Source: Mycoplana dimorpha
Lineage (GTDB): Bacteria; Pseudomonadota; Alphaproteobacteria; Rhizobiales; Rhizobiaceae
DNA: 64,000 nt
NCBI RefSeq assembly: GCF_003046475.1
Contig: NZ_PZZZ01000008.1
Coordinates: 124,001 to 188,000 of the forward strand
Reading direction: 5' to 3'
Under the pieces are notes generated by a model. It made no database searches. It saw only the letters and a program-made list of their open reading frames with translations, and was not told the DNA's origin. Positions 1 through 64,000 of the stretch are shown here, piece by piece. A program made the translations under genes and the position numbers. The first letter of the stretch is position 1. The number at the start of each line of letters is the position of its first letter.

Positions 1-1400
1 TCGCTGGTCCGCGGCTTGACGACAGCCTGGGCAATCGCATCGGCCTCGTCGCGGCTGCGGGGCAGGAAGGTCGGCGGCAGGTACTTGCCGCCGTTCATCA
101 GCGCCGCGCCTGCGACGGCTGTCTGGAGCGGCGTCGTCGACACGCCGTGTCCGAAGGAAATGGTGATCGAGTTGATCTTCTTCCATTCGCGCGGCTGGGT
201 CGGCGTCTTCACCTCCGGGAGTTCGGTCTGCATCTTGGTCAGCAGCCCGAGACGGGTGAGGAATTCCTGCTGCGCCGGGATCCCGACGACATCGGCCATC
301 TTGGCGGTGCCGATGTTGGAAGAGTAGCGGAAGATCTCGGGCACCGTCAGCACGCGGCGCTTGCCGTGGAAGTCCTTGATCGTGAAGCCGCCGATGCGAA
401 TCGGATTGGTCGCATCGAAGCTGTCCGACAGCTTGACCTTGCCGGAGTCGAGAGCCATGGCCGTCGTGAAGATCTTGAAGGTCGAACCCATTTCGAAGGT
501 GCCGTCCGACATGCGGTTGAGCCAGCCGTCCTTGGCGCTCTCGGCCGGATTGTTCGGGTCGTAGTCCGGTACCGACGCCATGGCCAGCACCTCGCCGGTA
601 TGGACATCAAGGATCACGCCACCGGCGGCCTCCGCCTCGTATTTCTGCATCGAGTTGACCAGCACGTCGTGCAGCATCGCCTGAACGCGCAGATCGATCG
701 ACAGCCGCACCGGCTCCATCTTGGCATCGCTCGTCATGCCGATCGCGGCCAGGTCTGCAAGGCCCTGGTTGTCGATATAGCGCTCCATGCCGGCAATGCC
801 GCGGTTGTCGATGTTGACGTAGCCGACGATGTGGGCGGCGGTCGAACCGCTTGGATAGAAACGACGCTTTTCGGGGCGAAACCCGACACCCGGAATGCCG
901 AGCGCGAGGATGCGGCTCTGCTGTTTCGGCGTCAGCTGGCGCTGCAGCCACTGGAATCGGGATTTGGAGGTAAGCTTCTTGTAGGTGGCGCGCGGATCAA
1001 GCTCGGGCAGCACCGTCTGCAGCCGCTCCAGCGCCTCGTCGGCGTCGACGATCTTGTGCGGCTCGGCATAGAGCGAGACCGTGCGGATGTCGGTCGCCAG
1101 GATCTCGCCGTTGCGGTCGACGATGTCCGGGCGCGAGGCGAGCAGGTTGTCGGCCGGGCCGATGCTGGACACCGCTTCCGACGTTGTCATGGCGTATTGC
1201 ACCAGCCGACCGCCGATGACGCAGTAGGCAAGACCGAAACAGGCCATGATGACGGCGACGCGGCTGCGCGCCTGGGCGGCGCTGCGCTTGCGATGGCCCT
1301 GGAAGGCGGTGCCTCCCGTCGCGCCCGCCGGCCGGCCATTGCCGCCATGCGAGAAATGGGCCTTGCTCTTCAAGTCCATGATGCGGGAGAGGAACGACAT
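1..1400 (-). CDS. ftsI: Peptidoglycan transpeptidase FtsI (PBP3), 3' end outside the window
   Basis: Septal class B penicillin-binding protein that cross-links peptidoglycan at the division site. I read the frame from the sequence; 466 codons are inside the window and the end lies beyond base 1. After a basic, Gly-rich cytoplasmic tail there is one membrane segment (about residues 48-67), then the dimerisation domain and the transpeptidase domain. The SxxK motif is S306-T-F-K309, with S306 as the acyl-enzyme serine, and the SxN motif is S360-S-N362. The KTG motif would fall outside. The start codon overlaps the ftsL stop by one base (TGATG), as expected in the mraZ-rsmH-ftsL-ftsI operon. Identity is very secure. 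Confidence 0.96.
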   Translation of the reverse strand, partial: MSFLSRIMDLKSKAHFSHGGNGRPAGATGGTAFQGHRKRSAAQARSRVAVIMACFGLAYCVIGGRLVQYAMTTSEAVSSIGPADNLLASRPDIVDRNGEILATDIRTVSLYAEPHKIVDADEALERLQTVLPELDPRATYKKLTSKSRFQWLQRQLTPKQQSRILALGIPGVGFRPEKRRFYPSGSTAAHIVGYVNIDNRGIAGMERYIDNQGLADLAAIGMTSDAKMEPVRLSIDLRVQAMLHDVLVNSMQKYEAEAAGGVILDVHTGEVLAMASVPDYDPNNPAESAKDGWLNRMSDGTFEMGSTFKIFTTAMALDSGKVKLSDSFDATNPIRIGGFTIKDFHGKRRVLTVPEIFRYSSNIGTAKMADVVGIPAQQEFLTRLGLLTKMQTELPEVKTPTQPREWKKINSITISFGHGVSTTPLQTAVAGAALMNGGKYLPPTFLPRSRDEADAIAQAVVKPRTS

Positions 1401-1783
1401 CAGCGCGCCACCGAACCTGTTGTGATCGTGTCCGTCCTGGCGCCGCCCTTGGCCGCAATGTTTGCGCCGCCCTCAGGCTCGAGGGCCGGCAGTTCCGAAG
1501 TGGGCATCGGCAGTTCGTTCGGTTGGGCGATCTGGGTCGACTCGGTTGGCGCCAGCTTCAGATCCTCCTCGTAGATCTTAACCAGGTGGTTCAGCCGGGT
1601 CGGCTGGGTGAGAAGTGCCCAGTCGGCGCGCAGAAGGTCGATCGTGTGCTCCTCGAGGAGGATCTCGGCGTCGAGCTTCCGGACTTCTTCGAGCTTGTTC
1701 TCGGCCTTGTGCTTGATCGTGTAGGTGACGGTTGCAGCCGCCGTCATGATACCGATCAGGATGAAATCAAAGGTACGAAACAT
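1400..1783 (-). CDS. ftsL: FtsL-like cell division protein
   Basis: Small bitopic division protein of 127 aa. It has a short N-terminus, a membrane segment (about residues 5-22) and then a charged, leucine-heptad stretch (about 25-75) fitting the periplasmic coiled coil that pairs with FtsB and FtsQ. A low-complexity Pro/Glu-rich tail follows. FtsL is poorly conserved, so the call rests on size, topology and position between rsmH and ftsI. Its stop shares one base with the ftsI start, which suggests translational coupling. The ATG lies 4 bp after the rsmH stop. Confidence 0.85.
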   Translation of the reverse strand: MFRTFDFILIGIMTAAATVTYTIKHKAENKLEEVRKLDAEILLEEHTIDLLRADWALLTQPTRLNHLVKIYEEDLKLAPTESTQIAQPNELPMPTSELPALEPEGGANIAAKGGARTDTITTGSVAR

Positions 1784-1786
1784 CCT

Positions 1787-2812
1787 TCAGCCTCCAATCT
1801 TTTCGAGACTTGCAAGCTCGGGCAGGTCGAAAATGGACAGGTCCTCGCGTCCCGGCGTCGCCGCGGTACGCACACCCGCCCTGAGCTTGGCCGAGCGCGC
1901 GCGCGGGTTGAGCGCGCATTCGTCCTCGCCGGCGACGATCATCGCCTTTCCGACTGGTGCGAAGGTTGCGGCACGCTCGTGCAGCGCTGGCAGGTGGCGC
2001 GAGCCCGTCGCCTTGCCGGAGCGGTCCTGGAAGAACTTCTTGACGATCCGGTCCTCGAGGGAATGGAAGCTGACGACGACGAGGCGACCGCCGGGCTTGA
2101 GCACGCGCTCGGCGGCAAGCAGCGCCTGCGCCAGTTCCCCCAGTTCGTCGTTGACGTAGATCCGCAGCGCCTGGAAAACCCGCGTCGCGGGATGGATCTT
2201 GTCCTTGGCCTTGCGCGGCGTCACCGTCTCGATCAGGCCGGCGAGGTCGCGGGTGGTTTCGAACGGCGCCTCGGCACGGCGTCTCTCAATGGCGCGGGCG
2301 ATGCGCCCCGCCTGCTTCTCCTCGCCGAGGAAGCCGAAGATGCGGATCAGGTCGGAGACCTTCGCCCGGTTGACCACGTCGGCGGCGGAAACGCCGGCGC
2401 TCGACATGCGCATGTCCAGCGGTCCGCTCTTCTGGAAGGAGAAGCCGCGCTCTGCTTCGTCGAGCTGCATCGAGGAAACGCCGATGTCGAGCACAACGCC
2501 ATCCAGTCCTTCGGCCGGCGCGTAACGACCAAGCTCGGAAAAACGCGAATGGACGAGAGTAAGGCGGCCGCCCGAAGCGGCAACCAGCCCCTGCCCTGCC
2601 TCGACCGCGCCCGGGTCGCGGTCCAGCGCGATCACCGAGGCGCCGGTGGAGAGGATGGCCGACGTGTAGCCGCCGGCGCCGAAGGTGCCGTCGAGAAAGA
2701 CCTGCCCGGGCTCCGGTTGCAGCGCCTCGATCACCTCTGCCAGAAGAACCGGGATGTGACGGACCGGTCCGCCATCGGCTTCAGGATGCCCTCCGCCAAA
2801 GTCCGCCGTCAT
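1787..2812 (-). CDS. rsmH: 16S rRNA (cytosine-1402-N4)-methyltransferase RsmH (MraW)
   Basis: Methylates N4 of C1402 in the decoding centre of 16S rRNA using SAM. The protein has 341 aa, the usual length. The N-terminal HIPVLLAEV signature (residues 19-27) is followed by the SAM-binding loop DGTFGAGG (41-48), with the [10 protein letters not shown] family motif in the C-terminal half. The open frame extends well upstream, but the extra residues overlap mraZ and look unlike the family. The ATG at 2812, 14 bp after the mraZ stop, is therefore the sensible start. Second gene of the division operon. Confidence 0.96.
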
Positions 2813-2826
2813 CCCGTCTCTCCATG

Positions 2827-3267
2827 TCAACCGGGCCCCGGACCTCGCGATCTGCGCTCCGCCCTGGCCGCTGCCTGCTCCGCCTCGAACGCCTGCGGCG
2901 CCCAAAGCTGAAAGTGATCCGCCCGACCGACGAACGTGACATCCGTCGTGATGCCGGAGAAGTCGCGGATGAAATCCGTGACCATCAGCCTGCCCTCGGA
3001 ATCGAGCCTCATGAAGACGCCGCCCCCGTGAATGAGGAGCGACATCCGGTTCGCCATCGGCGAGAACGGATCCTCGCCGGCGATCTGCCGCTCGAACCGG
3101 TCGAGCAACTCCGGACCGCCGACGCTGATCGCCGGAAAGACGAAATCCTGGAAGCAGTAGAGCTCCCGGATGTCGCGCTGCGCAAGGACCGCACGGAACG
3201 AAGAAGGCACCGAGACCCGGCCCTTCGCATCGATCCTGTTGGTCGCATTCGACAGGAACCGGTTCAT
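2827..3267 (-). CDS. mraZ: Transcriptional regulator MraZ
   Basis: DNA-binding repressor at the head of the division and cell-wall cluster, 146 aa. Two SpoVT/AbrB-like swapped-hairpin modules are visible, each with the family D-x-x-G-R core: [13 protein letters not shown] at residues 13-25 and a second one around residue 90. The MraZ family forms a ring-shaped oligomer that binds short TGGGN repeats in its own promoter. Four such repeats lie about 170 bp upstream (3437-3471). First gene of the leftward operon. Confidence 0.96.
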
Positions 3268-3436
3268 GACGCCTTACAGCCGCTTCCTTTGCCGGCAAAA
3301 AACCCGTGAACGCCGGAAACCACACGCAGAACACCATCGAGCGCGGCGCGACACGCAAGCGCCGCTTCCATCCCGACCGGGACATCTGCGTATTTCGCGA
3401 TGGATGGGCGATCATTCGCCCCTGCACGGTAGGGTT

Positions 3437-3471
3437 ATGGGATATCATGGGACCGAATGGGCGTCAATGGG
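3437..3471. promoter_or_regulatory. MraZ-type operator: four TGGGN repeats at 10-bp spacing
   Basis: On the plus strand the pentamer ATGGG occurs four times with exact 10-bp phasing, starting at 3437, 3447, 3457 and 3467 (TGGGA, TGGGA, TGGGC, TGGGA). This is the arrangement described for MraZ boxes (TGGGN separated by 5 bp). The repeats sit about 170 bp upstream of the mraZ ATG and, read on the mraZ coding strand, appear as CCCAT. An imperfect palindrome, CGTTAAGTTTAACG, lies at 3515-3528. The rest of 3268-3711 carries no gene I can support. Confidence 0.75.
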
Positions 3472-3711
3472 AACGGGCCGAACTCCCGGAGTAGAACATC
3501 CAATCTTCATAGGCCGTTAAGTTTAACGAAAGGTTTAGGCCCTCCTCAATGCGTTGGTTTCCTTGGAGAAGGGCTGCGCTACGATCGAAGGAACAATCCC
3601 GCTGGATACGGGGGAGCGGCCCCGGTGCCTTGGCGCAAGCCGCCGATCGGAGCGCGCACGCGCCCCGATCCGCAGACGCAGAGCGACGGCGATTTCGCGG
3701 GGAGAAGAAGA

Positions 3712-4113
3712 AAGGACCAGTTGGCCTGTAAGCCGGGTTCTGTATGGCTCCGACTGACGCCGGAACGTGGCAGCCATTCATCTGGGACCGGACTTGCGCC
3801 CGGCCTCGTGCAACCCACCCGGATGACCGGCCCGGAAACGGGCTGAGCGGCTCGCGCCGCTCACGTCATCCCTATTCGGTCTTGCTCCCGGTGGGGTTTA
3901 CCGTGCCGTCCATGTTGCCATGGCCGCGGTGGGCTCTTACCCCACCCTTTCACCCTTACCTTCCGAAGAAGGCGGTTTGCTTTCTGTGGCACTTTCCCTG
4001 GGGTCGCCCCCGCCGGACGTTATCCGGCACCGTGTTTCCGTGGAGCCCGGACTTTCCTCACCCCGCGGCCTTTCGGCACTTGCGGGGCGCGGCTGCCCGG
4101 CCAACTGGTCCGC
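3712..4113 (-). ncRNA. rnpB: RNase P RNA
   Basis: Catalytic RNA subunit of ribonuclease P, which matures tRNA 5' ends; type A, about 400 nt. Read on the minus strand, the 5' strand GGACCAGTTGGCC pairs perfectly with the 3' strand GGCCAACTGGTCC to make helix P1. The universal GAGGAAAGTCCGGGCTCC core follows the 5' region, and ACAGAACCCGGCTTA is present just before the 3' end. The small reading frames covering this interval are artefacts of a structured RNA. Exact ends are estimated from P1. Confidence 0.97.
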
Positions 4114-4237
4114 GCCTATGTAATCGAGGCGGACGGCGATGACCAGCGCAAATCATCAGGCGGGGTCTGCCGCCCTCCGAAGCCGGCCGAGCGCGCCGCT
4201 GCCCGCGGCGACGGTGGTGCGCGCTCGGGACCGTGCC

Positions 4238-4765
4238 TCAGAGAAGGTCCAGCAGGTCGCGGACCTTGCCGCAATAGCGCTTGGAGACCGGGTTCATGCG
4301 GGTGGCGGCGTGGCCGGCATTGTACTTCAGGATCGTGCCGCAGGTGGTGCCGCCACCGAGATCATGCGCCATGGCAAGGTATTTCATGCCGTACTTGATG
4401 TTCGTCTCGGGATCGTAAAGGCCCTTGGTGCTGCCGGTGTAGCCCATCATGCGGGCCGTGGCCGGCTTGATCTGCATCAGACCGATCTCGCCGGCGCTGC
4501 CGCGCGCATTCGCATTGAAGTTGCTCTCCACCCGGATGACCGCATGCGCGAGGTTGACGGGGACGCCGTACCGGCGGGCATAGACCACGATCAGGTCTGA
4601 ATAGGCGACCGGAGCGCCTATGCTCGGATAACCGGTGGTTCGGGTGGTGGTCTTCAGGGGCTTGCTCAGGATGACGCCGGGGAGCGGTTCCGCCTGCACC
4701 GGCACAACCTGCATCAGAAGGCTAAATAGGCAAGCGGCCCCTGCGGCCGTAAACGAATTCCTCAT
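4238..4765 (-). CDS. Secreted lytic transglycosylase, SLT domain
   Basis: Predicted periplasmic lytic transglycosylase that cuts the MurNAc-GlcNAc bond with formation of 1,6-anhydroMurNAc. The protein has 175 aa. A cleavable signal peptide ends near residue 26 (VQA-EP). The SLT domain follows, with the catalytic glutamate E80 in RVESNFN, then GLMQI and the YNAG motif near the C-terminus. Two cysteines late in the sequence could form a disulphide. The open frame runs 28 codons further upstream, but the ATG at 4765 begins a clean signal peptide. It is transcribed in the same direction as rnpB and mraZ. Confidence 0.88.
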   Translation of the reverse strand: MRNSFTAAGAACLFSLLMQVVPVQAEPLPGVILSKPLKTTTRTTGYPSIGAPVAYSDLIVVYARRYGVPVNLAHAVIRVESNFNANARGSAGEIGLMQIKPATARMMGYTGSTKGLYDPETNIKYGMKYLAMAHDLGGGTTCGTILKYNAGHAATRMNPVSKRYCGKVRDLLDLL

Positions 4766-5063
4766 GCTTTTCAAAGTCTCCGGTCGAATGGGCGCACGGC
4801 AAGGCCTTGAGGAACCGGCCCATCGGCCGGAACCTCGCGCATGGATCAAAATTCATGAAGCGGTCCGATGGATCGAACCTGGGGCGATTACGGAAGAGGC
4901 CCAACCTCCCGCCGGCAAAAGCCCGTGCCCTCGAACCCGACCCGACAACCGCTGGATGGCAATCTCCGGGGGATCGAAGGCAGGCGGGAACAAACATTCC
5001 CAATCCGTTCAGGATGTGGCGGAATGTTAAACTTGCGTTACAATGGGAAACTTAACGTGATAA

Positions 5064-5837
5064 TTATGCCGTGAAACCATTGCGGACAGGCAGGCGTTTA
5101 AGCAACCTGTGCAATGTGTCGATCGTCGAGGAATCGGCGATTCCATCGACGCGGGCGGGCCTGAAATGACGCTGGAAAGCAGCAACCGCGCCCTCCGTCG
5201 CCACGTCAAAAATCCCCGTGATTTCCGTGGCATATCCATAGAGAGCAAGCATCGCCTGCAAGGCCTCGACCGGCGCCCCCTCGTCGCCGCGCTGGAAGAA
5301 CCGACCACCGGCGATCGGCGCCGGCTCGACCCAATGGCCGATGCCGGCCGCGTGCAGGCGCTCCCAGGGGAACTTTTCACCCGGATCCACCTTGCGAATC
5401 GGGGCGACGTCACTGTGGGCCAGCACCCTCTCGGGCGCAATTCTCCACCTTTCGCCACAGTTGCGACACAGTTCGACGACCGCAGCGATCTGCGCTTCGG
5501 GGAAGTCCGGCAGGCCGCCGGGATGTCCCGGATTGGCGATCTCGATGCCGATCGAACAGGAATTGATGTCCGTCTCGCCCTTCCAATTGCTCTTGCCCGC
5601 GTGCCAGGCGCGACGGCTCTCCGGCACAAGCTGCGCGATGCGGCCGTCCTCGTAAACGAAATAGTGGCTGGAGACCTCGCTCTCCTCCGCACAGAGCCAG
5701 GCAAGCGCCCCGTCCGTGCTTTCCATGCCGGTATAATGCAGGATGATCGCGTCGGGGCGGCGCCCGTCCCTGCGTTCGCCGTGGTTCGGGGACGGCACAA
5801 CGGCCGCACCGGGAAAATCGGGCTCGAATGCGGTCAT
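5064..5837 (-). CDS. N-acetylmuramoyl-L-alanine amidase (AmpD/AmiD family) with peptidoglycan-binding domain
   Basis: Zinc amidase of the Amidase_2 family, cleaving the bond between MurNAc and the stem peptide. Probable zinc ligands are H34 (LHYTG), H141 (LAHSD) and D151 (VDPGEK). A PG_binding_1 module occupies about residues 190-250. The protein has 257 aa. No signal peptide is visible, which favours cytoplasmic recycling (AmpD-like) over the periplasmic lipoprotein AmiD, although the C-terminal binding domain is typical of AmiD. Its ATG overlaps the stop of the upstream DjlA-like gene by 4 bp (ATGA), so the two are probably translated together. Confidence 0.9.
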   Translation of the reverse strand: MTAFEPDFPGAAVVPSPNHGERRDGRRPDAIILHYTGMESTDGALAWLCAEESEVSSHYFVYEDGRIAQLVPESRRAWHAGKSNWKGETDINSCSIGIEIANPGHPGGLPDFPEAQIAAVVELCRNCGERWRIAPERVLAHSDVAPIRKVDPGEKFPWERLHAAGIGHWVEPAPIAGGRFFQRGDEGAPVEALQAMLALYGYATEITGIFDVATEGAVAAFQRHFRPARVDGIADSSTIDTLHRLLKRLPVRNGFTA

Positions 5838-6550
5838 GCCGCCTGTCGCTCTTTCTCAATTTCGGCAAAGGCCGAGTTGAGGGCGGCCATCCGGTCGTTG
5901 GCGATGCGCTGGAATTCGACGGGCACGCCCCGCGCCATCAGCGTGTCGGGATGGTTCTCGGCCGCCAGGAAGCGGTAGCGCTTGCGGATCGAAGGAAAAT
6001 CGTCGTGGCGCGAAACGCCGAGCACCTTGTAGGGATCACGGCCGCTCACATGCACATGGCGCGCCGTGATCTGCTCGAAGCGCTCGTCGGTCATGCCGAA
6101 GATCTCCGCCACCCGCGACAGGAAGGCCATTTCGCTTTCGTGGATCAGTCCGTCGGCCTTGGCGATGTGGAACAGCCCGTCGATGATGTCATCGAGGAGG
6201 GTGCAGTTGCTCTCGCAAGCGATGCAGAGCGCCGCCATCTTCTCGGCATAGGCCTCGTAGCCGGCAACGTCCTGGCGTGCGAGATTATAGAGCCGCGCCA
6301 CGTTGGCCGCCTGGTCGGAGGGAAACTTGAAGACGTGCCGGAAGGCGTCGACCTCCGCCGTCGTGACCACCCCATCGGCTTTTGCCATCTTGGCCGAAAG
6401 CGCGATCATGGCAACGGAAAACGCAACCTGGCGGCGCGTCTCGGGATCCCCCTCGAACAGGGTGCGAACGGCCTCGACCACACCCGAAAGCGCATTGCTG
6501 GCTGCGTCCGCAACCATGCCTACCAGCCGGTCCCAGAGGGAAGTCATCAA
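5834..6550 (-). CDS. DjlA-like co-chaperone (TerB + DnaJ domains)
   Basis: The protein has 238 aa. Residues about 40-165 form an alpha-helical TerB-like domain, and residues 171-236 are a J domain with the HPD tripeptide at 200-202, which stimulates DnaK ATPase. Unlike E. coli DjlA there is no strongly hydrophobic membrane anchor at the N-terminus. The protein may be soluble or held by the weakly amphipathic first 25 residues. A second ATG follows immediately (6547). The overlap with the amidase gene suggests a two-gene operon; a functional link is inferred only from this. Confidence 0.88.
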   Translation of the reverse strand: MMTSLWDRLVGMVADAASNALSGVVEAVRTLFEGDPETRRQVAFSVAMIALSAKMAKADGVVTTAEVDAFRHVFKFPSDQAANVARLYNLARQDVAGYEAYAEKMAALCIACESNCTLLDDIIDGLFHIAKADGLIHESEMAFLSRVAEIFGMTDERFEQITARHVHVSGRDPYKVLGVSRHDDFPSIRKRYRFLAAENHPDTLMARGVPVEFQRIANDRMAALNSAFAEIEKERQAA

Positions 6551-6758
6551 GCATCGCCCATGTGTAAGAACATAAGGTGATCTTGATCAGACATCGATCC
6601 TGAATGCAACCCGTCCAGCGCCAGGTCACGATATTTTGAGGCCCCTCAACAAGTGGCTGCATTCCTTTTTTTGATCGAGCGATCAGGCTTATGCATTTGA
6701 CGGCCGCCACAGCGGATGCGAGCACGTCAAGCAATGTCCCCATGATGAGAACCTAAGC

Positions 6759-7661
6759 GTGAGATTTTTGTCCACCACGGCTGCCGGCATGCTGCTCGGT
6801 CTCGTCGGCGTCACGATCTTCGGCGCCACCCTGCCGATGACGCGGGTTGCGCTGGAGGCGTTCAGCCCCCTCTTCCTCACCATGTGCCGCGCGGTCATCG
6901 CCGCTGCGGCCGCGGGCGCCGCGCTGATCCTGTTGCGCCGACCGTTCCCGCGCGAGCACCTGCCGGCGCTTGCCGGCATCGGCCTCGGCGCTGTGTTCGG
7001 CTTTCCGATCTTCTCCTCGATCGCCCTGCAGACGATCCCGGCCAGCCATGGCGGCGTCGTGCTCGGCATCCTGCCGCTTCTGACCTCTATTTTCGCCGCG
7101 CTCGTCGACGGCGAGCGACCGGGGCCGCTATTCTGGCTGTGCGGGATCGCAGGCTCCGCCCTGGTCGTCGCCTTTTCGCTGCGCGAGGGCGGCTTCCATC
7201 TCGGAGGCGGCGACGTCTGGCTGTTCCTGGCGGCGATCTCCGCCTCTTTCTCCTACGTGCTGTCCGGAAAGCTCGCGCGTGCGCTGCCGGGCTGGGAGGT
7301 GATCGGCTGGGCGCTGGTGCTCTGCGCGCCGTTCACGCTGGTTGGGACGTTGCTGGTTGCGGGAAGCGGCATCCATTCGCCCGGCCCTGCCCAGTACGGC
7401 GCCCTGCTCTATCTCGGCCTTATGTCGATGTTCGGAGGCTTCATCTTCTGGAACGCCGGTCTCGCGCTCGGCGGCATTGCCCGGGTGGCGCAAGTCCAGC
7501 TGTTCCAGACCTTCGTCACGCTTGCGATCGCAGCCCTCCTGCTCGGCGAAGCGATCGGCGCATCCACCGTCGGCTTTGCACTCGCCGTCGCCTTCGTGGT
7601 TTGGCTCGGCCGCAAGGCGAAGATCTCGCGCATCGAAGCGCCCGGCGCTGGCCGCGCCTGA
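6759..7661 (+). CDS. DMT-superfamily (EamA) transporter
   Basis: Inner membrane permease of 300 aa with about ten hydrophobic segments arranged as two EamA repeats (first half about residues 8-140, second about 155-290). The start is a GTG at 6759, with a weak purine-rich tract upstream. EamA proteins export amino acids, metabolites or drugs, and nothing in the sequence specifies the substrate. The gene stands alone between the leftward djlA-like gene and pfp; the 208 bp upstream serve both divergent genes. Confidence 0.85.
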   Translation: MRFLSTTAAGMLLGLVGVTIFGATLPMTRVALEAFSPLFLTMCRAVIAAAAAGAALILLRRPFPREHLPALAGIGLGAVFGFPIFSSIALQTIPASHGGVVLGILPLLTSIFAALVDGERPGPLFWLCGIAGSALVVAFSLREGGFHLGGGDVWLFLAAISASFSYVLSGKLARALPGWEVIGWALVLCAPFTLVGTLLVAGSGIHSPGPAQYGALLYLGLMSMFGGFIFWNAGLALGGIARVAQVQLFQTFVTLAIAALLLGEAIGASTVGFALAVAFVVWLGRKAKISRIEAPGAGRA

Positions 7662-7776
7662 TGCGTCGCCGACAAGGCGTCATCTACGGCGTATAAGTAG
7701 CGATCGTGATTCCCCTGCCGCGGAATCTGGGTTAGAGATCCGCCGACCGACTGGTTCGTTCGGCGAGGAGGTACCA

Positions 7777-8991
7777 ATGACCAAACAAAAAGTCGCAATG
7801 CTCACCGCAGGAGGCCTTGCGCCCTGCCTTTCCTCCGCTGTGGGCGGTCTCATTGGGCGCTATACGGACATCGCCCCGGAAATCGAACTCGTCGCCTACC
7901 GCTCGGGCTACCAGGGCCTGCTGCTGGCCGACCGCATCGAGATCACCCCGACCATGCGCGACAAGGCCCATCTGTTGCACCGCTACGGCGGCTCGCCGAT
8001 CGGCAACAGTCGCGTCAAGCTGACCAACGCTGCCGACTGCGTCAAGCGCGGACTGGTCAAGGAGGGTGAGAACCCGCTGCGCGTCGCCGCCGAACGGCTC
8101 GCCAGCGACGGCGTCACCATCCTGCACACCATCGGCGGGGATGACACCAATACGACCGCTGCCGACCTTGCCGCCTACCTCGGCGCCAACGGCTACAATC
8201 TCACCGTCGTCGGCCTGCCCAAGACCGTCGACAACGACGTCGTGCCGATCCGCCAGTCGCTCGGCGCCTGGACGGCCGCCGAGGTCGGCGCCGGCTTCTT
8301 CGACAACGTCTCCAACGAACAGAGCGCCGCGCCGCGCACGCTCGTCGTGCACGAGGTGATGGGCCGCCATTGCGGCTGGCTGACCGCCGCCACCGCCCGT
8401 GCCTACCTGCAGAAGACCGCCGGCAACGAATATGTCGACGGCTTCATGATGGGCAAGGAGATGAAGAGCATCGACGGGCTCTACCTGCCGGAAATGGCTT
8501 TCGATCTGGAGGCCGAGGCCGACAGGCTCAGAAGCGCCATGGACCGCCACGGATATGTCACCCTGTTCGTCTCCGAAGGTGCCTGTCTCGATGCAATCGT
8601 GGCCGAGCGGGAAGCGGCGGGAGAGACAGTCAAGCGCGATGCCTTCGGTCACGTGAAGATCGACACGATCAATGTCGGCAACTGGTTCTCCAAGCAGTTC
8701 GCCGCCCTGCTCGGCGCCGAGCGCGCCATGGTGCAGAAGTCCGGCTACTATGCCCGCTCCGCCCCGGCCAACCAGGACGACCTGCGCCTGATCCAGAGCA
8801 TGGTCGACCTCGCCGTCGAAAGCGCCCTCAACAAGGTCTCCGGCGTCACGGGGCACGACGAGGCCCAGAACGGCAAGCTGCGCACGATCGAGTTCCCGCG
8901 CATCAAGGGCGGCAAGCGCTTCGACACGAGCGCCGAGTGGTTCGGCGAGATGATGGACGCGATCGGCCAGAAGTGGACGTCGGCGGTCTGA
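7777..8991 (+). CDS. pfp: Pyrophosphate-dependent fructose-6-phosphate 1-phosphotransferase
   Basis: Reversible phosphorylation of fructose-6-phosphate using PPi, a cytoplasmic step of glycolysis or gluconeogenesis. The protein has 404 aa. The nucleotide-site motif is G120-G-D-D-T; the second Asp, where ATP enzymes have Gly, is the hallmark of PPi-dependent enzymes. PKTVDND at 148-154 carries the catalytic Asp, and MGRHCGW binds the sugar phosphate. The frame is open for 145 codons upstream, but an exact AGGAGGT lies 5 bp before the ATG at 7777. Rhizobia commonly have PPi-PFK as their only PFK. Confidence 0.95.
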   Translation: MTKQKVAMLTAGGLAPCLSSAVGGLIGRYTDIAPEIELVAYRSGYQGLLLADRIEITPTMRDKAHLLHRYGGSPIGNSRVKLTNAADCVKRGLVKEGENPLRVAAERLASDGVTILHTIGGDDTNTTAADLAAYLGANGYNLTVVGLPKTVDNDVVPIRQSLGAWTAAEVGAGFFDNVSNEQSAAPRTLVVHEVMGRHCGWLTAATARAYLQKTAGNEYVDGFMMGKEMKSIDGLYLPEMAFDLEAEADRLRSAMDRHGYVTLFVSEGACLDAIVAEREAAGETVKRDAFGHVKIDTINVGNWFSKQFAALLGAERAMVQKSGYYARSAPANQDDLRLIQSMVDLAVESALNKVSGVTGHDEAQNGKLRTIEFPRIKGGKRFDTSAEWFGEMMDAIGQKWTSAV

Positions 8992-9045
8992 AGCACGCGC
9001 CGACGCCGACGCAAATCTCTTGACGGCGCAATGCGCCAATGGCTT

Positions 9046-9078
9046 GCTCCCCGGATCACATCGTTCCGGGGAGCTTTT
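9046..9078 (+). terminator. Hairpin and T-run that also covers the next gene's ribosome binding site
   Basis: GCTCCCCGGA (9046-9055) pairs perfectly with TCCGGGGAGC (9065-9074), followed by four T. It looks like an intrinsic terminator for pfp, 55 bp after its stop. The ATG of the LysE-family gene is only one base after the T-run, and its only Shine-Dalgarno-like sequence (GGGGAG, 9068-9073) is the 3' arm of the stem. Confidence 0.7.
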
Positions 9079-9079
9079 C

Positions 9080-9715
9080 ATGTCGTTCGAACACTGGTTC
9101 GCCTTCGCTGCCGCGTCAGCCGTCATGCTGGCGATCCCTGGGCCTACCATCCTGCTCGTCATTTCTTACGCACTCGGCCACGGCCGCCGGACGGCTGGGG
9201 CGACGGTCGCCGGCGTGGCGCTCGGCGATTTCACCGCCATGACCGCCTCGATGCTCGGCCTCGGCGCGCTGCTCGCCACCTCGGCGGCGATCTTCACCGC
9301 CCTCAAGTGGATCGGCGCCGCCTACCTCCTGTGGCTCGGCCTCAAGCTGTGGCGTGCGCCGGTCGCCGGAAGCGACGCCAACCCGGCAGGGACGACGCGG
9401 GAAGAAAAGCCGATGCGCATCTTCGCCCATGCCTATGTGGTGACGGCGCTCAACCCGAAAAGCATCGTCTTCTTCGTCGCCTTCCTGCCGCAGTTTCTGG
9501 ACCTGTCGCGGCCGATCGCGCCGCAGATGGTGATCTTCGAGATCACCTTCCTCGTCCTCGCCACCGCCAATGCACTGGCCTATGCCCTGATGGCTTCGGC
9601 CGCGCGCGGAACGATCCGTAAGCCCGGGGTCCAGAAGGTCGTCAATCGGGTGGGCGGATCGCTCCTGATGGGGGCCGGGCTGCTTACGGCTGGGCTGCGG
9701 CGGGTCTCCGCCTGA
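9080..9715 (+). CDS. LysE/RhtB-family amino acid exporter
   Basis: Inner membrane exporter of 211 aa with five to six hydrophobic segments. The family signature AIPGPT lies near the N-terminus (about residues 19-24), and a conserved LNPK tetrad sits mid-protein. LysE/RhtB proteins export amino acids or their analogues; the substrate cannot be inferred here. The frame is open 20 codons further upstream, but the ATG at 9080 is the start that gives a normal family N-terminus and is preceded by GGGGAG. That Shine-Dalgarno lies inside the stem of the preceding hairpin, so translation may be restrained. Confidence 0.88.
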   Translation: MSFEHWFAFAAASAVMLAIPGPTILLVISYALGHGRRTAGATVAGVALGDFTAMTASMLGLGALLATSAAIFTALKWIGAAYLLWLGLKLWRAPVAGSDANPAGTTREEKPMRIFAHAYVVTALNPKSIVFFVAFLPQFLDLSRPIAPQMVIFEITFLVLATANALAYALMASAARGTIRKPGVQKVVNRVGGSLLMGAGLLTAGLRRVSA

Positions 9716-9851
9716 CGCGGCTATCGGCCTCGCCGGGTTGCCCGGCGCGGTTCGATGGGCTAATGGACGAACCACGGTCGAAGCGCCGTTGATTTGCAAT
9801 CGCGCCGGAAACGCCAAGTTTTCGAGCCCTGAGGCAGACGAGAGCGACCTG

Positions 9852-10754
9852 ATGGCAGACAGACACCCGACCCATGCGAAGCGTTTCATGACGGCAGGCT
9901 GCGCCACGGCATTGCTTGTTCTCGGCGGCTGCGCCAGCGTCATCGAAACACCGGTCGAGGACATGGCGGCCATGCAAACGGTGATGCCGATCGCAAAACC
10001 CGGCACCGAAATGACCGCCGATGCCCTGCCCGCGCCGCTCGCCGATCCGGATGCGGCCGAAACCCGCGACGTGCAGACGGTCGCAGCGGCCGTCGAGGTC
10101 ACCCGCGCCAGCAATGCCGAAATGGCCATCGCGGCGGCCACGCCGCAGCCCGAACTGCAGGCCGCCTCCACGGTGCCGGTTCCGACCAGTCCCGACCCTG
10201 CCCCGGCAAAGTTCATCCCGGTCGCGTTCGAAACGGCGGTGATGGAGCCGGGCTTCGACACCGGCGAGCCGCAGGGACTGGAGCAGCTCGTCGCCTCGCT
10301 CCAGGTCGTGCCGACGGCAAAGCCGACGCTGCAGCCGGTTGCTTTTGCAGCGCCGCAAGCCAGGTCGGCTCTCCAGCCGAGCCAGCAGGCATTCGAGAAA
10401 TCAGGCACCCCGGTCGATGCCCTGATCACCAAGTACGCCGAGATCTATGAAATTCCGGAGGCGCTCCTCCACCGCGTCATCAAGCGCGAGAGCCGCTACA
10501 ATCCGCGGGCCTATCATTCCGGCAACTACGGCCTCATGCAGATTCGCTACAACACGGCCAAGGGCATGGGCTACGAGGGCACGCCCGACGGTCTGTTCGA
10601 TGCCGAGACGAACATCAAGTACGGCGCGAAATACCTGCGCGGCGCCCTGATGGTCGCCGACAATCAGCATGACGGCGCGGTGCGCCTCTACGCCAGCGGC
10701 TACTACTACACTGCGAAGAGCAAGGGCCTCCTTGAAGAAACCGGCCTGAAGTAG
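9852..10754 (+). CDS. Lipoprotein lytic transglycosylase (SLT domain)
   Basis: The protein has 300 aa. Its N-terminal signal has the lipobox LGGC, so C27 is probably lipidated and the protein anchored in the outer membrane. A long low-complexity Ala/Pro linker (about 30-190) leads to a C-terminal SLT domain. The catalytic glutamate is E213 in KRESRYN, followed by GLMQIR. The usual YNAG motif is replaced by YASGYYY, so the substrate groove differs from the classical Slt. The ATG at 9852 was chosen because upstream in-frame codons would spoil the signal peptide. It may work with the other nearby wall hydrolases. Confidence 0.85.
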   Translation: MADRHPTHAKRFMTAGCATALLVLGGCASVIETPVEDMAAMQTVMPIAKPGTEMTADALPAPLADPDAAETRDVQTVAAAVEVTRASNAEMAIAAATPQPELQAASTVPVPTSPDPAPAKFIPVAFETAVMEPGFDTGEPQGLEQLVASLQVVPTAKPTLQPVAFAAPQARSALQPSQQAFEKSGTPVDALITKYAEIYEIPEALLHRVIKRESRYNPRAYHSGNYGLMQIRYNTAKGMGYEGTPDGLFDAETNIKYGAKYLRGALMVADNQHDGAVRLYASGYYYTAKSKGLLEETGLK

Positions 10755-10781
10755 GCGCCGGATTACAGCCTCTGAGCCAAT

Positions 10782-12194
10782 TCAGCCTTTCGTCGCGAGC
10801 GCGTCGACGACCTGCCGCACCAATTCCTGCGGGCGATAATCCAGCCTCGAAGGCGTCAGGCCGAGGCGGATCACGGCGATCTGTCGCGATGGGATGACCG
10901 CGATCGACTGGCCGTCATGGCCGAGCATCCAGAACGTGTCCGCCGGCAGCCCGTAGCGGGCGTTCGCCACGCCTCCCGGACCGTTGATCCAGGTCTGCAC
11001 GTGGCTGTAGGCGCCGTTCGAGACCGAGGTCGGCGTCCCCATCGCTTTCACGAATCCTTCCGGCAGCAGCCGAACCCCGTTCCACCGGCCGTCGTCGAGA
11101 AGCAGTTGCGCGAAGCGGGCCCAGTCGCGTGCCGTCGCATACATGTAGGACGAGCCGACGAAAATGCCGGTCTCGTCCGTCTCCATCACGGCGCTGCGCA
11201 TGCCGAGCGGGCCGAATAGGGCGGAGGCCGGATAGGATAGCGCCGTCCACCGATCGCCGAGCACGTTCATGAAGACATGCGAGAGCAGGACGGCGGTGCC
11301 GCTGGAATAGTTGAACCGCTCGCCGGGATTGGCGTCGAGCGGCAGGGACCAGACGAACCGCGCCATGTTCGGCTCGAGAAAGAGCATGCGTGTCACGTCT
11401 GTGACATTGCCGTAGCCCTCGTTGAAGGCGAGTCCGTCCTGCATGGCGAGGAGGTCGGCGACGGTGATCTTCGCGCGCGCGTCACCCTGCCAGCCGGCGA
11501 AGAGGTTCGACTGAAGCGGCGAAAGCTGCCCGTCCTTGACAAGCCGGCCAACGAGCGCCGCGTTGACGGTCTTGGTGAGCGACCAGCCGAGCAGCGGCAC
11601 GTCAGCGGAAAAGCCGTCGCCATACCGCTCGCCGACCAGCCGGCCGTCATGCACGACCACGACGCTGCGCATACCGGGGCCGACGAGGTCCGGATCGTCG
11701 AGCAAGGCGGCAAGCCCAGGATCGGCGCTGCCCGTTTCGCCCTCGGGCCAGGGACGATCGGCTGGCGGCGGGGCGATTTTGGGCAGAACGACGTCCGCGA
11801 CGGCCTGTTGCGCGGCAACGAAGTCGCCATCCGGCACATTGGCACAACCGAATCCCTCCCGATAGGCCGCATAGTTGGGCGCAAAGATGCCGAGCAGCGA
11901 TGCCGTGACCGTCTTGTCGACGCGGTCAACGGACTGGTGCATCAGGCGCAGCAGCGGATGGCCGGGCGCCTGCACGTCCAGCGCAAGAACGGCATCAGGG
12001 TCGCGGCCGGCAATGAAAACGTTGGAGCAGACGATCTTGGCGGCATAGCCGGAGCCGACGCTGAGCAGTTCGGGCGGGCGCGCGATTAGCCAACTGGCGG
12101 CAATTGCCAGCACCACGGAAGCCCCGATCGTTGTTCTTGCCGCAATTCGCCGCAATCGCCCCATTCGCGCTCCCCTCGCCTCGGCGGCAGACAA
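10782..12194 (-). CDS. Serine hydrolase of the class C beta-lactamase / 6-aminohexanoate-dimer hydrolase fold
   Basis: The protein has 470 aa. An N-terminal hydrophobic segment (about 22-38) acts as signal or anchor, so the catalytic domain is probably periplasmic. The nucleophile motif is S205-L-T-K208 (SxxK). A tyrosine in NYSSG lies at the position of the second catalytic residue, and HDGQS near the end takes the KTG-like place. Such enzymes hydrolyse esters, amides or D-peptides; the natural substrate is unknown. An alternative start at 12164 would remove ten residues. It faces btaA across a 175-bp shared upstream region containing a PHO box. Confidence 0.82.
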   Translation of the reverse strand: MSAAEARGARMGRLRRIAARTTIGASVVLAIAASWLIARPPELLSVGSGYAAKIVCSNVFIAGRDPDAVLALDVQAPGHPLLRLMHQSVDRVDKTVTASLLGIFAPNYAAYREGFGCANVPDGDFVAAQQAVADVVLPKIAPPPADRPWPEGETGSADPGLAALLDDPDLVGPGMRSVVVVHDGRLVGERYGDGFSADVPLLGWSLTKTVNAALVGRLVKDGQLSPLQSNLFAGWQGDARAKITVADLLAMQDGLAFNEGYGNVTDVTRMLFLEPNMARFVWSLPLDANPGERFNYSSGTAVLLSHVFMNVLGDRWTALSYPASALFGPLGMRSAVMETDETGIFVGSSYMYATARDWARFAQLLLDDGRWNGVRLLPEGFVKAMGTPTSVSNGAYSHVQTWINGPGGVANARYGLPADTFWMLGHDGQSIAVIPSRQIAVIRLGLTPSRLDYRPQELVRQVVDALATKG

Positions 12195-12305
12195 TCAAAA
12201 ATCGGTTCTCCTGAAAAGAGCCATTCCGAAGCGACGATCCAGCCTTGGCACCAAGTGAAGGTAGCAGCGCCGGCCGCCCGCCGTTGTCCACACCGCCTGC
12301 CGGTC

Positions 12306-12323
12306 CGGTCATCAAACTGTAGC
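12306..12323 (+). promoter_or_regulatory. PHO box upstream of btaAB
   Basis: CGGTCAT-CAAA-CTGTAGC is a tandem of two 7-bp half-sites separated by 4 bp, matching the PhoB consensus CTGTCAT-N4-CTGTCAT at 6 of 7 and 4 of 7 positions. It ends 46 bp before the btaA ATG. In Sinorhizobium, diacylglyceryl-trimethylhomoserine synthesis is known to be switched on by PhoB under phosphate limitation, which supports the assignment. Confidence 0.7.
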
Positions 12324-12369
12324 GCACCGCAGTTATTGCCCGTCAAAGGCCCACAGCTGAGACGGTATC

Positions 12370-13617
12370 ATGAGCGAACTCGCCAGGAATGCGCATTACG
12401 GGAACAACGGGAAACTCAGGTCGGCGCTGCTGCAGCACCGGGCGTTGACGTTCGAGGGACTGTCCGAGCGCCTGTTCGGCCTGCTTTTCTCCGGCCTCGT
12501 CTACCCGCAGATCTGGGAGGATCCGGCCGTCGACATCGAGGCGATGGAGCTTTCGGCCGGACAACGGATTGTCACGATCGGCTCTGGCGGATGCAACATG
12601 CTCGCCTATCTCTCCCGCGCGCCCGAATCGATCGACGTGGTGGATCTGAACCCGCACCATATCGCCCTGAACCGGCTGAAGCTCGCCGCCTTCCGTCACC
12701 TGCCGACCCATGCCGACGTGACGCGCTTTCTCTGCGGCAACGGCGGAACGGCCAACGAGCAGGCCTACCGGCTCTTCATCGAGCCGAAGCTCGATCGGTC
12801 GGTGCGCGACTACTGGAACGGCCGCACCCGGCTCGGACGACGGCGGATCGGCGTGTTCGAGCGCAACATCTATCGCACCGGCCTGCTCGGCCGCTTCATC
12901 TTGCTCGGCCACATCGTCGCCCGCCTCCACGGCGTCGATCCCCGCGAATTCGCAAAGACCCGTTCGCTGCGCGAGCAGCGGCAGTTCTTCGAGACCCGCA
13001 TCGCGCCACTGTTCGACCGGCCGCTGATTCGCTGGCTGACCTCGAGAAAGGCGTCGCTGTTCGGCCTCGGCATACCGCCGCAGCAGTTCGACGAGCTCGC
13101 CAGCCTTAATGGCGGCAACTCGGTCGCACCCGTGCTGCGCCAGCGCCTCGAGAAGCTGACCTGCCACTTCCCACTGAAGGACAACTATTTCGCCTGGCAG
13201 GCCTTCGCCCGGCGCTATCCGACCGAGCAGGAGGGCCGGCTGCCGGATTACCTCGCCGCCGAGCACTACGCGGCGATCCGCACCCGTGCGGAGCGGGTCC
13301 GCGTCCACCATGCCAGCTTCACCGAACTGCTGGCCACCAAGCCGGCCGGCTCGGTCGACCGCTTCGTGCTGCTCGATGCACAGGACTGGATGAACGAAGG
13401 ACAGCTCAACGAACTCTGGAGCGAGATCAGCCGCACCGCTGCGGAGGGTGCTGTGGTGATCTTCCGGACGGCGGCCGAACGCAGCATTCTCGACGGCAAG
13501 CTCTCCCCGGCCCTCCTCGACCTGTGGCACTACGAGCAGGAGCGCTCGCTGGCGCTCGGCCGGCGCGACCGGTCGGCCATATACGGCGGTTTCCACATCT
13601 ATCGGAAGAAGTCTTAA
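12370..13617 (+). CDS. btaA: S-adenosylmethionine:diacylglycerol 3-amino-3-carboxypropyl transferase BtaA
   Basis: First enzyme of betaine-lipid (DGTS) synthesis. It moves the aminocarboxypropyl group of SAM to diacylglycerol, giving diacylglyceryl-homoserine at the inner membrane. The protein has 415 aa, of the DUF3419 family. The N-terminal region around YPQIWEDP and the SAM loop TIGSGGCNML (about 69-78) followed by VDLNPHH are typical. The stop codon shares one base with the btaB start (TAATG). Making phosphorus-free lipids lets the cell spare phosphate; a PHO box upstream agrees with that role. Confidence 0.95.
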   Translation: MSELARNAHYGNNGKLRSALLQHRALTFEGLSERLFGLLFSGLVYPQIWEDPAVDIEAMELSAGQRIVTIGSGGCNMLAYLSRAPESIDVVDLNPHHIALNRLKLAAFRHLPTHADVTRFLCGNGGTANEQAYRLFIEPKLDRSVRDYWNGRTRLGRRRIGVFERNIYRTGLLGRFILLGHIVARLHGVDPREFAKTRSLREQRQFFETRIAPLFDRPLIRWLTSRKASLFGLGIPPQQFDELASLNGGNSVAPVLRQRLEKLTCHFPLKDNYFAWQAFARRYPTEQEGRLPDYLAAEHYAAIRTRAERVRVHHASFTELLATKPAGSVDRFVLLDAQDWMNEGQLNELWSEISRTAAEGAVVIFRTAAERSILDGKLSPALLDLWHYEQERSLALGRRDRSAIYGGFHIYRKKS

Positions 13618-14294
13618 TGGCACGACAGGCGTTCGATCCGGAAGCAATATTGCAAGGCGAACACGCGGAGAGGATGGACCGGCAATACCGGTATCAACGC
13701 CACGTCTACGATCTGACGCGGAAATACTATCTCTTCGGCCGCGATCGCCTGCTCCGCGGGATCGCGGCGGAGGCAGGCCAGTCGATCCTGGAGGTCGGCT
13801 GCGGCACCGGCCGCAATATCGAGCAGCTGGCGCGCCTCTATCCACAGGCGCGTCTCTTCGGCCTCGATATTTCCGGCAACATGCTGCAGACGGCCGAGAA
13901 GCGCTTTGCCCGGCGAAAGGCTGGCCGGCCCGTGCTGCGGCTGGCCGACGCCACCGCCTATGCCCCCGAAGACTTCGGCGAGGCAGGTTTCGACAGGATC
14001 GTCATCTCCTATTCGCTGTCGATGATTCCCGCCTGGCAGGCTGCCGTCATGAACTCGATCCAGAGCCTCAATCCCGGTGGTTCGCTGCATGTGGTCGACT
14101 TCGGCCAGCAGGAGCAGCTGCCCGCCGCCTTCCGCCGGGCCCTGCGAAGCTGGCTGGAGCGGTTCCACGTCACGCCGCGCGCCGATCTTTTCCGTGTCCT
14201 GGAGGAAGCAGCAGCCGCACGCGGCGCGGTCGTCGCGACCGAGCGCCCCTATCGCGGCTATGCCTGGCTGGCTGTTGCAAAAATGCCAGCTTGA
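13617..14294 (+). CDS. btaB: Diacylglyceryl-homoserine N-methyltransferase BtaB
   Basis: Methylates diacylglyceryl-homoserine three times with SAM to give the betaine lipid DGTS. The protein has 225 aa. The class I methyltransferase loop EVGCGTGRN is at residues 59-67, the acidic LDISGNML motif follows, and a post-I region around IVISYSLSMIP completes the fold. It is translationally coupled to btaA (TAATG). The open frame extends into btaA, but the family N-terminus MARQAF starts at the overlapping ATG. Confidence 0.94.
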   Translation: MARQAFDPEAILQGEHAERMDRQYRYQRHVYDLTRKYYLFGRDRLLRGIAAEAGQSILEVGCGTGRNIEQLARLYPQARLFGLDISGNMLQTAEKRFARRKAGRPVLRLADATAYAPEDFGEAGFDRIVISYSLSMIPAWQAAVMNSIQSLNPGGSLHVVDFGQQEQLPAAFRRALRSWLERFHVTPRADLFRVLEEAAAARGAVVATERPYRGYAWLAVAKMPA

Positions 14295-14428
14295 AACACC
14301 TTCTGCCTTCTTCGCCCAATTTGCCCGATTTTGCGCCTCATTCTGTGAGAACCCTCGAATCTTGAGGGGGTTGTATCTCGTTTGCCGACGCTTTGGGGCT
14401 GCGTCTGCATGGTAATGAAGCAGAAGGA

Positions 14429-15094
14429 ATGACAACCATGAAAACACTCTACATCGGTGCTGCTGCGCTTGCGATTGCCTCCGCGGCGACAACCGCCCGG
14501 GCGGCCGATCTGGCCCAGGTAGAGGCGCCGGCGGCGCCGATCATCGAGGAAGTGTCCGGGGTTTATGACTGGAACGGCTTCTATGTCGGTGCGATGACCG
14601 GCTACGACTGGATCGATGCCGATACGAACGACGCCGGCTTCAAGTCCAGCCCGAGTCTCGACGGTTGGGCGCTCGGTGGCTACACCGGTTACAACTACCA
14701 GACCGGCCCCTGGGTCATGGGTCTCGAAGGCGACGTCAAGTACAACTGGAGTGACGACAACTTCGACCTCGGCGGCATTCCGATGAACCTCGAGACGAAC
14801 TGGAGCGGCTCGCTGCGCGCCCGCGTCGGCTACGCCTTCGACCGTACGCTCGTCTACGGGACCGGCGGTTACGCCTTCACCAATGCCGAGCTGACCGACC
14901 GCGGCACCGGCGCTAGCGACGACAAGACCTTCCACGGCTGGACGATCGGCGCGGGCATCGAGCAGGCCTTCACCGACAACCTGATCGGGCGTGCCGAATA
15001 CCGCTACACCGATTACGGCGACAAGAACCTGATGGGCGTCAACACCGACCTCAGCAGCAACACGCTGATGCTCGGCGTCGGCTGGAAGTTCTGA
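14429..15094 (+). CDS. Omp25/RopB-type outer membrane beta-barrel protein
   Basis: Small outer membrane protein of 221 aa. A signal peptide ends near residue 24 (ARA-AD). The rest is alternating beta-strand sequence with the Omp25/Omp31 family motifs: YDWNGFYVG near the start, SLRARVGYAFD in the middle, EYRYTDYG late, and a terminal WKF aromatic for BAM recognition. Shine-Dalgarno AGAAGGA lies just before the ATG at 14429. Related rhizobial and Brucella proteins stabilise the outer membrane. A second, diverged family member lies at 32781-33416. Confidence 0.9.
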   Translation: MTTMKTLYIGAAALAIASAATTARAADLAQVEAPAAPIIEEVSGVYDWNGFYVGAMTGYDWIDADTNDAGFKSSPSLDGWALGGYTGYNYQTGPWVMGLEGDVKYNWSDDNFDLGGIPMNLETNWSGSLRARVGYAFDRTLVYGTGGYAFTNAELTDRGTGASDDKTFHGWTIGAGIEQAFTDNLIGRAEYRYTDYGDKNLMGVNTDLSSNTLMLGVGWKF

Positions 15095-15101
15095 TCCGCG
15101 C

Positions 15102-15135
15102 GATGGCCGGCCGGCGGACCTGTAGGCCGGCCATC
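15102..15135 (+). terminator. Strong hairpin after the outer membrane protein gene
   Basis: GATGGCCGGCC (15102-15112) pairs perfectly over 11 bp with GGCCGGCCATC (15125-15135). It starts 8 bp after the stop codon. No clear T-run follows, so it is either a terminator of the weak-tail type or a 3' mRNA-stabilising stem, which would suit an abundant outer membrane protein. Confidence 0.55.
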
Positions 15136-15253
15136 GGCATCCCGCCGCGATCGTGACCAAAATCCGATCGCGGCAGGATCTGGCGTCGAACGGCGCCCTT
15201 TACCGAATCCCGGATGTCGGGCAGTATCCGCCTGCCTCTGCATCGGGACATTC

Positions 15254-16051
15254 ATGCACCGTTTCATTCCGGCCCTCCTTGCGCCTCTCGTCCTTGCGGC
15301 ATCGTGCTCGTCGGTGGATTACGATCTCATCTCCACGACCGGTCCCAAGCCGCGATTCGAGGACAGTGATCCGCAGAAATTCGGCGCCCGCACGCCACAC
15401 CACCATGAGGTGCATGGCATCGACGTTTCGAAGTGGAACGGCGACATCGACTGGCCGGCGGTAAAGGCCTCGGGCATCTCCTTCGCCTTCATCAAGGCGA
15501 CGGAAGGGACGGACAGGATCGACCCGCGCTTCGACGGTTACTGGCGCGACGCGCGCGCTGCCGGCATCGCGCATGCGCCCTACCATTTCTACTATTTCTG
15601 CTCGACCCCGGACGCACAGGCCGACTGGTTCATCAGGAGCGTACCCAGGAGCGCGGCGCTGCTGCCACCGGTGCTCGACGCGGAGTGGAACCCGGCTTCG
15701 CCGACCTGCCGCAAGCGCCCGCCGCCTGCCGAGGTGCACGCCAACCTCCAGCGTTTCCTCGACCGGATCGAGGCACATTACGGCAAGCGCCCGATCATCT
15801 ACACGACAGTCGACTTCCATCGTCAGAACATGGCCGGCCATTTCGACAAGTATCACCTCTGGCTGCGCGCCGTGGCCGATCATCCGGACAATGTCTACGG
15901 CCGCAAGTGGGCGTTCTGGCAATATACCAGTACCGGCATCGTGCCCGGCATCACGGGTGAAACCGACATCAACGCCTTCGCCGGCTCTCGCCGCAACTGG
16001 GAGCGGTGGCTTGCCGAGGTCTCGAAGCAGAGCCTTTCCGCGCTGGAGTGA
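15254..16051 (+). CDS. GH25 lysozyme-like lipoprotein
   Basis: Predicted peptidoglycan N-acetylmuramidase of glycoside hydrolase family 25, 265 aa. The signal sequence ends in LAASC, giving a probable lipidated cysteine at C18. The GH25 barrel follows: GIDVSKWNGDIDW (catalytic-face Asp57), FIKATEGT, and the catalytic pair D142/E144 in VLDAEW. The late motif FWQYTSTG is typical of the family. The catalytic residues are intact, so activity is expected. One of several wall hydrolases in this part of the window. No obvious operon partner. Confidence 0.9.
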   Translation: MHRFIPALLAPLVLAASCSSVDYDLISTTGPKPRFEDSDPQKFGARTPHHHEVHGIDVSKWNGDIDWPAVKASGISFAFIKATEGTDRIDPRFDGYWRDARAAGIAHAPYHFYYFCSTPDAQADWFIRSVPRSAALLPPVLDAEWNPASPTCRKRPPPAEVHANLQRFLDRIEAHYGKRPIIYTTVDFHRQNMAGHFDKYHLWLRAVADHPDNVYGRKWAFWQYTSTGIVPGITGETDINAFAGSRRNWERWLAEVSKQSLSALE

Positions 16052-16320
16052 TGCATTCTGTCGAAGCAGCTTCTGTCAGGCAGGGGCGATTTGCCAAGGG
16101 CATCCCTGAAGGTAAATCCGAGTCGCCTAGCGCTAAACTGGCACGCCCAGGGCCAGCGCGAACTGCCTCCCGATCGACCGGCCCGCTTGGCCGCAGGCTT
16201 TGACTGAAGCGCCAGCCAACCGGTCAACCATGCGGCTCGATTCGAGCCAAAAACCCTTCGGGTCCAACCTGGCCAAAGGCCAACCGACAGTCGAAAAACC
16301 GGCGATCAACAGGGTCATTT

Positions 16321-16345
16321 GGCGGCGGGCAAAGCGCCGCCTTTT
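16321..16345 (+). terminator. GC hairpin with T-run
   Basis: GGCGGCG (16321-16327) pairs with CGCCGCC (16335-16341), loop 7, followed by four T. It lies 270 bp after the GH25 gene and 61 bp before the MltB-like ATG, and is oriented to stop rightward transcription. Nothing else in 16052-16405 could be recognised as a gene. Confidence 0.55.
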
Positions 16346-16405
16346 CGTTCTTGCTTCGGTCACAGTAATCTGAGAAGGCGGGGCAACCGAATGAAAGGAC
16401 CCACC

Positions 16406-17620
16406 ATGCAACCGCGTTTTCTGCCACTCGGCGCCATTCTGGCGCTGTTTCTTTCCGGCACTGCTCTTGCTCAGCAGGCCGCAAGCCCGTCTGCCGCGCC
16501 CGGCGTCGCATGCGGGGGCGATCTCGCCACCTTCCTTGACGGCGTGAAGGCGGAGGCCGTCGCAAAGGGCGTTCCTGCCGATGTGGTGCACCGCGCGCTT
16601 GCCGGTGCGGCGATCGACCAGAAGGTGCTTTCCCGCGACCGTGCCCAGGGCGTGTTCCGGCAGACCTTCCTGGAGTTTTCCAGCCGCACGGTCAGCCGCT
16701 CGCGCCTCGATATCGGCCGCAAGAAGCTGCAGGAACTGTCCCATGTGTTCCAGCGCGCCGAGCACGAGTTCGGCGTTCCCGGACCGGTAATCGCGGCATT
16801 CTGGGCGATGGAGACCGATTTCGGCGCCGTCCAGGGCGACTTCAACACCCGCAATGCCCTCGTCACCCTCGCTCATGACTGCCGCCGGCCGGAGCTGTTC
16901 CGCCCGCAGTTGATCGCGGCGATCGAGATGGTGCAGCACGGCGACCTCGACCCCGCCTCGACGACCGGCGCCTGGGCCGGCGAGATCGGCCAGGTGCAGA
17001 TGCTGCCGAAGGATATCATCGCCTTTGGGGTCGACGGCGACGGCGACGGCCACGTCAACGTCAAGGCCAGCGCGCCGGATGCGATCCTGACGGCGGCGAA
17101 ATTCATCCAGAACCTCGGCTTCAAAAAAGGAGAGCCGTGGATCCAGGAGGTCTCGGTGCCCGAAACCCTGCCTTTCGAAAAGACCGGGCTGCAGGAGGGC
17201 ATGAACGCCGGCGACTGGTTTGCCCTCGGCGTGACGCCGCGCGACGGCGACACGCGGTTTGCCAACCTCGCCTCGTCGCTGGTGCTGCCGCAGGGACGCA
17301 AGGGGCCGGCCTTCATCACCTACCCGAACTTCAACGTCTATCTCGAATGGAACCAGTCGTTCATCTACACGACTTCGGCGGCCCATTTCGCCACCCGCCT
17401 GGCCGGCGCGCCGCCCTATGAGAAGGGCCAGCCCGAGCAGGGTCTCGACGACGGCGGCATGAAGGCGTTGCAGACGCGGCTTGTCGAACTCGGGCACGAC
17501 GTCGGCAAGATCGACGGCATTCTCGGCTCCGGCACGCGCACGGCGATCCAGAAGGAACAGTTGCGCCTTGGCATGCCGGCCGACGGCTGGGCGACGCCGG
17601 CGCTGCTCGGGGCCCTCTGA
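16406..17620 (+). CDS. Lytic murein transglycosylase, MltB family, with C-terminal peptidoglycan-binding domain
   Basis: The protein has 404 aa. A signal peptide ends near residue 22 (ALA-QQ) with no lipobox, so the enzyme is probably soluble in the periplasm. The MltB/SLT_2 catalytic domain holds the probable catalytic glutamate E136 in FWAMETDFG, then NTRNAL, GQVQMLP and the Asp-rich DGDGDGHVN loop. A PG_binding_1 domain fills the last 65 residues. The start at 16406 was chosen because AAAGGA lies 7 bp before it; an ATG 15 bp upstream is in frame but lacks such a site. Confidence 0.92.
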   Translation: MQPRFLPLGAILALFLSGTALAQQAASPSAAPGVACGGDLATFLDGVKAEAVAKGVPADVVHRALAGAAIDQKVLSRDRAQGVFRQTFLEFSSRTVSRSRLDIGRKKLQELSHVFQRAEHEFGVPGPVIAAFWAMETDFGAVQGDFNTRNALVTLAHDCRRPELFRPQLIAAIEMVQHGDLDPASTTGAWAGEIGQVQMLPKDIIAFGVDGDGDGHVNVKASAPDAILTAAKFIQNLGFKKGEPWIQEVSVPETLPFEKTGLQEGMNAGDWFALGVTPRDGDTRFANLASSLVLPQGRKGPAFITYPNFNVYLEWNQSFIYTTSAAHFATRLAGAPPYEKGQPEQGLDDGGMKALQTRLVELGHDVGKIDGILGSGTRTAIQKEQLRLGMPADGWATPALLGAL

Positions 17621-17752
17621 GCGGCGGCGCTGTAGTCGTCCGTCCGCCTCACATCACAGGGGCGATCTGACGGGCGAGATGCGTGGCGCAGGAAACGGGT
17701 GGCAAGGCCGCCAGCGCCACGCTATTGCTTCCCCCAGCAAGAGGGGGCGCAA

Positions 17753-18745
17753 ATGGATCAACCTGTCAGTACCAGGGCCGACTACACGATGACGGCGCGG
17801 ACCTGGTCGCTGCTCATCCTGCTCGGCGCGATCTGGGGCGGTTCGTTCTTCTTCGCCCGGGTCGCGGTACAGCACCTGCCTCCGATCACCCTCGTGCTTC
17901 TGCGGCTCGGCCTCGCCGCGATTGCGCTCCATGTCTACATCGCCGGACGTTTTGGCCTCTACGCCACGCTGCGGCAGCGCTGGCGCGAGTTCCTGGCGAT
18001 GGGGCTGATCAACAACGTCGTGCCGCATATCCTGATCTTCACCGGCCAGACGGAAATCGGCGCCGGACTGGCCGCCGTTTTGAACGCGACGACGCCCATC
18101 TTCACGGTGCTCATCGCCAACCAGTTGACCGCGGATGAGAAGATGACGCCGGCAAAGGTCGCGGGCTGTCTTGTCGGCCTGGCCGGGACCGCCGTGCTCG
18201 TCGGGCCGCGGGCACTCGCCCCCTTCGCCGGCGACAGCGGCGGCCCGCCTCTCTGGGCGCTCCTCCTGCCGCTGGCGGCAGCCGCCTCCTATGGGTTTGC
18301 CGGCACCTATGGAAAGCGCTTCCGCAACGTGGCGCCGCCGGTGACAGCGGCCGGGCAGATCACCGCCGCGGCTATTGTCCTTCTGCCGCTCGCCTGCATC
18401 GTCGACCAACCGTGGACCGTGCCCGTGCCATCGCTTGGCGTCGTGCTGGCCGTTCTCGCCCTTGCGCTCGTTTCCACCGCATACGCCTACATTCTGTTCT
18501 TCCGAATCATGGCCGAGGCCGGTGCGACGAACACCTCCCTCGTCACTTTGCTGGTGCCGCCGAGCGCGATCGTTGCCGGAATGCTGTTCCTCGGCGAGCA
18601 GCTTTCCGTCGCGGCCAGCGTCGGCATCGCACTCGTGCTGGCCGGGCTCGTCATCCTCGACGGCCGCCTGCTGAGGCGGATGGCATCGCCCCTGCAGCCG
18701 AAAGGCGTTTCCGCCGAAAGCCGTGAGACCGCCCAAAAGCGGTGA
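17753..18745 (+). CDS. DMT-superfamily (EamA) transporter
   Basis: Inner membrane permease of 330 aa with about ten hydrophobic segments forming two EamA repeats, and a hydrophilic C-terminal tail of about 25 residues. GGGGG lies 5 bp before the ATG at 17753. The same G-run can pair with CCCCC at 17731-17735, and the flanking TTGC and GCAA extend the inverted repeat, so the ribosome site may be partly masked. The substrate is unknown. One of three DMT-family permeases in the window, none adjacent to another. Confidence 0.85.
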   Translation: MDQPVSTRADYTMTARTWSLLILLGAIWGGSFFFARVAVQHLPPITLVLLRLGLAAIALHVYIAGRFGLYATLRQRWREFLAMGLINNVVPHILIFTGQTEIGAGLAAVLNATTPIFTVLIANQLTADEKMTPAKVAGCLVGLAGTAVLVGPRALAPFAGDSGGPPLWALLLPLAAAASYGFAGTYGKRFRNVAPPVTAAGQITAAAIVLLPLACIVDQPWTVPVPSLGVVLAVLALALVSTAYAYILFFRIMAEAGATNTSLVTLLVPPSAIVAGMLFLGEQLSVAASVGIALVLAGLVILDGRLLRRMASPLQPKGVSAESRETAQKR

Positions 18746-18942
18746 AACGGCTGTGGCGCCGGTTAACCGAAATTAACATTTCGTGAAAATTTTTCCGCCC
18801 GGAATCTTTCCGTCGAATCAATCGGTTAGCCCTGTGGAAAATCGGCTTCGGCATGGGTGATGCCGCATCGCAACACACATACTTCTTTTCAATGACGGCT
18901 GATCCGCCATATTATTGCCTCGCAACGCAAGGAGGTAAGCCC

Positions 18943-19020
18943 ATGAGACTCACACATTCCTTGAATGTTCTGATGATCAGTGCCGCGTTCCTCTTCGTCG
19001 TCAGCATGATTTTCATCTGA
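18943..19020 (+). CDS. 25-residue single-pass membrane peptide
   Basis: Short open frame (ATG at 18943, TGA at 19018) preceded by AAGGAGG at the ideal distance, one of the best Shine-Dalgarno sequences in the window. The peptide has a short polar, basic N-terminus (MRLTHSLN), then a hydrophobic segment of about 17 residues rich in Leu, Ile, Phe and Val up to the C-terminus. That suits a small inner membrane protein of the N-in type. A terminator follows 50 bp later, and the gene has its own 200-bp upstream region, so it is an autonomous unit. Function unknown. Confidence 0.65.
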   Translation: MRLTHSLNVLMISAAFLFVVSMIFI

Positions 19021-19070
19021 CGGCGTGCGTCGTCCAAATGGACCAAACCACATAAAAACACCCAGTCAAT

Positions 19071-19107
19071 GAAAGCGCATGACCCCGACCGGCGTCATGC
19101 GCTTTTC
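19071..19107. terminator. Bidirectional terminator
   Basis: GAAAGCGCATGAC (19071-19083) pairs with GTCATGCGCTTTTC (19094-19107), a stem of about 13 bp with a T-run on the plus strand and an A/T tract on the minus strand. It sits between the small membrane peptide gene (rightward) and metF (leftward), so it can end both transcripts. Confidence 0.8.
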
Positions 19108-19133
19108 ATGCGGACCGGCAGCCGACCTGCTGA

Positions 19134-20027
19134 TCAAGCCGCGGCCTGGTTGCGGCGTCGGAATCCGACCTGGTCGAGAACAGCCGATACGAGCGCTGAC
19201 CTGTTCATGGTGTAGAAGTGGAACTCATCGATGCCGAGCCCGATCAGCCCCTCCACCTGACGGGCGGCAATTTCTGCGGCGACAGCCGCCCGTTCCTCGG
19301 GACTGGCGTCGAGGGGAGCCAGCCGCTCGGCAAGCCATTGCGGCACCGTCGCGCCGCATAACCCGGCGAACTTCTGGACCTGGCCGAGATTGTGCACCGG
19401 CAGGATACCCGGCACGATCGGGATCGTGATGCCTGCCGCCCGCACGCGCTCCAGATAACGGGCATAGAGATCGTTGTCGAAGAAGAACTGCGTCAACGCG
19501 CGGGTCGCCCCCGCATCGACCTTGCGCTTCAGCATGTCGATATCGGCGGCCACGTCCCGGCTTTCAGGATGCTTCTCCGGATAGGCGGAGACCGAGATCT
19601 CGAACTCGCCGATCTGCCGCAGGCCCGCAACCAGTTCGGCGGCATTGGCGTAGCCGCCCGGATGGGGCTGGTAGGCGGCGCCGACGCCGCCGGCCGGATC
19701 GCCCCGCAGCGCGACGAAATGGCGGATCCCGACGGCGCTAAATTCCTCGATGACGGCATTCACCTCCGGCCGGGTCGCGCCGACGCAGGTCAGATGCGCG
19801 GCCGCCTCGAGCGGCGTGTCGCGAATGATCCGCGCCAAGGTGGCAAGTGTCGGCTGGCGGGTCGAGCCGCCGGCTCCGTATGTCACCGAGACGAACTCCG
19901 GTGCATAGGCAGCAAGGGCATCGATCGTTTCGCCCAGTTGGCGTTCGCCCTCCTCGCTCCTCGGCGGGAAGAACTCGAAGGATAGCCTCAAGGAATCGCT
20001 GCGGCGCGCATTCTGGCCAAACGTCAT
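19134..20027 (-). CDS. metF: 5,10-methylenetetrahydrofolate reductase
   Basis: Flavoenzyme reducing 5,10-methylene-THF to 5-methyl-THF, the methyl donor for methionine synthesis. The protein has 297 aa, close to E. coli MetF. Recognisable motifs are SFEFFPP at the N-terminus, FVSVTYGAGGS, HLTCVG, ALRGDP (folate/FAD site), and QFFFDND in the middle. Its ATG lies one base after the stop of the upstream SahR-like regulator gene, so the two form a regulator-enzyme operon controlled by the palindrome at 21068-21089. Confidence 0.96.
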   Translation of the reverse strand: MTFGQNARRSDSLRLSFEFFPPRSEEGERQLGETIDALAAYAPEFVSVTYGAGGSTRQPTLATLARIIRDTPLEAAAHLTCVGATRPEVNAVIEEFSAVGIRHFVALRGDPAGGVGAAYQPHPGGYANAAELVAGLRQIGEFEISVSAYPEKHPESRDVAADIDMLKRKVDAGATRALTQFFFDNDLYARYLERVRAAGITIPIVPGILPVHNLGQVQKFAGLCGATVPQWLAERLAPLDASPEERAAVAAEIAARQVEGLIGLGIDEFHFYTMNRSALVSAVLDQVGFRRRNQAAA

Positions 20028-20028
20028 G

Positions 20029-21057
20029 TCAGGTCCTCCGACCGATGGCGATGAGCGGTTCGGCGCCGGTCGCGCCTTTTTCTGCGGGTCTCTGGTCGCG
20101 CGCCAGCCAGATCGTCACGGTCAGCGCGTCGGCGCTGGGATCGGCGGGCGCCAGGTCGATCGTCTGCTCCAGCGCAAGGGCTGCCTGTTCCAGCCAGTCC
20201 TTGACGATCTGGTGCGAAAAGCCGAGGCGCAGATGGGCGTGCGCGTCGCGCAGGTGCTCAAGCGTGTGCGGTGCCAGGTCGATGATCACCAGCCGGCCGC
20301 CGGGCCGCAGCATCCGCGCCGCCTCGGCAATGGCCGCATCCGGCTCGTCGAGGAAGTGCAGCACCTGGTGGATCGTCACCACGTCGAACTCGTCGCGTTC
20401 GAGCGGCAGGTTGAAGATATCGCCATGGCGGATCGAGGCCTTGGTGATGCCGGCGCGATCGAGATTGGAGCGGGCGACGGCCAGCATGTCGCGGCTGGCA
20501 TCGACACCAACCCCGCGGCGATACAGCCCTTCGAACAGTTGCAGGATGCGGCCGGTGCCGGTGCCGAGATCAAGGAAGGCATCCACCGGTTCCTCGCCGA
20601 TCAGCCTGACGAGTGTCGCCTCGACCTCGGCCTCGCTGACGTGCAGGCGCCGCAACTCGTCCCATTCCGCGGCGTTGCGGCTGAAATAGGCCTGGGCCTT
20701 CTCCGCCCGCGCCTTCTTCAGCACCACGAGGCGCTCGGCGTCCCGGGCGAGCACAGGATCGGCTTCATCGGCGCTTTCGAGCAGATGGCGGGCCAGCGAC
20801 ACAGCCGCACCATCGTGGCGCAGCCGGAAATAGGCCCAGGCGCCCTCCTGGTAGCGCTCGACCAGCGCGGCTTCCGTCAGAAGCTTCAGGTGGCGCGATA
20901 TGCGCGGTTGCGACTGGCCGAGGATGTCGGTCAGGTCGGTGACGGTCAGGTCGCCACGCGCCAGCAGCGCCAGCAGCCGCAGCCTCGTCGGCTCGCCGGC
21001 CGACTTCAAAATTTCTACGATTGCCTCCAACCCGAGCTTCGCCACGCCGTTCCCCAT
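20029..21057 (-). CDS. sahR: ArsR-type regulator fused to a SAM-methyltransferase-like domain (SahR-like)
   Basis: The protein has 342 aa. Residues 8-95 are an ArsR-type winged helix (PTRLRLLALL, then SQPRISRHLKLL as recognition helix). Residues about 120-320 are a class I methyltransferase fold with the intact SAM/SAH loop DLGTGTGR (163-170). This architecture is that of SahR, a repressor of SAM-cycle genes (ahcY, metE/H, metF, metK) relieved by S-adenosylhomocysteine. Co-transcription with metF agrees. No Shine-Dalgarno precedes the ATG at 21057; a GTG four codons later has GGGGA at good distance and may be the true start. Confidence 0.82.
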   Translation of the reverse strand: MGNGVAKLGLEAIVEILKSAGEPTRLRLLALLARGDLTVTDLTDILGQSQPRISRHLKLLTEAALVERYQEGAWAYFRLRHDGAAVSLARHLLESADEADPVLARDAERLVVLKKARAEKAQAYFSRNAAEWDELRRLHVSEAEVEATLVRLIGEEPVDAFLDLGTGTGRILQLFEGLYRRGVGVDASRDMLAVARSNLDRAGITKASIRHGDIFNLPLERDEFDVVTIHQVLHFLDEPDAAIAEAARMLRPGGRLVIIDLAPHTLEHLRDAHAHLRLGFSHQIVKDWLEQAALALEQTIDLAPADPSADALTVTIWLARDQRPAEKGATGAEPLIAIGRRT

Positions 21058-21067
21058 GCATCATCAA

Positions 21068-21089
21068 GACATAAAGATATCTTTATGTC
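21068..21089. promoter_or_regulatory. Perfect 22-bp palindrome, probable SahR operator
   Basis: A perfect dyad with core ATAAAGATATCTTTAT (21071-21086), extended on both sides by GAC/GTC. It lies 10 bp upstream of the regulator ATG and is by far the most AT-rich stretch nearby, overlapping the likely promoter. ArsR dimers bind such dyads, so autoregulation of sahR-metF is inferred. Confidence 0.75.
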
Positions 21090-21633
21090 ACGGACGACGG
21101 GAACGCAAGCCGCAATGTTAGTCGAAGCCGAGTTGCGACTCCTCCGGTGTCGGCGGAGTCGCATAGAGGTTTCCGAATATAGATATGCAGGAGCCTAGGG
21201 GTGTGAACCCTCGCAGCGATCTGCCGCGAAAGCGGAACGATCATCAACTGCCTGCGGTGGCGGCAAGGCGAAAATCGGCCGCAGAGAAACCGCGCCCGGT
21301 AGGTGCATCGAAAGGTGCGCCGAGCACCGCTACAGTGTTCGGCGCCCCCCTTAGAGCAGCCGGGTTGCGATCACCGGCAGAACTGCAGCGACGACGGCAG
21401 GACGGCAGCATGTGTACTCTTCACGCAGCAGGTCCGGCTCCAGGCGGGCCGGGCCACTCCGGCAAGCGCGGCCGGCCCGCCGCTGGCGAGACGGCCGGAC
21501 ATGGCCCGCATGCCCAGCCTCATCATCAGCAACGCGCCGGAATTCCGCCCCGGCGTACGTCGTTCCACGCCCCGTCGACAAGGGGGAGCGGCACGCCAAG
21601 GCACACCGCGCAAGTCGCAAGCGGTGATGCCCG
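21090..21633. other. 544-bp intergenic region with hairpins, no gene recognised
   Basis: Between the sahR operator and the end of ettA I find no supportable gene. Two structured segments stand out. One is a stem at 21135-21162 (GCGACTCC pairing with GGAGTCGC, extended by CCG/CGG after one mismatch). The other is a GC-rich inverted repeat at 21443-21481 (GGCGGGCCGGGCC against GGCCGGCCCGCC) that may act as the ettA terminator. A noncoding RNA cannot be excluded. Confidence 0.4.
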
Positions 21634-23283
<1,650 letters not shown>

Positions 23284-23482
23284 TACGCGTCTGCTCCGCA
23301 TCGCAAGAGATTTTGCCCGCTATGTAGGCGAAATCAGCGGCAGCGGCAATGCGGAGCGGCCGGATGGCGGGTTTTGTCGCACGCGGTCGGCAGCGCCCGC
23401 CAAACCTCTCGCAGGGCGTCGCGCAAGGCGCGCTCCGCGCACGTCACTTTTGACCGTCAGTTGGCGCGGCCCGAGCCGTTTG

Positions 23483-24220
23483 TCAGTCGACGGCCTGCGC
23501 CACCAGCCCGACCTGCGCCACCAGCCCGGCCTCGCATGCGGACCTGGTCGGCGCGGCGCCACGGATGAGTGCCGGCAGATCGCCATCCGGCGCCGACAGT
23601 CCGATGGTCAGCCCGGTAAGGACGCTTTGCCCATCGACGTCGCGGCAGCGCAGGCGTACCCGCTCGCCGGCGCCGGCGCCGAACGCCGCGTCGAAGGCGG
23701 CAGCGACATCCGCCATCGTCACGCTGCGACCCGCGTGTGTTTCGAAGAACGTCCCGACGGCCGAACCGTTGACGGCGTCGAGCATCGCCAGCGACCGCAC
23801 ATAATAGGCCTCTGCCGTCGCCGCATGGCAGGCGCCGTTCATCAGCCATTGGTGGCGGTCGAGTCCGGACGCGACGCCCGGCATGGCTTCGGCCAGCCGT
23901 GCCGCCGTTCCCTCGGACAGCGACAGTTGCGGCAGATCCGTCCATTTGCCGGAGCGGTCACGCTTCTTCAGGTCCGCATCGAGGGCGCAATAGCTTTTTC
24001 GAACCTGCCACAGCCCGTGCAGCGACAGGCGCGGAGCGCCGGCTTTCGGATGCCGCCTGCATTCCGGGCTCTCCGGCTTTGTCAGGCAGAAACCGGGTTG
24101 CCAGGTGAGCGCCAGTACATGGCGGGTTGCGCCCTGCCCTCCTTCACCGTCATGCGGCTCCTGCTGCAGCGCCTCGGCCAAGGCGGGCGCCGCCAAAAAC
24201 AGGACAAGCGCCGCCATCAT
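23483..24220 (-). CDS. Ribonuclease T2 family protein with altered active site
   Basis: Exported protein of 245 aa with a short signal peptide (about residues 1-16). The first conserved segment is present: LTWQPGFC and LHGLW with H68. In the second segment the family consensus HEWxKHGTC reads H123-Q-W-L-M-N-G-A-C131. The catalytic Glu is replaced by Gln, the Lys by Met and the second catalytic His by Asn; I checked the codons (CAC CAA TGG CTG ATG AAC GGC GCC TGC). Strong RNase activity is doubtful. The C-terminus carries a duplicated LVAQ unit encoded by a short tandem repeat near 23490-23530. No clear Shine-Dalgarno. Confidence 0.8.
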   Translation of the reverse strand: MMAALVLFLAAPALAEALQQEPHDGEGGQGATRHVLALTWQPGFCLTKPESPECRRHPKAGAPRLSLHGLWQVRKSYCALDADLKKRDRSGKWTDLPQLSLSEGTAARLAEAMPGVASGLDRHQWLMNGACHAATAEAYYVRSLAMLDAVNGSAVGTFFETHAGRSVTMADVAAAFDAAFGAGAGERVRLRCRDVDGQSVLTGLTIGLSAPDGDLPALIRGAAPTRSACEAGLVAQVGLVAQAVD

Positions 24221-24372
24221 GCGGCATGCGGATTACATCGTCATGACACCTCTCCGGATCGGACATATCAAGAACATTAATCAACAAATGCGGGAGAAAT
24301 GCAACCGGAAATTCCAAATAGTCCTGCGCTGCTCTCCGGGGATGGATTGCTTTTCGGCAGAAAATCAATTTC

Positions 24373-25371
24373 ATGGCCGCATCACACAGTCCGCGCAGGC
24401 AGCCGACCGGCATGTTCTCCGACGTCCATCATCTATCGAGCCCGACCGGCGCCCGGATGGCCTATCACCATGAGCCGGCCGCGGGTGCCGCCGCTGGGGT
24501 GTTGCTCGTCAGCCACGGCCTTGCCGAACATTCGCGCCGTTACAGCGCGTTCGCCGGGCGTATGGCGTCGGCCGGCTTCCATGTCTATGCGCACGACCAT
24601 CGCGGCCATGGCCACACGCAAGCGCCTGATGCGCCGACCGGGCGCTTCGCCGTCCGCGATGGCTGGCGCGTCGCGCTCGAGGACATGCTGGCGATGCGGG
24701 AACTGGCAGCCGGCGCGCATCCGGGGCTGCCGATCATCCAGTTCGGCCATTCGATGGGGGGCCTGCTGGCGCTCGGTTTCGCGGAGACCTATCCGGACAA
24801 GATCGACGCGCTCGCAGTCTGGAATTCGAATTTCCGGCCCGGTCTCGCCGGCCGTGCCGCCCAGGCCATTTTGCTGGCCGAACGGATGCTGAAGGGGTCT
24901 GACGTGCCGAGCACGCGGCTTGCACGGCTCACCTTCGGTGCCTGGGCCAAGGCGATCCCGGACCGGCGGACGGAGTTCGACTGGCTCTCGCACGATCACC
25001 GCGAGGTCGACAACTACGTTGCCGACCCGCTCTGCGGCTTCGATCCCAGCGTGTCGCTATGGCTCGACGTTTTCGCGCTGAGCTATGCGGGCGCAACTGC
25101 CGCGAGGATCGCCCGGCTGCCGCGCACGCTGCCGATCCATCTCGTCGGCGGCGGCGAGGATCCGGCGACTGACTTCGGGCGCGCGGTGGGCTGGCTCGGC
25201 GAGCGGCTGCGGCGTGCGGGGCTGGTCGACACGACATGTCGCATCTATCCCGGCCTGCGGCATGAGACCCTTCTGGAGCGGCCGGACCTGCGCGAAATGC
25301 CGGTTGCGGATTTCTGCCGTTGGTGCGAAAGGGTTGTCCGCCCTGACAATCCCATCGGTAGACCGACATGA
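24373..25371 (+). CDS. Alpha/beta hydrolase (lysophospholipase / monoacylglycerol lipase family)
   Basis: Serine hydrolase of 332 aa. The oxyanion motif SHGLAEHSRRY is followed by DHRGHGHT, the nucleophile elbow GHSMGG (S127 with this start), and a late His in GLRHETLLE. These are the landmarks of monoglyceride lipases and lysophospholipases. No signal peptide is visible, so a cytoplasmic enzyme is likely. An alternative start at 24412 begins just before the conserved fold; neither has a good Shine-Dalgarno. The stop overlaps the next gene (an exporter) by 4 bp. Confidence 0.85.
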   Translation: MAASHSPRRQPTGMFSDVHHLSSPTGARMAYHHEPAAGAAAGVLLVSHGLAEHSRRYSAFAGRMASAGFHVYAHDHRGHGHTQAPDAPTGRFAVRDGWRVALEDMLAMRELAAGAHPGLPIIQFGHSMGGLLALGFAETYPDKIDALAVWNSNFRPGLAGRAAQAILLAERMLKGSDVPSTRLARLTFGAWAKAIPDRRTEFDWLSHDHREVDNYVADPLCGFDPSVSLWLDVFALSYAGATAARIARLPRTLPIHLVGGGEDPATDFGRAVGWLGERLRRAGLVDTTCRIYPGLRHETLLERPDLREMPVADFCRWCERVVRPDNPIGRPT

Positions 25372-26324
25372 CCGCGCAGACGGCCGCCTCCCCGACCGCC
25401 ACACTCCGCCACGAGGTGGGCCTTGGCCTCTCCCTGATGGTGGTCTCGGTGCTGCTTGCGCCGGTCATCGACATCTTCTCCAAGCTCGCCGTCGCCGAGG
25501 TGCCGGCAACGGTGATCACCTTCTGCCGCTTCATCTTCCAGACGCTGACGCTGTTGCCGGTGGTGCTCTGGCGCGGCACGCTTTTCGACCTCACCTGGAA
25601 AAAGGCGGCGCTGCATGCGGTCCGCGGCCTGATGACCGCGATTGTGATGATCAGCTTCGTGATGGCGCTTGCGGTGATGGAACTGGCCGATGCGCTGGCG
25701 ATCTTCTTCGTCGAGCCGATCATCCTGACGATCCTCGGCGCGATTTTCCTGAAGGAAACGATCGGCTGGCGGCGCTATACCGCGTGTGCCGTGGGTTTCC
25801 TCGGCGCGATGCTCGTCATTCAGCCGAGCCTGCAGGAGGTTGGTCTCGTCGCCCTTCTGCCCATAGTCTCGGCTTTCGGCCTCGCCGTCTACCTGCTGAT
25901 CACGCGGCTGGCAGCGCAGAACGAGGACCCCTGGTCGATGCAGCTGCATTCCGGCCTCTGGGGCGCGGGGTTCGCCGCCATCGCGCTCTTGGTCGGCAGC
26001 CGGTTCGGCTGGGCGGATTTCCAGCCGGTCGTGCCGGGGGCCCTGTCGGCGCTCTTCATCGTCGGCGCCGGCATCGCCGCCACGATCTCGGGCATTTTCG
26101 GCGCCTATGCCTATCGCAACGCGCCGGCTTCCGTGCTGGCGCCGCTGCAGTATCTGGAGATCGTCTCCGCCACCGCGCTCGGCTGGTGGGTGTTCGGCGA
26201 CCTGCCCGATCCGCTCAAATGGGCCGGCATCTCCATCATCATCGGCTCCGGCTGCTACGTGATCTGGCGCGAGCACCAGTTGCGCAAGCGCGCGACCCTG
26301 CCGGCGCTGCCGCCGCTGGTCTGA
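25368..26324 (+). CDS. DMT-superfamily (EamA) transporter
   Basis: Inner membrane permease of 318 aa with about ten hydrophobic segments in two EamA repeats (about 20-155 and 165-300). It is coupled to the upstream alpha/beta hydrolase gene by an ATGA overlap, suggesting that the pair handles related molecules, for example export of a hydrolysis product. That is inference from the gene order only; the sequence does not show the substrate. Confidence 0.85.
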   Translation: MTAQTAASPTATLRHEVGLGLSLMVVSVLLAPVIDIFSKLAVAEVPATVITFCRFIFQTLTLLPVVLWRGTLFDLTWKKAALHAVRGLMTAIVMISFVMALAVMELADALAIFFVEPIILTILGAIFLKETIGWRRYTACAVGFLGAMLVIQPSLQEVGLVALLPIVSAFGLAVYLLITRLAAQNEDPWSMQLHSGLWGAGFAAIALLVGSRFGWADFQPVVPGALSALFIVGAGIAATISGIFGAYAYRNAPASVLAPLQYLEIVSATALGWWVFGDLPDPLKWAGISIIIGSGCYVIWREHQLRKRATLPALPPLV

Positions 26325-26477
26325 TCGTTGGCGTTGACAATTGCGCACAGGTTAAGTCCGCCCGCTCATCAACTCATGCCGCGTTGGTGCTATCCCGGCA
26401 TGTCCCTATTTGTTATCCACGCCATAAGCTGACGGCAGATTCCGCCAGGTGCGGGTCGGCCGGCATTGGAGGAGACG

Positions 26478-27674
26478 ATGGACAAGAGGAACCTGCCGCT
26501 TGCCGGCATCAGGGTCATCGAGCTGGCGCGCGTGCTCGCCGGGCCCTGGGCCGGACAGATGCTCGCCGATCTCGGCGCCGACGTGATCAAGGTCGAAAAC
26601 CCCGACGGCGGCGACGATACCCGCGCCTGGGGTCCGCCCTTCGTCACCGGCAAGGATGGTGAAAACCTCTCCGCGGCCTATTACCATTCGACCAACCGCA
26701 ACAAGCGCTCGATCACCGTAGACTTTCGCTCGAAGGAGGGACAGGCGATCGTTCACCGGCTGGTGCGCACCGCCGACGTGGTGATCGAGAACTTCAAGGT
26801 CGGCGGCCTGGAAAAATACGGCCTCGACTACGAGAGCCTTGCCGAGGAAAACCCGAAGCTCGTCTATTGCTCGATCACCGGTTTCGGCCAGGACGGCCCC
26901 TATGCGGCGCGCGCCGGCTACGACTACATCGTCCAGGGCATGTCCGGCTTCATGTCGGTCACCGGCGCCCCTGACGGCGAGCCGATGAAGGCGGGCGTGG
27001 CGATCGCCGACATCTTCACCGGCATCTACGCGGTTACGGCAATTCAGGCCGCACTCATCCACGTGATGAAGACGGGCAAGGGCCAGCAGATCGACATGGC
27101 GTTGCTCGACGTGCAGTCTGCCGTCATGGCGAACCAGAACATGAACTACCTGGTTTCCGGCACTGCCCCCACCCGCCTGGGCAACGCCCATCCCAACATC
27201 ACCCCATACGAGGTGATCGAAACCACCGACGGACACATGATCCTCGCAGTCGGCAATGACGGGCAGTTCCAGCGCTTCTGCGCCTTGCTCGGGATGGCCG
27301 ATCTGGCGTCGGACGAGCGTTTCGCCACCAACAAATCCCGCGTGAAGCATCGCGCAGAACTCCGTCCGCTGATTCTGGAGCGCAGCCGGAACTGGAAGAA
27401 GACCGATCTTCTCGCCGCCTGCGAGGAGAACGGCGTCCCCGCCGGACCAATCAACTCGATCGCCGAAACCTTCGCCGATCCGCAGGTCGTGGCCCGCGGC
27501 ATGCGGGTCGATCTTGCCGATCGGGACGGCAATCAGATCCCCAGCGTGCGGACCCCGATCGTCTTCTCCGAGACGCCGCTCGCCTATGAACGCCCCAGCC
27601 CGAGGCTCGGCGAACACACCGAAGAGATCCTGACCGAACTCGATGCCCTCGAAGCCGAAAAGAGGACCGCATGA
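26478..27674 (+). CDS. Family III CoA-transferase (CaiB/BaiF type)
   Basis: Moves CoA between carboxylic acids; 398 aa, the usual family length. Motifs include GIRVIELARVLAGP at the N-terminus, ADVIKVENPDGGDDTR, NRNKRSITVD, and VAIADIFTG, whose Asp is the expected covalent-acyl residue. The ATG at 26478 follows GGAGGAG closely; the in-frame ATG 12 bp earlier is too near that site. It overlaps the downstream ThDP enzyme by 4 bp. The pairing resembles formyl-CoA transferase with oxalyl-CoA decarboxylase, but the partner does not look like a true oxalyl-CoA decarboxylase, so the acid substrate is unknown. Confidence 0.88.
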   Translation: MDKRNLPLAGIRVIELARVLAGPWAGQMLADLGADVIKVENPDGGDDTRAWGPPFVTGKDGENLSAAYYHSTNRNKRSITVDFRSKEGQAIVHRLVRTADVVIENFKVGGLEKYGLDYESLAEENPKLVYCSITGFGQDGPYAARAGYDYIVQGMSGFMSVTGAPDGEPMKAGVAIADIFTGIYAVTAIQAALIHVMKTGKGQQIDMALLDVQSAVMANQNMNYLVSGTAPTRLGNAHPNITPYEVIETTDGHMILAVGNDGQFQRFCALLGMADLASDERFATNKSRVKHRAELRPLILERSRNWKKTDLLAACEENGVPAGPINSIAETFADPQVVARGMRVDLADRDGNQIPSVRTPIVFSETPLAYERPSPRLGEHTEEILTELDALEAEKRTA

Positions 27675-29356
27675 CGAATATTGAAACAAGCACTGCCCAA
27701 GGCGCCGCACGAACCGGCGGTCAGTTGATCGTCGACGCCCTCGTTGCAAACGGCGTGCGCCGCATCGCCTGCGTTCCCGGCGAGAGCTATCTCGCCGTCC
27801 TCGATGCCCTGCACGACACCGACATCGACGTGCTCGTCTGCCGCCAGGAAGGCGGCGCGGCAATGATGGCCGACTGCTGGGGCCGGCTGACCGGGGAACC
27901 GGGCATCTGCATGGTCACGCGCGGTCCCGGCGCCACCAACGCCTCCGCCGGCCTTCACATCGCCCGGCAGGATTCGATCCCGATGATCCTCTTCATCGGC
28001 CAGGTGCAGCGCGAGGCGCGCGAGCGCGAAGCCTTCCAGGAGATCGAGTACCGCCGCGCCTTCACCGAGGTCGCGAAATGGGTGGCGGAGATCGACGATC
28101 CGCGCCGCATTCCAGAATTCGTCACCCGCGCCTTCGCCATCGCCACTTCGGGCCGGCCGGGGCCGGTTGTGCTGGCACTGCCGGAGGATATCCTGACCGA
28201 GACGGTCGAGGCGCCGGCGGCAAAACCATACATGCCGGTCGAGGCCCATCCGGGACCGGCCCAGATCGCCAAGCTGAAGACGCTGCTGGAGAAAGCCGAA
28301 CGGCCGGTCGTCATTCTCGGCGGCACGCGGTGGAATGAAGAGAGCGTCGCCGGCATCGCCGCCTTTGCCGAACGCTGGGCGCTGCCGGTATCCTGCTCGT
28401 TCCGGCGCCAGATGCTGTTCGATCACCTGCACCCGAACTATGCGGGCGATTCCGGCATCGGCATCAACCCGGCTCTGGCCAGGGAGATCCGCGAGGCCGA
28501 TCTCGTCCTGCTGTTCGGCGGGCGCTATTCGGAAATGCCCTCCTCGGGCTACACGCTGCTCGACAGCCCCTACCCGAAGCAGACGCTGGTGCACGTCCAC
28601 GCCGATCCGTCCGAGCTGGGCCGCGTCTACCGGCCTGACCTGGCGATCTGCGCGAGCGCCTCGGACTTCGCCGCCAGCCTCGCCGATCTCGCCCCCGCCG
28701 CCCCGCCCCGCTGGGCTGAGCGGACCAAGGCCATGCACGCCGCCTATCTCGCCTGGTCGACACCCCCGGCGACCGGTCCGGGCGACGTGCAGATGGGACC
28801 GATCATGGCCTGGCTCGAGGAGAACGTGCCGGAGGATGCGATCTTCACCAACGGTGCCGGCAACTACGCCACATGGGTGCACCGCTTCCACCGCTTCCGG
28901 CGCTTTGCCACCCAGGCCGCGCCGACCTCGGGCTCAATGGGCTATGGCCTGCCTGCCGCGGTGGCTGCCAAGCAGCTGTTCCCGGAGCGCGAGGTCATCT
29001 GCTTTGCCGGCGACGGCTGCTTCCTGATGCACGGGCAGGAGTTCGCCACGGCCGTGCGCTATGGCCTGCCGATCATCACCGTCGTCGTCAACAACGGCAT
29101 CTACGGCACGATCCGCATGCACCAGGAGCGCGACTATCCCGGCCGCGTCAGCGCCACCGACCTGACCAATCCGGATTTCGCCGCACTCGCCGTCTCCTAT
29201 GGCGGACACGGCGAGACGGTGTCGAAGACGGAGGAGTTCGCGCCCGCGTTCCTGCGGGCCCGCGCCAGCGGCAAGCCGGCGATCATCGAGGTCAAGCTCG
29301 ATCCGGAAGCGATCACGCCGGCGCGCACGCTGTCGCAGATCCGCGACGGGAAGTAG
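27671..29356 (+). CDS. Thiamine-diphosphate-dependent enzyme, acetolactate synthase-like
   Basis: The protein has 561 aa with the three-domain ThDP fold. In the N-terminal pyrimidine-binding domain the activating glutamate is E60 in RQEGGAA. A central domain carries VVILGGTRW, and the C-terminal diphosphate domain has GDGCFLMHGQE ending in VVNNGIYG, the Mg-ThDP motif. Acetolactate synthase, glyoxylate carboligase and 2-oxoacid decarboxylases share this plan. No small regulatory subunit is encoded nearby, so a biosynthetic ALS is unlikely. Coupling to a CoA-transferase gene suggests catabolism of a 2-oxo or acyl-CoA compound. Confidence 0.85.
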   Translation: MTNIETSTAQGAARTGGQLIVDALVANGVRRIACVPGESYLAVLDALHDTDIDVLVCRQEGGAAMMADCWGRLTGEPGICMVTRGPGATNASAGLHIARQDSIPMILFIGQVQREAREREAFQEIEYRRAFTEVAKWVAEIDDPRRIPEFVTRAFAIATSGRPGPVVLALPEDILTETVEAPAAKPYMPVEAHPGPAQIAKLKTLLEKAERPVVILGGTRWNEESVAGIAAFAERWALPVSCSFRRQMLFDHLHPNYAGDSGIGINPALAREIREADLVLLFGGRYSEMPSSGYTLLDSPYPKQTLVHVHADPSELGRVYRPDLAICASASDFAASLADLAPAAPPRWAERTKAMHAAYLAWSTPPATGPGDVQMGPIMAWLEENVPEDAIFTNGAGNYATWVHRFHRFRRFATQAAPTSGSMGYGLPAAVAAKQLFPEREVICFAGDGCFLMHGQEFATAVRYGLPIITVVVNNGIYGTIRMHQERDYPGRVSATDLTNPDFAALAVSYGGHGETVSKTEEFAPAFLRARASGKPAIIEVKLDPEAITPARTLSQIRDGK

Positions 29357-29494
29357 GCCACCTCTTCTCCCCAGCGGGGAGAAGGTGGCCCGAAGGGCCG
29401 GATGAGGGGGCGCGAAGCGCCAACGGCGTGCCCCAAGGCCCCCTCATCGCCTCGCATTCGCTCGGCACTTCTCCCCGCTGGGGAGAAGAGGCAG
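29356..29494. repeat. Rhizobial palindromic intergenic element (RIME type)
   Basis: Two palindromic modules facing each other. TTCTCCCCAGCGGGGAGAA (29364-29382) runs into GGTGGCCCGAAGGGCCGGATGAGGGGG. This is answered by CCCCCTCATC and CTTCTCCCCGCTGGGGAGAAG further right, so the whole is also a large inverted repeat. A close relative lies at 62630-62816. Such mosaic elements are typical of Rhizobiaceae intergenic regions. The first hairpin follows the ThDP gene directly and may end its transcript. Confidence 0.8.
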
Positions 29495-29548
29495 TTAACT
29501 CTGCCTCGGCAGCTCAAATGCGGCTCTGCCGCCCACTTTTTCCGGACG

Positions 29549-29887
29549 TCAGCCGCGGAGATGCTGTGTCTGGCCGTAGATGTTGGTCGAGCGGGCGCCG
29601 GAGCGGCAATATCCGAGCATCGGCTTCGGCAGTTCGTCGAGCGCGTCCACCATGTCGCGCACCGCATCCGCCGTGACCCCCATCGAACCCACCGGGACGT
29701 GCGCGGTGTCGAGGCCGAGTTCCTTCGCACGCGCGGCAATCGTCGCGAATTCGGGCTGGTCGGGCGTCTCATGGTCCGGCCGGTGGCAGACGATCGACTT
29801 GAAGCCCATCGCCTTGATCTCGTCCAGATCCTCGACGGTGATCTGGCCGGAGACCGAATATTCGTCATTGATGGCGCGGATGTCCAT
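29549..29887 (-). CDS. DUF442 / TIGR01244-family protein, rhodanese-like active loop
   Basis: Small cytoplasmic protein of 112 aa with the tyrosine-phosphatase-like fold of the DUF442 family. The active loop reads C94-R-S-G-A-R99, which is one residue short of the phosphatase C-x5-R loop and matches the rhodanese form. A sulphurtransferase or thiol-sensing role fits better than a phosphatase. Related domains precede beta-lactamase-fold persulphide dioxygenases (Blh) in rhizobia and Xylella, but here it stands alone next to a repeat element and a DUF4432 gene. Confidence 0.8.
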   Translation of the reverse strand: MDIRAINDEYSVSGQITVEDLDEIKAMGFKSIVCHRPDHETPDQPEFATIAARAKELGLDTAHVPVGSMGVTADAVRDMVDALDELPKPMLGYCRSGARSTNIYGQTQHLRG

Positions 29888-29970
29888 GCTGCTGGCCCTT
29901 TAGTGAAATCTGCTGCGTTCGATGTAGGCGCGGCGGCGGCTACCGTCAATCGGTACAGCCGCGATCGGCA

Positions 29971-30822
29971 TCAGCGCAGTTCGAAGGAAAGCCCGTAGTC
30001 GATCGTCTCCCCGGGCGCGAAGCTCTTCATCTCGCCTGAGGCGATCAGCTCCTGTCGGCCAACGAGCCGGTGCGTCACCGGCTCCAGGCCCATGACGTGG
30101 CAGCCAGGCGACTGGTTGCGCCAGACCTGCAGGAAAGGCAGCGTGTCGACGCGAAACCGCACATGCAGGCTTCGCCCGCCAAGCGAGGCGATCGGACCGA
30201 TTGCGATGTCGGCCCAGCCGTCATGCGCGGTCTCCGCGGCCGGGACGCAGAATATCCGCATATCGCCATCGCCGAAACGCCAGGGCATGCTGCCGCCCTC
30301 CAGCATCGCCCCGGTCAGCCGGGTGTGCTCGTCGAACAAGCGGGTATTGATGTTGATGTGGTACATCGCCACCGGCGGCCAGGCGCGGGCGCCGGTATTT
30401 TCGACGGTGTCGTCGAGCGTGATGACACCCGTCGCCCGGTCGGCACGCCAGTTGCGCCTCAACTCGGCCGTCTCGCCATTGGCAAGCGAGACCGGAACGC
30501 GCGCCGAACAGACGACCTCGCCCTCGTCCTCCTCGAACAGGATGCCCCTGGCCGGATGCGAGGACAGCGAGCCGTGGAGCGGGTAGCGCCGATCCGCCGT
30601 CCCCTCGACCGGTTCCGGGTGGCGGATGTGGTCAGGCCCGCAGGTGAACATGAAGCCCGGCAATGCCCGGTCGATGCGCGGGTCCCCGTCGGACGGGATC
30701 GCCGACCCCGGCGCCAGATTGACGCCGAAGAAAACGGCGTCGCGGAGGTCAAGCGCCGATTGCGGATCGAGCGCGATATCGAAGCTGTGCACGCCGTTTT
30801 CGGCGGTCAGGGCGAGGGTCAT
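29971..30822 (-). CDS. DUF4432 family protein, aldose-1-epimerase (galactose mutarotase) fold
   Basis: The protein has 283 aa, mainly beta, with the mutarotase-like landmarks LHGSLSSHPA (sugar-binding His), MYHININTRL and a late HVMGLEPVTH. Members of this family accompany sugar catabolic genes and are thought to bind or epimerise carbohydrates; the substrate is not known. There is no signal peptide. It stands divergent from the L,D-transpeptidase across 383 bp and has no sugar genes nearby. Confidence 0.78.
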   Translation of the reverse strand: MTLALTAENGVHSFDIALDPQSALDLRDAVFFGVNLAPGSAIPSDGDPRIDRALPGFMFTCGPDHIRHPEPVEGTADRRYPLHGSLSSHPARGILFEEDEGEVVCSARVPVSLANGETAELRRNWRADRATGVITLDDTVENTGARAWPPVAMYHININTRLFDEHTRLTGAMLEGGSMPWRFGDGDMRIFCVPAAETAHDGWADIAIGPIASLGGRSLHVRFRVDTLPFLQVWRNQSPGCHVMGLEPVTHRLVGRQELIASGEMKSFAPGETIDYGLSFELR

Positions 30823-31205
30823 GGCGGCTTCCCGGAAAGGCGGCGTCCCGAGCTTGGATCGGTCCCGGTTGTGGAATCTCCCTGGGTTCTAGCGCATGAA
30901 TCCCCCAAGCGGAATTCCTTTCAGCCGTGCATGCCTGCCGACTCATATTCGTCGGCACGCGCGCCCCAAGGTCGCACCACAACGCCGCCGGATTTGCATT
31001 GAGACGCCTAGACCCTGTGACTTCGGCAGCCCACAGCGCAGGGTGGCTGGAACCCGCGCGCAAATCGCAACGTTGTTTTTCGGTGCGGCGGCCCGGTCAC
31101 AGGGGCACGATCGTTAGGAGTCCATTAACCATCATTTCACTTCTCCATATTAACGTCGAAATTCGGTGTCACGTCCCCGGCAATAGCGTCAACACAGGTA
31201 GATTC
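30823..31205. other. 383-bp divergent intergenic region, no gene recognised
   Basis: Separates the DUF4432 gene from the L,D-transpeptidase. The right part is AT-richer than its surroundings and holds two TTAAC-type hexamers (near 31128 and 31153) that may belong to the promoter of the transpeptidase gene. I found no reading frame with a ribosome site and no recognisable RNA. Confidence 0.4.
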
Positions 31206-32618
31206 GTGAATTCCGTTTTGAAAACAAGCATTTCATTACTTGCCCTGGCGGCGCTTCTCACCGCGGCGCCGGCGGCTGCGCAGGACGTTTACGGTGGCCG
31301 ACGCGATATGGTGCTCGTCACCCCGGAAGGCGACATCCTCGACTATATTCCGGCAGATGGGAGCGTCCGCGTCGGGCGTGATCGGCAGGGCCGCCGGATC
31401 TATGTCGACAGCTGGGGCAACCTGATCGCCACCGCCATGCCGGCAGGCCGCTACTTCTCGCGCTACGAGACGCCGGATTTCCGGCGCGATCGCTACCGGC
31501 CGGTCGAGGGCTTTCCGGAGACCTCGCCCGACTACTTTCCGCCGGCGCCCGACGAGTATGGCGACCTGACAACCGGCTCGGTTCCCGCCTACCGCGCACC
31601 CGGCGCGATCGACCGCTCCGACCTGCCCGACCTTCCCGGCGACGGTTATCCCGGCGAAGGCGATCCGCGCGACGGCTACGGCGCCGACGACATGGCCTCC
31701 CTTCCGGACGCCTCGATGCAGCCGGATTTCGTCCCTGGACCGCAGCTTCCGGCCGCTGCTCCGCTTGGCAAGAGGACCGTGGCCGAGGTGACGGCGCTTC
31801 AGGTGTTCCTCGATCGCGAGGGCTTCTCGCCCGGCGTCATCGACGGCAAGAAGGGTTCGAACGTCACCAAGGCCATCGAGGCCTGGCAGGCGGCGACCGG
31901 CGAACGGCTCGACCCGAACGACACCGAGGCGGTCCTCGAGCGCCTGCACCTCAATGGCGGCATGCCGTTCACGACCTACCAGATCACCGCGGCCGATGCC
32001 GCCGGTCCTTACGTGGCTTCGATTCCCGACGACTATGCCCACAAGGCCGCTCTTCCGGCGCTGTCCTACACCTCGACGTTGGAAATGCTCGCCGAACGGT
32101 TCCACATGGACGAACAGTACCTGAAGGAAATCAATCCCGGCGTCGATTTCTCGATCCCCGGCACGATCATCAAGGTCACCAACGTCGGGGAGGCCAAGAA
32201 GGGCAAGGTGGCGCGGATTCTCGCGGACAAGGGCCGCAAGCAGTTGCTTGCCTATGACGAGGCAGGCAACCTCGTTGCCGCCTATCCCGCCAGCATCGGC
32301 TCGGCCGACACCCCCTCCCCGTCCGGCACGGTGACGGTGGAGCGGATCGCCTTCAATCCGAACTACACCTACAACCCGAAGATCAACTTCCAGCAGGGTT
32401 CCAACGATAAGATACTGACCCTGCAACCCGGCCCGAACGGCCCGGTCGGCACCGTCTGGATCGCGCTGTCCAAACCGACCTACGGCATTCACGGCACGCC
32501 CGAACCGTCGAAGATCGGCAAGACCCAGAGCCATGGCTGCATTCGCATGACGAACTGGGACGCCACCGAGCTGGCGAAGATGACCGCGCCGGGCGTCACG
32601 GTCGAATTCGTCGACTGA
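31206..32618 (+). CDS. L,D-transpeptidase (YkuD) with peptidoglycan-binding domain
   Basis: Periplasmic enzyme of 470 aa that forms 3-3 cross-links or attaches proteins to peptidoglycan. A signal peptide (about 1-24, AAA-QD) is followed by a long Pro/Asp-rich linker. Next come a PG_binding_1 domain (about 195-240), a LysM-like segment and the YkuD domain with HGTPEP and SHGCIRM, in which C445 is the nucleophile. The start is a GTG at 31206; longer in-frame starts would bury the signal peptide. Rhizobiales rely heavily on L,D-transpeptidases for polar growth. Confidence 0.9.
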   Translation: MNSVLKTSISLLALAALLTAAPAAAQDVYGGRRDMVLVTPEGDILDYIPADGSVRVGRDRQGRRIYVDSWGNLIATAMPAGRYFSRYETPDFRRDRYRPVEGFPETSPDYFPPAPDEYGDLTTGSVPAYRAPGAIDRSDLPDLPGDGYPGEGDPRDGYGADDMASLPDASMQPDFVPGPQLPAAAPLGKRTVAEVTALQVFLDREGFSPGVIDGKKGSNVTKAIEAWQAATGERLDPNDTEAVLERLHLNGGMPFTTYQITAADAAGPYVASIPDDYAHKAALPALSYTSTLEMLAERFHMDEQYLKEINPGVDFSIPGTIIKVTNVGEAKKGKVARILADKGRKQLLAYDEAGNLVAAYPASIGSADTPSPSGTVTVERIAFNPNYTYNPKINFQQGSNDKILTLQPGPNGPVGTVWIALSKPTYGIHGTPEPSKIGKTQSHGCIRMTNWDATELAKMTAPGVTVEFVD

Positions 32619-32727
32619 CGACCGCACCCGTGAATTGTGGCGGCAGCGCCGGTGGAGGTCGCCGGCCATTGCCGCGAAGCCCAATGCAATGGACACAAGC
32701 CGGGGTCGGCCACTCGGTTCCAACACA

Positions 32728-32757
32728 AAAGGCCGGGCGGTTACCCGCCCGGCCTTT
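32728..32757. terminator. Bidirectional terminator
   Basis: AAAGGCCGGGCGG (32728-32740) pairs perfectly over 13 bp with CCGCCCGGCCTTT (32745-32757), loop 4, with A and T tracts on both sides. It separates the converging L,D-transpeptidase and outer membrane protein genes and can end both transcripts. Confidence 0.9.
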
Positions 32758-32780
32758 GTTCGTTCGCCTGATCGGCTGGA

Positions 32781-33416
32781 TCAGAACTTGTAACCCATGC
32801 CTACGCGGACGCTCTGGTCGTTCAGGCCTGCACGGACGTTGCCCGAGTCGAGGTCGAACCGCTTGCTGCTGTAGTCGGTGTAGCGATACTCGACGCGGGC
32901 GGTGACGTTGTCGGTGACGTAACCTTCAGCGCCGACGCCGGCAGTCCAGCCGTACATGGTGCGGGTATCGGACGAGGTGTGGTCCTTCATCTTCGCACGC
33001 GAGGTGGCGACACCGCCCGTGCCGTACACCAGGACCGGGTTCAGATCGACGCCGACGCGGGCGCGAAGCGAACCATTGACGCCCTGCTCGGCCTTGCGGG
33101 CGGTGTTCTTCGAGTCGATGTCGGAGTAGTTGATGTCGGCTTCGCCGCCGTAAACCAGCTGGCCGTCCTGCATGTTGTAGCCGCCATAGGCACCGACGCC
33201 GAAGCCGTCGGCGCTGTTGCCGCTCTGCTTGTTGAAGTGGCCGTGCTGCCAGGTGACGTTACCACCCGCATAACCGCCGGCCCAGTTGCCGCCAGCCGGC
33301 GCAGAAAAGTCAGCAGCCGGCGCCAGCGGGACATCCGAGACCGCATCGGCCGCCTGGGCCTGCAGGGCGGCAAACGACATGGCGGAAGCCAGCAGGGTGG
33401 TGATCAGGGTACGCAT
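32781..33416 (-). CDS. Omp25/RopB-type outer membrane beta-barrel protein
   Basis: The protein has 211 aa. A signal peptide ends near residue 23 (AQA-AD), followed by amphipathic beta strands with family landmarks SLRARVG, YGTGGVA, ARVEYRYTDYS and a C-terminal GYKF. AGGAGA lies 7 bp before the ATG at 33416; the 13 upstream in-frame codons are not needed. Distant paralogue of the protein at 14429-15094, sharing the C-terminal half pattern. A structural outer membrane role is expected. Confidence 0.9.
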   Translation of the reverse strand: MRTLITTLLASAMSFAALQAQAADAVSDVPLAPAADFSAPAGGNWAGGYAGGNVTWQHGHFNKQSGNSADGFGVGAYGGYNMQDGQLVYGGEADINYSDIDSKNTARKAEQGVNGSLRARVGVDLNPVLVYGTGGVATSRAKMKDHTSSDTRTMYGWTAGVGAEGYVTDNVTARVEYRYTDYSSKRFDLDSGNVRAGLNDQSVRVGMGYKF

Positions 33417-33910
33417 TACTATTCTCCTTTGCATTTCCATGCCGCTGGCGAGCAATGTGCCAGCCCGGCATCAATAAACTACGGTCCAAACCGCCCGTTG
33501 AGCCGAATTTGAATAAAGATTGAGGATTTGAAAGAGCCAAATTGTGAAGATTTGATGGCAAAGGCATCATCGCAGAATGCTGTTGCGTTTCAACAACATG
33601 GATTTTGTTAACCATACCACAAGGAACGTCGGATATACTTATTATTCGACAGCAAACGCTGTGGGCGACGTGGCAGCTGTTAACCTTCTCGAAAGGATTC
33701 TTCGACCCGTGCAGACTGGCCTGCGGATCTCTATATCAGGAAAGGTTAAGCAACGAAGAGGATCAACGATCCCCGGCTGTGCCGCGAACGGAGAATGCGG
33801 GAACGGTCGGGCTTGCGGTCGACATCGCGGCCTTAACCGTGCAAAGGATCGTTCTGAGGGCGGGCAGTGGCCTGTCCGGGAAGACCAGAACACGTCGCGG
33901 AGAGCAGGGA
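33417..33910. other. 494-bp divergent intergenic region, no gene recognised
   Basis: AT-rich control region between the outer membrane protein gene and uvrC. On the left are two similar blocks containing GATTTGA (near 33520 and 33549), probably in the promoter or leader of the outer membrane protein gene. TTGTTAACCATA lies near 33606. The open frame of uvrC extends 102 codons into this region, but those codons do not look like UvrC. Confidence 0.4.
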
Positions 33911-35959
33911 ATGACCACCGGTCGGCCGGTCGAGGATGGCGGCATCCTCTATGACGAAAACGAGCGGGACGACGAAGACGACCTGGCCGAATCGACGTCC
34001 GCCCCCGCCCCGCTGCCCGCGATCGAGTGGTCGGAAACGGTCGACGTGCAGCAAGGCTTGCGCGGCGCGGAGCTGATCCAGGCCTTCGTCAAGCGCCTGC
34101 CTAACAGCCCCGGCGTCTACCGCATGTTCAACGAGGCAGGCGACGTGCTCTACGTCGGCAAGGCGCGCAACCTGAAGAAGCGCGTCAGCAACTACGCTCT
34201 CGGGCGCGGCCATTCCAATCGCATCGGCCGGATGATCCGCGAGACGGCGAACATGGAGTTCGTCACGACGCGCACCGAGACCGAGGCGCTGCTACTTGAA
34301 GCGAATTTGATCAAGCGGCTGCGCCCACGCTTCAACGTGCAACTGCGCGACGACAAGTCGTTTCCCTATATCCTGCTGACGGCCGACAGTCGCGCACCGG
34401 CAATCTTCAAGCACCGTGGCGCCCGCAGCCGCAAGGGCGACTATTTCGGACCCTTCGCCTCGGCCGGCGCGGTCGGGCGGACGATCAACTCGCTGCAGCG
34501 CGCGTTTCTCCTGCGCACCTGCACCGACAGCGTGTTCGAGAGCCGCACCCGGCCGTGCCTGCTCTACCAGATCAAACGCTGCTCGGCGCCCTGCACCCAT
34601 GAGATCAGCGATGCCGGCTATGCCGAACTGGTGCAGGAGGCCAAGGACTTCCTTTCCGGCAAGAGCCAGAACGTTAAGGGCCAGATTGCCGCGGCGATGA
34701 ACGAGGCGGCAGAGGACCTCGACTTCGAGCGCGCCGCCGTCTATCGCGACCGGCTGGCGGCGCTAAGCCACGTGCAGAGCCATCAGGGCATCAATCCTGC
34801 CGGCGTCGAGGAAGCGGACGTCTTCGCCATCCACCATGAGGGAGGCATCTCCTGCATCCAGGTGTTCTTCTTCCGCACCGGCCAGAACTGGGGCAACCGC
34901 GCCTACTTCCCGAAGGCCGATCCGCAGCTTCCGGCATCGGAGGTGCTCAACGCCTTTCTGGCCCAGTTCTACGATGACAAGCCCTGTCCAAGACAGATCC
35001 TGCTGTCGGAGAAGATCGAGGAGCTGGACCTGCTTTCCGACGCACTGAGCGAGAAGTCCGGATACCGGGTGTCCATCCACGTGCCGCAGCGTGGTGAGAA
35101 GAAGGATCTCGTCGACCAGGTGCTGGCCAACGCGCGCGAGGCGCATGGCCGCAAGCTGGCGGAGACCGCATCGCAATCCCGCCTGCTGGAAGGCTTCGCC
35201 CAGACCTTCGGGCTGCCCTACGTGCCGCGGCGGATCGAGATCTACGACAACTCGCACATCATGGGCACCAATGCCGTCGGCGGCATGGTGGTCGCCGGCC
35301 CCGAGGGTTTCGTCAAGGGCCAGTACCGGAAGTTCAACATAAGGTCGACGGACATCACCCCCGGCGACGACTTCGGCATGATGCGCGAGGTGATGACGCG
35401 CCGCTTCTCGCGCCTGATCAAGGAAGAGGGCCTGCCGGACCGCGGCATGGATGCGACCGCCGACAAAGGCACCGACGCCGCCGACCTGCCCTTCCCTGCC
35501 TGGCCCGACGTGATCCTTATCGACGGCGGACAGGGGCAGATGACGGCGGTGCGGGCGATCCTGCAGGAACTGGGCATCACCGACCAGGTAATCGCCATCG
35601 GCGTCGCCAAGGGCGCCGACCGGGAGGCCGGGCGCGAGCGCTTCTTTGCCGCCGGCCGGCCGGATTTCTCCCTGCCGCCCCGCGATCCGGTGCTCTACTT
35701 CGTCCAGCGCCTGCGCGACGAGGCGCATCGTTTCGCCATCGGCTCACACCGGGCGCGGCGCAAGAAGGAGATGGTGAAGAACCCGCTGGACGAGATCGCC
35801 GGCATCGGCCCGAGCCGCAAGCGCGCCCTGCTGCAGCATTTCGGCACGGCCAAAGCCGTGTCGCGCGCCGGCATTGCCGACCTCACCGCGGTCGAAGGCA
35901 TTTCAGAGACCATCGCCCGACTGGTCTACAACCACTTCCACGAAGACGCCGCTCGATAG
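33911..35959 (+). CDS. uvrC: Excinuclease ABC subunit C
   Basis: Makes the 3' and 5' incisions in nucleotide excision repair with UvrAB. The protein has 682 aa. The GIY-YIG nuclease begins near residue 67 (PGVYRMF...[13 protein letters not shown]), the UvrB-interacting UVR motif around [14 protein letters not shown] follows, then the RNase H-like 5' nuclease ([10 protein letters not shown]) and a C-terminal tandem helix-hairpin-helix. An acidic N-terminal extension of about 45 residues precedes the usual start of the family. The ATG at 33911 has AGCAGGGA just upstream. Confidence 0.96.
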
Positions 35960-36116
35960 CGGCGATTACCCTGCCCGGCTTTCGCTGGCGTCAATTCGGC
36001 GGCACTGTGGAGACCTCACCGGCAGACGATACGTCCCGGCCGTGTCGGAAAAAAGCAAAGAAATCCGCAGCCTGTTCGGAAACGACCGAAACCGAACAAC
36101 CGCGGTGAGACATAAA

Positions 36117-36150
36117 GCCGCCGCCGGACGGCGGCTCCCGGCGGCCTTTT
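36117..36150 (+). terminator. Intrinsic terminator after uvrC
   Basis: GCCGCCG at 36117 can pair with CGGCGGC ending at 36145, followed by four T. It lies about 160 bp after the uvrC stop and about 115 bp before pgsA, so pgsA-moaD-moaE probably have their own promoter. The remaining parts of 35960-36263 hold no gene. Confidence 0.6.
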
Positions 36151-36263
36151 CCGAAGCGCCATCGGAATATTGCCTTGTTCGCGGTGAAAAGCTCTCGCAA
36201 ACGGTTGACGGACCTGTCACAAAGTCCACAACTAACCGGAAACACATCCGAGACTGCGAATCC

Positions 36264-36839
36264 ATGGTTTACAGCATCCCCAACCTCCTCACCTACGCCC
36301 GCATCCTAGCGGTCCCGCTCATCGTGCTCTGCTTCTTTGTCGAGGGAAGGTTGCAATCCTCGGACTTTGCCCGGTGGTCGGCGTTGGGCCTGTTCGCGGC
36401 GGCCTCGATCACCGACTTCTTCGATGGATATCTGGCCCGCATCTGGAAGCAGACCTCGAACATCGGCCGGATGCTCGATCCGATCGCCGACAAGCTGCTG
36501 GTGGCCTCGGTGCTGTTGCTGATGGCGGCAGACGGCACGATCGCCGGCTGGACGATCTGGGCCGCCATCATCATTCTCTGCCGCGAGATCCTGGTCTCGG
36601 GTTTGCGCGAATACCTGGCTGAACTGAAGGTGAGCGTGCCGGTGACCCGCATCGCCAAGTGGAAGACGACGATCCAGATGTTTGCGATCGGCTTTCTGCT
36701 CGCCGGCCCGGCCGGCGCCAAGTATCTGCCGTTCACCACCGAAATCGGGCTCGTGCTCCTGTGGATTGCGGCGGCAATCACCATGTATACCGGCTACGAT
36801 TACTTCCGGGCCGGCCTTAGGCATATCGTGGAGAAATGA
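36264..36839 (+). CDS. pgsA: CDP-diacylglycerol--glycerol-3-phosphate 3-phosphatidyltransferase
   Basis: Inner membrane enzyme making phosphatidylglycerol phosphate, the committed step to PG and cardiolipin. The protein has 191 aa with four or more membrane segments. The complete CDP-alcohol phosphotransferase motif is visible: D51, D54-G55, A58-R59, G68, D72 and D76. The frame is open far upstream, but the family N-terminus MVYSIPNLLTYARI begins at 36264. It overlaps moaD by 4 bp; the uvrC-pgsA-moaD-moaE order is common in Rhizobiales. Confidence 0.95.
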   Translation: MVYSIPNLLTYARILAVPLIVLCFFVEGRLQSSDFARWSALGLFAAASITDFFDGYLARIWKQTSNIGRMLDPIADKLLVASVLLLMAADGTIAGWTIWAAIIILCREILVSGLREYLAELKVSVPVTRIAKWKTTIQMFAIGFLLAGPAGAKYLPFTTEIGLVLLWIAAAITMYTGYDYFRAGLRHIVEK

Positions 36840-37093
36840 TGACCCGGCTTGTCTATTTCGCCTGGGTGCGCGAGCGGATCGGACGAGAAGAGGAAGAGCT
36901 TGAGCTTCCCGGCCACGTGAAGACCGCGGCCGATCTGTTGAAGCACCTGAAGACGCTCGGCGAGGAGTACGAGGTGGCGCTGGAGCACGAAAACGTCATC
37001 CGCGTCGCGATCGACCAGGAACACGTCGAGCACGGCGAATCGATCGAGGGCGCCCGCGAGATCGCGCTGTTTCCGCCGATGACGGGAGGCTGA
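36836..37093 (+). CDS. moaD: Molybdopterin synthase sulphur carrier subunit MoaD
   Basis: Ubiquitin-like small subunit of molybdopterin synthase, 85 aa, ending in the diagnostic Gly-Gly that is thiocarboxylated to deliver sulphur to precursor Z. It starts within the pgsA stop (ATGATGA; the second ATG at 36839 is equally possible) and lies 3 bp before moaE, so the pair is translated together and forms the heterotetrameric enzyme. Confidence 0.94.
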   Translation: MMTRLVYFAWVRERIGREEEELELPGHVKTAADLLKHLKTLGEEYEVALEHENVIRVAIDQEHVEHGESIEGAREIALFPPMTGG

Positions 37094-37096
37094 GCA

Positions 37097-37573
37097 ATGG
37101 CCGTGTCGGCGGAGATTCCCGTGGTCGTGCGGGTCCAGCGCGCCGATTTCGACGCCGCCGCCGAAACGGCGGCCTTGACGGCCCGGAACCGCCAGATCGG
37201 CGCAATCGTCACCTTCACCGGGCTTTGCCGCGACGAAGGCGGGAGCCTTGCGGCGCTGGAACTCGAGCATTATCCCGGGATGGCCGAGGCGGAGATACGG
37301 CGCATCTGCGAGGCGGCGGTGGAGCGGTTTTCACTGCAGGGCATCGCCGCGATCCACCGGTTCGGCCGGATGGAGCCGGGCGAAAACATCGTGCTGGTCA
37401 TCGCCGCCGCGCCGCATCGGCACGCCGCCTTCGACGGCGCCTCTTTCGTCATGGATTACCTGAAGACCTCGGCCCCCTTCTGGAAGAAGGAGCATCGTGC
37501 CGACGGCAGCGAAAGCGGCTGGGTCGATGCCAAGGATGCCGACGACCGGGCGAGGGAGAAATGGCAGCGTTAG
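37097..37573 (+). CDS. moaE: Molybdopterin synthase catalytic subunit MoaE
   Basis: Large subunit of molybdopterin synthase, which inserts two sulphurs into cyclic pyranopterin monophosphate. The protein has 158 aa. Landmarks are GAIVTFTGLCRD, LELEHYPGMAE, IHRFGRMEPGE, and APFWKKE carrying the catalytic lysine. It is directly downstream of moaD. No other moa genes lie in the window. Confidence 0.95.
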   Translation: MAVSAEIPVVVRVQRADFDAAAETAALTARNRQIGAIVTFTGLCRDEGGSLAALELEHYPGMAEAEIRRICEAAVERFSLQGIAAIHRFGRMEPGENIVLVIAAAPHRHAAFDGASFVMDYLKTSAPFWKKEHRADGSESGWVDAKDADDRAREKWQR

Positions 37574-37825
37574 CCGCCCCGATGTCGGCACAGGGGTGCG
37601 GCGCAATTTGCTCGTCCCTGCCCGGCTTGATCCGGCGTTCTCTCTAATGGCGCCTGCCACGGATGGCACGGCCGAATTCCCGTTGCCTACCCTCGAAGAA
37701 GGCGCACGAACGCCGGCCCACGTGGAGCCGGCGCGTCAGAATGTGCAAGCAGTCAGGGCCCACGGCGCTGCGGTACAGGCGGCGTTTCGTGCCGCCCGCC
37801 TGCTGCCGCACCCGCTTCTTCGGCG

Positions 37826-39349
37826 TCAAGCCGCCCGGACGTAGCCCGCGGAAGGCGCAGCCGCGGCCTGTCCGCTGGTGCGGAAAGCGCTCAGCTGCGC
37901 TGCAATCGAAGCTGCCTCGTGGGTCAGCGCCTGGCTGGCGGCATTCGCCTGTTCCACCATCGAGGCGTTCTGCTGGGTGATCTGGTCCATCGCGTTGATC
38001 GCCTGGTTGACGGCCTGCAAACCGGTCGCCTGCTCGGCCGTGCTCGCGCGAATAGCGGAGAACACCGAACTGATCTCGACCACCTGCGTCACGATCTGGC
38101 GGAGCGTCTCGGCAACCTCGTTGACCGAGCGGACACCGTCCTCGACCTGCCCGTGCGACTTGGCGATCAGGCCCTGGATGTCCTTGGCGGCATCCGCGCA
38201 GCGCTGTGCCAGTGCCCGCACTTCCGAGGCGACGACGGCAAAACCGCGGCCGGCCTCGCCGGCCCGTGCGGCCTCGATACCGGCGTTCAGCGCCAGAAGA
38301 TTCGTCTGGAAAGCGATCTCGTCGATAACCTCGATGATGTTTGCGATGCTGGCCGACGACTGCTGGATATCCTGCATCGCGGTGATCGCCTCCTCGACCA
38401 CCTCGCCGCTACGCTCCGCGTTGGCGCGGGCGGCCGACACCAGGGTATTGGCATCGTCCGCGCTCTTGGCCGTCTGGCGCACCGTGGTCGTGACTTCTTC
38501 CACAGCCGCCGCCGTTTCCTCCAGATTGGCGGCCTGCCGCTCGGTGCGCTTGGCTAGGTCGTCCGATGCGGCGGCGATTTCGCGGACGCTGACGTGAATG
38601 GAGCCGGCGCCGGCATGGATGCTGCCGATCGCCTGCGACAGGGCCGAGATTGCGTGATTGAAATCGTCGCGCAGGGTCTCGTAGGCCTCCGGCAGCTGCC
38701 CTTCGATGCGGGCCGTCAGATCGCCCGCGGCGATGCGCTTCAGCGCCGCACCGAAGCTGTCGGACACTACCTTGCGCTCCTCGGCAACCACCTGCGCCTG
38801 CACCGCCTGCTGCTTCGTTAGGTCGGAGGCGTCCATGTAGACCGAGATCGACAGGTCCATGTCGAGAAACACCGCCTTGATCAGGCTGGAAAGCCGGGCC
38901 GCAGCGTCGGCCGCCGTTGTCTCGGCGCGGGAGAACAGGCCGGCTTTCGGCCACATCTCCTTGAGCGCCGCCGTCAACAGGTGCTCCACCACCAACGCGT
39001 ATCCGCCGATATACCAGCGCGGCTCCAGGCCGATCCGCGCGTGAACCTTGCCGATCGAGTGAACCTTGGCGGCGTAGTCGGAGCTGAAATCCGCATTGGC
39101 GATGTTGCCCCAGTGGCTGAGCTGCGCATTCTTGGCATGTGCCATGTGCGCGTCGCTGGAGAAAAGATGGCTTACCTCCGGGCTGTTGCGGACGATCGCG
39201 TAGAACCGGTCGAGTGCGGGCGCGAGTTCCCTCTCCAGGAATGACTTGAGGTTGCGCAGCTCCTTGCGGCCATTCGCGTCGAGCCCGAGGTAGTCCAGCC
39301 GGCGCTCTAGATCGTGATTCTTGCCGGATGCGGAAGTAGCTGCACTCAT
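37826..39349 (-). CDS. Soluble globin-coupled methyl-accepting chemotaxis protein
   Basis: The protein has 507 aa with no membrane segment. Residues 10-175 form a sensor globin; H103 in [17 protein letters not shown] is at the proximal heme position. A HAMP-like segment (about 205-260) and an MCP signalling domain follow, with the hairpin tip [22 protein letters not shown]. The last residues carry no CheR-docking pentapeptide. HemAT-like receptors sense oxygen or redox state; in Sinorhizobium a soluble globin-type receptor (IcpA) is known. The gene is monocistronic, so it would feed into chemotaxis arrays encoded elsewhere. Confidence 0.9.
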
Positions 39350-39661
39350 CGGTTATCCATGCCCTTTTGGGTTTGCGCCAGCGCCCATTTTCTCCAAAGA
39401 CCTCCGTTCCGGCGGGAACGCGACTGCCTTTGTGCCCATCATGGACCGCTGCGCGGCGATACGCGCCTGCAGCTCGAAATGGCTTTCGGCATCTGCTCTA
39501 TCCCGGCCATAGTAAACGCTTGGTTAGGCCCTGAGCCTTTCTCGCGTTTCAGCTGCACTTGCGCTGCAGCCGCTGACATTGCCGCAGGCGCCGAAAAGGC
39601 GCCAGGCCAAAGCCGGGCGCCTCGAACGGAGAGATTGCCGTCGCACAGATGGATCGAACTG
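39350..39661. other. 312-bp intergenic region, no gene recognised
   Basis: Between the chemoreceptor and the ParA-like gene, both leftward. GGCGCCGAAAAGGCGCC at 39587-39603 can fold into a 6-bp hairpin that may end the ParA-like transcript. The left part should contain the chemoreceptor promoter. No reading frame with a ribosome site was found. Confidence 0.35.
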
Positions 39662-40369
39662 TCAGGCGGCGCGCAGACGGCCGCGCAGAACGGTCGCGGA
39701 TGCCCGGGGGGCCGGGACGCGGCGCATGACCTCCTCGGCCAGTAGGCGCGCGTTCTCGCGTGCCTTGTCGAGATTGGACACCCGCGCCGGGTCCATCGTC
39801 CTCAGCGTGCCGCCGCAGTCGAAAATGTCGCGGAATGCAGCCCGCTCGGCGATTGCGGTGTCGAGCACCGCCACGCCACGCTCGGCGAGTAGCTGCTTGA
39901 TGGCGGCCATGGCGCGGGTGGTGACGACCGCACTCATCCGCGTCAGCACCACCGAATGCTCGATGCGGACGCCCGCCCGCTTGTCGAGCTGGTGCAGCAG
40001 TTCAAGAATCTGCGCTCCGCCGTGGGCATCCATCGCACAGCCCTGGATCGGGATCAGGACATGGTCGGAAAGGCCGATCGCCGTCGCGACCATTGCGTCG
40101 CGTGCGCCAGCAAGATCGACCACGAAATAGTCGGTGGTGTCGCGGTTCTCGCGGATGTGTGACTGCAGCGACCCCATCGACACCTCGGAGATCACCGTCA
40201 GGTTCGGCCGCGTGCCGGTAAGGTCGTGCCAGCGGGTGATCCAGCGCTGCGGGTCTGCGTCGAGAATGGTGACGCGATACCCTTGGGCGGCCAGCTCGGT
40301 GGCAAGGATCAGGGCGGCAGTGGTCTTGCCTGCCCCGCCCTTGGCGTTGGCGAACGTGATGACCGGCAT
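39662..40369 (-). CDS. ParA/MinD-superfamily ATPase
   Basis: The protein has 235 aa. The deviant Walker A KGGAGKTT lies at residues 10-17, and DADPQRWITRW follows at the switch I position. VVDLAGA marks Walker B. Size and the DADPQ-RWxxxW pattern resemble orphan ParA proteins such as VirC1 more than chromosomal ParA with a ParB partner; no parB gene is adjacent. Such ATPases position cargo on membrane or nucleoid. Placement next to a soluble chemoreceptor recalls ParC-type chemoreceptor positioning, but the two genes are 312 bp apart, so this is speculative. Confidence 0.85.
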   Translation of the reverse strand: MPVITFANAKGGAGKTTAALILATELAAQGYRVTILDADPQRWITRWHDLTGTRPNLTVISEVSMGSLQSHIRENRDTTDYFVVDLAGARDAMVATAIGLSDHVLIPIQGCAMDAHGGAQILELLHQLDKRAGVRIEHSVVLTRMSAVVTTRAMAAIKQLLAERGVAVLDTAIAERAAFRDIFDCGGTLRTMDPARVSNLDKARENARLLAEEVMRRVPAPRASATVLRGRLRAA

Positions 40370-40611
40370 GTCTTTATCCTCATTTCCTGCAAGGTACGCG
40401 CGCCGTCGCCGCTTCGAGGCGGCGCGGGAGTGGCGCCCGGTTAACCAAACCTTTCAGAAGATGGTTAACAAATTGCAAATATGAGGCTGGCGAAGGCTGA
40501 GGAAGCGCCGTGCCAGCTCGTCGTAACTTTTGATCGGGACGAAGGCGTGCATGACGAGGATGAGGCGCTGCCTTCCCCGAGGCACGCAAGTTACGGCTGG
40601 CCTGAAACGAA

Positions 40612-40638
40612 GAAGCCCGGCATGGTCTGCCGGGCTTC
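40612..40638 (-). terminator. Terminator of the leftward amine/alcohol operon
   Basis: GAAGCCCGGCA (40612-40622) pairs perfectly with TGCCGGGCTTC (40628-40638), loop 5. Read leftward it is followed by TTCGTTTC. It starts 29 bp after the stop of the iron alcohol dehydrogenase, the last gene of the operon. The interval 40370-40611 holds no gene I can support. Confidence 0.8.
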
Positions 40639-40666
40639 AGAATGCATGCGTCTGTGCGTACCTCGC

Positions 40667-41812
40667 TCAGATGCACTCGGCAAAGAGCCGCTTGGCCGCC
40701 TCAAGGGTCAGTTCGACCGGGTTTCCGCCGGCCGTCGGGTCGACGATCGCCATTTCGCTCATCTCGTCGATCCGGTCCGTGCCGACCCCGAGTGCCGACA
40801 GCTTGTCCGGCACGCCGAGTTCGGAGCGAAGCTGCAGCACGTAGTCGTAGAAGCCGTCGAAGCCGCCGGCCATGCCGAGATAGGCCGCCGCCGCGGCGAT
40901 CCTGCCTTCGATGGCCGGGCGGTTGAAGCGCAGCACCGGCGGCATAACCACCGCATTGGTCATGCCGTGGTGCGTGTTGTAGATGGCGCCGACCGGATGC
41001 GACAGCGAGTGGATCGCCCCAAGCCCCTTCTGGAAGGCGACCGCGCCCATGGCGGCGGCCGACATCATGTTGGCGCGGGCCTCGATGTCGGTGCCGTCCC
41101 TGTAGGCGCGCGGCAGGAATTCCTTCACCAGCCGCATCCCTTCCAGCGCGATCCCCTGGCTCATCGGGTGATAGAACGGCGAGCAGTAGGCCTCCAGGCA
41201 GTGGGCGAAGGCATCCATGCCGGTACCGGCGGTGATGACCCTCGGCATGCCGACCGTCAGTTCCGGATCGCAGATCGTCACCGAGGGCAGGAACTTCGGA
41301 TGGAAGATCACCTTCTTGGTGTGGGTCTCAGAGTTGGTGATGACCGAGGCGCGGCCGACTTCCGAGCCGGTGCCGGCCGTCGTCGGCACGGCGACGATCG
41401 GGGCGATGCCGTCGGAGTTGGCGCGCGTCCACCAGTCGCCGATGTCCTCGAAGTCCCAGACGGGACGCGTCTGGCCGGCCATGAAGGCGACCGCCTTGCC
41501 GAGATCGAGGCCGGAGCCGCCACCGAAGGCGACGACGCCGTCATGGCCGCCGTCCCTGAAGGCCTTGACGCCGGCTTCGAGGTTCTTGTCGTTCGGGTTC
41601 GGATCGACTTCGGCAAAGATCGCCCGGCCCAGGCCGGCGGCTTCCATGATGTCGAGTGCGTTCTGGGTGATCGCCATCGGCGCGAGGCCGCGGTCGGTGA
41701 CCAGCAGCGGCTTCTTCATGCCGACCGCCGTGCAGTGGTCGGCAAGTTCACTGATGCGCCCTGCCCCGAACTTGATGGCGGTTGGGTAGCTCCAGTTGGC
41801 GGTGATGCTCAT
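40667..41812 (-). CDS. Iron-containing alcohol dehydrogenase
   Basis: Group III NAD-dependent alcohol dehydrogenase of 381 aa. The dinucleotide loop FGGGSGLDLGKA lies near residues 95-106, VPTTAGTGSE marks the family, and the metal-ligand region includes GTGMDAFAHCLEAY and HSLSHPVGAIYNTHHG. It is the last gene of the operon and overlaps the aldehyde dehydrogenase stop/start by 4 bp. Together they could oxidise an alcohol to the aldehyde and then to the acid. The long open frame upstream is not needed: the family N-terminus starts at 41812. Confidence 0.93.
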   Translation of the reverse strand: MSITANWSYPTAIKFGAGRISELADHCTAVGMKKPLLVTDRGLAPMAITQNALDIMEAAGLGRAIFAEVDPNPNDKNLEAGVKAFRDGGHDGVVAFGGGSGLDLGKAVAFMAGQTRPVWDFEDIGDWWTRANSDGIAPIVAVPTTAGTGSEVGRASVITNSETHTKKVIFHPKFLPSVTICDPELTVGMPRVITAGTGMDAFAHCLEAYCSPFYHPMSQGIALEGMRLVKEFLPRAYRDGTDIEARANMMSAAAMGAVAFQKGLGAIHSLSHPVGAIYNTHHGMTNAVVMPPVLRFNRPAIEGRIAAAAAYLGMAGGFDGFYDYVLQLRSELGVPDKLSALGVGTDRIDEMSEMAIVDPTAGGNPVELTLEAAKRLFAECI

Positions 41813-43194
41813 GCGAGTGCTTTCCTGAGGTGGTAGGACTTCGGACGGGTGAGATTGTGGAAGCCGATGACCGACAGCGAGCCGCCGCGGCCGGTTTCCT
41901 TGACGCCGGTCCAGCAGAGCGCCGGGTCGAGATAGTCGGCGCGATTCATGAACACCGTGCCGGTCTCGAGATCGCGGCCGAGCCGGGCGGCACGCTCGGC
42001 ATCCTTCGTCCAGAGCGAAACCGTCAGGCCGTACTGGCAATCGTTCATCAGTTCGAGCGCTTCGGCGTCGTTCCTGACCTTCATGATGCCGACGGCCGGG
42101 CCGAAGGTCTCTTCCTTCATGAAGGGCATCGAGTGGTCGACGTTCACCAGCACCTGCGGGGCGAGATAGGCACCGCCATCGTCCTGCGGGAACAGCTTTG
42201 GATCGACCAGCGCCTTCGCACCGCGCGAAACGGCATCGGCCACCTGCTCGCGCACCACCGCGGCGAAACGCTTGTTCGCCATCGGTCCGAGCGTCGTTTC
42301 CGGGTCGAGCGGATTGCCGAGCTTGTAGTTCGACACCCAGGCGACCGATTTCTCGACGAAGGCGTCATAGAGCGACTCATGGACGTAGATGCGCTCGATA
42401 CCGCAGCAGCACTGGCCGGAGTTGTAGGTGGCGCCGTCCATCAGCGTATCGACGGCAGCGTCGAGGTCGGCGTCTTCCATGACATAGCCGGGGTCCTTGC
42501 CGCCGAGCTCGAGGCCGATCGGCGTGAAGGTGCCGGCAGCGGCCCGTTCGATCGAGCGGCCGCCCTCGACCGAGCCGGTGAAGTTAACGAAGTCGAAGCT
42601 CTTCGCCGCGATCAGCGCCGAGGTGGTGTCGTGGTCAAGGAAGATGTTCTGGAACACATCGTCCGGCACGCCGGCCTCGACGAAGGCCCGCACCAGCCGC
42701 TCCCCGACGAGCAGGGTCTGGGCCGCGTGCTTGATGATGACGGTGTTGCCGGCCATCAGCGCCGGCGCCACCGTATTGATCGCGGTCATGTAAGGGTAAT
42801 TCCACGGCGCGATGACGAAGACAACGCCGTGCGGCTCGCGCTCGATGCGGCGCTCGAAACTGCTGCTGTTCTCGATCACGATCGGAGCGAGCGAGGAACC
42901 GGCAATTTCGGCGACGTAATTCGAACGCTCGTTGAAGCCCTTGAACTCGCCGCCATAGCGCACCGGACGGCCCATCTGCCAGGCGAGCTCCGGCACCACC
43001 TCGTCCTTCATCTCGTTGAGGCGGGCAACGCCCTTCAGCACGAGCTGGATACGATGCTCCAGCGGCCGCTTCGCCCAGGTTTTCTGCGCCTTGCGGGCTC
43101 GTGCGACAACCTGTTTCGCCGCCTCCAGCGGCATCGCCTCGCGCTCGGCATAGACCGAGCCGTCGACGGGGGAAATGCATTTGATCATGGTCAT
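41809..43194 (-). CDS. NAD(P)-dependent aldehyde dehydrogenase
   Basis: The protein has 461 aa. The cofactor and catalytic landmarks are present: APWNYPY (128-135), FTGSVEGG (206-212), the general base E229 in LELGGKDP, and the nucleophile in GQCCCGIER. C263 matches the canonical GQxC position, with two further cysteines beside it. The late EETFGP motif is intact. Coupled to the alcohol dehydrogenase by an ATGA overlap. In this operon it would oxidise the aldehyde derived from a gamma-glutamylated or free amino alcohol. Confidence 0.93.
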   Translation of the reverse strand: MTMIKCISPVDGSVYAEREAMPLEAAKQVVARARKAQKTWAKRPLEHRIQLVLKGVARLNEMKDEVVPELAWQMGRPVRYGGEFKGFNERSNYVAEIAGSSLAPIVIENSSSFERRIEREPHGVVFVIAPWNYPYMTAINTVAPALMAGNTVIIKHAAQTLLVGERLVRAFVEAGVPDDVFQNIFLDHDTTSALIAAKSFDFVNFTGSVEGGRSIERAAAGTFTPIGLELGGKDPGYVMEDADLDAAVDTLMDGATYNSGQCCCGIERIYVHESLYDAFVEKSVAWVSNYKLGNPLDPETTLGPMANKRFAAVVREQVADAVSRGAKALVDPKLFPQDDGGAYLAPQVLVNVDHSMPFMKEETFGPAVGIMKVRNDAEALELMNDCQYGLTVSLWTKDAERAARLGRDLETGTVFMNRADYLDPALCWTGVKETGRGGSLSVIGFHNLTRPKSYHLRKALA

Positions 43195-43264
43195 GATCGT
43201 CTTCCTGTCAGTTGCATCTACAATTCAGTCGGCGCCTTCGCGCCCATTCACCTTCCGCAGCCAA

Positions 43265-43296
43265 ATGCCCTCCCGCCGTTTTCGGAGAGAGGGCAT
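43265..43296 (-). other. Intercistronic hairpin between ligase and aldehyde dehydrogenase genes
   Basis: ATGCCCTC (43265-43272) and GAGGGCAT (43289-43296) form an 8-bp stem on the leftward transcript, followed by TTTGG. It may partly terminate transcription or protect the mRNA end, reducing dehydrogenase output relative to the upstream genes. Confidence 0.45.
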
Positions 43297-43319
43297 GGAC
43301 AAACAGCCTTCTGTAAATC

Positions 43320-44690
43320 CTAGGCCCGCTCGAAGCCGCGCGCCACCTCCCAGTCGGTCACGCGCCGGTCGTACTCCTCCTGCTCCCACTGCGCGGCCCG
43401 GACGTAATGATCGACGACGTCCTCGCCGAACGCTTCGCGCAGCATCGTCGATGTCGCCATGAACTCGGTCGCCTCGCGCAGCGTCTTCGGAATCTCGCGG
43501 ACGTTCTTGCCGCCGTAGGCGTCGCCGACAAACGGCGCTTCCAGCTCCAGCTTGCCTTCGATTCCGGCGATGCCCGCGGCTATCTGCGCGGCCATGGCGA
43601 GATAGGGGTTGAGGTCCGATCCGCCGACGCGGCATTCGATCCGGATGCCCTTCGTGGCCTCGCCACAAAGGCGATAGCCGGCCGTGCGGTTGTCCTTGCT
43701 CCAGACGGCCTTGGTCGGCGCGAAGGTGCCGGCCATGAAGCGCTTGTAGGAGTTGATGTAGGGCGCCAGGAAATAGGTGACCTCGCTGGCGTGGTTGAGA
43801 AGCCCGGCGACGTAGCAGCGCATCAGGTCGGACATGCCGTACTTGGCTTCCGGATCGTAGAACTTCGGGGTCTTGCCGTCGGCGCTCCAAAGCGACTGGT
43901 GGATGTGCGAGGAGGAACCGGCCGAGCCGTAGTTCCACTTGGCAAGGAAGGTGACGGCCTTGCCGCGCTGCCAGGCGATCTCCTTGCAGGCGTTCTTGAT
44001 GAGGGCGTGACGGTCGGCCATGGTCAGCGCGTCGGCATAGCGGACGTTGATTTCCTCCTGGCCGGGCGAAGCCTCGCCCTTGGAGTTCTCGACCGGGATG
44101 CCCGCACCTTGCAGCCCGTTGCGCAGCGCCCGCATCACATCCTCTTCCTTGGTGGTCTGGAAGATGTGGTAGTCCTCGTTGTAGCCGCTGACGGGCCGCA
44201 AGTCCCGGAAGCCGCTCTCGCGGGCATCGTCGTAGGTCTGATCGAACAGGTAGAACTCCAGTTCGGTCGCCATGTAGGCCTTCAGCCCCATCGCCTCCAG
44301 CCGCTTGACCTGGCGCTTCAGGATCGCGCGCGGCGAATGCGGCACCTCCTTGTGCGTGTGATGGTCGAGCACGTCGCAGAGGACCATCGCCGTGCCCTCC
44401 AGCCACGGGATTCGACGCAGCGTCGAGAGGTCCGGCTTCATCGTATAGTCGCCGTAACCCGCCTCCCAGCTGGTGGCGCGATAGCCCGGGACCGTCTCCA
44501 TCTCCATGTCGGTGGCCAGCAGGTAGTTGCAGCTGTGCGTTTCCTCGTAGGCCCCATCCACGAAGTACTGTGCGTGGAACCGCTTGCCCATCAGGCGCCC
44601 CTGCATGTCGACGAAACATACGAGAACGGTGTCGATGCGGCCCTCGGCCGTATCCTTCTTCAACTCATCAAAACTATAGGTCACGGCCAT
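43320..44690 (-). CDS. Glutamine-synthetase-family ligase, probable gamma-glutamylamide synthetase
   Basis: The protein has 456 aa from the ATG at 44690; a start at 44717 is also open. It belongs to the GlnT/PuuA/IpuC branch rather than biosynthetic GlnA. The ATP/metal landmarks ATELEFYLFD, the glutamate-binding GSAGSSSHIHQSLW and the late RIECRVGGSDLNPYLAMAA are present, but the GlnA adenylylation loop is absent. Such enzymes join glutamate to amines (putrescine, ethanolamine, isopropylamine, alaninol). Position between a TRAP importer and two dehydrogenases suggests it activates the imported substrate. Confidence 0.85.
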   Translation of the reverse strand: MAVTYSFDELKKDTAEGRIDTVLVCFVDMQGRLMGKRFHAQYFVDGAYEETHSCNYLLATDMEMETVPGYRATSWEAGYGDYTMKPDLSTLRRIPWLEGTAMVLCDVLDHHTHKEVPHSPRAILKRQVKRLEAMGLKAYMATELEFYLFDQTYDDARESGFRDLRPVSGYNEDYHIFQTTKEEDVMRALRNGLQGAGIPVENSKGEASPGQEEINVRYADALTMADRHALIKNACKEIAWQRGKAVTFLAKWNYGSAGSSSHIHQSLWSADGKTPKFYDPEAKYGMSDLMRCYVAGLLNHASEVTYFLAPYINSYKRFMAGTFAPTKAVWSKDNRTAGYRLCGEATKGIRIECRVGGSDLNPYLAMAAQIAAGIAGIEGKLELEAPFVGDAYGGKNVREIPKTLREATEFMATSTMLREAFGEDVVDHYVRAAQWEQEEYDRRVTDWEVARGFERA

Positions 44691-44802
44691 CAGGCGGTCC
44701 TCGGATTGTCCTGCCATTCCGAACCGGTCGGTACTGCCCGGCTCGTTCTCCTGGGGGGCCAGCCGCCGAAGCGGCCGGCCTTCGCTTTCAGTCCGGCCGG
44801 GC

Positions 44803-45870
44803 TCAGCCGTAGCGATACGGAGCGCCAGCCTTGCGCATGGTCTCCTGATACTTCTTCAGGATCTCCACCACCTTGGCGTTGCGGGGGCTCTTGGCGGCGA
44901 CCTCGTCCCAGAAGGTAAGCGCCATGTCCTCCACGGTCTTCCACTCCTCTTCGGGAATGGTCGTGAGCTCGAGCTTGCCGCCGGTCGTGCGGTAGTGCGC
45001 CTCACCCCACCAATACCAGTGCTGGCGGTAATAATGGGAGGAATCCATCGCCAGCTTGAAGATCTCCTTCAGATGGTCGGGGACCGCATTCCACTTTTCG
45101 GTGTTGGCGAAGAACGACCCCGACCAGGCGCCGGAGATGTTGTTGGTGAGGTAGTACTTGGTGACCTCCGCCCAGCCGACGCTGTAGGTTTCGGTGGCGC
45201 CGCACCAGGCGATGCCGTCGATCTCGCCGGTCTGCAGGGCGACCTCGATGTCCTCCCAAGGCAGCGTCACCGGAACGACGCCGAGGCGCGAGATGAACTG
45301 GCCGCCGGTCGGGAAGGTGTAGACGCGCAGGCCCTTCAGGTCCTCGAGGCTGCGGATCGGCTTGGTGGTGGCGAAGTTGCACGGGTCCCACGCGCCGGCC
45401 GAAAGCCAGGTCACGCCGGGAACCTCGCCATAGGCCTCCTCCCAGATCTCCTTCAGGCCGTACCAGTTCCACAGAACCGGCACGTCCAGGCTGTAGCGCG
45501 AGGCAAACGGGAAATAGGCGCCGAACACCGAGACGTCGACCGGCGAGGCCATGGAATCGTCGTCGCTCTGCGCCGCATCGATGGTGCCGGCCTGGACGGC
45601 GCGGAACAGTTCGCCCTGCGGCACGAGTTGGTCGGCCGTGTAGAGTTCGATGACCATCTCGCCGTTTGCGGCCTTGTTGAAGGCGTCGATTGCCGGCTTG
45701 ACGACATGGTCGGCAAGGGCCGGACCGGCATAGGTCTGCAGCCGCCACTTGATCGGGCTTTGCGCCTTCACATAGGGCGCGGCGAGCGTCGTCGCGCCGA
45801 CGGCGCCCGCACCGGTCAGGACGGACTTCCGCAGGAATTCACGCTTGTTCATGGTCTTGGCATCAGTCAT
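44803..45870 (-). CDS. TRAP transporter solute-binding protein (DctP family)
   Basis: Periplasmic binding protein of 355 aa. The N-terminus NKREFLRKSVLTGAG resembles a Tat signal but has Lys-Arg in place of Arg-Arg; cleavage is expected after YVKA. The mature protein carries TRAP landmarks such as ELYTADQLVPQGE and GAWDPCNFATTKPIRSLEDLKGLRVY. The start at 45870 is chosen because upstream in-frame codons lack family similarity. It delivers ligand to the DctQM permease encoded just upstream. Ligand unknown; TRAP proteins mostly bind carboxylates, though some take ectoine, taurine or amines. Confidence 0.9.
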   Translation of the reverse strand: MTDAKTMNKREFLRKSVLTGAGAVGATTLAAPYVKAQSPIKWRLQTYAGPALADHVVKPAIDAFNKAANGEMVIELYTADQLVPQGELFRAVQAGTIDAAQSDDDSMASPVDVSVFGAYFPFASRYSLDVPVLWNWYGLKEIWEEAYGEVPGVTWLSAGAWDPCNFATTKPIRSLEDLKGLRVYTFPTGGQFISRLGVVPVTLPWEDIEVALQTGEIDGIAWCGATETYSVGWAEVTKYYLTNNISGAWSGSFFANTEKWNAVPDHLKEIFKLAMDSSHYYRQHWYWWGEAHYRTTGGKLELTTIPEEEWKTVEDMALTFWDEVAAKSPRNAKVVEILKKYQETMRKAGAPYRYG

Positions 45871-45997
45871 TTCAATTCCCCCTATTGAAGTGATTGGATC
45901 AGTTCCGTTGCGGCGGCGGGTCGGCGCGGTCAGCGCCGTCCCCGTCTCCAAGTCGTTGCACGCTTAGCTCCATGGTTCCTCCCCAAGCAGTGAGCGT

Positions 45998-47326
45998 TTA
46001 CCTCTTCCCGGAATAGACCTCCGGCAGCCACATCGCGATGTCCGGAAACACCATGACGATGATCATGCTAAACACCATCAGAAGAAAGAACGGCACGATT
46101 GAACGATAGATGTCGACGATGGTGATCTCGGGCGGCGCCATCGCCCGCATCAGGAACAGGTTGTAGCCGAAGGGCGGCACGATGTAGGCGATCTGGCAGG
46201 TGATGGTGTAGAGGATGCCGAACCAGACCAGGTCGAACCCGAGGATCTTGACCAGCGGAATGTAGAGCGGCGCCACGATGACCAGCATGGCCGTGTCGTC
46301 GAGGAACATGCCGAGGATGATGAACGAGAACAGCATCATCGACAGGACGCCCCAGGGGCTCAATTCCCAGGTGTGCAGCAGGAGGTTCTCGATCGCCTTG
46401 ATCGCGCCGAGCCCGTCATAGACGGCGCTGAAGCACAGGGCGCCCAGGATGATCCAGAGGAACATCGCCGAAACCGCCAGCGTGTTGCGCGTCGTCTTCT
46501 CCACCACGGTGGCGCTCAGTTTTCCGGAGCCCCACGCGGCAAGCAGGGCCAGCAGCGCACCGACCATCGAGGTCTCGACGAGACTGGTCGTGCCGGTGAG
46601 GAACAGTCCCATGATGGTAGCGAACAGGCCGAACGGCAGCAGCCCCTCGCGCAGCAGGACGAGCTTTTCGCGCAAGGTGATGCTGGCGCGCTCCTCCGGA
46701 GGCAGCGCCGGGCCCAATTCCGGCTGCAGGCGGCAGCGGATGTAGATGTAGGCGGTGAAGATGATCGCCATCAGGATGAACGGGCCGATGCCGGCCAGCC
46801 ACAGCTGCAGCACCGGCTGGCGCGCGATCATCGCATAGAGGATGAGCACCACGCTGGGCGGCCCCATGATGCCGAGCGACGACCCGCCCTGGATGACGCC
46901 GGTGATCATCACCTTGTCATAGCCGCGCCGCAGGAGTTCCGGCAGCGCGACCGTCGCGCCGATCGCCATGCCCGCGACCGAGAGGCCGTTGACCATCGAG
47001 ATGACGATCATCAGCCCCATCGTACCGATCGCCAGCCCACCGCGGACCGATCCGAACCAGACATGGAACATCCGGTACAGATTGTTGGCGATGCCGGATT
47101 CCGACAGCATGTAGCCCATGAAGACGAAGAACGGCACGGTGATCAGCGGATACCAGTTGAGCACCTGGAAGGCGGCGTTGAAGGGAAGTTCGAAAGATCC
47201 ATTTCCCCACAGCCAGAGCGCCGCCGCGGCGCCTACCGCGCCGATGACACCGTAGACCCGCTGCCCCGTGCCCATCAGCACGAGCATGGAGGCGAACATG
47301 AAGATGGTGATGAATTCGGAGCTCAT
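45998..47326 (-). CDS. TRAP transporter large permease (DctM family)
   Basis: Inner membrane Na+/H+-driven permease subunit of 442 aa with about 12 hydrophobic segments. The family pattern GxxxxDDTAMLVIVAPLYIPL is seen late (about residues 340-365), and GPPSVVLILYA mid-protein. The start overlaps the DctQ stop by 4 bp. Works with the small subunit and the binding protein of the same operon. Confidence 0.93.
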   Translation of the reverse strand: MSSEFITIFMFASMLVLMGTGQRVYGVIGAVGAAAALWLWGNGSFELPFNAAFQVLNWYPLITVPFFVFMGYMLSESGIANNLYRMFHVWFGSVRGGLAIGTMGLMIVISMVNGLSVAGMAIGATVALPELLRRGYDKVMITGVIQGGSSLGIMGPPSVVLILYAMIARQPVLQLWLAGIGPFILMAIIFTAYIYIRCRLQPELGPALPPEERASITLREKLVLLREGLLPFGLFATIMGLFLTGTTSLVETSMVGALLALLAAWGSGKLSATVVEKTTRNTLAVSAMFLWIILGALCFSAVYDGLGAIKAIENLLLHTWELSPWGVLSMMLFSFIILGMFLDDTAMLVIVAPLYIPLVKILGFDLVWFGILYTITCQIAYIVPPFGYNLFLMRAMAPPEITIVDIYRSIVPFFLLMVFSMIIVMVFPDIAMWLPEVYSGKR

Positions 47327-47835
47327 GCGATCGGCTTTCCGCGCGCTTCAGCGACATCTTTGAAGAACTGGGCAATGGTCTGGAGCAGCATCAGGAAGAT
47401 GCCGAGCGTCATGATCATCTTGATCGGCCACATGACCGGAGCCCAGGCCGTGTAGTTCTTCTGATTGTAGGTGATCGAATATTCGGTGGAGGAAACGCCG
47501 CCCCAGAACAGCACGACCAGATAGAAAATCACGAACAGGATTGTGAATGAATCGGTGATCGCCCGGGTTCTCGGCTTCATCATGCCGTAGAACAGGTCCA
47601 TGCGCACATGGGCGTCGATCTGCATCGAATAGGCGCCGCCGAGCAGGTAGTAGGCCGACAGCATGAACTGCGACATCTCCATCACCCAGTTGACCGGGTA
47701 GCCGAAGGCGACGCGCATCATGGTCGAATAGAGCAGGATCAAGCCCATCGGGAAGATCAGGTACATCGCGAAGATGCCGACCCTGCGGTTAAGTGAGTCA
47801 ACGATACGGACGTAATGCTTGACGAACTCAGGCAT
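47323..47835 (-). CDS. TRAP transporter small permease (DctQ family)
   Basis: Small membrane subunit of 170 aa with four hydrophobic segments; LLGGAYSMQIDAHVRMDLFY matches the DctQ core (consensus GGxxxxxxxHVRVDL). The ATG at 47835 gives the normal family length; ten more codons are open upstream. It couples by ATGA overlap to dctM. It lies 113 bp after the amidohydrolase gene. Confidence 0.92.
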   Translation of the reverse strand: MPEFVKHYVRIVDSLNRRVGIFAMYLIFPMGLILLYSTMMRVAFGYPVNWVMEMSQFMLSAYYLLGGAYSMQIDAHVRMDLFYGMMKPRTRAITDSFTILFVIFYLVVLFWGGVSSTEYSITYNQKNYTAWAPVMWPIKMIMTLGIFLMLLQTIAQFFKDVAEARGKPIA

Positions 47836-47948
47836 CGCGCACAGTCCCATTGATGACGGCCCCACGCGAAGTCAGGCCACCTCGTTCATATTGAAACAAC
47901 GACATCCCTCCCTTTCCTCCCCTCGCGCCGCTGCACCGGCGCATCCGC

Positions 47949-48719
47949 TCAGCGTACCTGCGGCGACGTCAGCCCCTCGACGAGTAGATCGGCAAGGTAG
48001 CCGGCCACGGCACGCTGGCCGGCCTCCTCCCGAACCAGGTCGTTTCGCACCTCGACCATAACATTGGCGATAGCGTTGGCCAGGCCATGCTCCTTCAGCG
48101 TGTGCGTCACGCCGTCCTCCGGCCCGTAGGGCTCGTTGCGGCGGATATCGTAGCCTCCGGGGGTGCGGCCTGCCGCAGCAAGCATGGCGTCGGCGAGCCG
48201 ACTGTCGCTATCGTGCACGATGCCGATCTCGACGGCGCGCGGCTTGCCGAAATAGACCGGCGTGAAAGTATGGATCGTAACGATCACCGGCGCCCGATCC
48301 GCCGCGATCCGGCTTTTCACCAGGCGGGAAAGAGAGTCGCGGAACGGCAGGTAGAGCGCTTCGGTGCGTGCGTCGCGCGCCGCCTGGTCGAGGCCGGCAT
48401 TGCCGGGCACCTCGAAGATCTCGCTCTTCTCCGGCATGGCGGCCGGCGACTCCGGCGGACGGTTGCAATCATAGGCGAGCCGCGAAAAGCGCTGGAAGAC
48501 CAGTGCCGCGTCGAGTTGCAGCGCCATCAGCCGGGCGACGCCGAGCGCGCCCGGATCCCAGGCGATATGGCTCGCCAGAGCCTCGTCGGACAGGCCGAGC
48601 GTGCCGAGCGCCTTGGGAAGCGATCGGGACGCGTGCTCACAGACGAGGATGACCCGTCCCTGCGCAGCAGCATTCTCCAGGGCGACGGGGTCGCCCTCCT
48701 CTCCAGTCAAAATTCCCAC
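47949..48719 (-). CDS. N-formylglutamate amidohydrolase family protein
   Basis: First gene of the seven-gene leftward operon; 256 aa of the FGase fold. CEHAS with H29 carries the probable zinc ligand, SRLAYDCNRPPES and IVTIHTFTP are family motifs, and VEIG with the late GVTHTLKEHG complete the fold. HutG-type members cleave formylglutamate, but no histidine-degradation gene is present. In this operon a more attractive role is release of glutamate from a gamma-glutamyl intermediate; that is inference from context. The ATG lies 36 bp from the nearer RpiR palindrome. Confidence 0.85.
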   Translation of the reverse strand: MGILTGEEGDPVALENAAAQGRVILVCEHASRSLPKALGTLGLSDEALASHIAWDPGALGVARLMALQLDAALVFQRFSRLAYDCNRPPESPAAMPEKSEIFEVPGNAGLDQAARDARTEALYLPFRDSLSRLVKSRIAADRAPVIVTIHTFTPVYFGKPRAVEIGIVHDSDSRLADAMLAAAGRTPGGYDIRRNEPYGPEDGVTHTLKEHGLANAIANVMVEVRNDLVREEAGQRAVAGYLADLLVEGLTSPQVR

Positions 48720-48754
48720 TAGCCTGATCCCCTCGACCGGCCACTATTATTGTC

Positions 48755-48770
48755 TGAAGAGAATTCTTCA
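48755..48770. promoter_or_regulatory. Operator copy 1, TGAAGA-N4-TCTTCA
   Basis: A 16-bp dyad, TGAAGAGAATTCTTCA, with perfect 6-bp arms. It lies 36 bp upstream of the leftward operon. Identical arms occur in copy 2, 43 bp centre to centre (about four helical turns), which fits cooperative or looping binding by the adjacent RpiR-family regulator. Confidence 0.75.
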
Positions 48771-48797
48771 CAGTTTCGCCCCTGTCAAGTGCGCGAA

Positions 48798-48813
48798 TGA
48801 AGAAGCTTCTTCA
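48798..48813. promoter_or_regulatory. Operator copy 2, TGAAGA-N4-TCTTCA
   Basis: TGAAGAAGCTTCTTCA is a perfect 16-bp palindrome with the same arms as copy 1. It ends 9 bp before the candidate -35 box of the RpiR gene. A further inverted repeat, CATTTGA-CT-TCAAATG (48820-48835), overlaps that -35 box. Confidence 0.75.
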
Positions 48814-48822
48814 ATAAACCAT

Positions 48823-48852
48823 TTGACTTCAAATGTGACAGCGATGTTTAAT
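48823..48852 (+). promoter_or_regulatory. Candidate sigma-70 promoter of the RpiR-family gene
   Basis: TTGACT (48823-48828) and TTTAAT (48847-48852) are separated by 18 bp, a good match to the housekeeping consensus, about 40 bp upstream of the TTG start. The -35 box lies within an inverted repeat and directly beside operator copy 2. Confidence 0.5.
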
Positions 48853-48893
48853 TTCGTTCCAGGCCGACAGAGAGCGGCAGACGGGGGAAAAAC

Positions 48894-49772
48894 TTGACGT
48901 CAAGCCAGGCATCCATGACGGTGTCGGACGTGATCAACGCGCATTACGACGCGTTGACGCGCGCCGAAAAACAATTGGCGGCGTCGCTTCTCGACAATTA
49001 TCCCGTCTCCGGGCTCGGCAGCATCACCACGGTGGCCGAGAATGCCGGCGTGTCCACGCCGACGGTCGCCCGCATGGTGCAAAAGCTCGGCTTCCGCGGT
49101 TTTCCCGACTTCCAGGCGCACCTGCACCATGAACTGGAGGCGACGCTCTCCAACCCGATTGCCAAGCATGACCGCTGGGCGGCCAACGCGCCGGGGACGC
49201 ATATCCTCAACCGGTTCGCCGACGCGATCATGGGCAACCTTCGCCACACCCTCTCGCAGGTTGAGATCGAGGATTTCGACGGCGCAGCAGCGCTGATCGC
49301 CGATCGCAAGCGCAACGTCTACGTGGTGGGCGGCCGAATCACCAAGGCGCTGGCCGACTACCTGTTCACGCATCTGCAGGTGATCCGGCCGAACGTCACC
49401 CAGCTTGCCTCCAATCCGAGCGCCTGGCCGCATTACGTCCTCAACATGAAGGCTGGCGATGTCATCGTCATCTTCGACATCCGCCGCTACGAGCAGGAGA
49501 TGGAGACCTTTGCCCGCATCGCCCGCGATCGCGGCGTCGAGATCGTGCTGTTCACCGATCAGTGGGCCTCGCCCATCGCCAAACTGGCTGCCCGCGTATT
49601 CCGGATTCATATCGAGGCACCGTCGGCCTGGGACTCCTCCGTGGTGACGCTTTTCGTCGTGGAGGCGCTGATCGAAGCGGTGCAGAGCGCGAACTGGACC
49701 GAGACCCGGGAGCGGATGAAATCACTGGAGGAACTGTTCGAGGCAAGCCGGCTCTTCCGCAAACCGAAGTGA
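48894..49772 (+). CDS. RpiR/MurR-family transcriptional regulator
   Basis: The protein has 292 aa. An N-terminal HTH_6 domain (about 10-80, with STPTVARMVQKLGF as recognition helix) is followed by a SIS domain (about 115-245), which in this family binds phosphosugars or related effectors. The start is a TTG at 48894 with GGGGGA 6 bp before it; an ATG seven codons later has only a weak site. It is divergent from the TRAP/ligase/dehydrogenase operon and followed by an ABC importer, so it may control either or both. The palindromes in its upstream region are probable operators. Confidence 0.9.
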   Translation: MTSSQASMTVSDVINAHYDALTRAEKQLAASLLDNYPVSGLGSITTVAENAGVSTPTVARMVQKLGFRGFPDFQAHLHHELEATLSNPIAKHDRWAANAPGTHILNRFADAIMGNLRHTLSQVEIEDFDGAAALIADRKRNVYVVGGRITKALADYLFTHLQVIRPNVTQLASNPSAWPHYVLNMKAGDVIVIFDIRRYEQEMETFARIARDRGVEIVLFTDQWASPIAKLAARVFRIHIEAPSAWDSSVVTLFVVEALIEAVQSANWTETRERMKSLEELFEASRLFRKPK

Positions 49773-49813
49773 GATCATCCGAGAACGGAGGCTACGTAAA
49801 AAGCGTTTTATTC

Positions 49814-49831
49814 CTGTCACATGACGTTCAT
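49814..49831 (+). promoter_or_regulatory. PHO box upstream of the ABC importer
   Basis: CTGTCAC-ATGA-CGTTCAT: the first half-site is a consensus PhoB heptamer and the second agrees at 5 of 7 positions, with the correct 4-bp spacer. It ends 55 bp before the ATG of the solute-binding protein. It implies phosphate-starvation control of the importer. Confidence 0.65.
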
Positions 49832-49886
49832 GCCGTAACAGTATCAGCAACACGGAATTGACTGACACACAAGGGAGAACACCGTG

Positions 49887-50993
49887 ATGTCACACACCAG
49901 CCGCCTGCTCAGACTCTCCACCGCCATCCTGATGGCAACGACCGCGGTTGCGGCCGCCGCCGAACCCAGCGCCGAGCTGGTTGAAGCCGCCAAGAAGGAA
50001 GGCAAGCTGACGACCATCGCCCTGCCGCACAGCTGGTGCGGCTACGGCGACGTTATCGCCGGCTTCAAGGCCAAGTATCCGGAGATCACCGTAAACGAAC
50101 TGAACCCGGATGCCGGCTCGGGCGACGAGATCGAGGCGATCAAGGCCAACAAGGGCAACACCGGCGACCAGGCTCCGGACGTAATCGACGTCGGCCTGTC
50201 CTTCGGCCCGTCCTCCAAGGCCGAAGGCCTGATCCAGCCCTACAAGGTCGCGACCTGGGATACGATCCCCGACAGCGCCAAGGACGCCGAAGGCTACTGG
50301 TACGGCGACTACTACGGCGTTCTCTCCTTCGTGGTGAACACCGACATCGTCAAGGAACTGCCAAAGGACTGGGCCGACCTGACCAAGTCCGACTACGCGA
50401 ACTCCGTGGCACTCGCCGGTGACCCGCGCACCTCGAACCAGGCCGTCCAGGCCGCCTACGCCGCCGGCCTCGCCAAGGGCGAGACCGACGCCGCCAAGGC
50501 CGGCGAAGCGGGCCTCGCCCATTTTGCCGAAATCAACAAGGCCGGCAACTTTGTTCCGGTCATCGGCAAGTCCGCCTCGCTCGCCCAGGGCTCGACCCCG
50601 ATCGTGATCGCCTGGGACTACAACGGCCTCGCCTGGCGCGACACCCTCGCCGGCAACCCGCCGCTCGAGGTCGTCGTTCCCGAATCGGGCGTCGTCGCCG
50701 GCGTCTACGTGCAGGCGATCTCGGCCTTCGCGCCGCATCCGAACGCCGCCAAGCTGTGGATGGAGTACCTCTATTCGGACGAAGGCCAGCTTGGCTACCT
50801 GAAGGGCTACTGCCACCCGATCCGCTTCAACGACCTGGTCAAGAACGGCAAGGTTCCGCAGGAGATGCTCGACAAGCTGCCGCCGGCAGCAGCCTATGAA
50901 AAGGCCGTCTTCCCGACGCTCGACGAGCAGGCCGCCGGCAAGGCCGTGATCAGCGGCAAGTGGGACAGCGTCGTCGGCGCCAACGTGCAGTAA
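49887..50993 (+). CDS. ABC importer solute-binding protein (family 1, AfuA/PotD/PhnS-like)
   Basis: Periplasmic binding protein of 368 aa. A signal peptide ends near residue 25 (AAA-AEP). The mature part begins with KKEGKLTTIALPHSW, typical of the iron/polyamine/phosphonate/hexose-phosphate binding cluster, and later has PDVIDVG and GYWYGDYYG. The ATG at 49887 fits GGGAGAA best; a GTG lies one codon earlier. The PHO box upstream argues for a phosphorus-containing ligand such as a phosphonate or sugar phosphate rather than iron. A strong terminator separates it from its permease genes. Confidence 0.88.
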   Translation: MSHTSRLLRLSTAILMATTAVAAAAEPSAELVEAAKKEGKLTTIALPHSWCGYGDVIAGFKAKYPEITVNELNPDAGSGDEIEAIKANKGNTGDQAPDVIDVGLSFGPSSKAEGLIQPYKVATWDTIPDSAKDAEGYWYGDYYGVLSFVVNTDIVKELPKDWADLTKSDYANSVALAGDPRTSNQAVQAAYAAGLAKGETDAAKAGEAGLAHFAEINKAGNFVPVIGKSASLAQGSTPIVIAWDYNGLAWRDTLAGNPPLEVVVPESGVVAGVYVQAISAFAPHPNAAKLWMEYLYSDEGQLGYLKGYCHPIRFNDLVKNGKVPQEMLDKLPPAAAYEKAVFPTLDEQAAGKAVISGKWDSVVGANVQ

Positions 50994-51008
50994 AGCGGCA
51001 ACACTGCC

Positions 51009-51042
51009 GGCCCTCCCGCCTGCGCGGGAGGGCCTTTTTTTC
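51009..51042 (+). terminator. Strong intrinsic terminator inside the ABC operon
   Basis: GGCCCTCCCGC (51009-51019) pairs perfectly with GCGGGAGGGCC (51024-51034), loop 4, followed by eight T. It lies 15 bp after the binding-protein stop. Partial readthrough would give much more binding protein than membrane components, the usual ratio for ABC importers. Confidence 0.92.
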
Positions 51043-51127
51043 GGCAGGGCGCGGAGGCGGATTGCGCCCGCCGCATTTCTGTCTAAGTTCGTATCTTCTC
51101 ACTTTTTGTCGGACCGATCGCAGACTC

Positions 51128-51997
51128 ATGAAACGTACCGCGTTGATAGACCGTCGCACCGTCGTAGATTGGCTCGGCATCGCGCCGTTCATGCTGTTTG
51201 CGCTGCTGTTCCTGATCCTGCCGACGCTCTATCTGGTGACCGGCGCTTTCCTGACGCCGGACGGCACTTTCACGTTCAAGAACATTGCCGACCTGTTCTC
51301 GCCGAGCATCCTCGCCGCCTACTGGATCAGCATCAAGGTTTCGCTCGCCTCGTCGCTCGGCGGCGCGGTGATCGGCTTCTTCCTCGCCTGGGCGATCGTC
51401 ATGGGGGGCCTGCCGCGCGTCTTCCGCTCCGGCCTCCTCACCTTTTCGGGCGTCGCCTCCAATTTCGCCGGTGTCCCGCTCGCCTTCGCGTTCATCGCCA
51501 CCCTTGGCCGGACCGGCCTCGTCACGGTGCTGCTCCGCGACCTGATCGGTTTCAATCTCTATTCGACCGGCTTCAACCTGCTGTCGTTCCTCGGCCTGAC
51601 GATCACCTACATGTTCTTCCAGATCCCGCTGATGGTGCTGATCCTGACGCCGGCGCTCGACGGCATGAAGCGGGAGTGGCGCGAGGCCTCGGAAATCCTC
51701 GGCGCCTCCACCTGGCAGTACTGGCGGATGATCGCGCTGCCGATCCTGTGGCCGAGCCTACTCGGCACGACCCTGCTGCTCTTCGCCAACGCCTTCGGCG
51801 CCGTCGCCACCGCCTACGCGCTGACCGGCTCGTCGCTGAACATCGTGCCGATCCTGCTCTTTGCGCAGATCCGCGGCGACGTGCTGCACAACCCCAATCT
51901 CGGCTATGCGCTGGCGCTCGGCATGATCGTGATCACCGGGCTGTCCAACGTTCTCTATATCTGGCTGCGCTCGCGCGCCGAACGGTGGCAGAAATGA
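51128..51997 (+). CDS. ABC importer permease subunit 1
   Basis: Inner membrane permease of 289 aa with six hydrophobic segments. The BPD_transp_1 EAA loop reads EASEILGASTWQYWRMIALPILWPS. It starts at the ATG at 51128; the longer open frame runs back through the terminator. Overlaps the second permease gene by 4 bp. Functions with the second permease and the ATPase to import the ligand of the upstream binding protein. Confidence 0.92.
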   Translation: MKRTALIDRRTVVDWLGIAPFMLFALLFLILPTLYLVTGAFLTPDGTFTFKNIADLFSPSILAAYWISIKVSLASSLGGAVIGFFLAWAIVMGGLPRVFRSGLLTFSGVASNFAGVPLAFAFIATLGRTGLVTVLLRDLIGFNLYSTGFNLLSFLGLTITYMFFQIPLMVLILTPALDGMKREWREASEILGASTWQYWRMIALPILWPSLLGTTLLLFANAFGAVATAYALTGSSLNIVPILLFAQIRGDVLHNPNLGYALALGMIVITGLSNVLYIWLRSRAERWQK

Positions 51998-52782
51998 AGA
52001 CGACCCGCCTCCTCGCCTGGCTCGCGATCGCCATCGGCGCCATCTACTTCATCGTGCCGCTGATCGGCACGTTCGAGTTCTCGCTGCGCATGCGCCGCGG
52101 CGAGTATTCCTTCGACGCCTACCGCTCGGTCTTCACCGACATGCAATTCCGCGCCACCTTCGGCTTCTCCATGCTGATGGCGCTGTTCACCATCGTCTTC
52201 GGCATGCTGCTGGTGGTGCCGACCGCCTACTGGGTGCGCCTGCGCCTGCCGCAACTGCGCCCGGTGGTCGAGTTCATCACGCTCCTGCCGCTGGTGATTC
52301 CGGCGATCGTCATCGTCTTCGGCTACCTGCGGCTCTACAACTCCTCCTCGTTCCTGCCGCTGACCAACTCGACCACCGGCACCAACATGCTGCTGGTATT
52401 CTCCTACATGACGCTGTCGCTTCCCTACATGTATCGAGCCGTCGACACCGCCATGCGGATGATCGACGTCGCCACGCTGACGGAGGCGGCCGAGAGCCTC
52501 GGCGCCAAGTGGCCGACGATCCTGTTCCGCTGCATCTTCCCGAACGTGATGAGCGGGGTGCTGTCCGGCGCCTTCATCACCTTTGCGATCGTCATGGGCG
52601 AGTTCACGATGGCGTCGCTGCTGAACCGGCCCGCTTTCGGTCCCTACCTGCAGCTGGTCGGCGCCAACAAGGCCTATGAGCCTTCGGCGCTGGCGATCAT
52701 CGCGTTTGCGATCACCTGGCTCAGCATGGGCCTGCTGCAACTCGTTTCCCGCTTCCACAAAACCGCGCCCGTGAAGGCCTGA
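51994..52782 (+). CDS. ABC importer permease subunit 2
   Basis: Inner membrane permease of 262 aa with six hydrophobic segments and the EAA loop EAAESLGAKWPTILFRCIFPNVMSG. The start at 51994 overlaps the first permease stop (ATGA). The frame is also open upstream in the alternate frame of the first permease gene, but that part is not permease-like. Pairs with permease 1 as a heterodimer. Confidence 0.92.
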   Translation: MKTTRLLAWLAIAIGAIYFIVPLIGTFEFSLRMRRGEYSFDAYRSVFTDMQFRATFGFSMLMALFTIVFGMLLVVPTAYWVRLRLPQLRPVVEFITLLPLVIPAIVIVFGYLRLYNSSSFLPLTNSTTGTNMLLVFSYMTLSLPYMYRAVDTAMRMIDVATLTEAAESLGAKWPTILFRCIFPNVMSGVLSGAFITFAIVMGEFTMASLLNRPAFGPYLQLVGANKAYEPSALAIIAFAITWLSMGLLQLVSRFHKTAPVKA

Positions 52783-52795
52783 GGACTTAATCCGC

Positions 52796-53857
52796 ATGAC
52801 GTTTCTTTCGCTCAGCCATCTCCAGAAGTCCTTCGGGCCGGTGCAGGTCGTCAACGACTTCAACATGGACATCGAGAAGGGCGAGTTCGTCTCCTTCCTA
52901 GGGCCCTCCGGCTGCGGCAAGACGACGGTGCTCAGGATGATCGCCGGCTTCGAGACGCCGAGCGGCGGCACGATCACCGTCGCCGGCAAGAACCAGGCCG
53001 GCCTGAAGCCGAACCAGCGCAACATCGGCATGGTTTTCCAGGCCTATGCGCTGTTTCCGAACATGAACGTCTTCGACAACGTCGCCTTCGGACTCAAGGT
53101 CGCCGGCCGGCCGCAGCAGGAGATCGCGTCGCGCGTCAAGGAGATGCTCGGTCTGATCAAGCTGGAGCACCTTGCGGACCGCTTTCCCTACCAGCTTTCC
53201 GGCGGCCAGCAGCAGCGCGTGGCGCTCGCCCGCGCGCTGGCGCCGAAGCCGCAGGTTCTGCTCCTCGACGAGCCGCTGTCGGCGCTCGACGCCAAGATCC
53301 GCGTGTCGCTGCGCGAGGAAATCCGCATGATCCAGCAGCAGCTCGGCATCACCACCGTCTTCGTCACGCACGACCAGGAGGAGGCGCTGTCGATCTCCGA
53401 CCGGATCGTGGTGATGAACGCCGGCTGCGCCGACCAGATCGGCACGCCGGCGGAAATCTACAACCGCCCCGCCACCCGCTTCGTCGCCTCCTTCGTCGGC
53501 ACGCTGAACCTGATCGAGGCGAAGGTGATCGACCCGGCCGCGAACCGCGTCTCGATCGGCGACCAGGGCGTGACGCTCCGCGAGCCGGTCGGCCCGGTCA
53601 AACCTGGCGACACGATCTCGCTGGCCCTGCGCCCTGAGGCCGGCTCGATCGCCGAGGGCGCCAAGGGCGACACGGCCCTGACCGGCGAGGTGATCTCAAG
53701 CAACTTCCTGGGCTCCGTGGTGCGCACCCGCATGCGGGTCGGCCCGAGCGTCATCTCCTTCGACATGTTCAACAACCCCGGCCTCGTGCCGCCCGCCGCC
53801 GGCGATACCGTGACCCTGCGCTTCACCGCAACCGACCTGCTGGTCATCCGGGATTGA
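52796..53857 (+). CDS. ABC importer ATP-binding protein with TOBE domain
   Basis: ATPase of 353 aa in the PotA/FbpC group. Walker A GPSGCGKTT (about 38-46), Q-loop FQAYALFPNM, signature LSGGQQQRVALARAL and Walker B VLLLDEPLSALD are all intact, and the switch His is in VFVTHDQEEAL. A TOBE regulatory domain fills about residues 270-350. It starts 13 bp after permease 2 and completes the importer. Confidence 0.94.
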   Translation: MTFLSLSHLQKSFGPVQVVNDFNMDIEKGEFVSFLGPSGCGKTTVLRMIAGFETPSGGTITVAGKNQAGLKPNQRNIGMVFQAYALFPNMNVFDNVAFGLKVAGRPQQEIASRVKEMLGLIKLEHLADRFPYQLSGGQQQRVALARALAPKPQVLLLDEPLSALDAKIRVSLREEIRMIQQQLGITTVFVTHDQEEALSISDRIVVMNAGCADQIGTPAEIYNRPATRFVASFVGTLNLIEAKVIDPAANRVSIGDQGVTLREPVGPVKPGDTISLALRPEAGSIAEGAKGDTALTGEVISSNFLGSVVRTRMRVGPSVISFDMFNNPGLVPPAAGDTVTLRFTATDLLVIRD

Positions 53858-53971
53858 GGCAGACAGCACGCCGTCCCCGATCCGCTGAAACGTTGAACAT
53901 TTTCGTCGCATCTCGTGTGAACTTCGTCGCATGCGCATTTGATCGCCGCGCCGCGCCGCGCTAGTGTCGCT

Positions 53972-54117
53972 CCGTTCTCAGGGCGGGGCGGAATTCCCCA
54001 CCGGCGGTATCGGGAGTGATCCCGGAGCCCGCGAGCGCCTTCGACGACAGTCGAAGGGTCAGCAGATCCGGTGCGATGCCGGAGCCGACGGTCAATAGTC
54101 CGGATGAAAGAGAGCAA
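53972..54117 (+). promoter_or_regulatory. FMN riboswitch (RFN element)
   Basis: The conserved RFN blocks occur in order: TCTCAGGGCGGGG, GGAATTCCCCACCGGCGGTA, AGCCCGCGAGCG, GGTCAGCAGATCCGGTG, GATGCCGGAGCCGACGGTCA and AGTCCGGATGAAAGAGAG, closing the first helix. Immediately after, GCAGGCGGA (54118-54126) pairs with TCCGCCTGC (54148-54156), probably part of the expression platform. The ribH start is 66 bp after the aptamer. The gene should be shut down when FMN is plentiful. Confidence 0.96.
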
Positions 54118-54180
54118 GCAGGCGGACATCCCAGTGGGGTCTCTGCATCCGCCTGCGTGTTCGCCCAAGGGGATCATTGA

Positions 54181-54684
<504 letters not shown>

Positions 54685-54708
54685 GACAGTCACCCTGAAA
54701 CGAAGAGG

Positions 54709-54739
54709 ACGTGCGCGGCGACGGTGCCTCCGCGCACGT
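54709..54739 (+). terminator. Hairpin after ribH2
   Basis: ACGTGCGCGG (54709-54718) pairs perfectly with CCGCGCACGT (54730-54739), 25 bp after the stop codon, followed only by TTC. Probable terminator with a poor T-tail. The rest of 54685-54891 shows nothing. Confidence 0.5.
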
Positions 54740-54891
54740 TCTGCCCGGTGCACGTCGGAGACGTCGCCGCCAACGTTCGCGCATGACATGAACGGCCGAG
54801 TTCGTTTTGGCAGCGCGTTTCGACAAGCGATTGAAACGACTTGTCAAAGCCCCTCGCGTCGCGCTCATCCAGTCTCCGACGCGAGTCGCTC

Positions 54892-55527
54892 TTACAGAAC
54901 CAGCAGGAGCACGCCCGTCGCCAGAAGGACCAGCGTCCAGAGAAGATCGACGTTGATCCAGGCGCTGCGCAATATACCCAGGCCAACCCAGCGGTAGACC
55001 GCCAGCGCCGCGATGGACGTGGCCGCCAGCATCGCAACGGTGTGGACGCCCACCGCCGCAAGGGTCATGACGGCCGAACGGCCGGCCGCCATGCCGGGCA
55101 ATGCCCCCTCCGTCGTGCACAGGGGCATCAGCGCGGGGACGATCATCAGCCCCGCACCGTGCGCGGTCGCCATCAGGAACGACCAGAGGGCCAGCCCGAC
55201 AAGTCCCGTCCGCATGCCGACGCGGACCCGATGCCGGTGACCATAAAGGAAATGCCACGCCGCCCATGCGACGAGCCCTGCCCCCGTTGCCATCCGCACG
55301 CTGTGCGAATCCACCAGCAGGCCGGCAGCGACCAACGCGCCCGCGACGAGCGCAATCGACGCAGCGTGTCCGATCGCGATCGCCGGTACCGCCCGGACGA
55401 CCGCCGAAGCGCTCTGCCGGTGCACCCCGAGCGCCACCGCGAACAGCCAGCCCATGGCCGGGTTGAGGCCATGGAAGGCGCCCAGCCCTGCCAGAAGCAG
55501 CCACGGCCAGAGTTCGCTCACGGTCAT
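54892..55527 (-). CDS. Uncharacterised membrane protein linked to SBP56/methanethiol oxidase
   Basis: The protein has 211 aa with six hydrophobic segments. The first segment ends in GAFHGLNPAMGWLFAVALG, a His-Gly-x-Asn-Pro motif reminiscent of HupE/NicO-type metal permeases, but I cannot place it in a characterised family. GGAGG lies 7 bp before the ATG, only 25 bp after the SBP56 stop, so the two genes are co-transcribed. A role in handling a product of methanethiol oxidation or supplying a metal is possible; this is guilt by association. Confidence 0.8.
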   Translation of the reverse strand: MTVSELWPWLLLAGLGAFHGLNPAMGWLFAVALGVHRQSASAVVRAVPAIAIGHAASIALVAGALVAAGLLVDSHSVRMATGAGLVAWAAWHFLYGHRHRVRVGMRTGLVGLALWSFLMATAHGAGLMIVPALMPLCTTEGALPGMAAGRSAVMTLAAVGVHTVAMLAATSIAALAVYRWVGLGILRSAWINVDLLWTLVLLATGVLLLVL

Positions 55528-55552
55528 CCACAGGCCTCCAAGGCCACCCCAT

Positions 55553-56947
55553 TCAAGGATAGCAGTAGGAATCCGACGAGCAATCGCCGCCCTGCAGTCG
55601 AACCTGGTGCGGCCGATGCAATTTCGGCCACTCCACGAAGAACCGCTCGTCGAATGCGATCCCGCCGTCGGGTTCGGCGTCCAGCTTCACCATCCAGCCG
55701 GAAAGCCCCTCCGGATAGAACTGCTCGTCGATCGCGCCGTAGAGGGAGTTGGTGAAATAGACGCGCCGGCCGTCGCGGCTGATCTCCACCATCTGCGGCC
55801 CGCCGTTCAGCGCCCCGTTCTTTGCTCCCGGATGCGAGGCACGGGAGACGATGCCGCCGATCCGCACCTTGCCGGTCTGCTTCGGCTTGAACGGGTCGGA
55901 GACGTCGAACTGGAGGAGATCGCCGGTTCCCCAGCAGGAGACGTAGAGGAACCGGTCGTCCATCGACAGGTCGATGTCGGTCACCAGCGGCGGCACCGCC
56001 TTGAAGCCCTTCAGCATCGGCGGCAACTGGTCTTCCTCCGCGGGCTCGCCCGGAATATCGATCACCTTCGTCACGGCCCACTTGTCGCCGTCGCGGTGCC
56101 AGACCCAGATCGACGAGGACAGGTCTTCGAGGCAGACGACGGCGTTGACGAAACCGTAGGCCTTGGTCGGATCGTGGGCGGGCCGGAGCTCGAAGACGAG
56201 CTGGTACTTGTCGCCGAGATCGATCGTCTGCAGATGCTTGCGTTTGTTGAGGTCCCAGAAATGCAGGCGGCGGCCGTATTTCGCCCCGAGCAGGATATCG
56301 GGCACGAGGCCGTTTTCGAAGGTGTCGGGTGTGCCCCATTCGCTCGTCACCATCGTGTCGTGGCCGAGATGCCACCAGACGTCATAGGAAAGCTGCTGCG
56401 GCCCGCGGTCCATCTCCCATTGGCCACGCACATCGAACGTTTCGGCATCCATCAGGAAGATGCCGCCGGGCGCCTTGCCTTCGGCATTGCCGAGGGCAGC
56501 TACATAGATGCCTTCCGGGCCGCAATGGATGGTATGGGGTCGCGTATAGCCGGCGCGCTCGGCGACCTCGCCCGGTTCGATGACCTTGGTGATCGTCGGG
56601 TGCCGCGCATCCGGTTTGGTATCGATGATGTGGATGCGGGAGGATCTGAGCCCCGGCACGACCAGGTAGCGGCGCTCCATATGGGGATGCGGCGCATTGG
56701 GGCAAAGGCAGGACGAACAGGCGTTCCAGCCGAAATGGTGCAGTTCGTCTCCCCTTTGCGGCATTGCCACGGAATGGACGATCCGGCCGTAGCTTTCCGA
56801 CTTCGGATCGACGTCAACCACCGCCAGTTCGTCGGGAACGCTGGCGGTCGGATCGAAGGCGGCGACATAGGCAAGGGTTTCGGGCTCGGCCTTCATGGCC
56901 ATGCGCGGTGACGGATAGAAGCTGGGATCGGGTTTCCACGTAACCAT
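55553..56947 (-). CDS. Selenium-binding protein SBP56 family, probable methanethiol oxidase
   Basis: The protein has 464 aa from the ATG at 56947; the open frame upstream is not family-like. The SBP56 signatures are present: HHFGWNACSSC near residue 70-80, PHTIHCGPEGIY, SEWGTP, and the C-terminal RLQGGDCSSDSYC. Bacterial members (MtoX) oxidise methanethiol to formaldehyde, H2S and H2O2, using copper. No signal peptide is evident, whereas the Hyphomicrobium enzyme is periplasmic. It is co-transcribed with a six-segment membrane protein. Confidence 0.88.
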   Translation of the reverse strand: MVTWKPDPSFYPSPRMAMKAEPETLAYVAAFDPTASVPDELAVVDVDPKSESYGRIVHSVAMPQRGDELHHFGWNACSSCLCPNAPHPHMERRYLVVPGLRSSRIHIIDTKPDARHPTITKVIEPGEVAERAGYTRPHTIHCGPEGIYVAALGNAEGKAPGGIFLMDAETFDVRGQWEMDRGPQQLSYDVWWHLGHDTMVTSEWGTPDTFENGLVPDILLGAKYGRRLHFWDLNKRKHLQTIDLGDKYQLVFELRPAHDPTKAYGFVNAVVCLEDLSSSIWVWHRDGDKWAVTKVIDIPGEPAEEDQLPPMLKGFKAVPPLVTDIDLSMDDRFLYVSCWGTGDLLQFDVSDPFKPKQTGKVRIGGIVSRASHPGAKNGALNGGPQMVEISRDGRRVYFTNSLYGAIDEQFYPEGLSGWMVKLDAEPDGGIAFDERFFVEWPKLHRPHQVRLQGGDCSSDSYCYP

Positions 56948-57263
56948 GTGAAGTGCTCCTGGTTCGTGTTTGCTCGCCAAGGATACGCTTGCGCTATAGC
57001 GATGTGTTTTCGCGCAAGTCTTTCGTCCGAAACCGGCTGCCACTTTCGGGAGACAAGCTGTTGTTGCTTGCCGACAGCCGAAATCGCTGCGGACGGGGCA
57101 GGATCAGGCGTCATTCAACTGGAATACGAACCGGGTAGATCCGGCGGGGCCGTCGGCTCCGCGGGCAATCCTCCCCACGGTCCGATTGTGCCAGACAACG
57201 CGTCATCTGGGCAGCCCTTTTCTGCGCGGGCGGATGCGCGAATGAGAAGCGCGCTGCTCGCAG
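56948..57263. other. 316-bp intergenic region, no gene recognised
   Basis: Lies between the ECF sigma gene and the SBP56 gene, both leftward, so it should contain the promoter of the SBP56 operon and the end of the sigma transcript. I see no strong hairpin, operator dyad or coding frame. Confidence 0.35.
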
Positions 57264-57992
57264 CTATGGGGACAGCCCCTCACCGTCCATATTGAGCGCC
57301 GCGACCACCCGGTCCGCCATCGAGACGCAGCGGGCGCCGTCGAACGGAAACAGCGCGGAAAGCGACCCCATCAGCTGTTTCTCGATTGCCGCACGCATCA
57401 GCTTGCGGGCGCGGTGCAGCCGGGTCTTCACGGTTTCCGGCCGTATGTCGAGATGAAGCGCAGTATCCCGCGTGCTCATCCCTTCGACCTCGCGCAGCAC
57501 GAACACGACCCGAAATTCATCGGGCAGCGCGTCGACGGCGTTCTCCAGCAGGATGCTGGCCTGGCGGCGCGACAGTTCGGCCTCCGGATCGGCGACCGAC
57601 GCAGTCGTCGGGAACTGTACGACCTCGCCTCCATCCGACCTGCCGCGCTGCATGTCGAGTTCCTCGAGTCCCGTGGTCTTTCGCCGGCGGCGGACGCGGC
57701 CCAGCGTCTCGTTGACGGCAATCCGCGTCAGCCAGGTGGAAAACTGCGCCTCGCCGCGGAACGCGGCAAGGCTGGTGAAGGCCCGCACATAGGTCGACTG
57801 GACGACGTCCTCGGCCTCCCCGTCGTTGCGGATGATTGCCCGCGCCACCCGGAACAGGCGCCGGTTGTGGCGCTGGATGATCGCCCGGATCGCCGCCTCG
57901 TTGCCGTGGCGAGCGAGTTCGACCAGTTCTGCGTCCCCGAGAAGCGCGACTTCCGTGCGCCGCTGGACGCCGCGAACCGGCGAGCCGATCAT
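57264..57992 (-). CDS. ECF-type RNA polymerase sigma factor
   Basis: Group 4 sigma factor of 242 aa. Region 2 (about 30-95) includes RVARAIIRNDGEAEDVVQSTYVRAF and a STWLTRIAVNETL stretch. Region 4 (about 150-205) has the HTH STRDTALHLDIRPETVKTRLHRARK. A 35-residue C-terminal extension (from SALFPFDGARC) is unusual. No anti-sigma factor is encoded nearby; instead it is the last gene of a DUF4142-cupredoxin-sigma operon, 31 bp after the cupredoxin, with GGGAGG before the ATG. Exported neighbours suggest envelope or copper/redox stress. Confidence 0.9.
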   Translation of the reverse strand: MIGSPVRGVQRRTEVALLGDAELVELARHGNEAAIRAIIQRHNRRLFRVARAIIRNDGEAEDVVQSTYVRAFTSLAAFRGEAQFSTWLTRIAVNETLGRVRRRRKTTGLEELDMQRGRSDGGEVVQFPTTASVADPEAELSRRQASILLENAVDALPDEFRVVFVLREVEGMSTRDTALHLDIRPETVKTRLHRARKLMRAAIEKQLMGSLSALFPFDGARCVSMADRVVAALNMDGEGLSP

Positions 57993-58023
57993 GGATGCCT
58001 CCCCGAGCTTCCCCGGCCGTTCG

Positions 58024-58356
58024 TCATGGCGCGATCTCCAGCTTGCCGACCATCGCCGGATGGAAGCGGCAATAATAGTCGACCGATCCGGCTTGCGTGA
58101 TCGTCATGCGCTTTTCGCTGTTCGGCGGCAGGTCGACGTCGAAGCTCTTGTCGCGCGCGGTGGCGCTGTGCCGGAATATATCATCGTTCTTCCAGACCAC
58201 CACGTCCCCGACCTTCGCTTGCGTCGACGCCGGGCTGAATTTCATCTTGGCGATGGTGATCTGCACCTCGGCGGCTGCCGCCGCCGACGCGCAGACCGCA
58301 ACAAGCGCGACGATCGCGCCTGCCGCCAGCCCGCTTCTCAGGAAGGAGGCCGCCAT
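58024..58356 (-). CDS. Cupredoxin (amicyanin/plastocyanin-like copper protein)
   Basis: Small periplasmic blue-copper protein of 110 aa. A signal peptide ends near residue 29 (AAA-AE). The type 1 copper ligands are visible: H63 in FRHSA, and C96, H99 and M102 in YYCRFHPAM. The ATG at 58356 starts the signal peptide; eleven more codons are open upstream but run into the DUF4142 stop. One base separates it from the DUF4142 gene. It may carry electrons or buffer copper; the partner is unknown. Confidence 0.9.
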   Translation of the reverse strand: MAASFLRSGLAAGAIVALVAVCASAAAAAEVQITIAKMKFSPASTQAKVGDVVVWKNDDIFRHSATARDKSFDVDLPPNSEKRMTITQAGSVDYYCRFHPAMVGKLEIAP

Positions 58357-58357
58357 C

Positions 58358-58879
58358 TTATTTGACCATGGTGGCCAGGTGCTCGGCATGCGCCTGGTGT
58401 TGCTGGAACAGCGTCAAGCCGCTTTCGAGCAGCGATTTCAACTCCGCGTTCTGCGCCGAAGGGATCAGTGTGTCGGAAAGCGCACCGTTGACCGTCTTGT
58501 GGTAGGCCACCTCATTGGCGACATAGGCCTTGTCGAAGGCGGCCCCCTTGAGCGAGGCAAGCGTCTTGCGCTCCTTGGCGGCATTGGCGTTAAGCGACTT
58601 GCTTATGGGATTGTCTTCCGGCTTGACCCCCAGCTTCTTGACGAGCGCCAGCGCCTGGTCGTTGACGGCCTTGTGGTCGCGCTCCATCGTCTTTGCGAAT
58701 TCGATCACGTCGGGGTTCTTGCTCTTCTTCAGCGCCTGCTGGGCGGCTTCGATGTCGATCGTACCGGCCGTATAGGCAATGTGGGCGATCTGCGGATCGG
58801 TCGGCTTGGCGTCGGTCGCAACCGCAGCGCCGCCGAAGGCTGCGGCCAGAATGGTCGCGGCAAGAAGTCGTTTCAGCAT
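58358..58879 (-). CDS. DUF4142 exported protein
   Basis: The protein has 173 aa: a signal peptide (about 1-21), then an all-helical ferritin-like domain of the DUF4142 family with the conserved YTAGTIDIEAAQQAL, FAKTMERDHKAVN and HKTVNGAL segments. AAGGAGA lies at ideal distance before the ATG at 58879; longer open frames upstream are not needed. First gene of the operon with the cupredoxin and the ECF sigma factor. Family members often accompany stress sigma factors; the biochemical function is unknown. Confidence 0.88.
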   Translation of the reverse strand: MLKRLLAATILAAAFGGAAVATDAKPTDPQIAHIAYTAGTIDIEAAQQALKKSKNPDVIEFAKTMERDHKAVNDQALALVKKLGVKPEDNPISKSLNANAAKERKTLASLKGAAFDKAYVANEVAYHKTVNGALSDTLIPSAQNAELKSLLESGLTLFQQHQAHAEHLATMVK

Positions 58880-58955
58880 GACAGTCTCCTTGGATCCACG
58901 TTCGAACGTGCCCTTCTCCTGCTTGGGCACGCATTGGATGCGGACACTGCGGAAA

Positions 58956-58962
58956 GGTTCCC
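58956..58962 (-). promoter_or_regulatory. Candidate ECF -35 element
   Basis: On the leftward strand GGGAACC lies 77 bp upstream of the DUF4142 ATG, resembling the GGAAC core recognised by ECF sigma factors. I could not identify a convincing -10, so this is only a candidate for autoregulation by the sigma factor of the operon. Confidence 0.35.
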
Positions 58963-59083
58963 AGGTTCTTTCGTCGAACTGCATTTACCTCCTTGTGCAG
59001 CCGGAAGTTTCCGATTGAATGCACGCAGTCGCCCCTGCCTGCCGAGAAGACGGTATACGATGTATCCGAGAGACGAGTGATCT

Positions 59084-59683
59084 ATGGCGCCGATCAAGGT
59101 TGATCCCGACAAGGTTCACGAATTCGAGGACGCGGCGGGTTTCTACGCCTGGCTTGGCGCGCACCATGACAAACAGGACGAGGTCTGGATCAGGATGCAC
59201 AAGGTCGGGTCAGGGCTGAAATCGATCATCCCGGCCGAGGCCATAGACGTCGTGCTGTGCTGGGGCTGGATCGACGGCATCCGCAAGGCATACGACGAGA
59301 AGAGTTATCTGCAGCGCTATTCGCCGCGCGGCAGCAAGAGCACCTGGAGCAAGATCAACGTCGACAACGTCGCCCGTCTGATCGCGGAGGGTCGTATGAC
59401 CGAGCACGGGCTGAAGCAGGTGGAGAACGCCAGGGCCGACGGCCGCTGGGATCGCGCCTATGCCAGCGGCAAGGGCATGAGGATCCCCGACGACCTGCAG
59501 GCCGCGATCGACGCCGAGCCAAAGGCGAAAGCGATGCTCGCAAAGCTCAACGCTCAAAACCGTTTCGCGCTGGCCTTCCGGGTCCACAACATGAAGACCG
59601 AGGCCGGGCGGAAGCGGAAGATCGAAACCCTGGTGGCGATGCTGGCGCGCAGCGAGACGATCCATCCGCAGGCGAAGAAATGA
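59084..59683 (+). CDS. YdeI/OmpD-associated family protein
   Basis: Cytoplasmic protein of 199 aa. VEVLCWGWIDG-type family core reads VVLCWGWIDGIRK (about residues 57-69), followed by YLQRYSPRGSKSTWS and a basic helical C-terminus with AGRKRKIETL. E. coli YdeI affects resistance to cationic peptides, but the biochemical role of the family is not known. It stands alone, convergent with the LssY-domain gene. Confidence 0.8.
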   Translation: MAPIKVDPDKVHEFEDAAGFYAWLGAHHDKQDEVWIRMHKVGSGLKSIIPAEAIDVVLCWGWIDGIRKAYDEKSYLQRYSPRGSKSTWSKINVDNVARLIAEGRMTEHGLKQVENARADGRWDRAYASGKGMRIPDDLQAAIDAEPKAKAMLAKLNAQNRFALAFRVHNMKTEAGRKRKIETLVAMLARSETIHPQAKK

Positions 59684-59737
59684 CCTTGAACCGGCTGCCG
59701 CACGCCGGCGACCGTCAGCCGTCTTCCGACCACCCCG

Positions 59738-60451
59738 CTACTTCGTCTTCGGCTCGACCAGCACGCCGACAAGCGCCTTGCCGTCGGTGAAATAGCGATC
59801 GCCTCCGCCGTTGCGGCCGTCCTGGGTCGCCCCGATGCCGGAGATCTCGTAGGTGGAGGAAATCCAGCCGACGGTGCGCAGGTCTGCGATGACAAGGTCG
59901 CGCTCGGCATCGATATCGGCACCGATATGGTGGGTGATCTGCCCGGTGTCGTGGCTGAGCCCCACGCCCCGGTCGAAGCTCGCCGACCCCAGCCAGAGCG
60001 GCCGGCCGTCGGCTCCGGACCGTTCGGTCTGCCAGAACCGGACATGGTTGCGCTCGTCGGCGCTTCTTCCGACCGGCTTCTCGAAGGCGAGATCCTGCTT
60101 GCGTCCCTCGAAGAGCAGCGTGCTGACCGGCGCGTCGAGATCGGGCCGGTCAAGCACGACGCTGAGGCCGATGTCGATCGACGAACGCAGCGTGATTGGG
60201 TCCGCCGGGTCCCAGCCGGCCGCGGAGAAGGCGCGGATCACCTCCTCTTCCGTGCCGACCAGCCCGACATTGATCGGATCGCCGGGAATGTCGTCGGTCG
60301 TGGTGGTGACCATGCTGCTCAGGCTGCCGGCGCGCGGCGCCTCGCGAAAGATCCAGTATTCCGGCAGGAAGAGATAGCTGACGAGCAGATAGGCGGCGAG
60401 CACGACCACGAGCAGGGCCAGCGCGGACCGAAGCCTGGTTTGGTGACGCAT
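59738..60451 (-). CDS. LssY C-terminal domain protein, membrane anchored
   Basis: The protein has 237 aa. One hydrophobic segment at residues 11-30 anchors it in the inner membrane with the rest in the periplasm. The LssY_C domain is visible as GDPINVGLVGTEEEVIRAFSAAGW (about 56-80), then HVRFWQ and SASFDRGVGLS in the middle. In other bacteria this domain is fused to DedA or PAP2 phosphatase-like proteins; here it is free-standing. The function is unknown. Confidence 0.8.
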   Translation of the reverse strand: MRHQTRLRSALALLVVVLAAYLLVSYLFLPEYWIFREAPRAGSLSSMVTTTTDDIPGDPINVGLVGTEEEVIRAFSAAGWDPADPITLRSSIDIGLSVVLDRPDLDAPVSTLLFEGRKQDLAFEKPVGRSADERNHVRFWQTERSGADGRPLWLGSASFDRGVGLSHDTGQITHHIGADIDAERDLVIADLRTVGWISSTYEISGIGATQDGRNGGGDRYFTDGKALVGVLVEPKTK

Positions 60452-60623
60452 CGTCGTTCACCGCCTTCCCGACCGATCAGACGCCCAGCCGCCGCTGTTC
60501 CAGTTTGAAGCCGTGATCAGAGCTTGCCTGCGCGGCCGCCCTTTGTCGAGAACTGCGATCGCAGCGAATCAGCCAGGGGCTGCCTGTTCTCGCGGCGCGC
60601 CGGGTCATACGCGGCCTCGAGCA

Positions 60624-61598
60624 TCACCCCTTTCCGCCGGTTCGCACCCGCCGCCGCGTCTCGGTCGGGCTTTCATGGTAATGCGCCCTGTAGCTGCGGG
60701 AGAAGGCGGCCGAGGAGTTGAAGCCGGTCGCCGCGGCGATGTCGGCGAATTCAAGCTTCGTCTCGATCACCTTGCGCCGCGCCGCATTGAGCCTCAGCGC
60801 CAGATAGTGCTGGTACGGCGTCACCCCCATCGTGTCGCGGAACAGTTCCTGCAGGTGGCGGGCGCTGATGCCGACGCGGCGGGCCACCCGCTCCAGCGTG
60901 ACCGGCGCCTCCACCGTCTCCTCCATCAGCCGCACCGCGTGGCTGACCCGCTGGTCGGCGATGCGCATGTTGCCGAGCGCCGGCACCTGCAGCAGCCCGC
61001 CGGTGCGCTCGTGCTCGTAGATGAACAGCCGCGACACCTCCAGCGCCAGCGAATAGCCCTGCCGCCGGCGGATGATCTCCAGCATCAGGTCGAGCGTCGG
61101 AAGCGAGCCACCGGTGGTGATTCGCTTGCCGTCGATGACAAAGCGCTCCCTGAGCACGGTGACCTGCGGATAGGCGGCGGCGAAATCGTCCATGTCCTCC
61201 CAGTGGATCGTCACCGAATGGCCGTCGAGCAGGCTTGCCTCGGCCAGGAACCAGCTGCCCGATTCGATGCCCGCCATCATCGTCCGGTAGCGGGCGGTCC
61301 GAGACAGCTTCATGCGCAGGCTCGGCGTCGCGCTCGCCTGCCACTGGTAGCTCGACAGGATGAACAGCGGCACCGTCTCCTGCGCCGGCCGGAACGGACC
61401 GTCGACCGGAACGGGAATGCGGCTTCTCGTCTCGATCGCCGCGCCGTCGGGCGAAAACAGCCGCCAGCGGTACAGGTCCCGACCGGAGATGCGGTTGGCG
61501 GCGCGCAGCGGCTCGATGACGGAGGCCACCAGGATCAGGTTGGTTTCCGGCAGAACCAGGATGTCCAGGTCCAGCGTCTCGGACGACGGATCGAGCAT
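60624..61598 (-). CDS. cdhR: GlxA/AraC-family activator, probable carnitine regulator CdhR
   Basis: The protein has 324 aa. A DJ-1/PfpI-like N-terminal domain (about 15-200), with the nucleophile-elbow region around GIESGSWFLAEA, is followed by an AraC HTH domain (about 220-318, with ARRVGISARHLQELF and the family GFNSSAAFSRSYRAHY). CdhR proteins activate the carnitine dehydrogenase operon, which lies divergently here. The ATG at 61598 gives the standard length; 30 further upstream codons are unlikely. Confidence 0.88.
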   Translation of the reverse strand: MLDPSSETLDLDILVLPETNLILVASVIEPLRAANRISGRDLYRWRLFSPDGAAIETRSRIPVPVDGPFRPAQETVPLFILSSYQWQASATPSLRMKLSRTARYRTMMAGIESGSWFLAEASLLDGHSVTIHWEDMDDFAAAYPQVTVLRERFVIDGKRITTGGSLPTLDLMLEIIRRRQGYSLALEVSRLFIYEHERTGGLLQVPALGNMRIADQRVSHAVRLMEETVEAPVTLERVARRVGISARHLQELFRDTMGVTPYQHYLALRLNAARRKVIETKLEFADIAAATGFNSSAAFSRSYRAHYHESPTETRRRVRTGGKG

Positions 61599-61708
61599 TG
61601 TCGACAACTCCCCTCGGATTTCGCAAATCGTAAAGGATGCCACCGATAATGGAAAGCAGACGCAGGTTCCTTGCTCCGTAATGGACACAGAAAATTCGGA
61701 GGAATGAA

Positions 61709-62611
61709 ATGCCCCTTGCCATGAATCGCGACGTCTTCATCACCTGCGCCGTCACCGGCTCCGGCGACACGGTGGGAAAATCCAAGCACGTGCCGATCAC
61801 GCCGAAGCAGATCGCCGAGGCCGCCGTCGAAGCCGCCAAGGCCGGTGCAGCCATCGTGCATTGCCACGTCCGCGACCCTGAAACCGGCGCGCCGAGCCGC
61901 CGCAACGACCTCTACAAGGAAGTCACCGACCGCATCCGCCAGGCCGAAGTGGACATCGTGCTGAACCTGACCGCCGGCATGGGCGGCGACATGATCTTCG
62001 GCGACGTCGAAAAGCCGCTGCCGCTGAAGGAAAAGGGCACCGACATGGCCGGCGCCACCGAGCGCGTCTCCCACGTCGCCGAATGCCTGCCGGAAATCTG
62101 CACGCTCGACTGCGGCACGATGAACTTCTCGCTCGGCGACTACGTGATGACCAACACGCCGTCGATGCTGCGCGCCATGGCCAAGCAGATGACCGACCTC
62201 GGCGTCCGGCCCGAGATCGAGGCCTTCGACACCGGCCACCTGTGGTTCGCCAAGCAGCTCGTCGAGGAAGGCCTGATCGAGGACCCGGTGCTGATCCAGC
62301 TCTGCATGGGCATTCCGTGGGGCGCCCCTGACGACCTCAACACCTACATGGCGATGGTCAACAACGTGCCGTCAAACTGGACGTTCTCGGCCTTCTCGAT
62401 CGGCCGCAACGCGCTGGCCTATCCGGCCGCCGCCGTGCTCGCCGGCGGCAATGTCCGCGTCGGGCTGGAGGACAACCTCTACATCGGCAAGGGCCAGTTC
62501 GCGACCAACGGCCAGCTGGTGGAGAAGGCCGTGAGCGTCATCGAGAACATGGGCGCCCGGGTCATCGGGCCGGCCGAGGTCCGCGAGAAGCTGAAGCTGA
62601 CGAAGCGCTGA
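61709..62611 (+). CDS. BKACE-family 3-dehydrocarnitine cleavage enzyme
   Basis: The protein has 300 aa of the DUF849/beta-keto acid cleavage family. It condenses 3-dehydrocarnitine with acetyl-CoA to give acetoacetate and betainyl-CoA. Zinc-binding H51 and H53 lie in IVHCHVRDPETG; the conserved EAFDTGHL and late GGNVRVGLEDN are present. GGAGG sits 6 bp before the ATG at 61709. Position between cdhR and the carnitine dehydrogenase fixes the substrate among the many BKACE variants. Confidence 0.92.
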   Translation: MPLAMNRDVFITCAVTGSGDTVGKSKHVPITPKQIAEAAVEAAKAGAAIVHCHVRDPETGAPSRRNDLYKEVTDRIRQAEVDIVLNLTAGMGGDMIFGDVEKPLPLKEKGTDMAGATERVSHVAECLPEICTLDCGTMNFSLGDYVMTNTPSMLRAMAKQMTDLGVRPEIEAFDTGHLWFAKQLVEEGLIEDPVLIQLCMGIPWGAPDDLNTYMAMVNNVPSNWTFSAFSIGRNALAYPAAAVLAGGNVRVGLEDNLYIGKGQFATNGQLVEKAVSVIENMGARVIGPAEVREKLKLTKR

Positions 62612-62629
62612 GGGCAGGCAAGGGCGGCG

Positions 62630-62816
62630 AAGGCCCCCCTCATCCGGCCCTGCGGGCCACCTTCTCCCCGGTGGGGAGAAGGTGGTGCCCGCAACGACCG
62701 TCCTGCCGCATAGCATCCGCGCAAGCGGTCGGAAACGAAGGCAGCCGCTACGGCGAACTCCCTCGTCTCCCCCACGGGGAGAAGGTGGCCCGCAGGGCCG
62801 GATGAGGGGGCGCCCC
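62630..62816. repeat. Rhizobial palindromic intergenic element (RIME type), second copy
   Basis: Two modules in opposite orientation. CCCCCCTCATCCGGCCCTGC runs into CCACCTTCTCCCCGGTGGGGAGAAGGTGG (62635-62685). Its inverse, CTCCCCCACGGGGAG then GGTGGCCCGCAGGGCCGGAT and GAGGGGG, occupies 62768-62811. About 80 bp of unrelated sequence separates them. It lies within the carnitine operon, between the cleavage enzyme and dehydrogenase genes. Sequence and layout match the element at 29356-29494. Confidence 0.82.
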
Positions 62817-62847
62817 AGGAACAACAGACACGACGGGAACGACCACA

Positions 62848-64000
62848 TGAGCAAGATCAACAAGGCAGCCTGCATCGGCGGCGGCGTCATCGGCGGAGCC
62901 TGGGCGGCGCGGTTCGCGCTGGCCGGCATCGACGTCAACATCTTTGACCCGCACCCCGAGGCGGAGCGCATCATCGGCGAGGTGATGGCGAACGCCGAGC
63001 GCGCCTACGGCATGCTGACCATGGCGCCGCTGCCGCCGAAGGGGAAACTGACCTTCGTGAAAGGCATCGAGGAAGCCGTGCAAGGCGCTGACTGGATTCA
63101 GGAAAGCGTGCCGGAGCGGCTCGAGCTGAAGCGCGGCGTCCTCACCCAGATCGACGCGGCCGCCGACCCCAAGGCGCTGATCGGTTCATCGACCTCCGGG
63201 CTGATGCCGACCGACCTGCAGCGCGACATGAAGCATCCCGAGCGCCTGTTCGTCGCCCACCCCTACAACCCCGTCTACCTCTTGCCGCTCGCCGAACTCG
63301 TCGGCGGCCAAAAGACCGACCGCGCCGTGCTCGAGGACGCCAAGGCGAAGCTCGCGCCGATCGGCATGAAGGGCGTGATCATCAACAAGGAGATCGAGGC
63401 CTTCGTCGGCGACCGCCTGCTCGAAGCGGTCTGGCGCGAGGGCCTTTGGCTGATCAAGGACGACATCTGCGACACCGAGACGCTCGACGACGTGATCCGC
63501 TACTCGTTCGGCATGCGCTGGGCGCAGATGGGCATGTTCGAGACCTACCGCATCGCCGGCGGCGAGGCCGGCATGCGCCACTTCATCGCCCAGTTCGGCC
63601 CCTGCCTGTCCTGGCCGTGGACGAAGCTGACGGACGTCGTCGATCTCACCGACGAACTGGTCGACAAGATCGCCAACCAGTCCGACGCCCAGTCCGGCGC
63701 CCGCGGCATCCGCGAGCTGGAGCGCATCCGCGACCAGAACCTCGTCGGCATCATGCACGCGCTGAAAGCCGGCGACGACGGCCGCGGCTGGGGTGCGGGC
63801 AAGCTGCTCGCCGAATTCGAAGAGCATCTCTGGGCCAATGCCAAAAAGCCGGAAGCCGACCTCGACGCGCTCAAGCCGCTGCGCGTTCTCGACACCAAGG
63901 TCAGCGCCGCCTGGGTCGACTATAACGGCCACATGACCGAGCACCGCTACCTGCAGGTCTTCGGCGACACCTCCGACGGCGTGTTGCGCCTGATCGGCGT
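62848..64000 (+). CDS. L-carnitine dehydrogenase fused to a betainyl-CoA thioesterase, 3' end outside the window
   Basis: 384 codons are visible. The N-terminal Rossmann domain (IGGGVIGGAW, 10-19) and the 3-hydroxyacyl-CoA dehydrogenase-like C-terminal domain (about 190-320, RLLEAVWREGL) oxidise L-carnitine to 3-dehydrocarnitine with NAD. From about residue 345 a 4HBT hot-dog domain begins (VDYNGHMTEHRYLQVFGD), which in rhizobial fusions hydrolyses betainyl-CoA to glycine betaine. With the BKACE enzyme upstream, one locus therefore encodes all three steps from carnitine to betaine. Confidence 0.93.

Follow-up and report, generated by a model that had tools for sequence, protein, structure and literature searches.

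Which compound is handled by the seven genes that share one strand (minus) between positions 40667 and 48719 of this stretch of Mycoplana dimorpha DNA (64,000 nucleotides, hereafter the window)? In order, they encode an FGase-family amidohydrolase, the Q, M and P components of a TRAP transporter, a glutamine synthetase (GS)-like ligase, an aldehyde dehydrogenase (ALDH) and an iron alcohol dehydrogenase (Fe-ADH), and each of the seven families exceeded its Pfam cut-off (PF05013, PF04290, PF06808, PF03480, PF00120, PF00171 and PF00465/PF25137; Table 1). The first-pass annotation's description of a same-direction set with two ATGA joints and an end terminator was borne out by the gene coordinates, which place the joints at 47323-47326 (DctQ/DctM) and 41809-41812 (ALDH/Fe-ADH), by the Pfam matches, and by the stem beyond the last gene. 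The terminator scan returned four terminator-like sites against 5.3 in shuffles, and it is therefore position and stem strength that support the call at the end of the operon.

Table 1. Features of the operon and its surroundings, in window coordinates.
Feature	Coordinates	Strand	Basis or remark
Intrinsic terminator, 11-pair stem and T-rich tail	40638-40612	-	3' of last gene (Fe-ADH)
Fe-ADH, predicted gamma-glutamylethanolamide dehydrogenase (GETADH)	40667..41812	-	Pfam PF00465/PF25137; ATGA overlap with ALDH
ALDH, predicted gamma-glutamyl-aminoacetaldehyde dehydrogenase (GAADDH)	41809..43194	-	Pfam PF00171
GS-like ligase, predicted ethanolamine gamma-glutamylase (ETAGA)	43320..44690	-	Pfam PF00120; 5dm3 homology; Phe324
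TRAP substrate-binding protein DctP (EtoX), predicted ethanolamine binder	44803..45870	-	Pfam PF03480; 4uab homology
TRAP large permease DctM (EtoW)	45998..47326	-	Pfam PF06808; ATGA overlap with DctQ
TRAP small permease DctQ (EtoV)	47323..47835	-	Pfam PF04290
FGase-family (PF05013) amidohydrolase, predicted gamma-glutamylglycine amidohydrolase (GGAH)	47949..48719	-	start GTG; Pfam; place as MED193_10026 in Phaeobacter
Candidate RpiR operator 1, palindrome TGAAGA-N4-TCTTCA	48755..48770		between RpiR and FGase genes
Candidate RpiR operator 2, palindrome TGAAGA-N4-TCTTCA, perfect 16-mer	48798..48813		between RpiR and FGase genes
Divergent RpiR/SIS regulator	48894..49772	+	Pfam; alternative ATG start at 48915
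ABC substrate-binding protein (SBP_bac_6), operon-linked	49884..50993	+	linkage to ligase
ABC permease 1, linked importer	51128..51997	+	
ABC permease 2, linked importer	51994..52782	+	
ABC ATPase	52796..53857	+	nearest NCBIfam model PhnT2 (2-aminoethylphosphonate), under its cut-off

The cluster is very probably an eto-type ethanolamine catabolic operon, combining a glutamylation route with TRAP import and RpiR control. In the proposed scheme, the TRAP transporter EtoVWX would import ethanolamine, which the ligase would join to glutamate using ATP, yielding gamma-glutamylethanolamide. The Fe-ADH would oxidise this product to gamma-glutamyl aldehyde, and the ALDH would convert the aldehyde to gamma-glutamylglycine, from which the FGase-family amidohydrolase would release glycine and regenerate glutamate. 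The divergent RpiR protein would control the operon, probably via the two palindromes in Table 1. The chain of import, glutamylation, oxidation and deglutamylation had been put forward from the sequence for an amino alcohol or amine, and it matches a published scheme that allows the substrate to be named: ethanolamine. Its novelty did not survive: the pathway is already known, and the cluster is very probably a Rhizobiales copy of the published ethanolamine operon.

Nor was the pathway unassigned, as first annotated, having been assigned in print through an operon of Phaeobacter and enzyme families of Chromohalobacter. Phaeobacter sp. MED193 is described as carrying an ethanolamine operon, MED193_10021-10056, comprising RpiR, GGAH, EtoVWX, ETAGA, GAADDH and GETADH, and five of the operon's proteins are reported to go up during growth on phosphorylethanolamine (PMC10132767). 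The same seven kinds of gene stand here in the same order (GGAH, EtoV, EtoW, EtoX, ETAGA, GAADDH, GETADH), a likeness of gene kinds and order, although here the RpiR gene is divergent and is followed by an ABC importer. For Chromohalobacter salexigens, a table in a 2022 review gives PF00120, PF00465, PF00171 and PF05013, the four enzyme families also present here, with FGase among them; the C. salexigens pathway is an "in silico prediction" in one paper and "demonstrated" in another (PMC10132767).

The ligase has Phe324 in the place of Glu327 of glutamine synthetase (GSI), and hence lacks the ammonium-site glutamate that would mark it as a glutamine synthetase. Among the GS-family proteins of the genome, the one with the highest score (L001) retains Glu at this place, in an alignment for which, of seven paralogues, L001, L002 and L008 were usable and L003-L007 were left out. 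Position 324 is F in 92 of the 94 ligase matches with at least 55% identity and W in the other two, while all 11 matches below 55% have W, in a survey of 105 ligase matches from 147 loci that are not all independent, some genomes appearing twice. The model of the ethanolamine-specific GlnA4 of Streptomyces is reported to have F331 where GSI has Glu327. Were the operon ligase instead a true glutamine synthetase, with neighbours serving an unrelated substrate and the FGase protein acting as an N-formylglutamate hydrolase, its top NCBIfam matches, which are glutamate-ammonia ligases, and the failure of an NCBIfam search to match the FGase protein would be accommodated. However, those ligase matches lie far under their cut-offs (262 vs 429 bits; 240 vs 470), Phe replaces the ammonium-site residue, two others of the eight GS-family genes in the genome outscore the operon ligase on PF00120 (best 465 bits), and the other four of the five FGase-family genes all outscore the operon's copy on PF05013 (147-257 vs 134 bits), leaving this explanation with a negligible probability.

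The ligase is 67.3% identical to 5dm3, which we take to be Csal_0679, the neighbour of Csal_0678, and it scores 691-694 bits against 11zs and 5dm3, any other solved chain reaching at most 188 bits. A gamma-glutamylputrescine (Puu) ligase was rejected at 205.9 bits against the NF045547 cut-off of 650, and the isopropylamine/alaninol and putrescine readings of the operon were both rated low. The PuuA/PuuD putrescine and IpuC isopropylamine/alaninol pathways follow the same logic of glutamylating, oxidising and hydrolysing, but PuuA/PuuD employs a PuuD-type hydrolase where the FGase fold is found here, and the group oxidised here is presumably an alcohol rather than an amine.

The binding protein DctP is 68.3% identical to 4uab over 319 aligned positions (E 1e-151), with the next solved protein at E 3e-19. 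4UAB is reported as the Csal_0678 TRAP protein of C. salexigens complexed with ethanolamine, with Glu220 as a platform residue. Judging from the chain numbering, Glu220 is probably residue 217 of the aligned chain, residue 206 being the less likely candidate; their respective window equivalents, Glu229 and Glu218, are both kept, along with Trp224, in 80/80 loci. DctP is therefore a binding protein of the Csal_0678/EtoX kind that keeps both candidate acidic residues. It also carries Tyr at a position occupied by Arg in the ordinary TRAP protein 4yzz, an Arg that Csal_0678 is reported to lack. The likeness to C. salexigens spans DctP (68%), the ligase (67%) and the four enzyme families. In Phaeobacter, EtoX binds ethanolamine with a Kd of 7.9 uM (PMC10132767). 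A TRAP importer for an amine, initially regarded as a new combination, was thus preceded by the solved structure 4UAB and the Kd measured for its homologue. An operon serving alaninol (2-amino-1-propanol) or a similar amino alcohol, with gamma-glutamylalanine as its product, is very unlikely: analogy with IpuC favours it, as does the aminopropanol ligand presumably present in 4xf5, the chain sequence of which is identical to that of 4uab, but published accounts of the nearest characterised relatives make them ethanolamine binders, and in some relatives the importer slot is occupied by a permease that resembles members of the ethanolamine permease family.

If ethanolamine is the substrate, the last step would fall to the FGase-family protein, the sole PDB match of which is 2odf (Atu2144; E 1e-97). 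An FGase-fold deglutamylase had also been flagged as a new combination, but a PF05013 gamma-glutamylglycine amidohydrolase was already proposed, as a prediction in print, for Chromohalobacter and Streptomyces. The Streptomyces coelicolor cluster SCO1611-1615 is alike in that ethanolamine gamma-glutamylation was shown for GlnA4, whose model puts Phe at the Glu327 position, and in the FGase-family final step proposed for its pathway. It is unlike the operon here in having a short-chain dehydrogenase and another regulator, and its figure legend names no TRAP genes. The last gene of SCO1611-1615 is a glutamine amidotransferase according to that legend, and a formylglutamate amidohydrolase family member according to the discussion. 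A search of the M. dimorpha genome for EutB (PF06751) gave no matches, one of 14 control genomes (E. coli) being positive.

Conserved co-occurrence, which the first-pass annotation had suggested checking, exceeds chance: the complete FGase-DctQ-DctM-DctP-ligase-ALDH-Fe-ADH order recurs in 42 of 80 named loci, and the divergent RpiR gene accompanies it in 41 of these 42. On the other side, the FGase protein is only 34-46% identical to its counterparts in most named loci carrying one, and at least 50% identical in seven (L009, L016, L033, L040, L045, L071 and L087). Four of these (L016, L033, L040 and L045) have the regulator, FGase and TRAP genes with the ligase not adjoining; a distinct FGase role read from such loci was weakened by the presence of a ligase, 64-68% identical, elsewhere in all four genomes. 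In Halomonas, close relatives of DctP adjoin a ligase just 32-34% identical to that of the operon, and hence DctP by itself does not fix the pathway. A plasmid search with DctP returned 17 records, with a top identity of 68.6%.

An RpiR-type regulator adjoins the operon here, and one is also drawn with the Phaeobacter operon (PMC10132767). The candidate operator motif was defined after it was sighted in the window, and the later motif scan is a check of conservation rather than an unbiased discovery.

Beyond the regulator, the ABC binding protein lies no more than 10 kb from the ligase in 17 of the 25 genomes carrying it (this one included), and 10 of these 17 have no TRAP genes at the locus. 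In three genomes (G003, G005 and G008), the FGase and ligase genes leave no room for a gene between them, and ABC genes are close by; in a fourth (G014), the ligase, ALDH, Fe-ADH and ABC genes are consecutive, in an annotation that leaves out the stretch upstream of the ligase. Such arrangements would be expected were the ABC importer the main ethanolamine route, with TRAP carrying a variant amine. This is nevertheless highly unlikely, since DctP is so similar to a crystallised ethanolamine binder, the ABC binding protein has only a distant best relative among solved proteins (5t1p; E 2.5e-56), and five of the eight genomes in which that protein is unlinked have the ligase with no ABC genes nearby.

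With TRAP kept as the predicted ethanolamine importer, the FGase-ligase slot itself proves variable. A permease replaces the TRAP genes there in three of 14 regions; the one member tested (L142), with which the other two share 88% identity, matches the TIGR00908 ethanolamine permease (E 6e-108), at 362 bits below the cut-off of 382. The TIGR00908 search of this genome gave two weak matches only, both below the cut-off, so the ethanolamine permease of these relatives seems absent from it. We lean slightly towards a joint proposal in which the ABC genes would encode an additional importer within the same regulon, taking up ethanolamine or an ethanolamine-yielding headgroup, the slot would be a swap site filled by TRAP, an Eat-like permease, a different APC permease or no gene at all, and the TRAP genes here would have been exchanged together, with a Phyllobacteriaceae-like donor as their source. 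Our literature search found no mention of a linked 2-aminoethylphosphonate-type ABC importer or of TRAP block exchange.

The pathway takes a phospholipid headgroup amine to glycine without a free amino aldehyde, and a wide distribution and high expression in the ocean are reported for the ethanolamine transporter gene (PMC10132767). The conserved ABC transporter next to the operon, which is the sole recognised importer at some loci, would give a new assignment to an SBP_bac_6 protein that is poorly characterised. The window contributes both a Rhizobiales copy of this pathway, and the testable question of which importer feeds it.

The operon is well supported as a member of a published ethanolamine pathway, rather than the unassigned amine gamma-glutamylation route proposed in the first-pass annotation. 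The layout described there (seven genes, their direction, two ATGA joints and a terminator) was recovered at the same positions, and the family of every gene was confirmed by Pfam. As set out in the relevant passages of PMC10132767, a Phaeobacter operon has the identical gene order: RpiR, gamma-glutamylglycine amidohydrolase, the TRAP components EtoV, EtoW and EtoX (DctQ, DctM and DctP), ethanolamine gamma-glutamylase, aldehyde dehydrogenase and gamma-glutamylethanolamide dehydrogenase. The same passages report that five operon proteins increase during growth on phosphorylethanolamine, that EtoX binds ethanolamine with a Kd of 7.9 uM and, citing Vetting et al., that the pathway occurs in Chromohalobacter salexigens and Agrobacterium tumefaciens C58, whereas PMC6529630 describes the C. 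salexigens pathway as an in silico prediction; a review table lists its enzyme families as PF00120, PF00465, PF00171 and PF05013 (PMC9397018). Neither of the combinations initially considered new is so: the FGase-type deglutamylase is already in print, as a prediction, as is a TRAP importer for the amine.

The substrate-binding protein, DctP, matched the solved structures PDB 4uab and 4xf5 at E 1e-151, with 68.3% identity to 4uab, against 3e-19 for the next solved protein. According to an excerpt of PMC12410723 (2025), 4UAB is C. salexigens Csal_0678 with ethanolamine bound, the ligand being held by the platform residue Glu220 with aromatic side chains around it, and a passage of PMC4646407 (2015) describes the usual TRAP arginine as absent from Csal_0678. 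In the alignment, a Tyr in the window's DctP occupies the position of the Arg in the ordinary TRAP protein 4yzz, and both Glu candidates for the platform residue, with the Trp between them, were conserved in 80 of 80 related loci. The nearest named DctP match (96%) was from Shinella daejeonensis, at a locus (L009) retaining all twelve examined genes.

The ligase scored 691-694 bits against the solved chains 5dm3 and 11zs, no other solved chain exceeding 188 bits. It has a Phe at what we take to be the GSI Glu327 position, placed on the alignment through the GSI motif. A Phe at that position is also reported, in the part of PMC6529630 concerned, for a model of the ethanolamine-specific Streptomyces GlnA4. 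For the FGase protein, 2odf (hypothetical protein Atu2144) was the only solved relative at E 0.001. No EutB was found in this genome (4.59 Mb, 22 contigs).

Conserved co-occurrence of the seven genes, the check suggested with the original reading, was borne out in the 80 named loci retained out of 449: 42 had the complete order, contig ends cutting some of the other 38, and a divergent RpiR accompanied 41 of the 42. Among 61 genomes, this one included, DctP (E <=1e-60) was present in 30 and the ligase (E <=1e-140) in 39; DctP lay near the ligase on the same strand in 25 of the 30, and in 34 of the 39 an FGase gene was no more than 6 kb from the ligase.

Other arrangements were also observed. 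Four loci (L016, L033, L040, L045) have RpiR, FGase and TRAP genes without the ligase or dehydrogenases nearby, their genomes encoding a 64-68% identical ligase elsewhere. Near the DctP of Parvibaculum-type loci (L026, L028, L029, L041, L043, L050, L051, L060) only three TRAP genes and no enzymes were recognised, with a 61% ligase at another place in the L026 genome. At the Halomonas-group loci (L074, L078, L081, L083, L084, L086, L088) and L067, L076 and L072, DctP is 73-79% identical to the window's; the nearby GS-like ligase differs (31-34% identity, Trp at the Glu327 position), and aldehyde and iron alcohol dehydrogenase genes are present with no FGase gene detected, possibly a second pathway design. 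At L017, on a contig recorded as Bacillus subtilis SK6B4, the operon closely resembles those of Pseudochrobactrum loci, and the assembly is probably mislabelled or contaminated.

Features of the operon and its flanks
Feature	Position	Strand	Remark
ParA-like orphan ATPase	39662-40369		named by reading only; adjoins operon end
Seven-gene operon	40667-48719	-	
TGAAGA-N4-TCTTCA palindromes, candidate sites	48755 and 48798		within 174-base gap
RpiR regulator gene	48894-49772	+	divergent
Four-gene ABC importer, putative	49884-53857	+	closest to 2-aminoethylphosphonate, sulfate, molybdate and polyamine importers

The window contains no further copies of the palindrome. Of the nine loci, window included, with an RpiR at least 77% identical, eight conserve one or both; none of the 52 remaining loci examined has it. 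This fits a putative site specific to this RpiR subgroup, although the motif was picked after being seen in the window and close relatives share sequence anyway. At the other end of the operon, the ParA-like gene was compared from position 40000 onwards, and four relatives of the same genus align there at ~79-81%.

The slot between the FGase and ligase genes varied across 14 fetched regions, 12 of them picked for having no DctP found at the locus. It holds TRAP genes in L154 and L155, an Eat-like permease in L142, L146 and L148, a different APC permease in L143, L147, L149 and L150, and no gene in L144, L145, L151 and L153; in L152 the FGase gene is missing from its usual place. NCBIfam was run on one member per permease group, the rest being grouped by 63-88% identity: L142 scored 362 bits against the TIGR00908 ethanolamine permease, under the cut-off of 382, and L143 fell under that of a general amino acid permease model. 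Separately, ~0.93-0.96 kb of extra sequence divides the ligase and aldehyde dehydrogenase genes in L146, L150, L154 and L155, one frame in L146 resembling, by eye, a small helix-turn-helix regulator. Same-genus genome G001 aligns to window positions 40666-43187, 43324-44672 and 47995-53861, leaving the TRAP genes unaligned. Against Pseudaminobacter soli (L010), the TRAP genes are 85-94% identical, the ligase and dehydrogenases 57-66% and the FGase gene 42%, whereas same-genus G004 has the opposite pattern (55-63%, 89-92% and 69%, respectively). Exchange of the TRAP genes as a block would be the simplest reading of these comparisons.

The ABC importer genes scored under the cut-off of every NCBIfam model among the matches listed (for the ATPase, the best 25 of 190). 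They lie beyond RpiR in the window and L009, and directly downstream of the iron alcohol dehydrogenase gene in 12 of the 40 named loci that have a complete operon and over 4.5 kb of sequence on its downstream side. Of the 25 genomes carrying the ABC binding protein (E <=1e-60), 17 have it no more than 10 kb from the ligase, ten of these 17 having no TRAP at the locus; three of the eight genomes in which it was unlinked lacked a ligase at the threshold used. A second-importer role was not found in the literature searched, which spanned titles, abstracts and passages. Linkage of the ABC importer to the ethanolamine operon recurs in Rhizobiales, and in some genomes no other importer was recognised at the locus. 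Only this linked importer and the swapped importer slot are worth following up; the candidate ABC system would likely serve as a second importer, taking up either ethanolamine or a headgroup.
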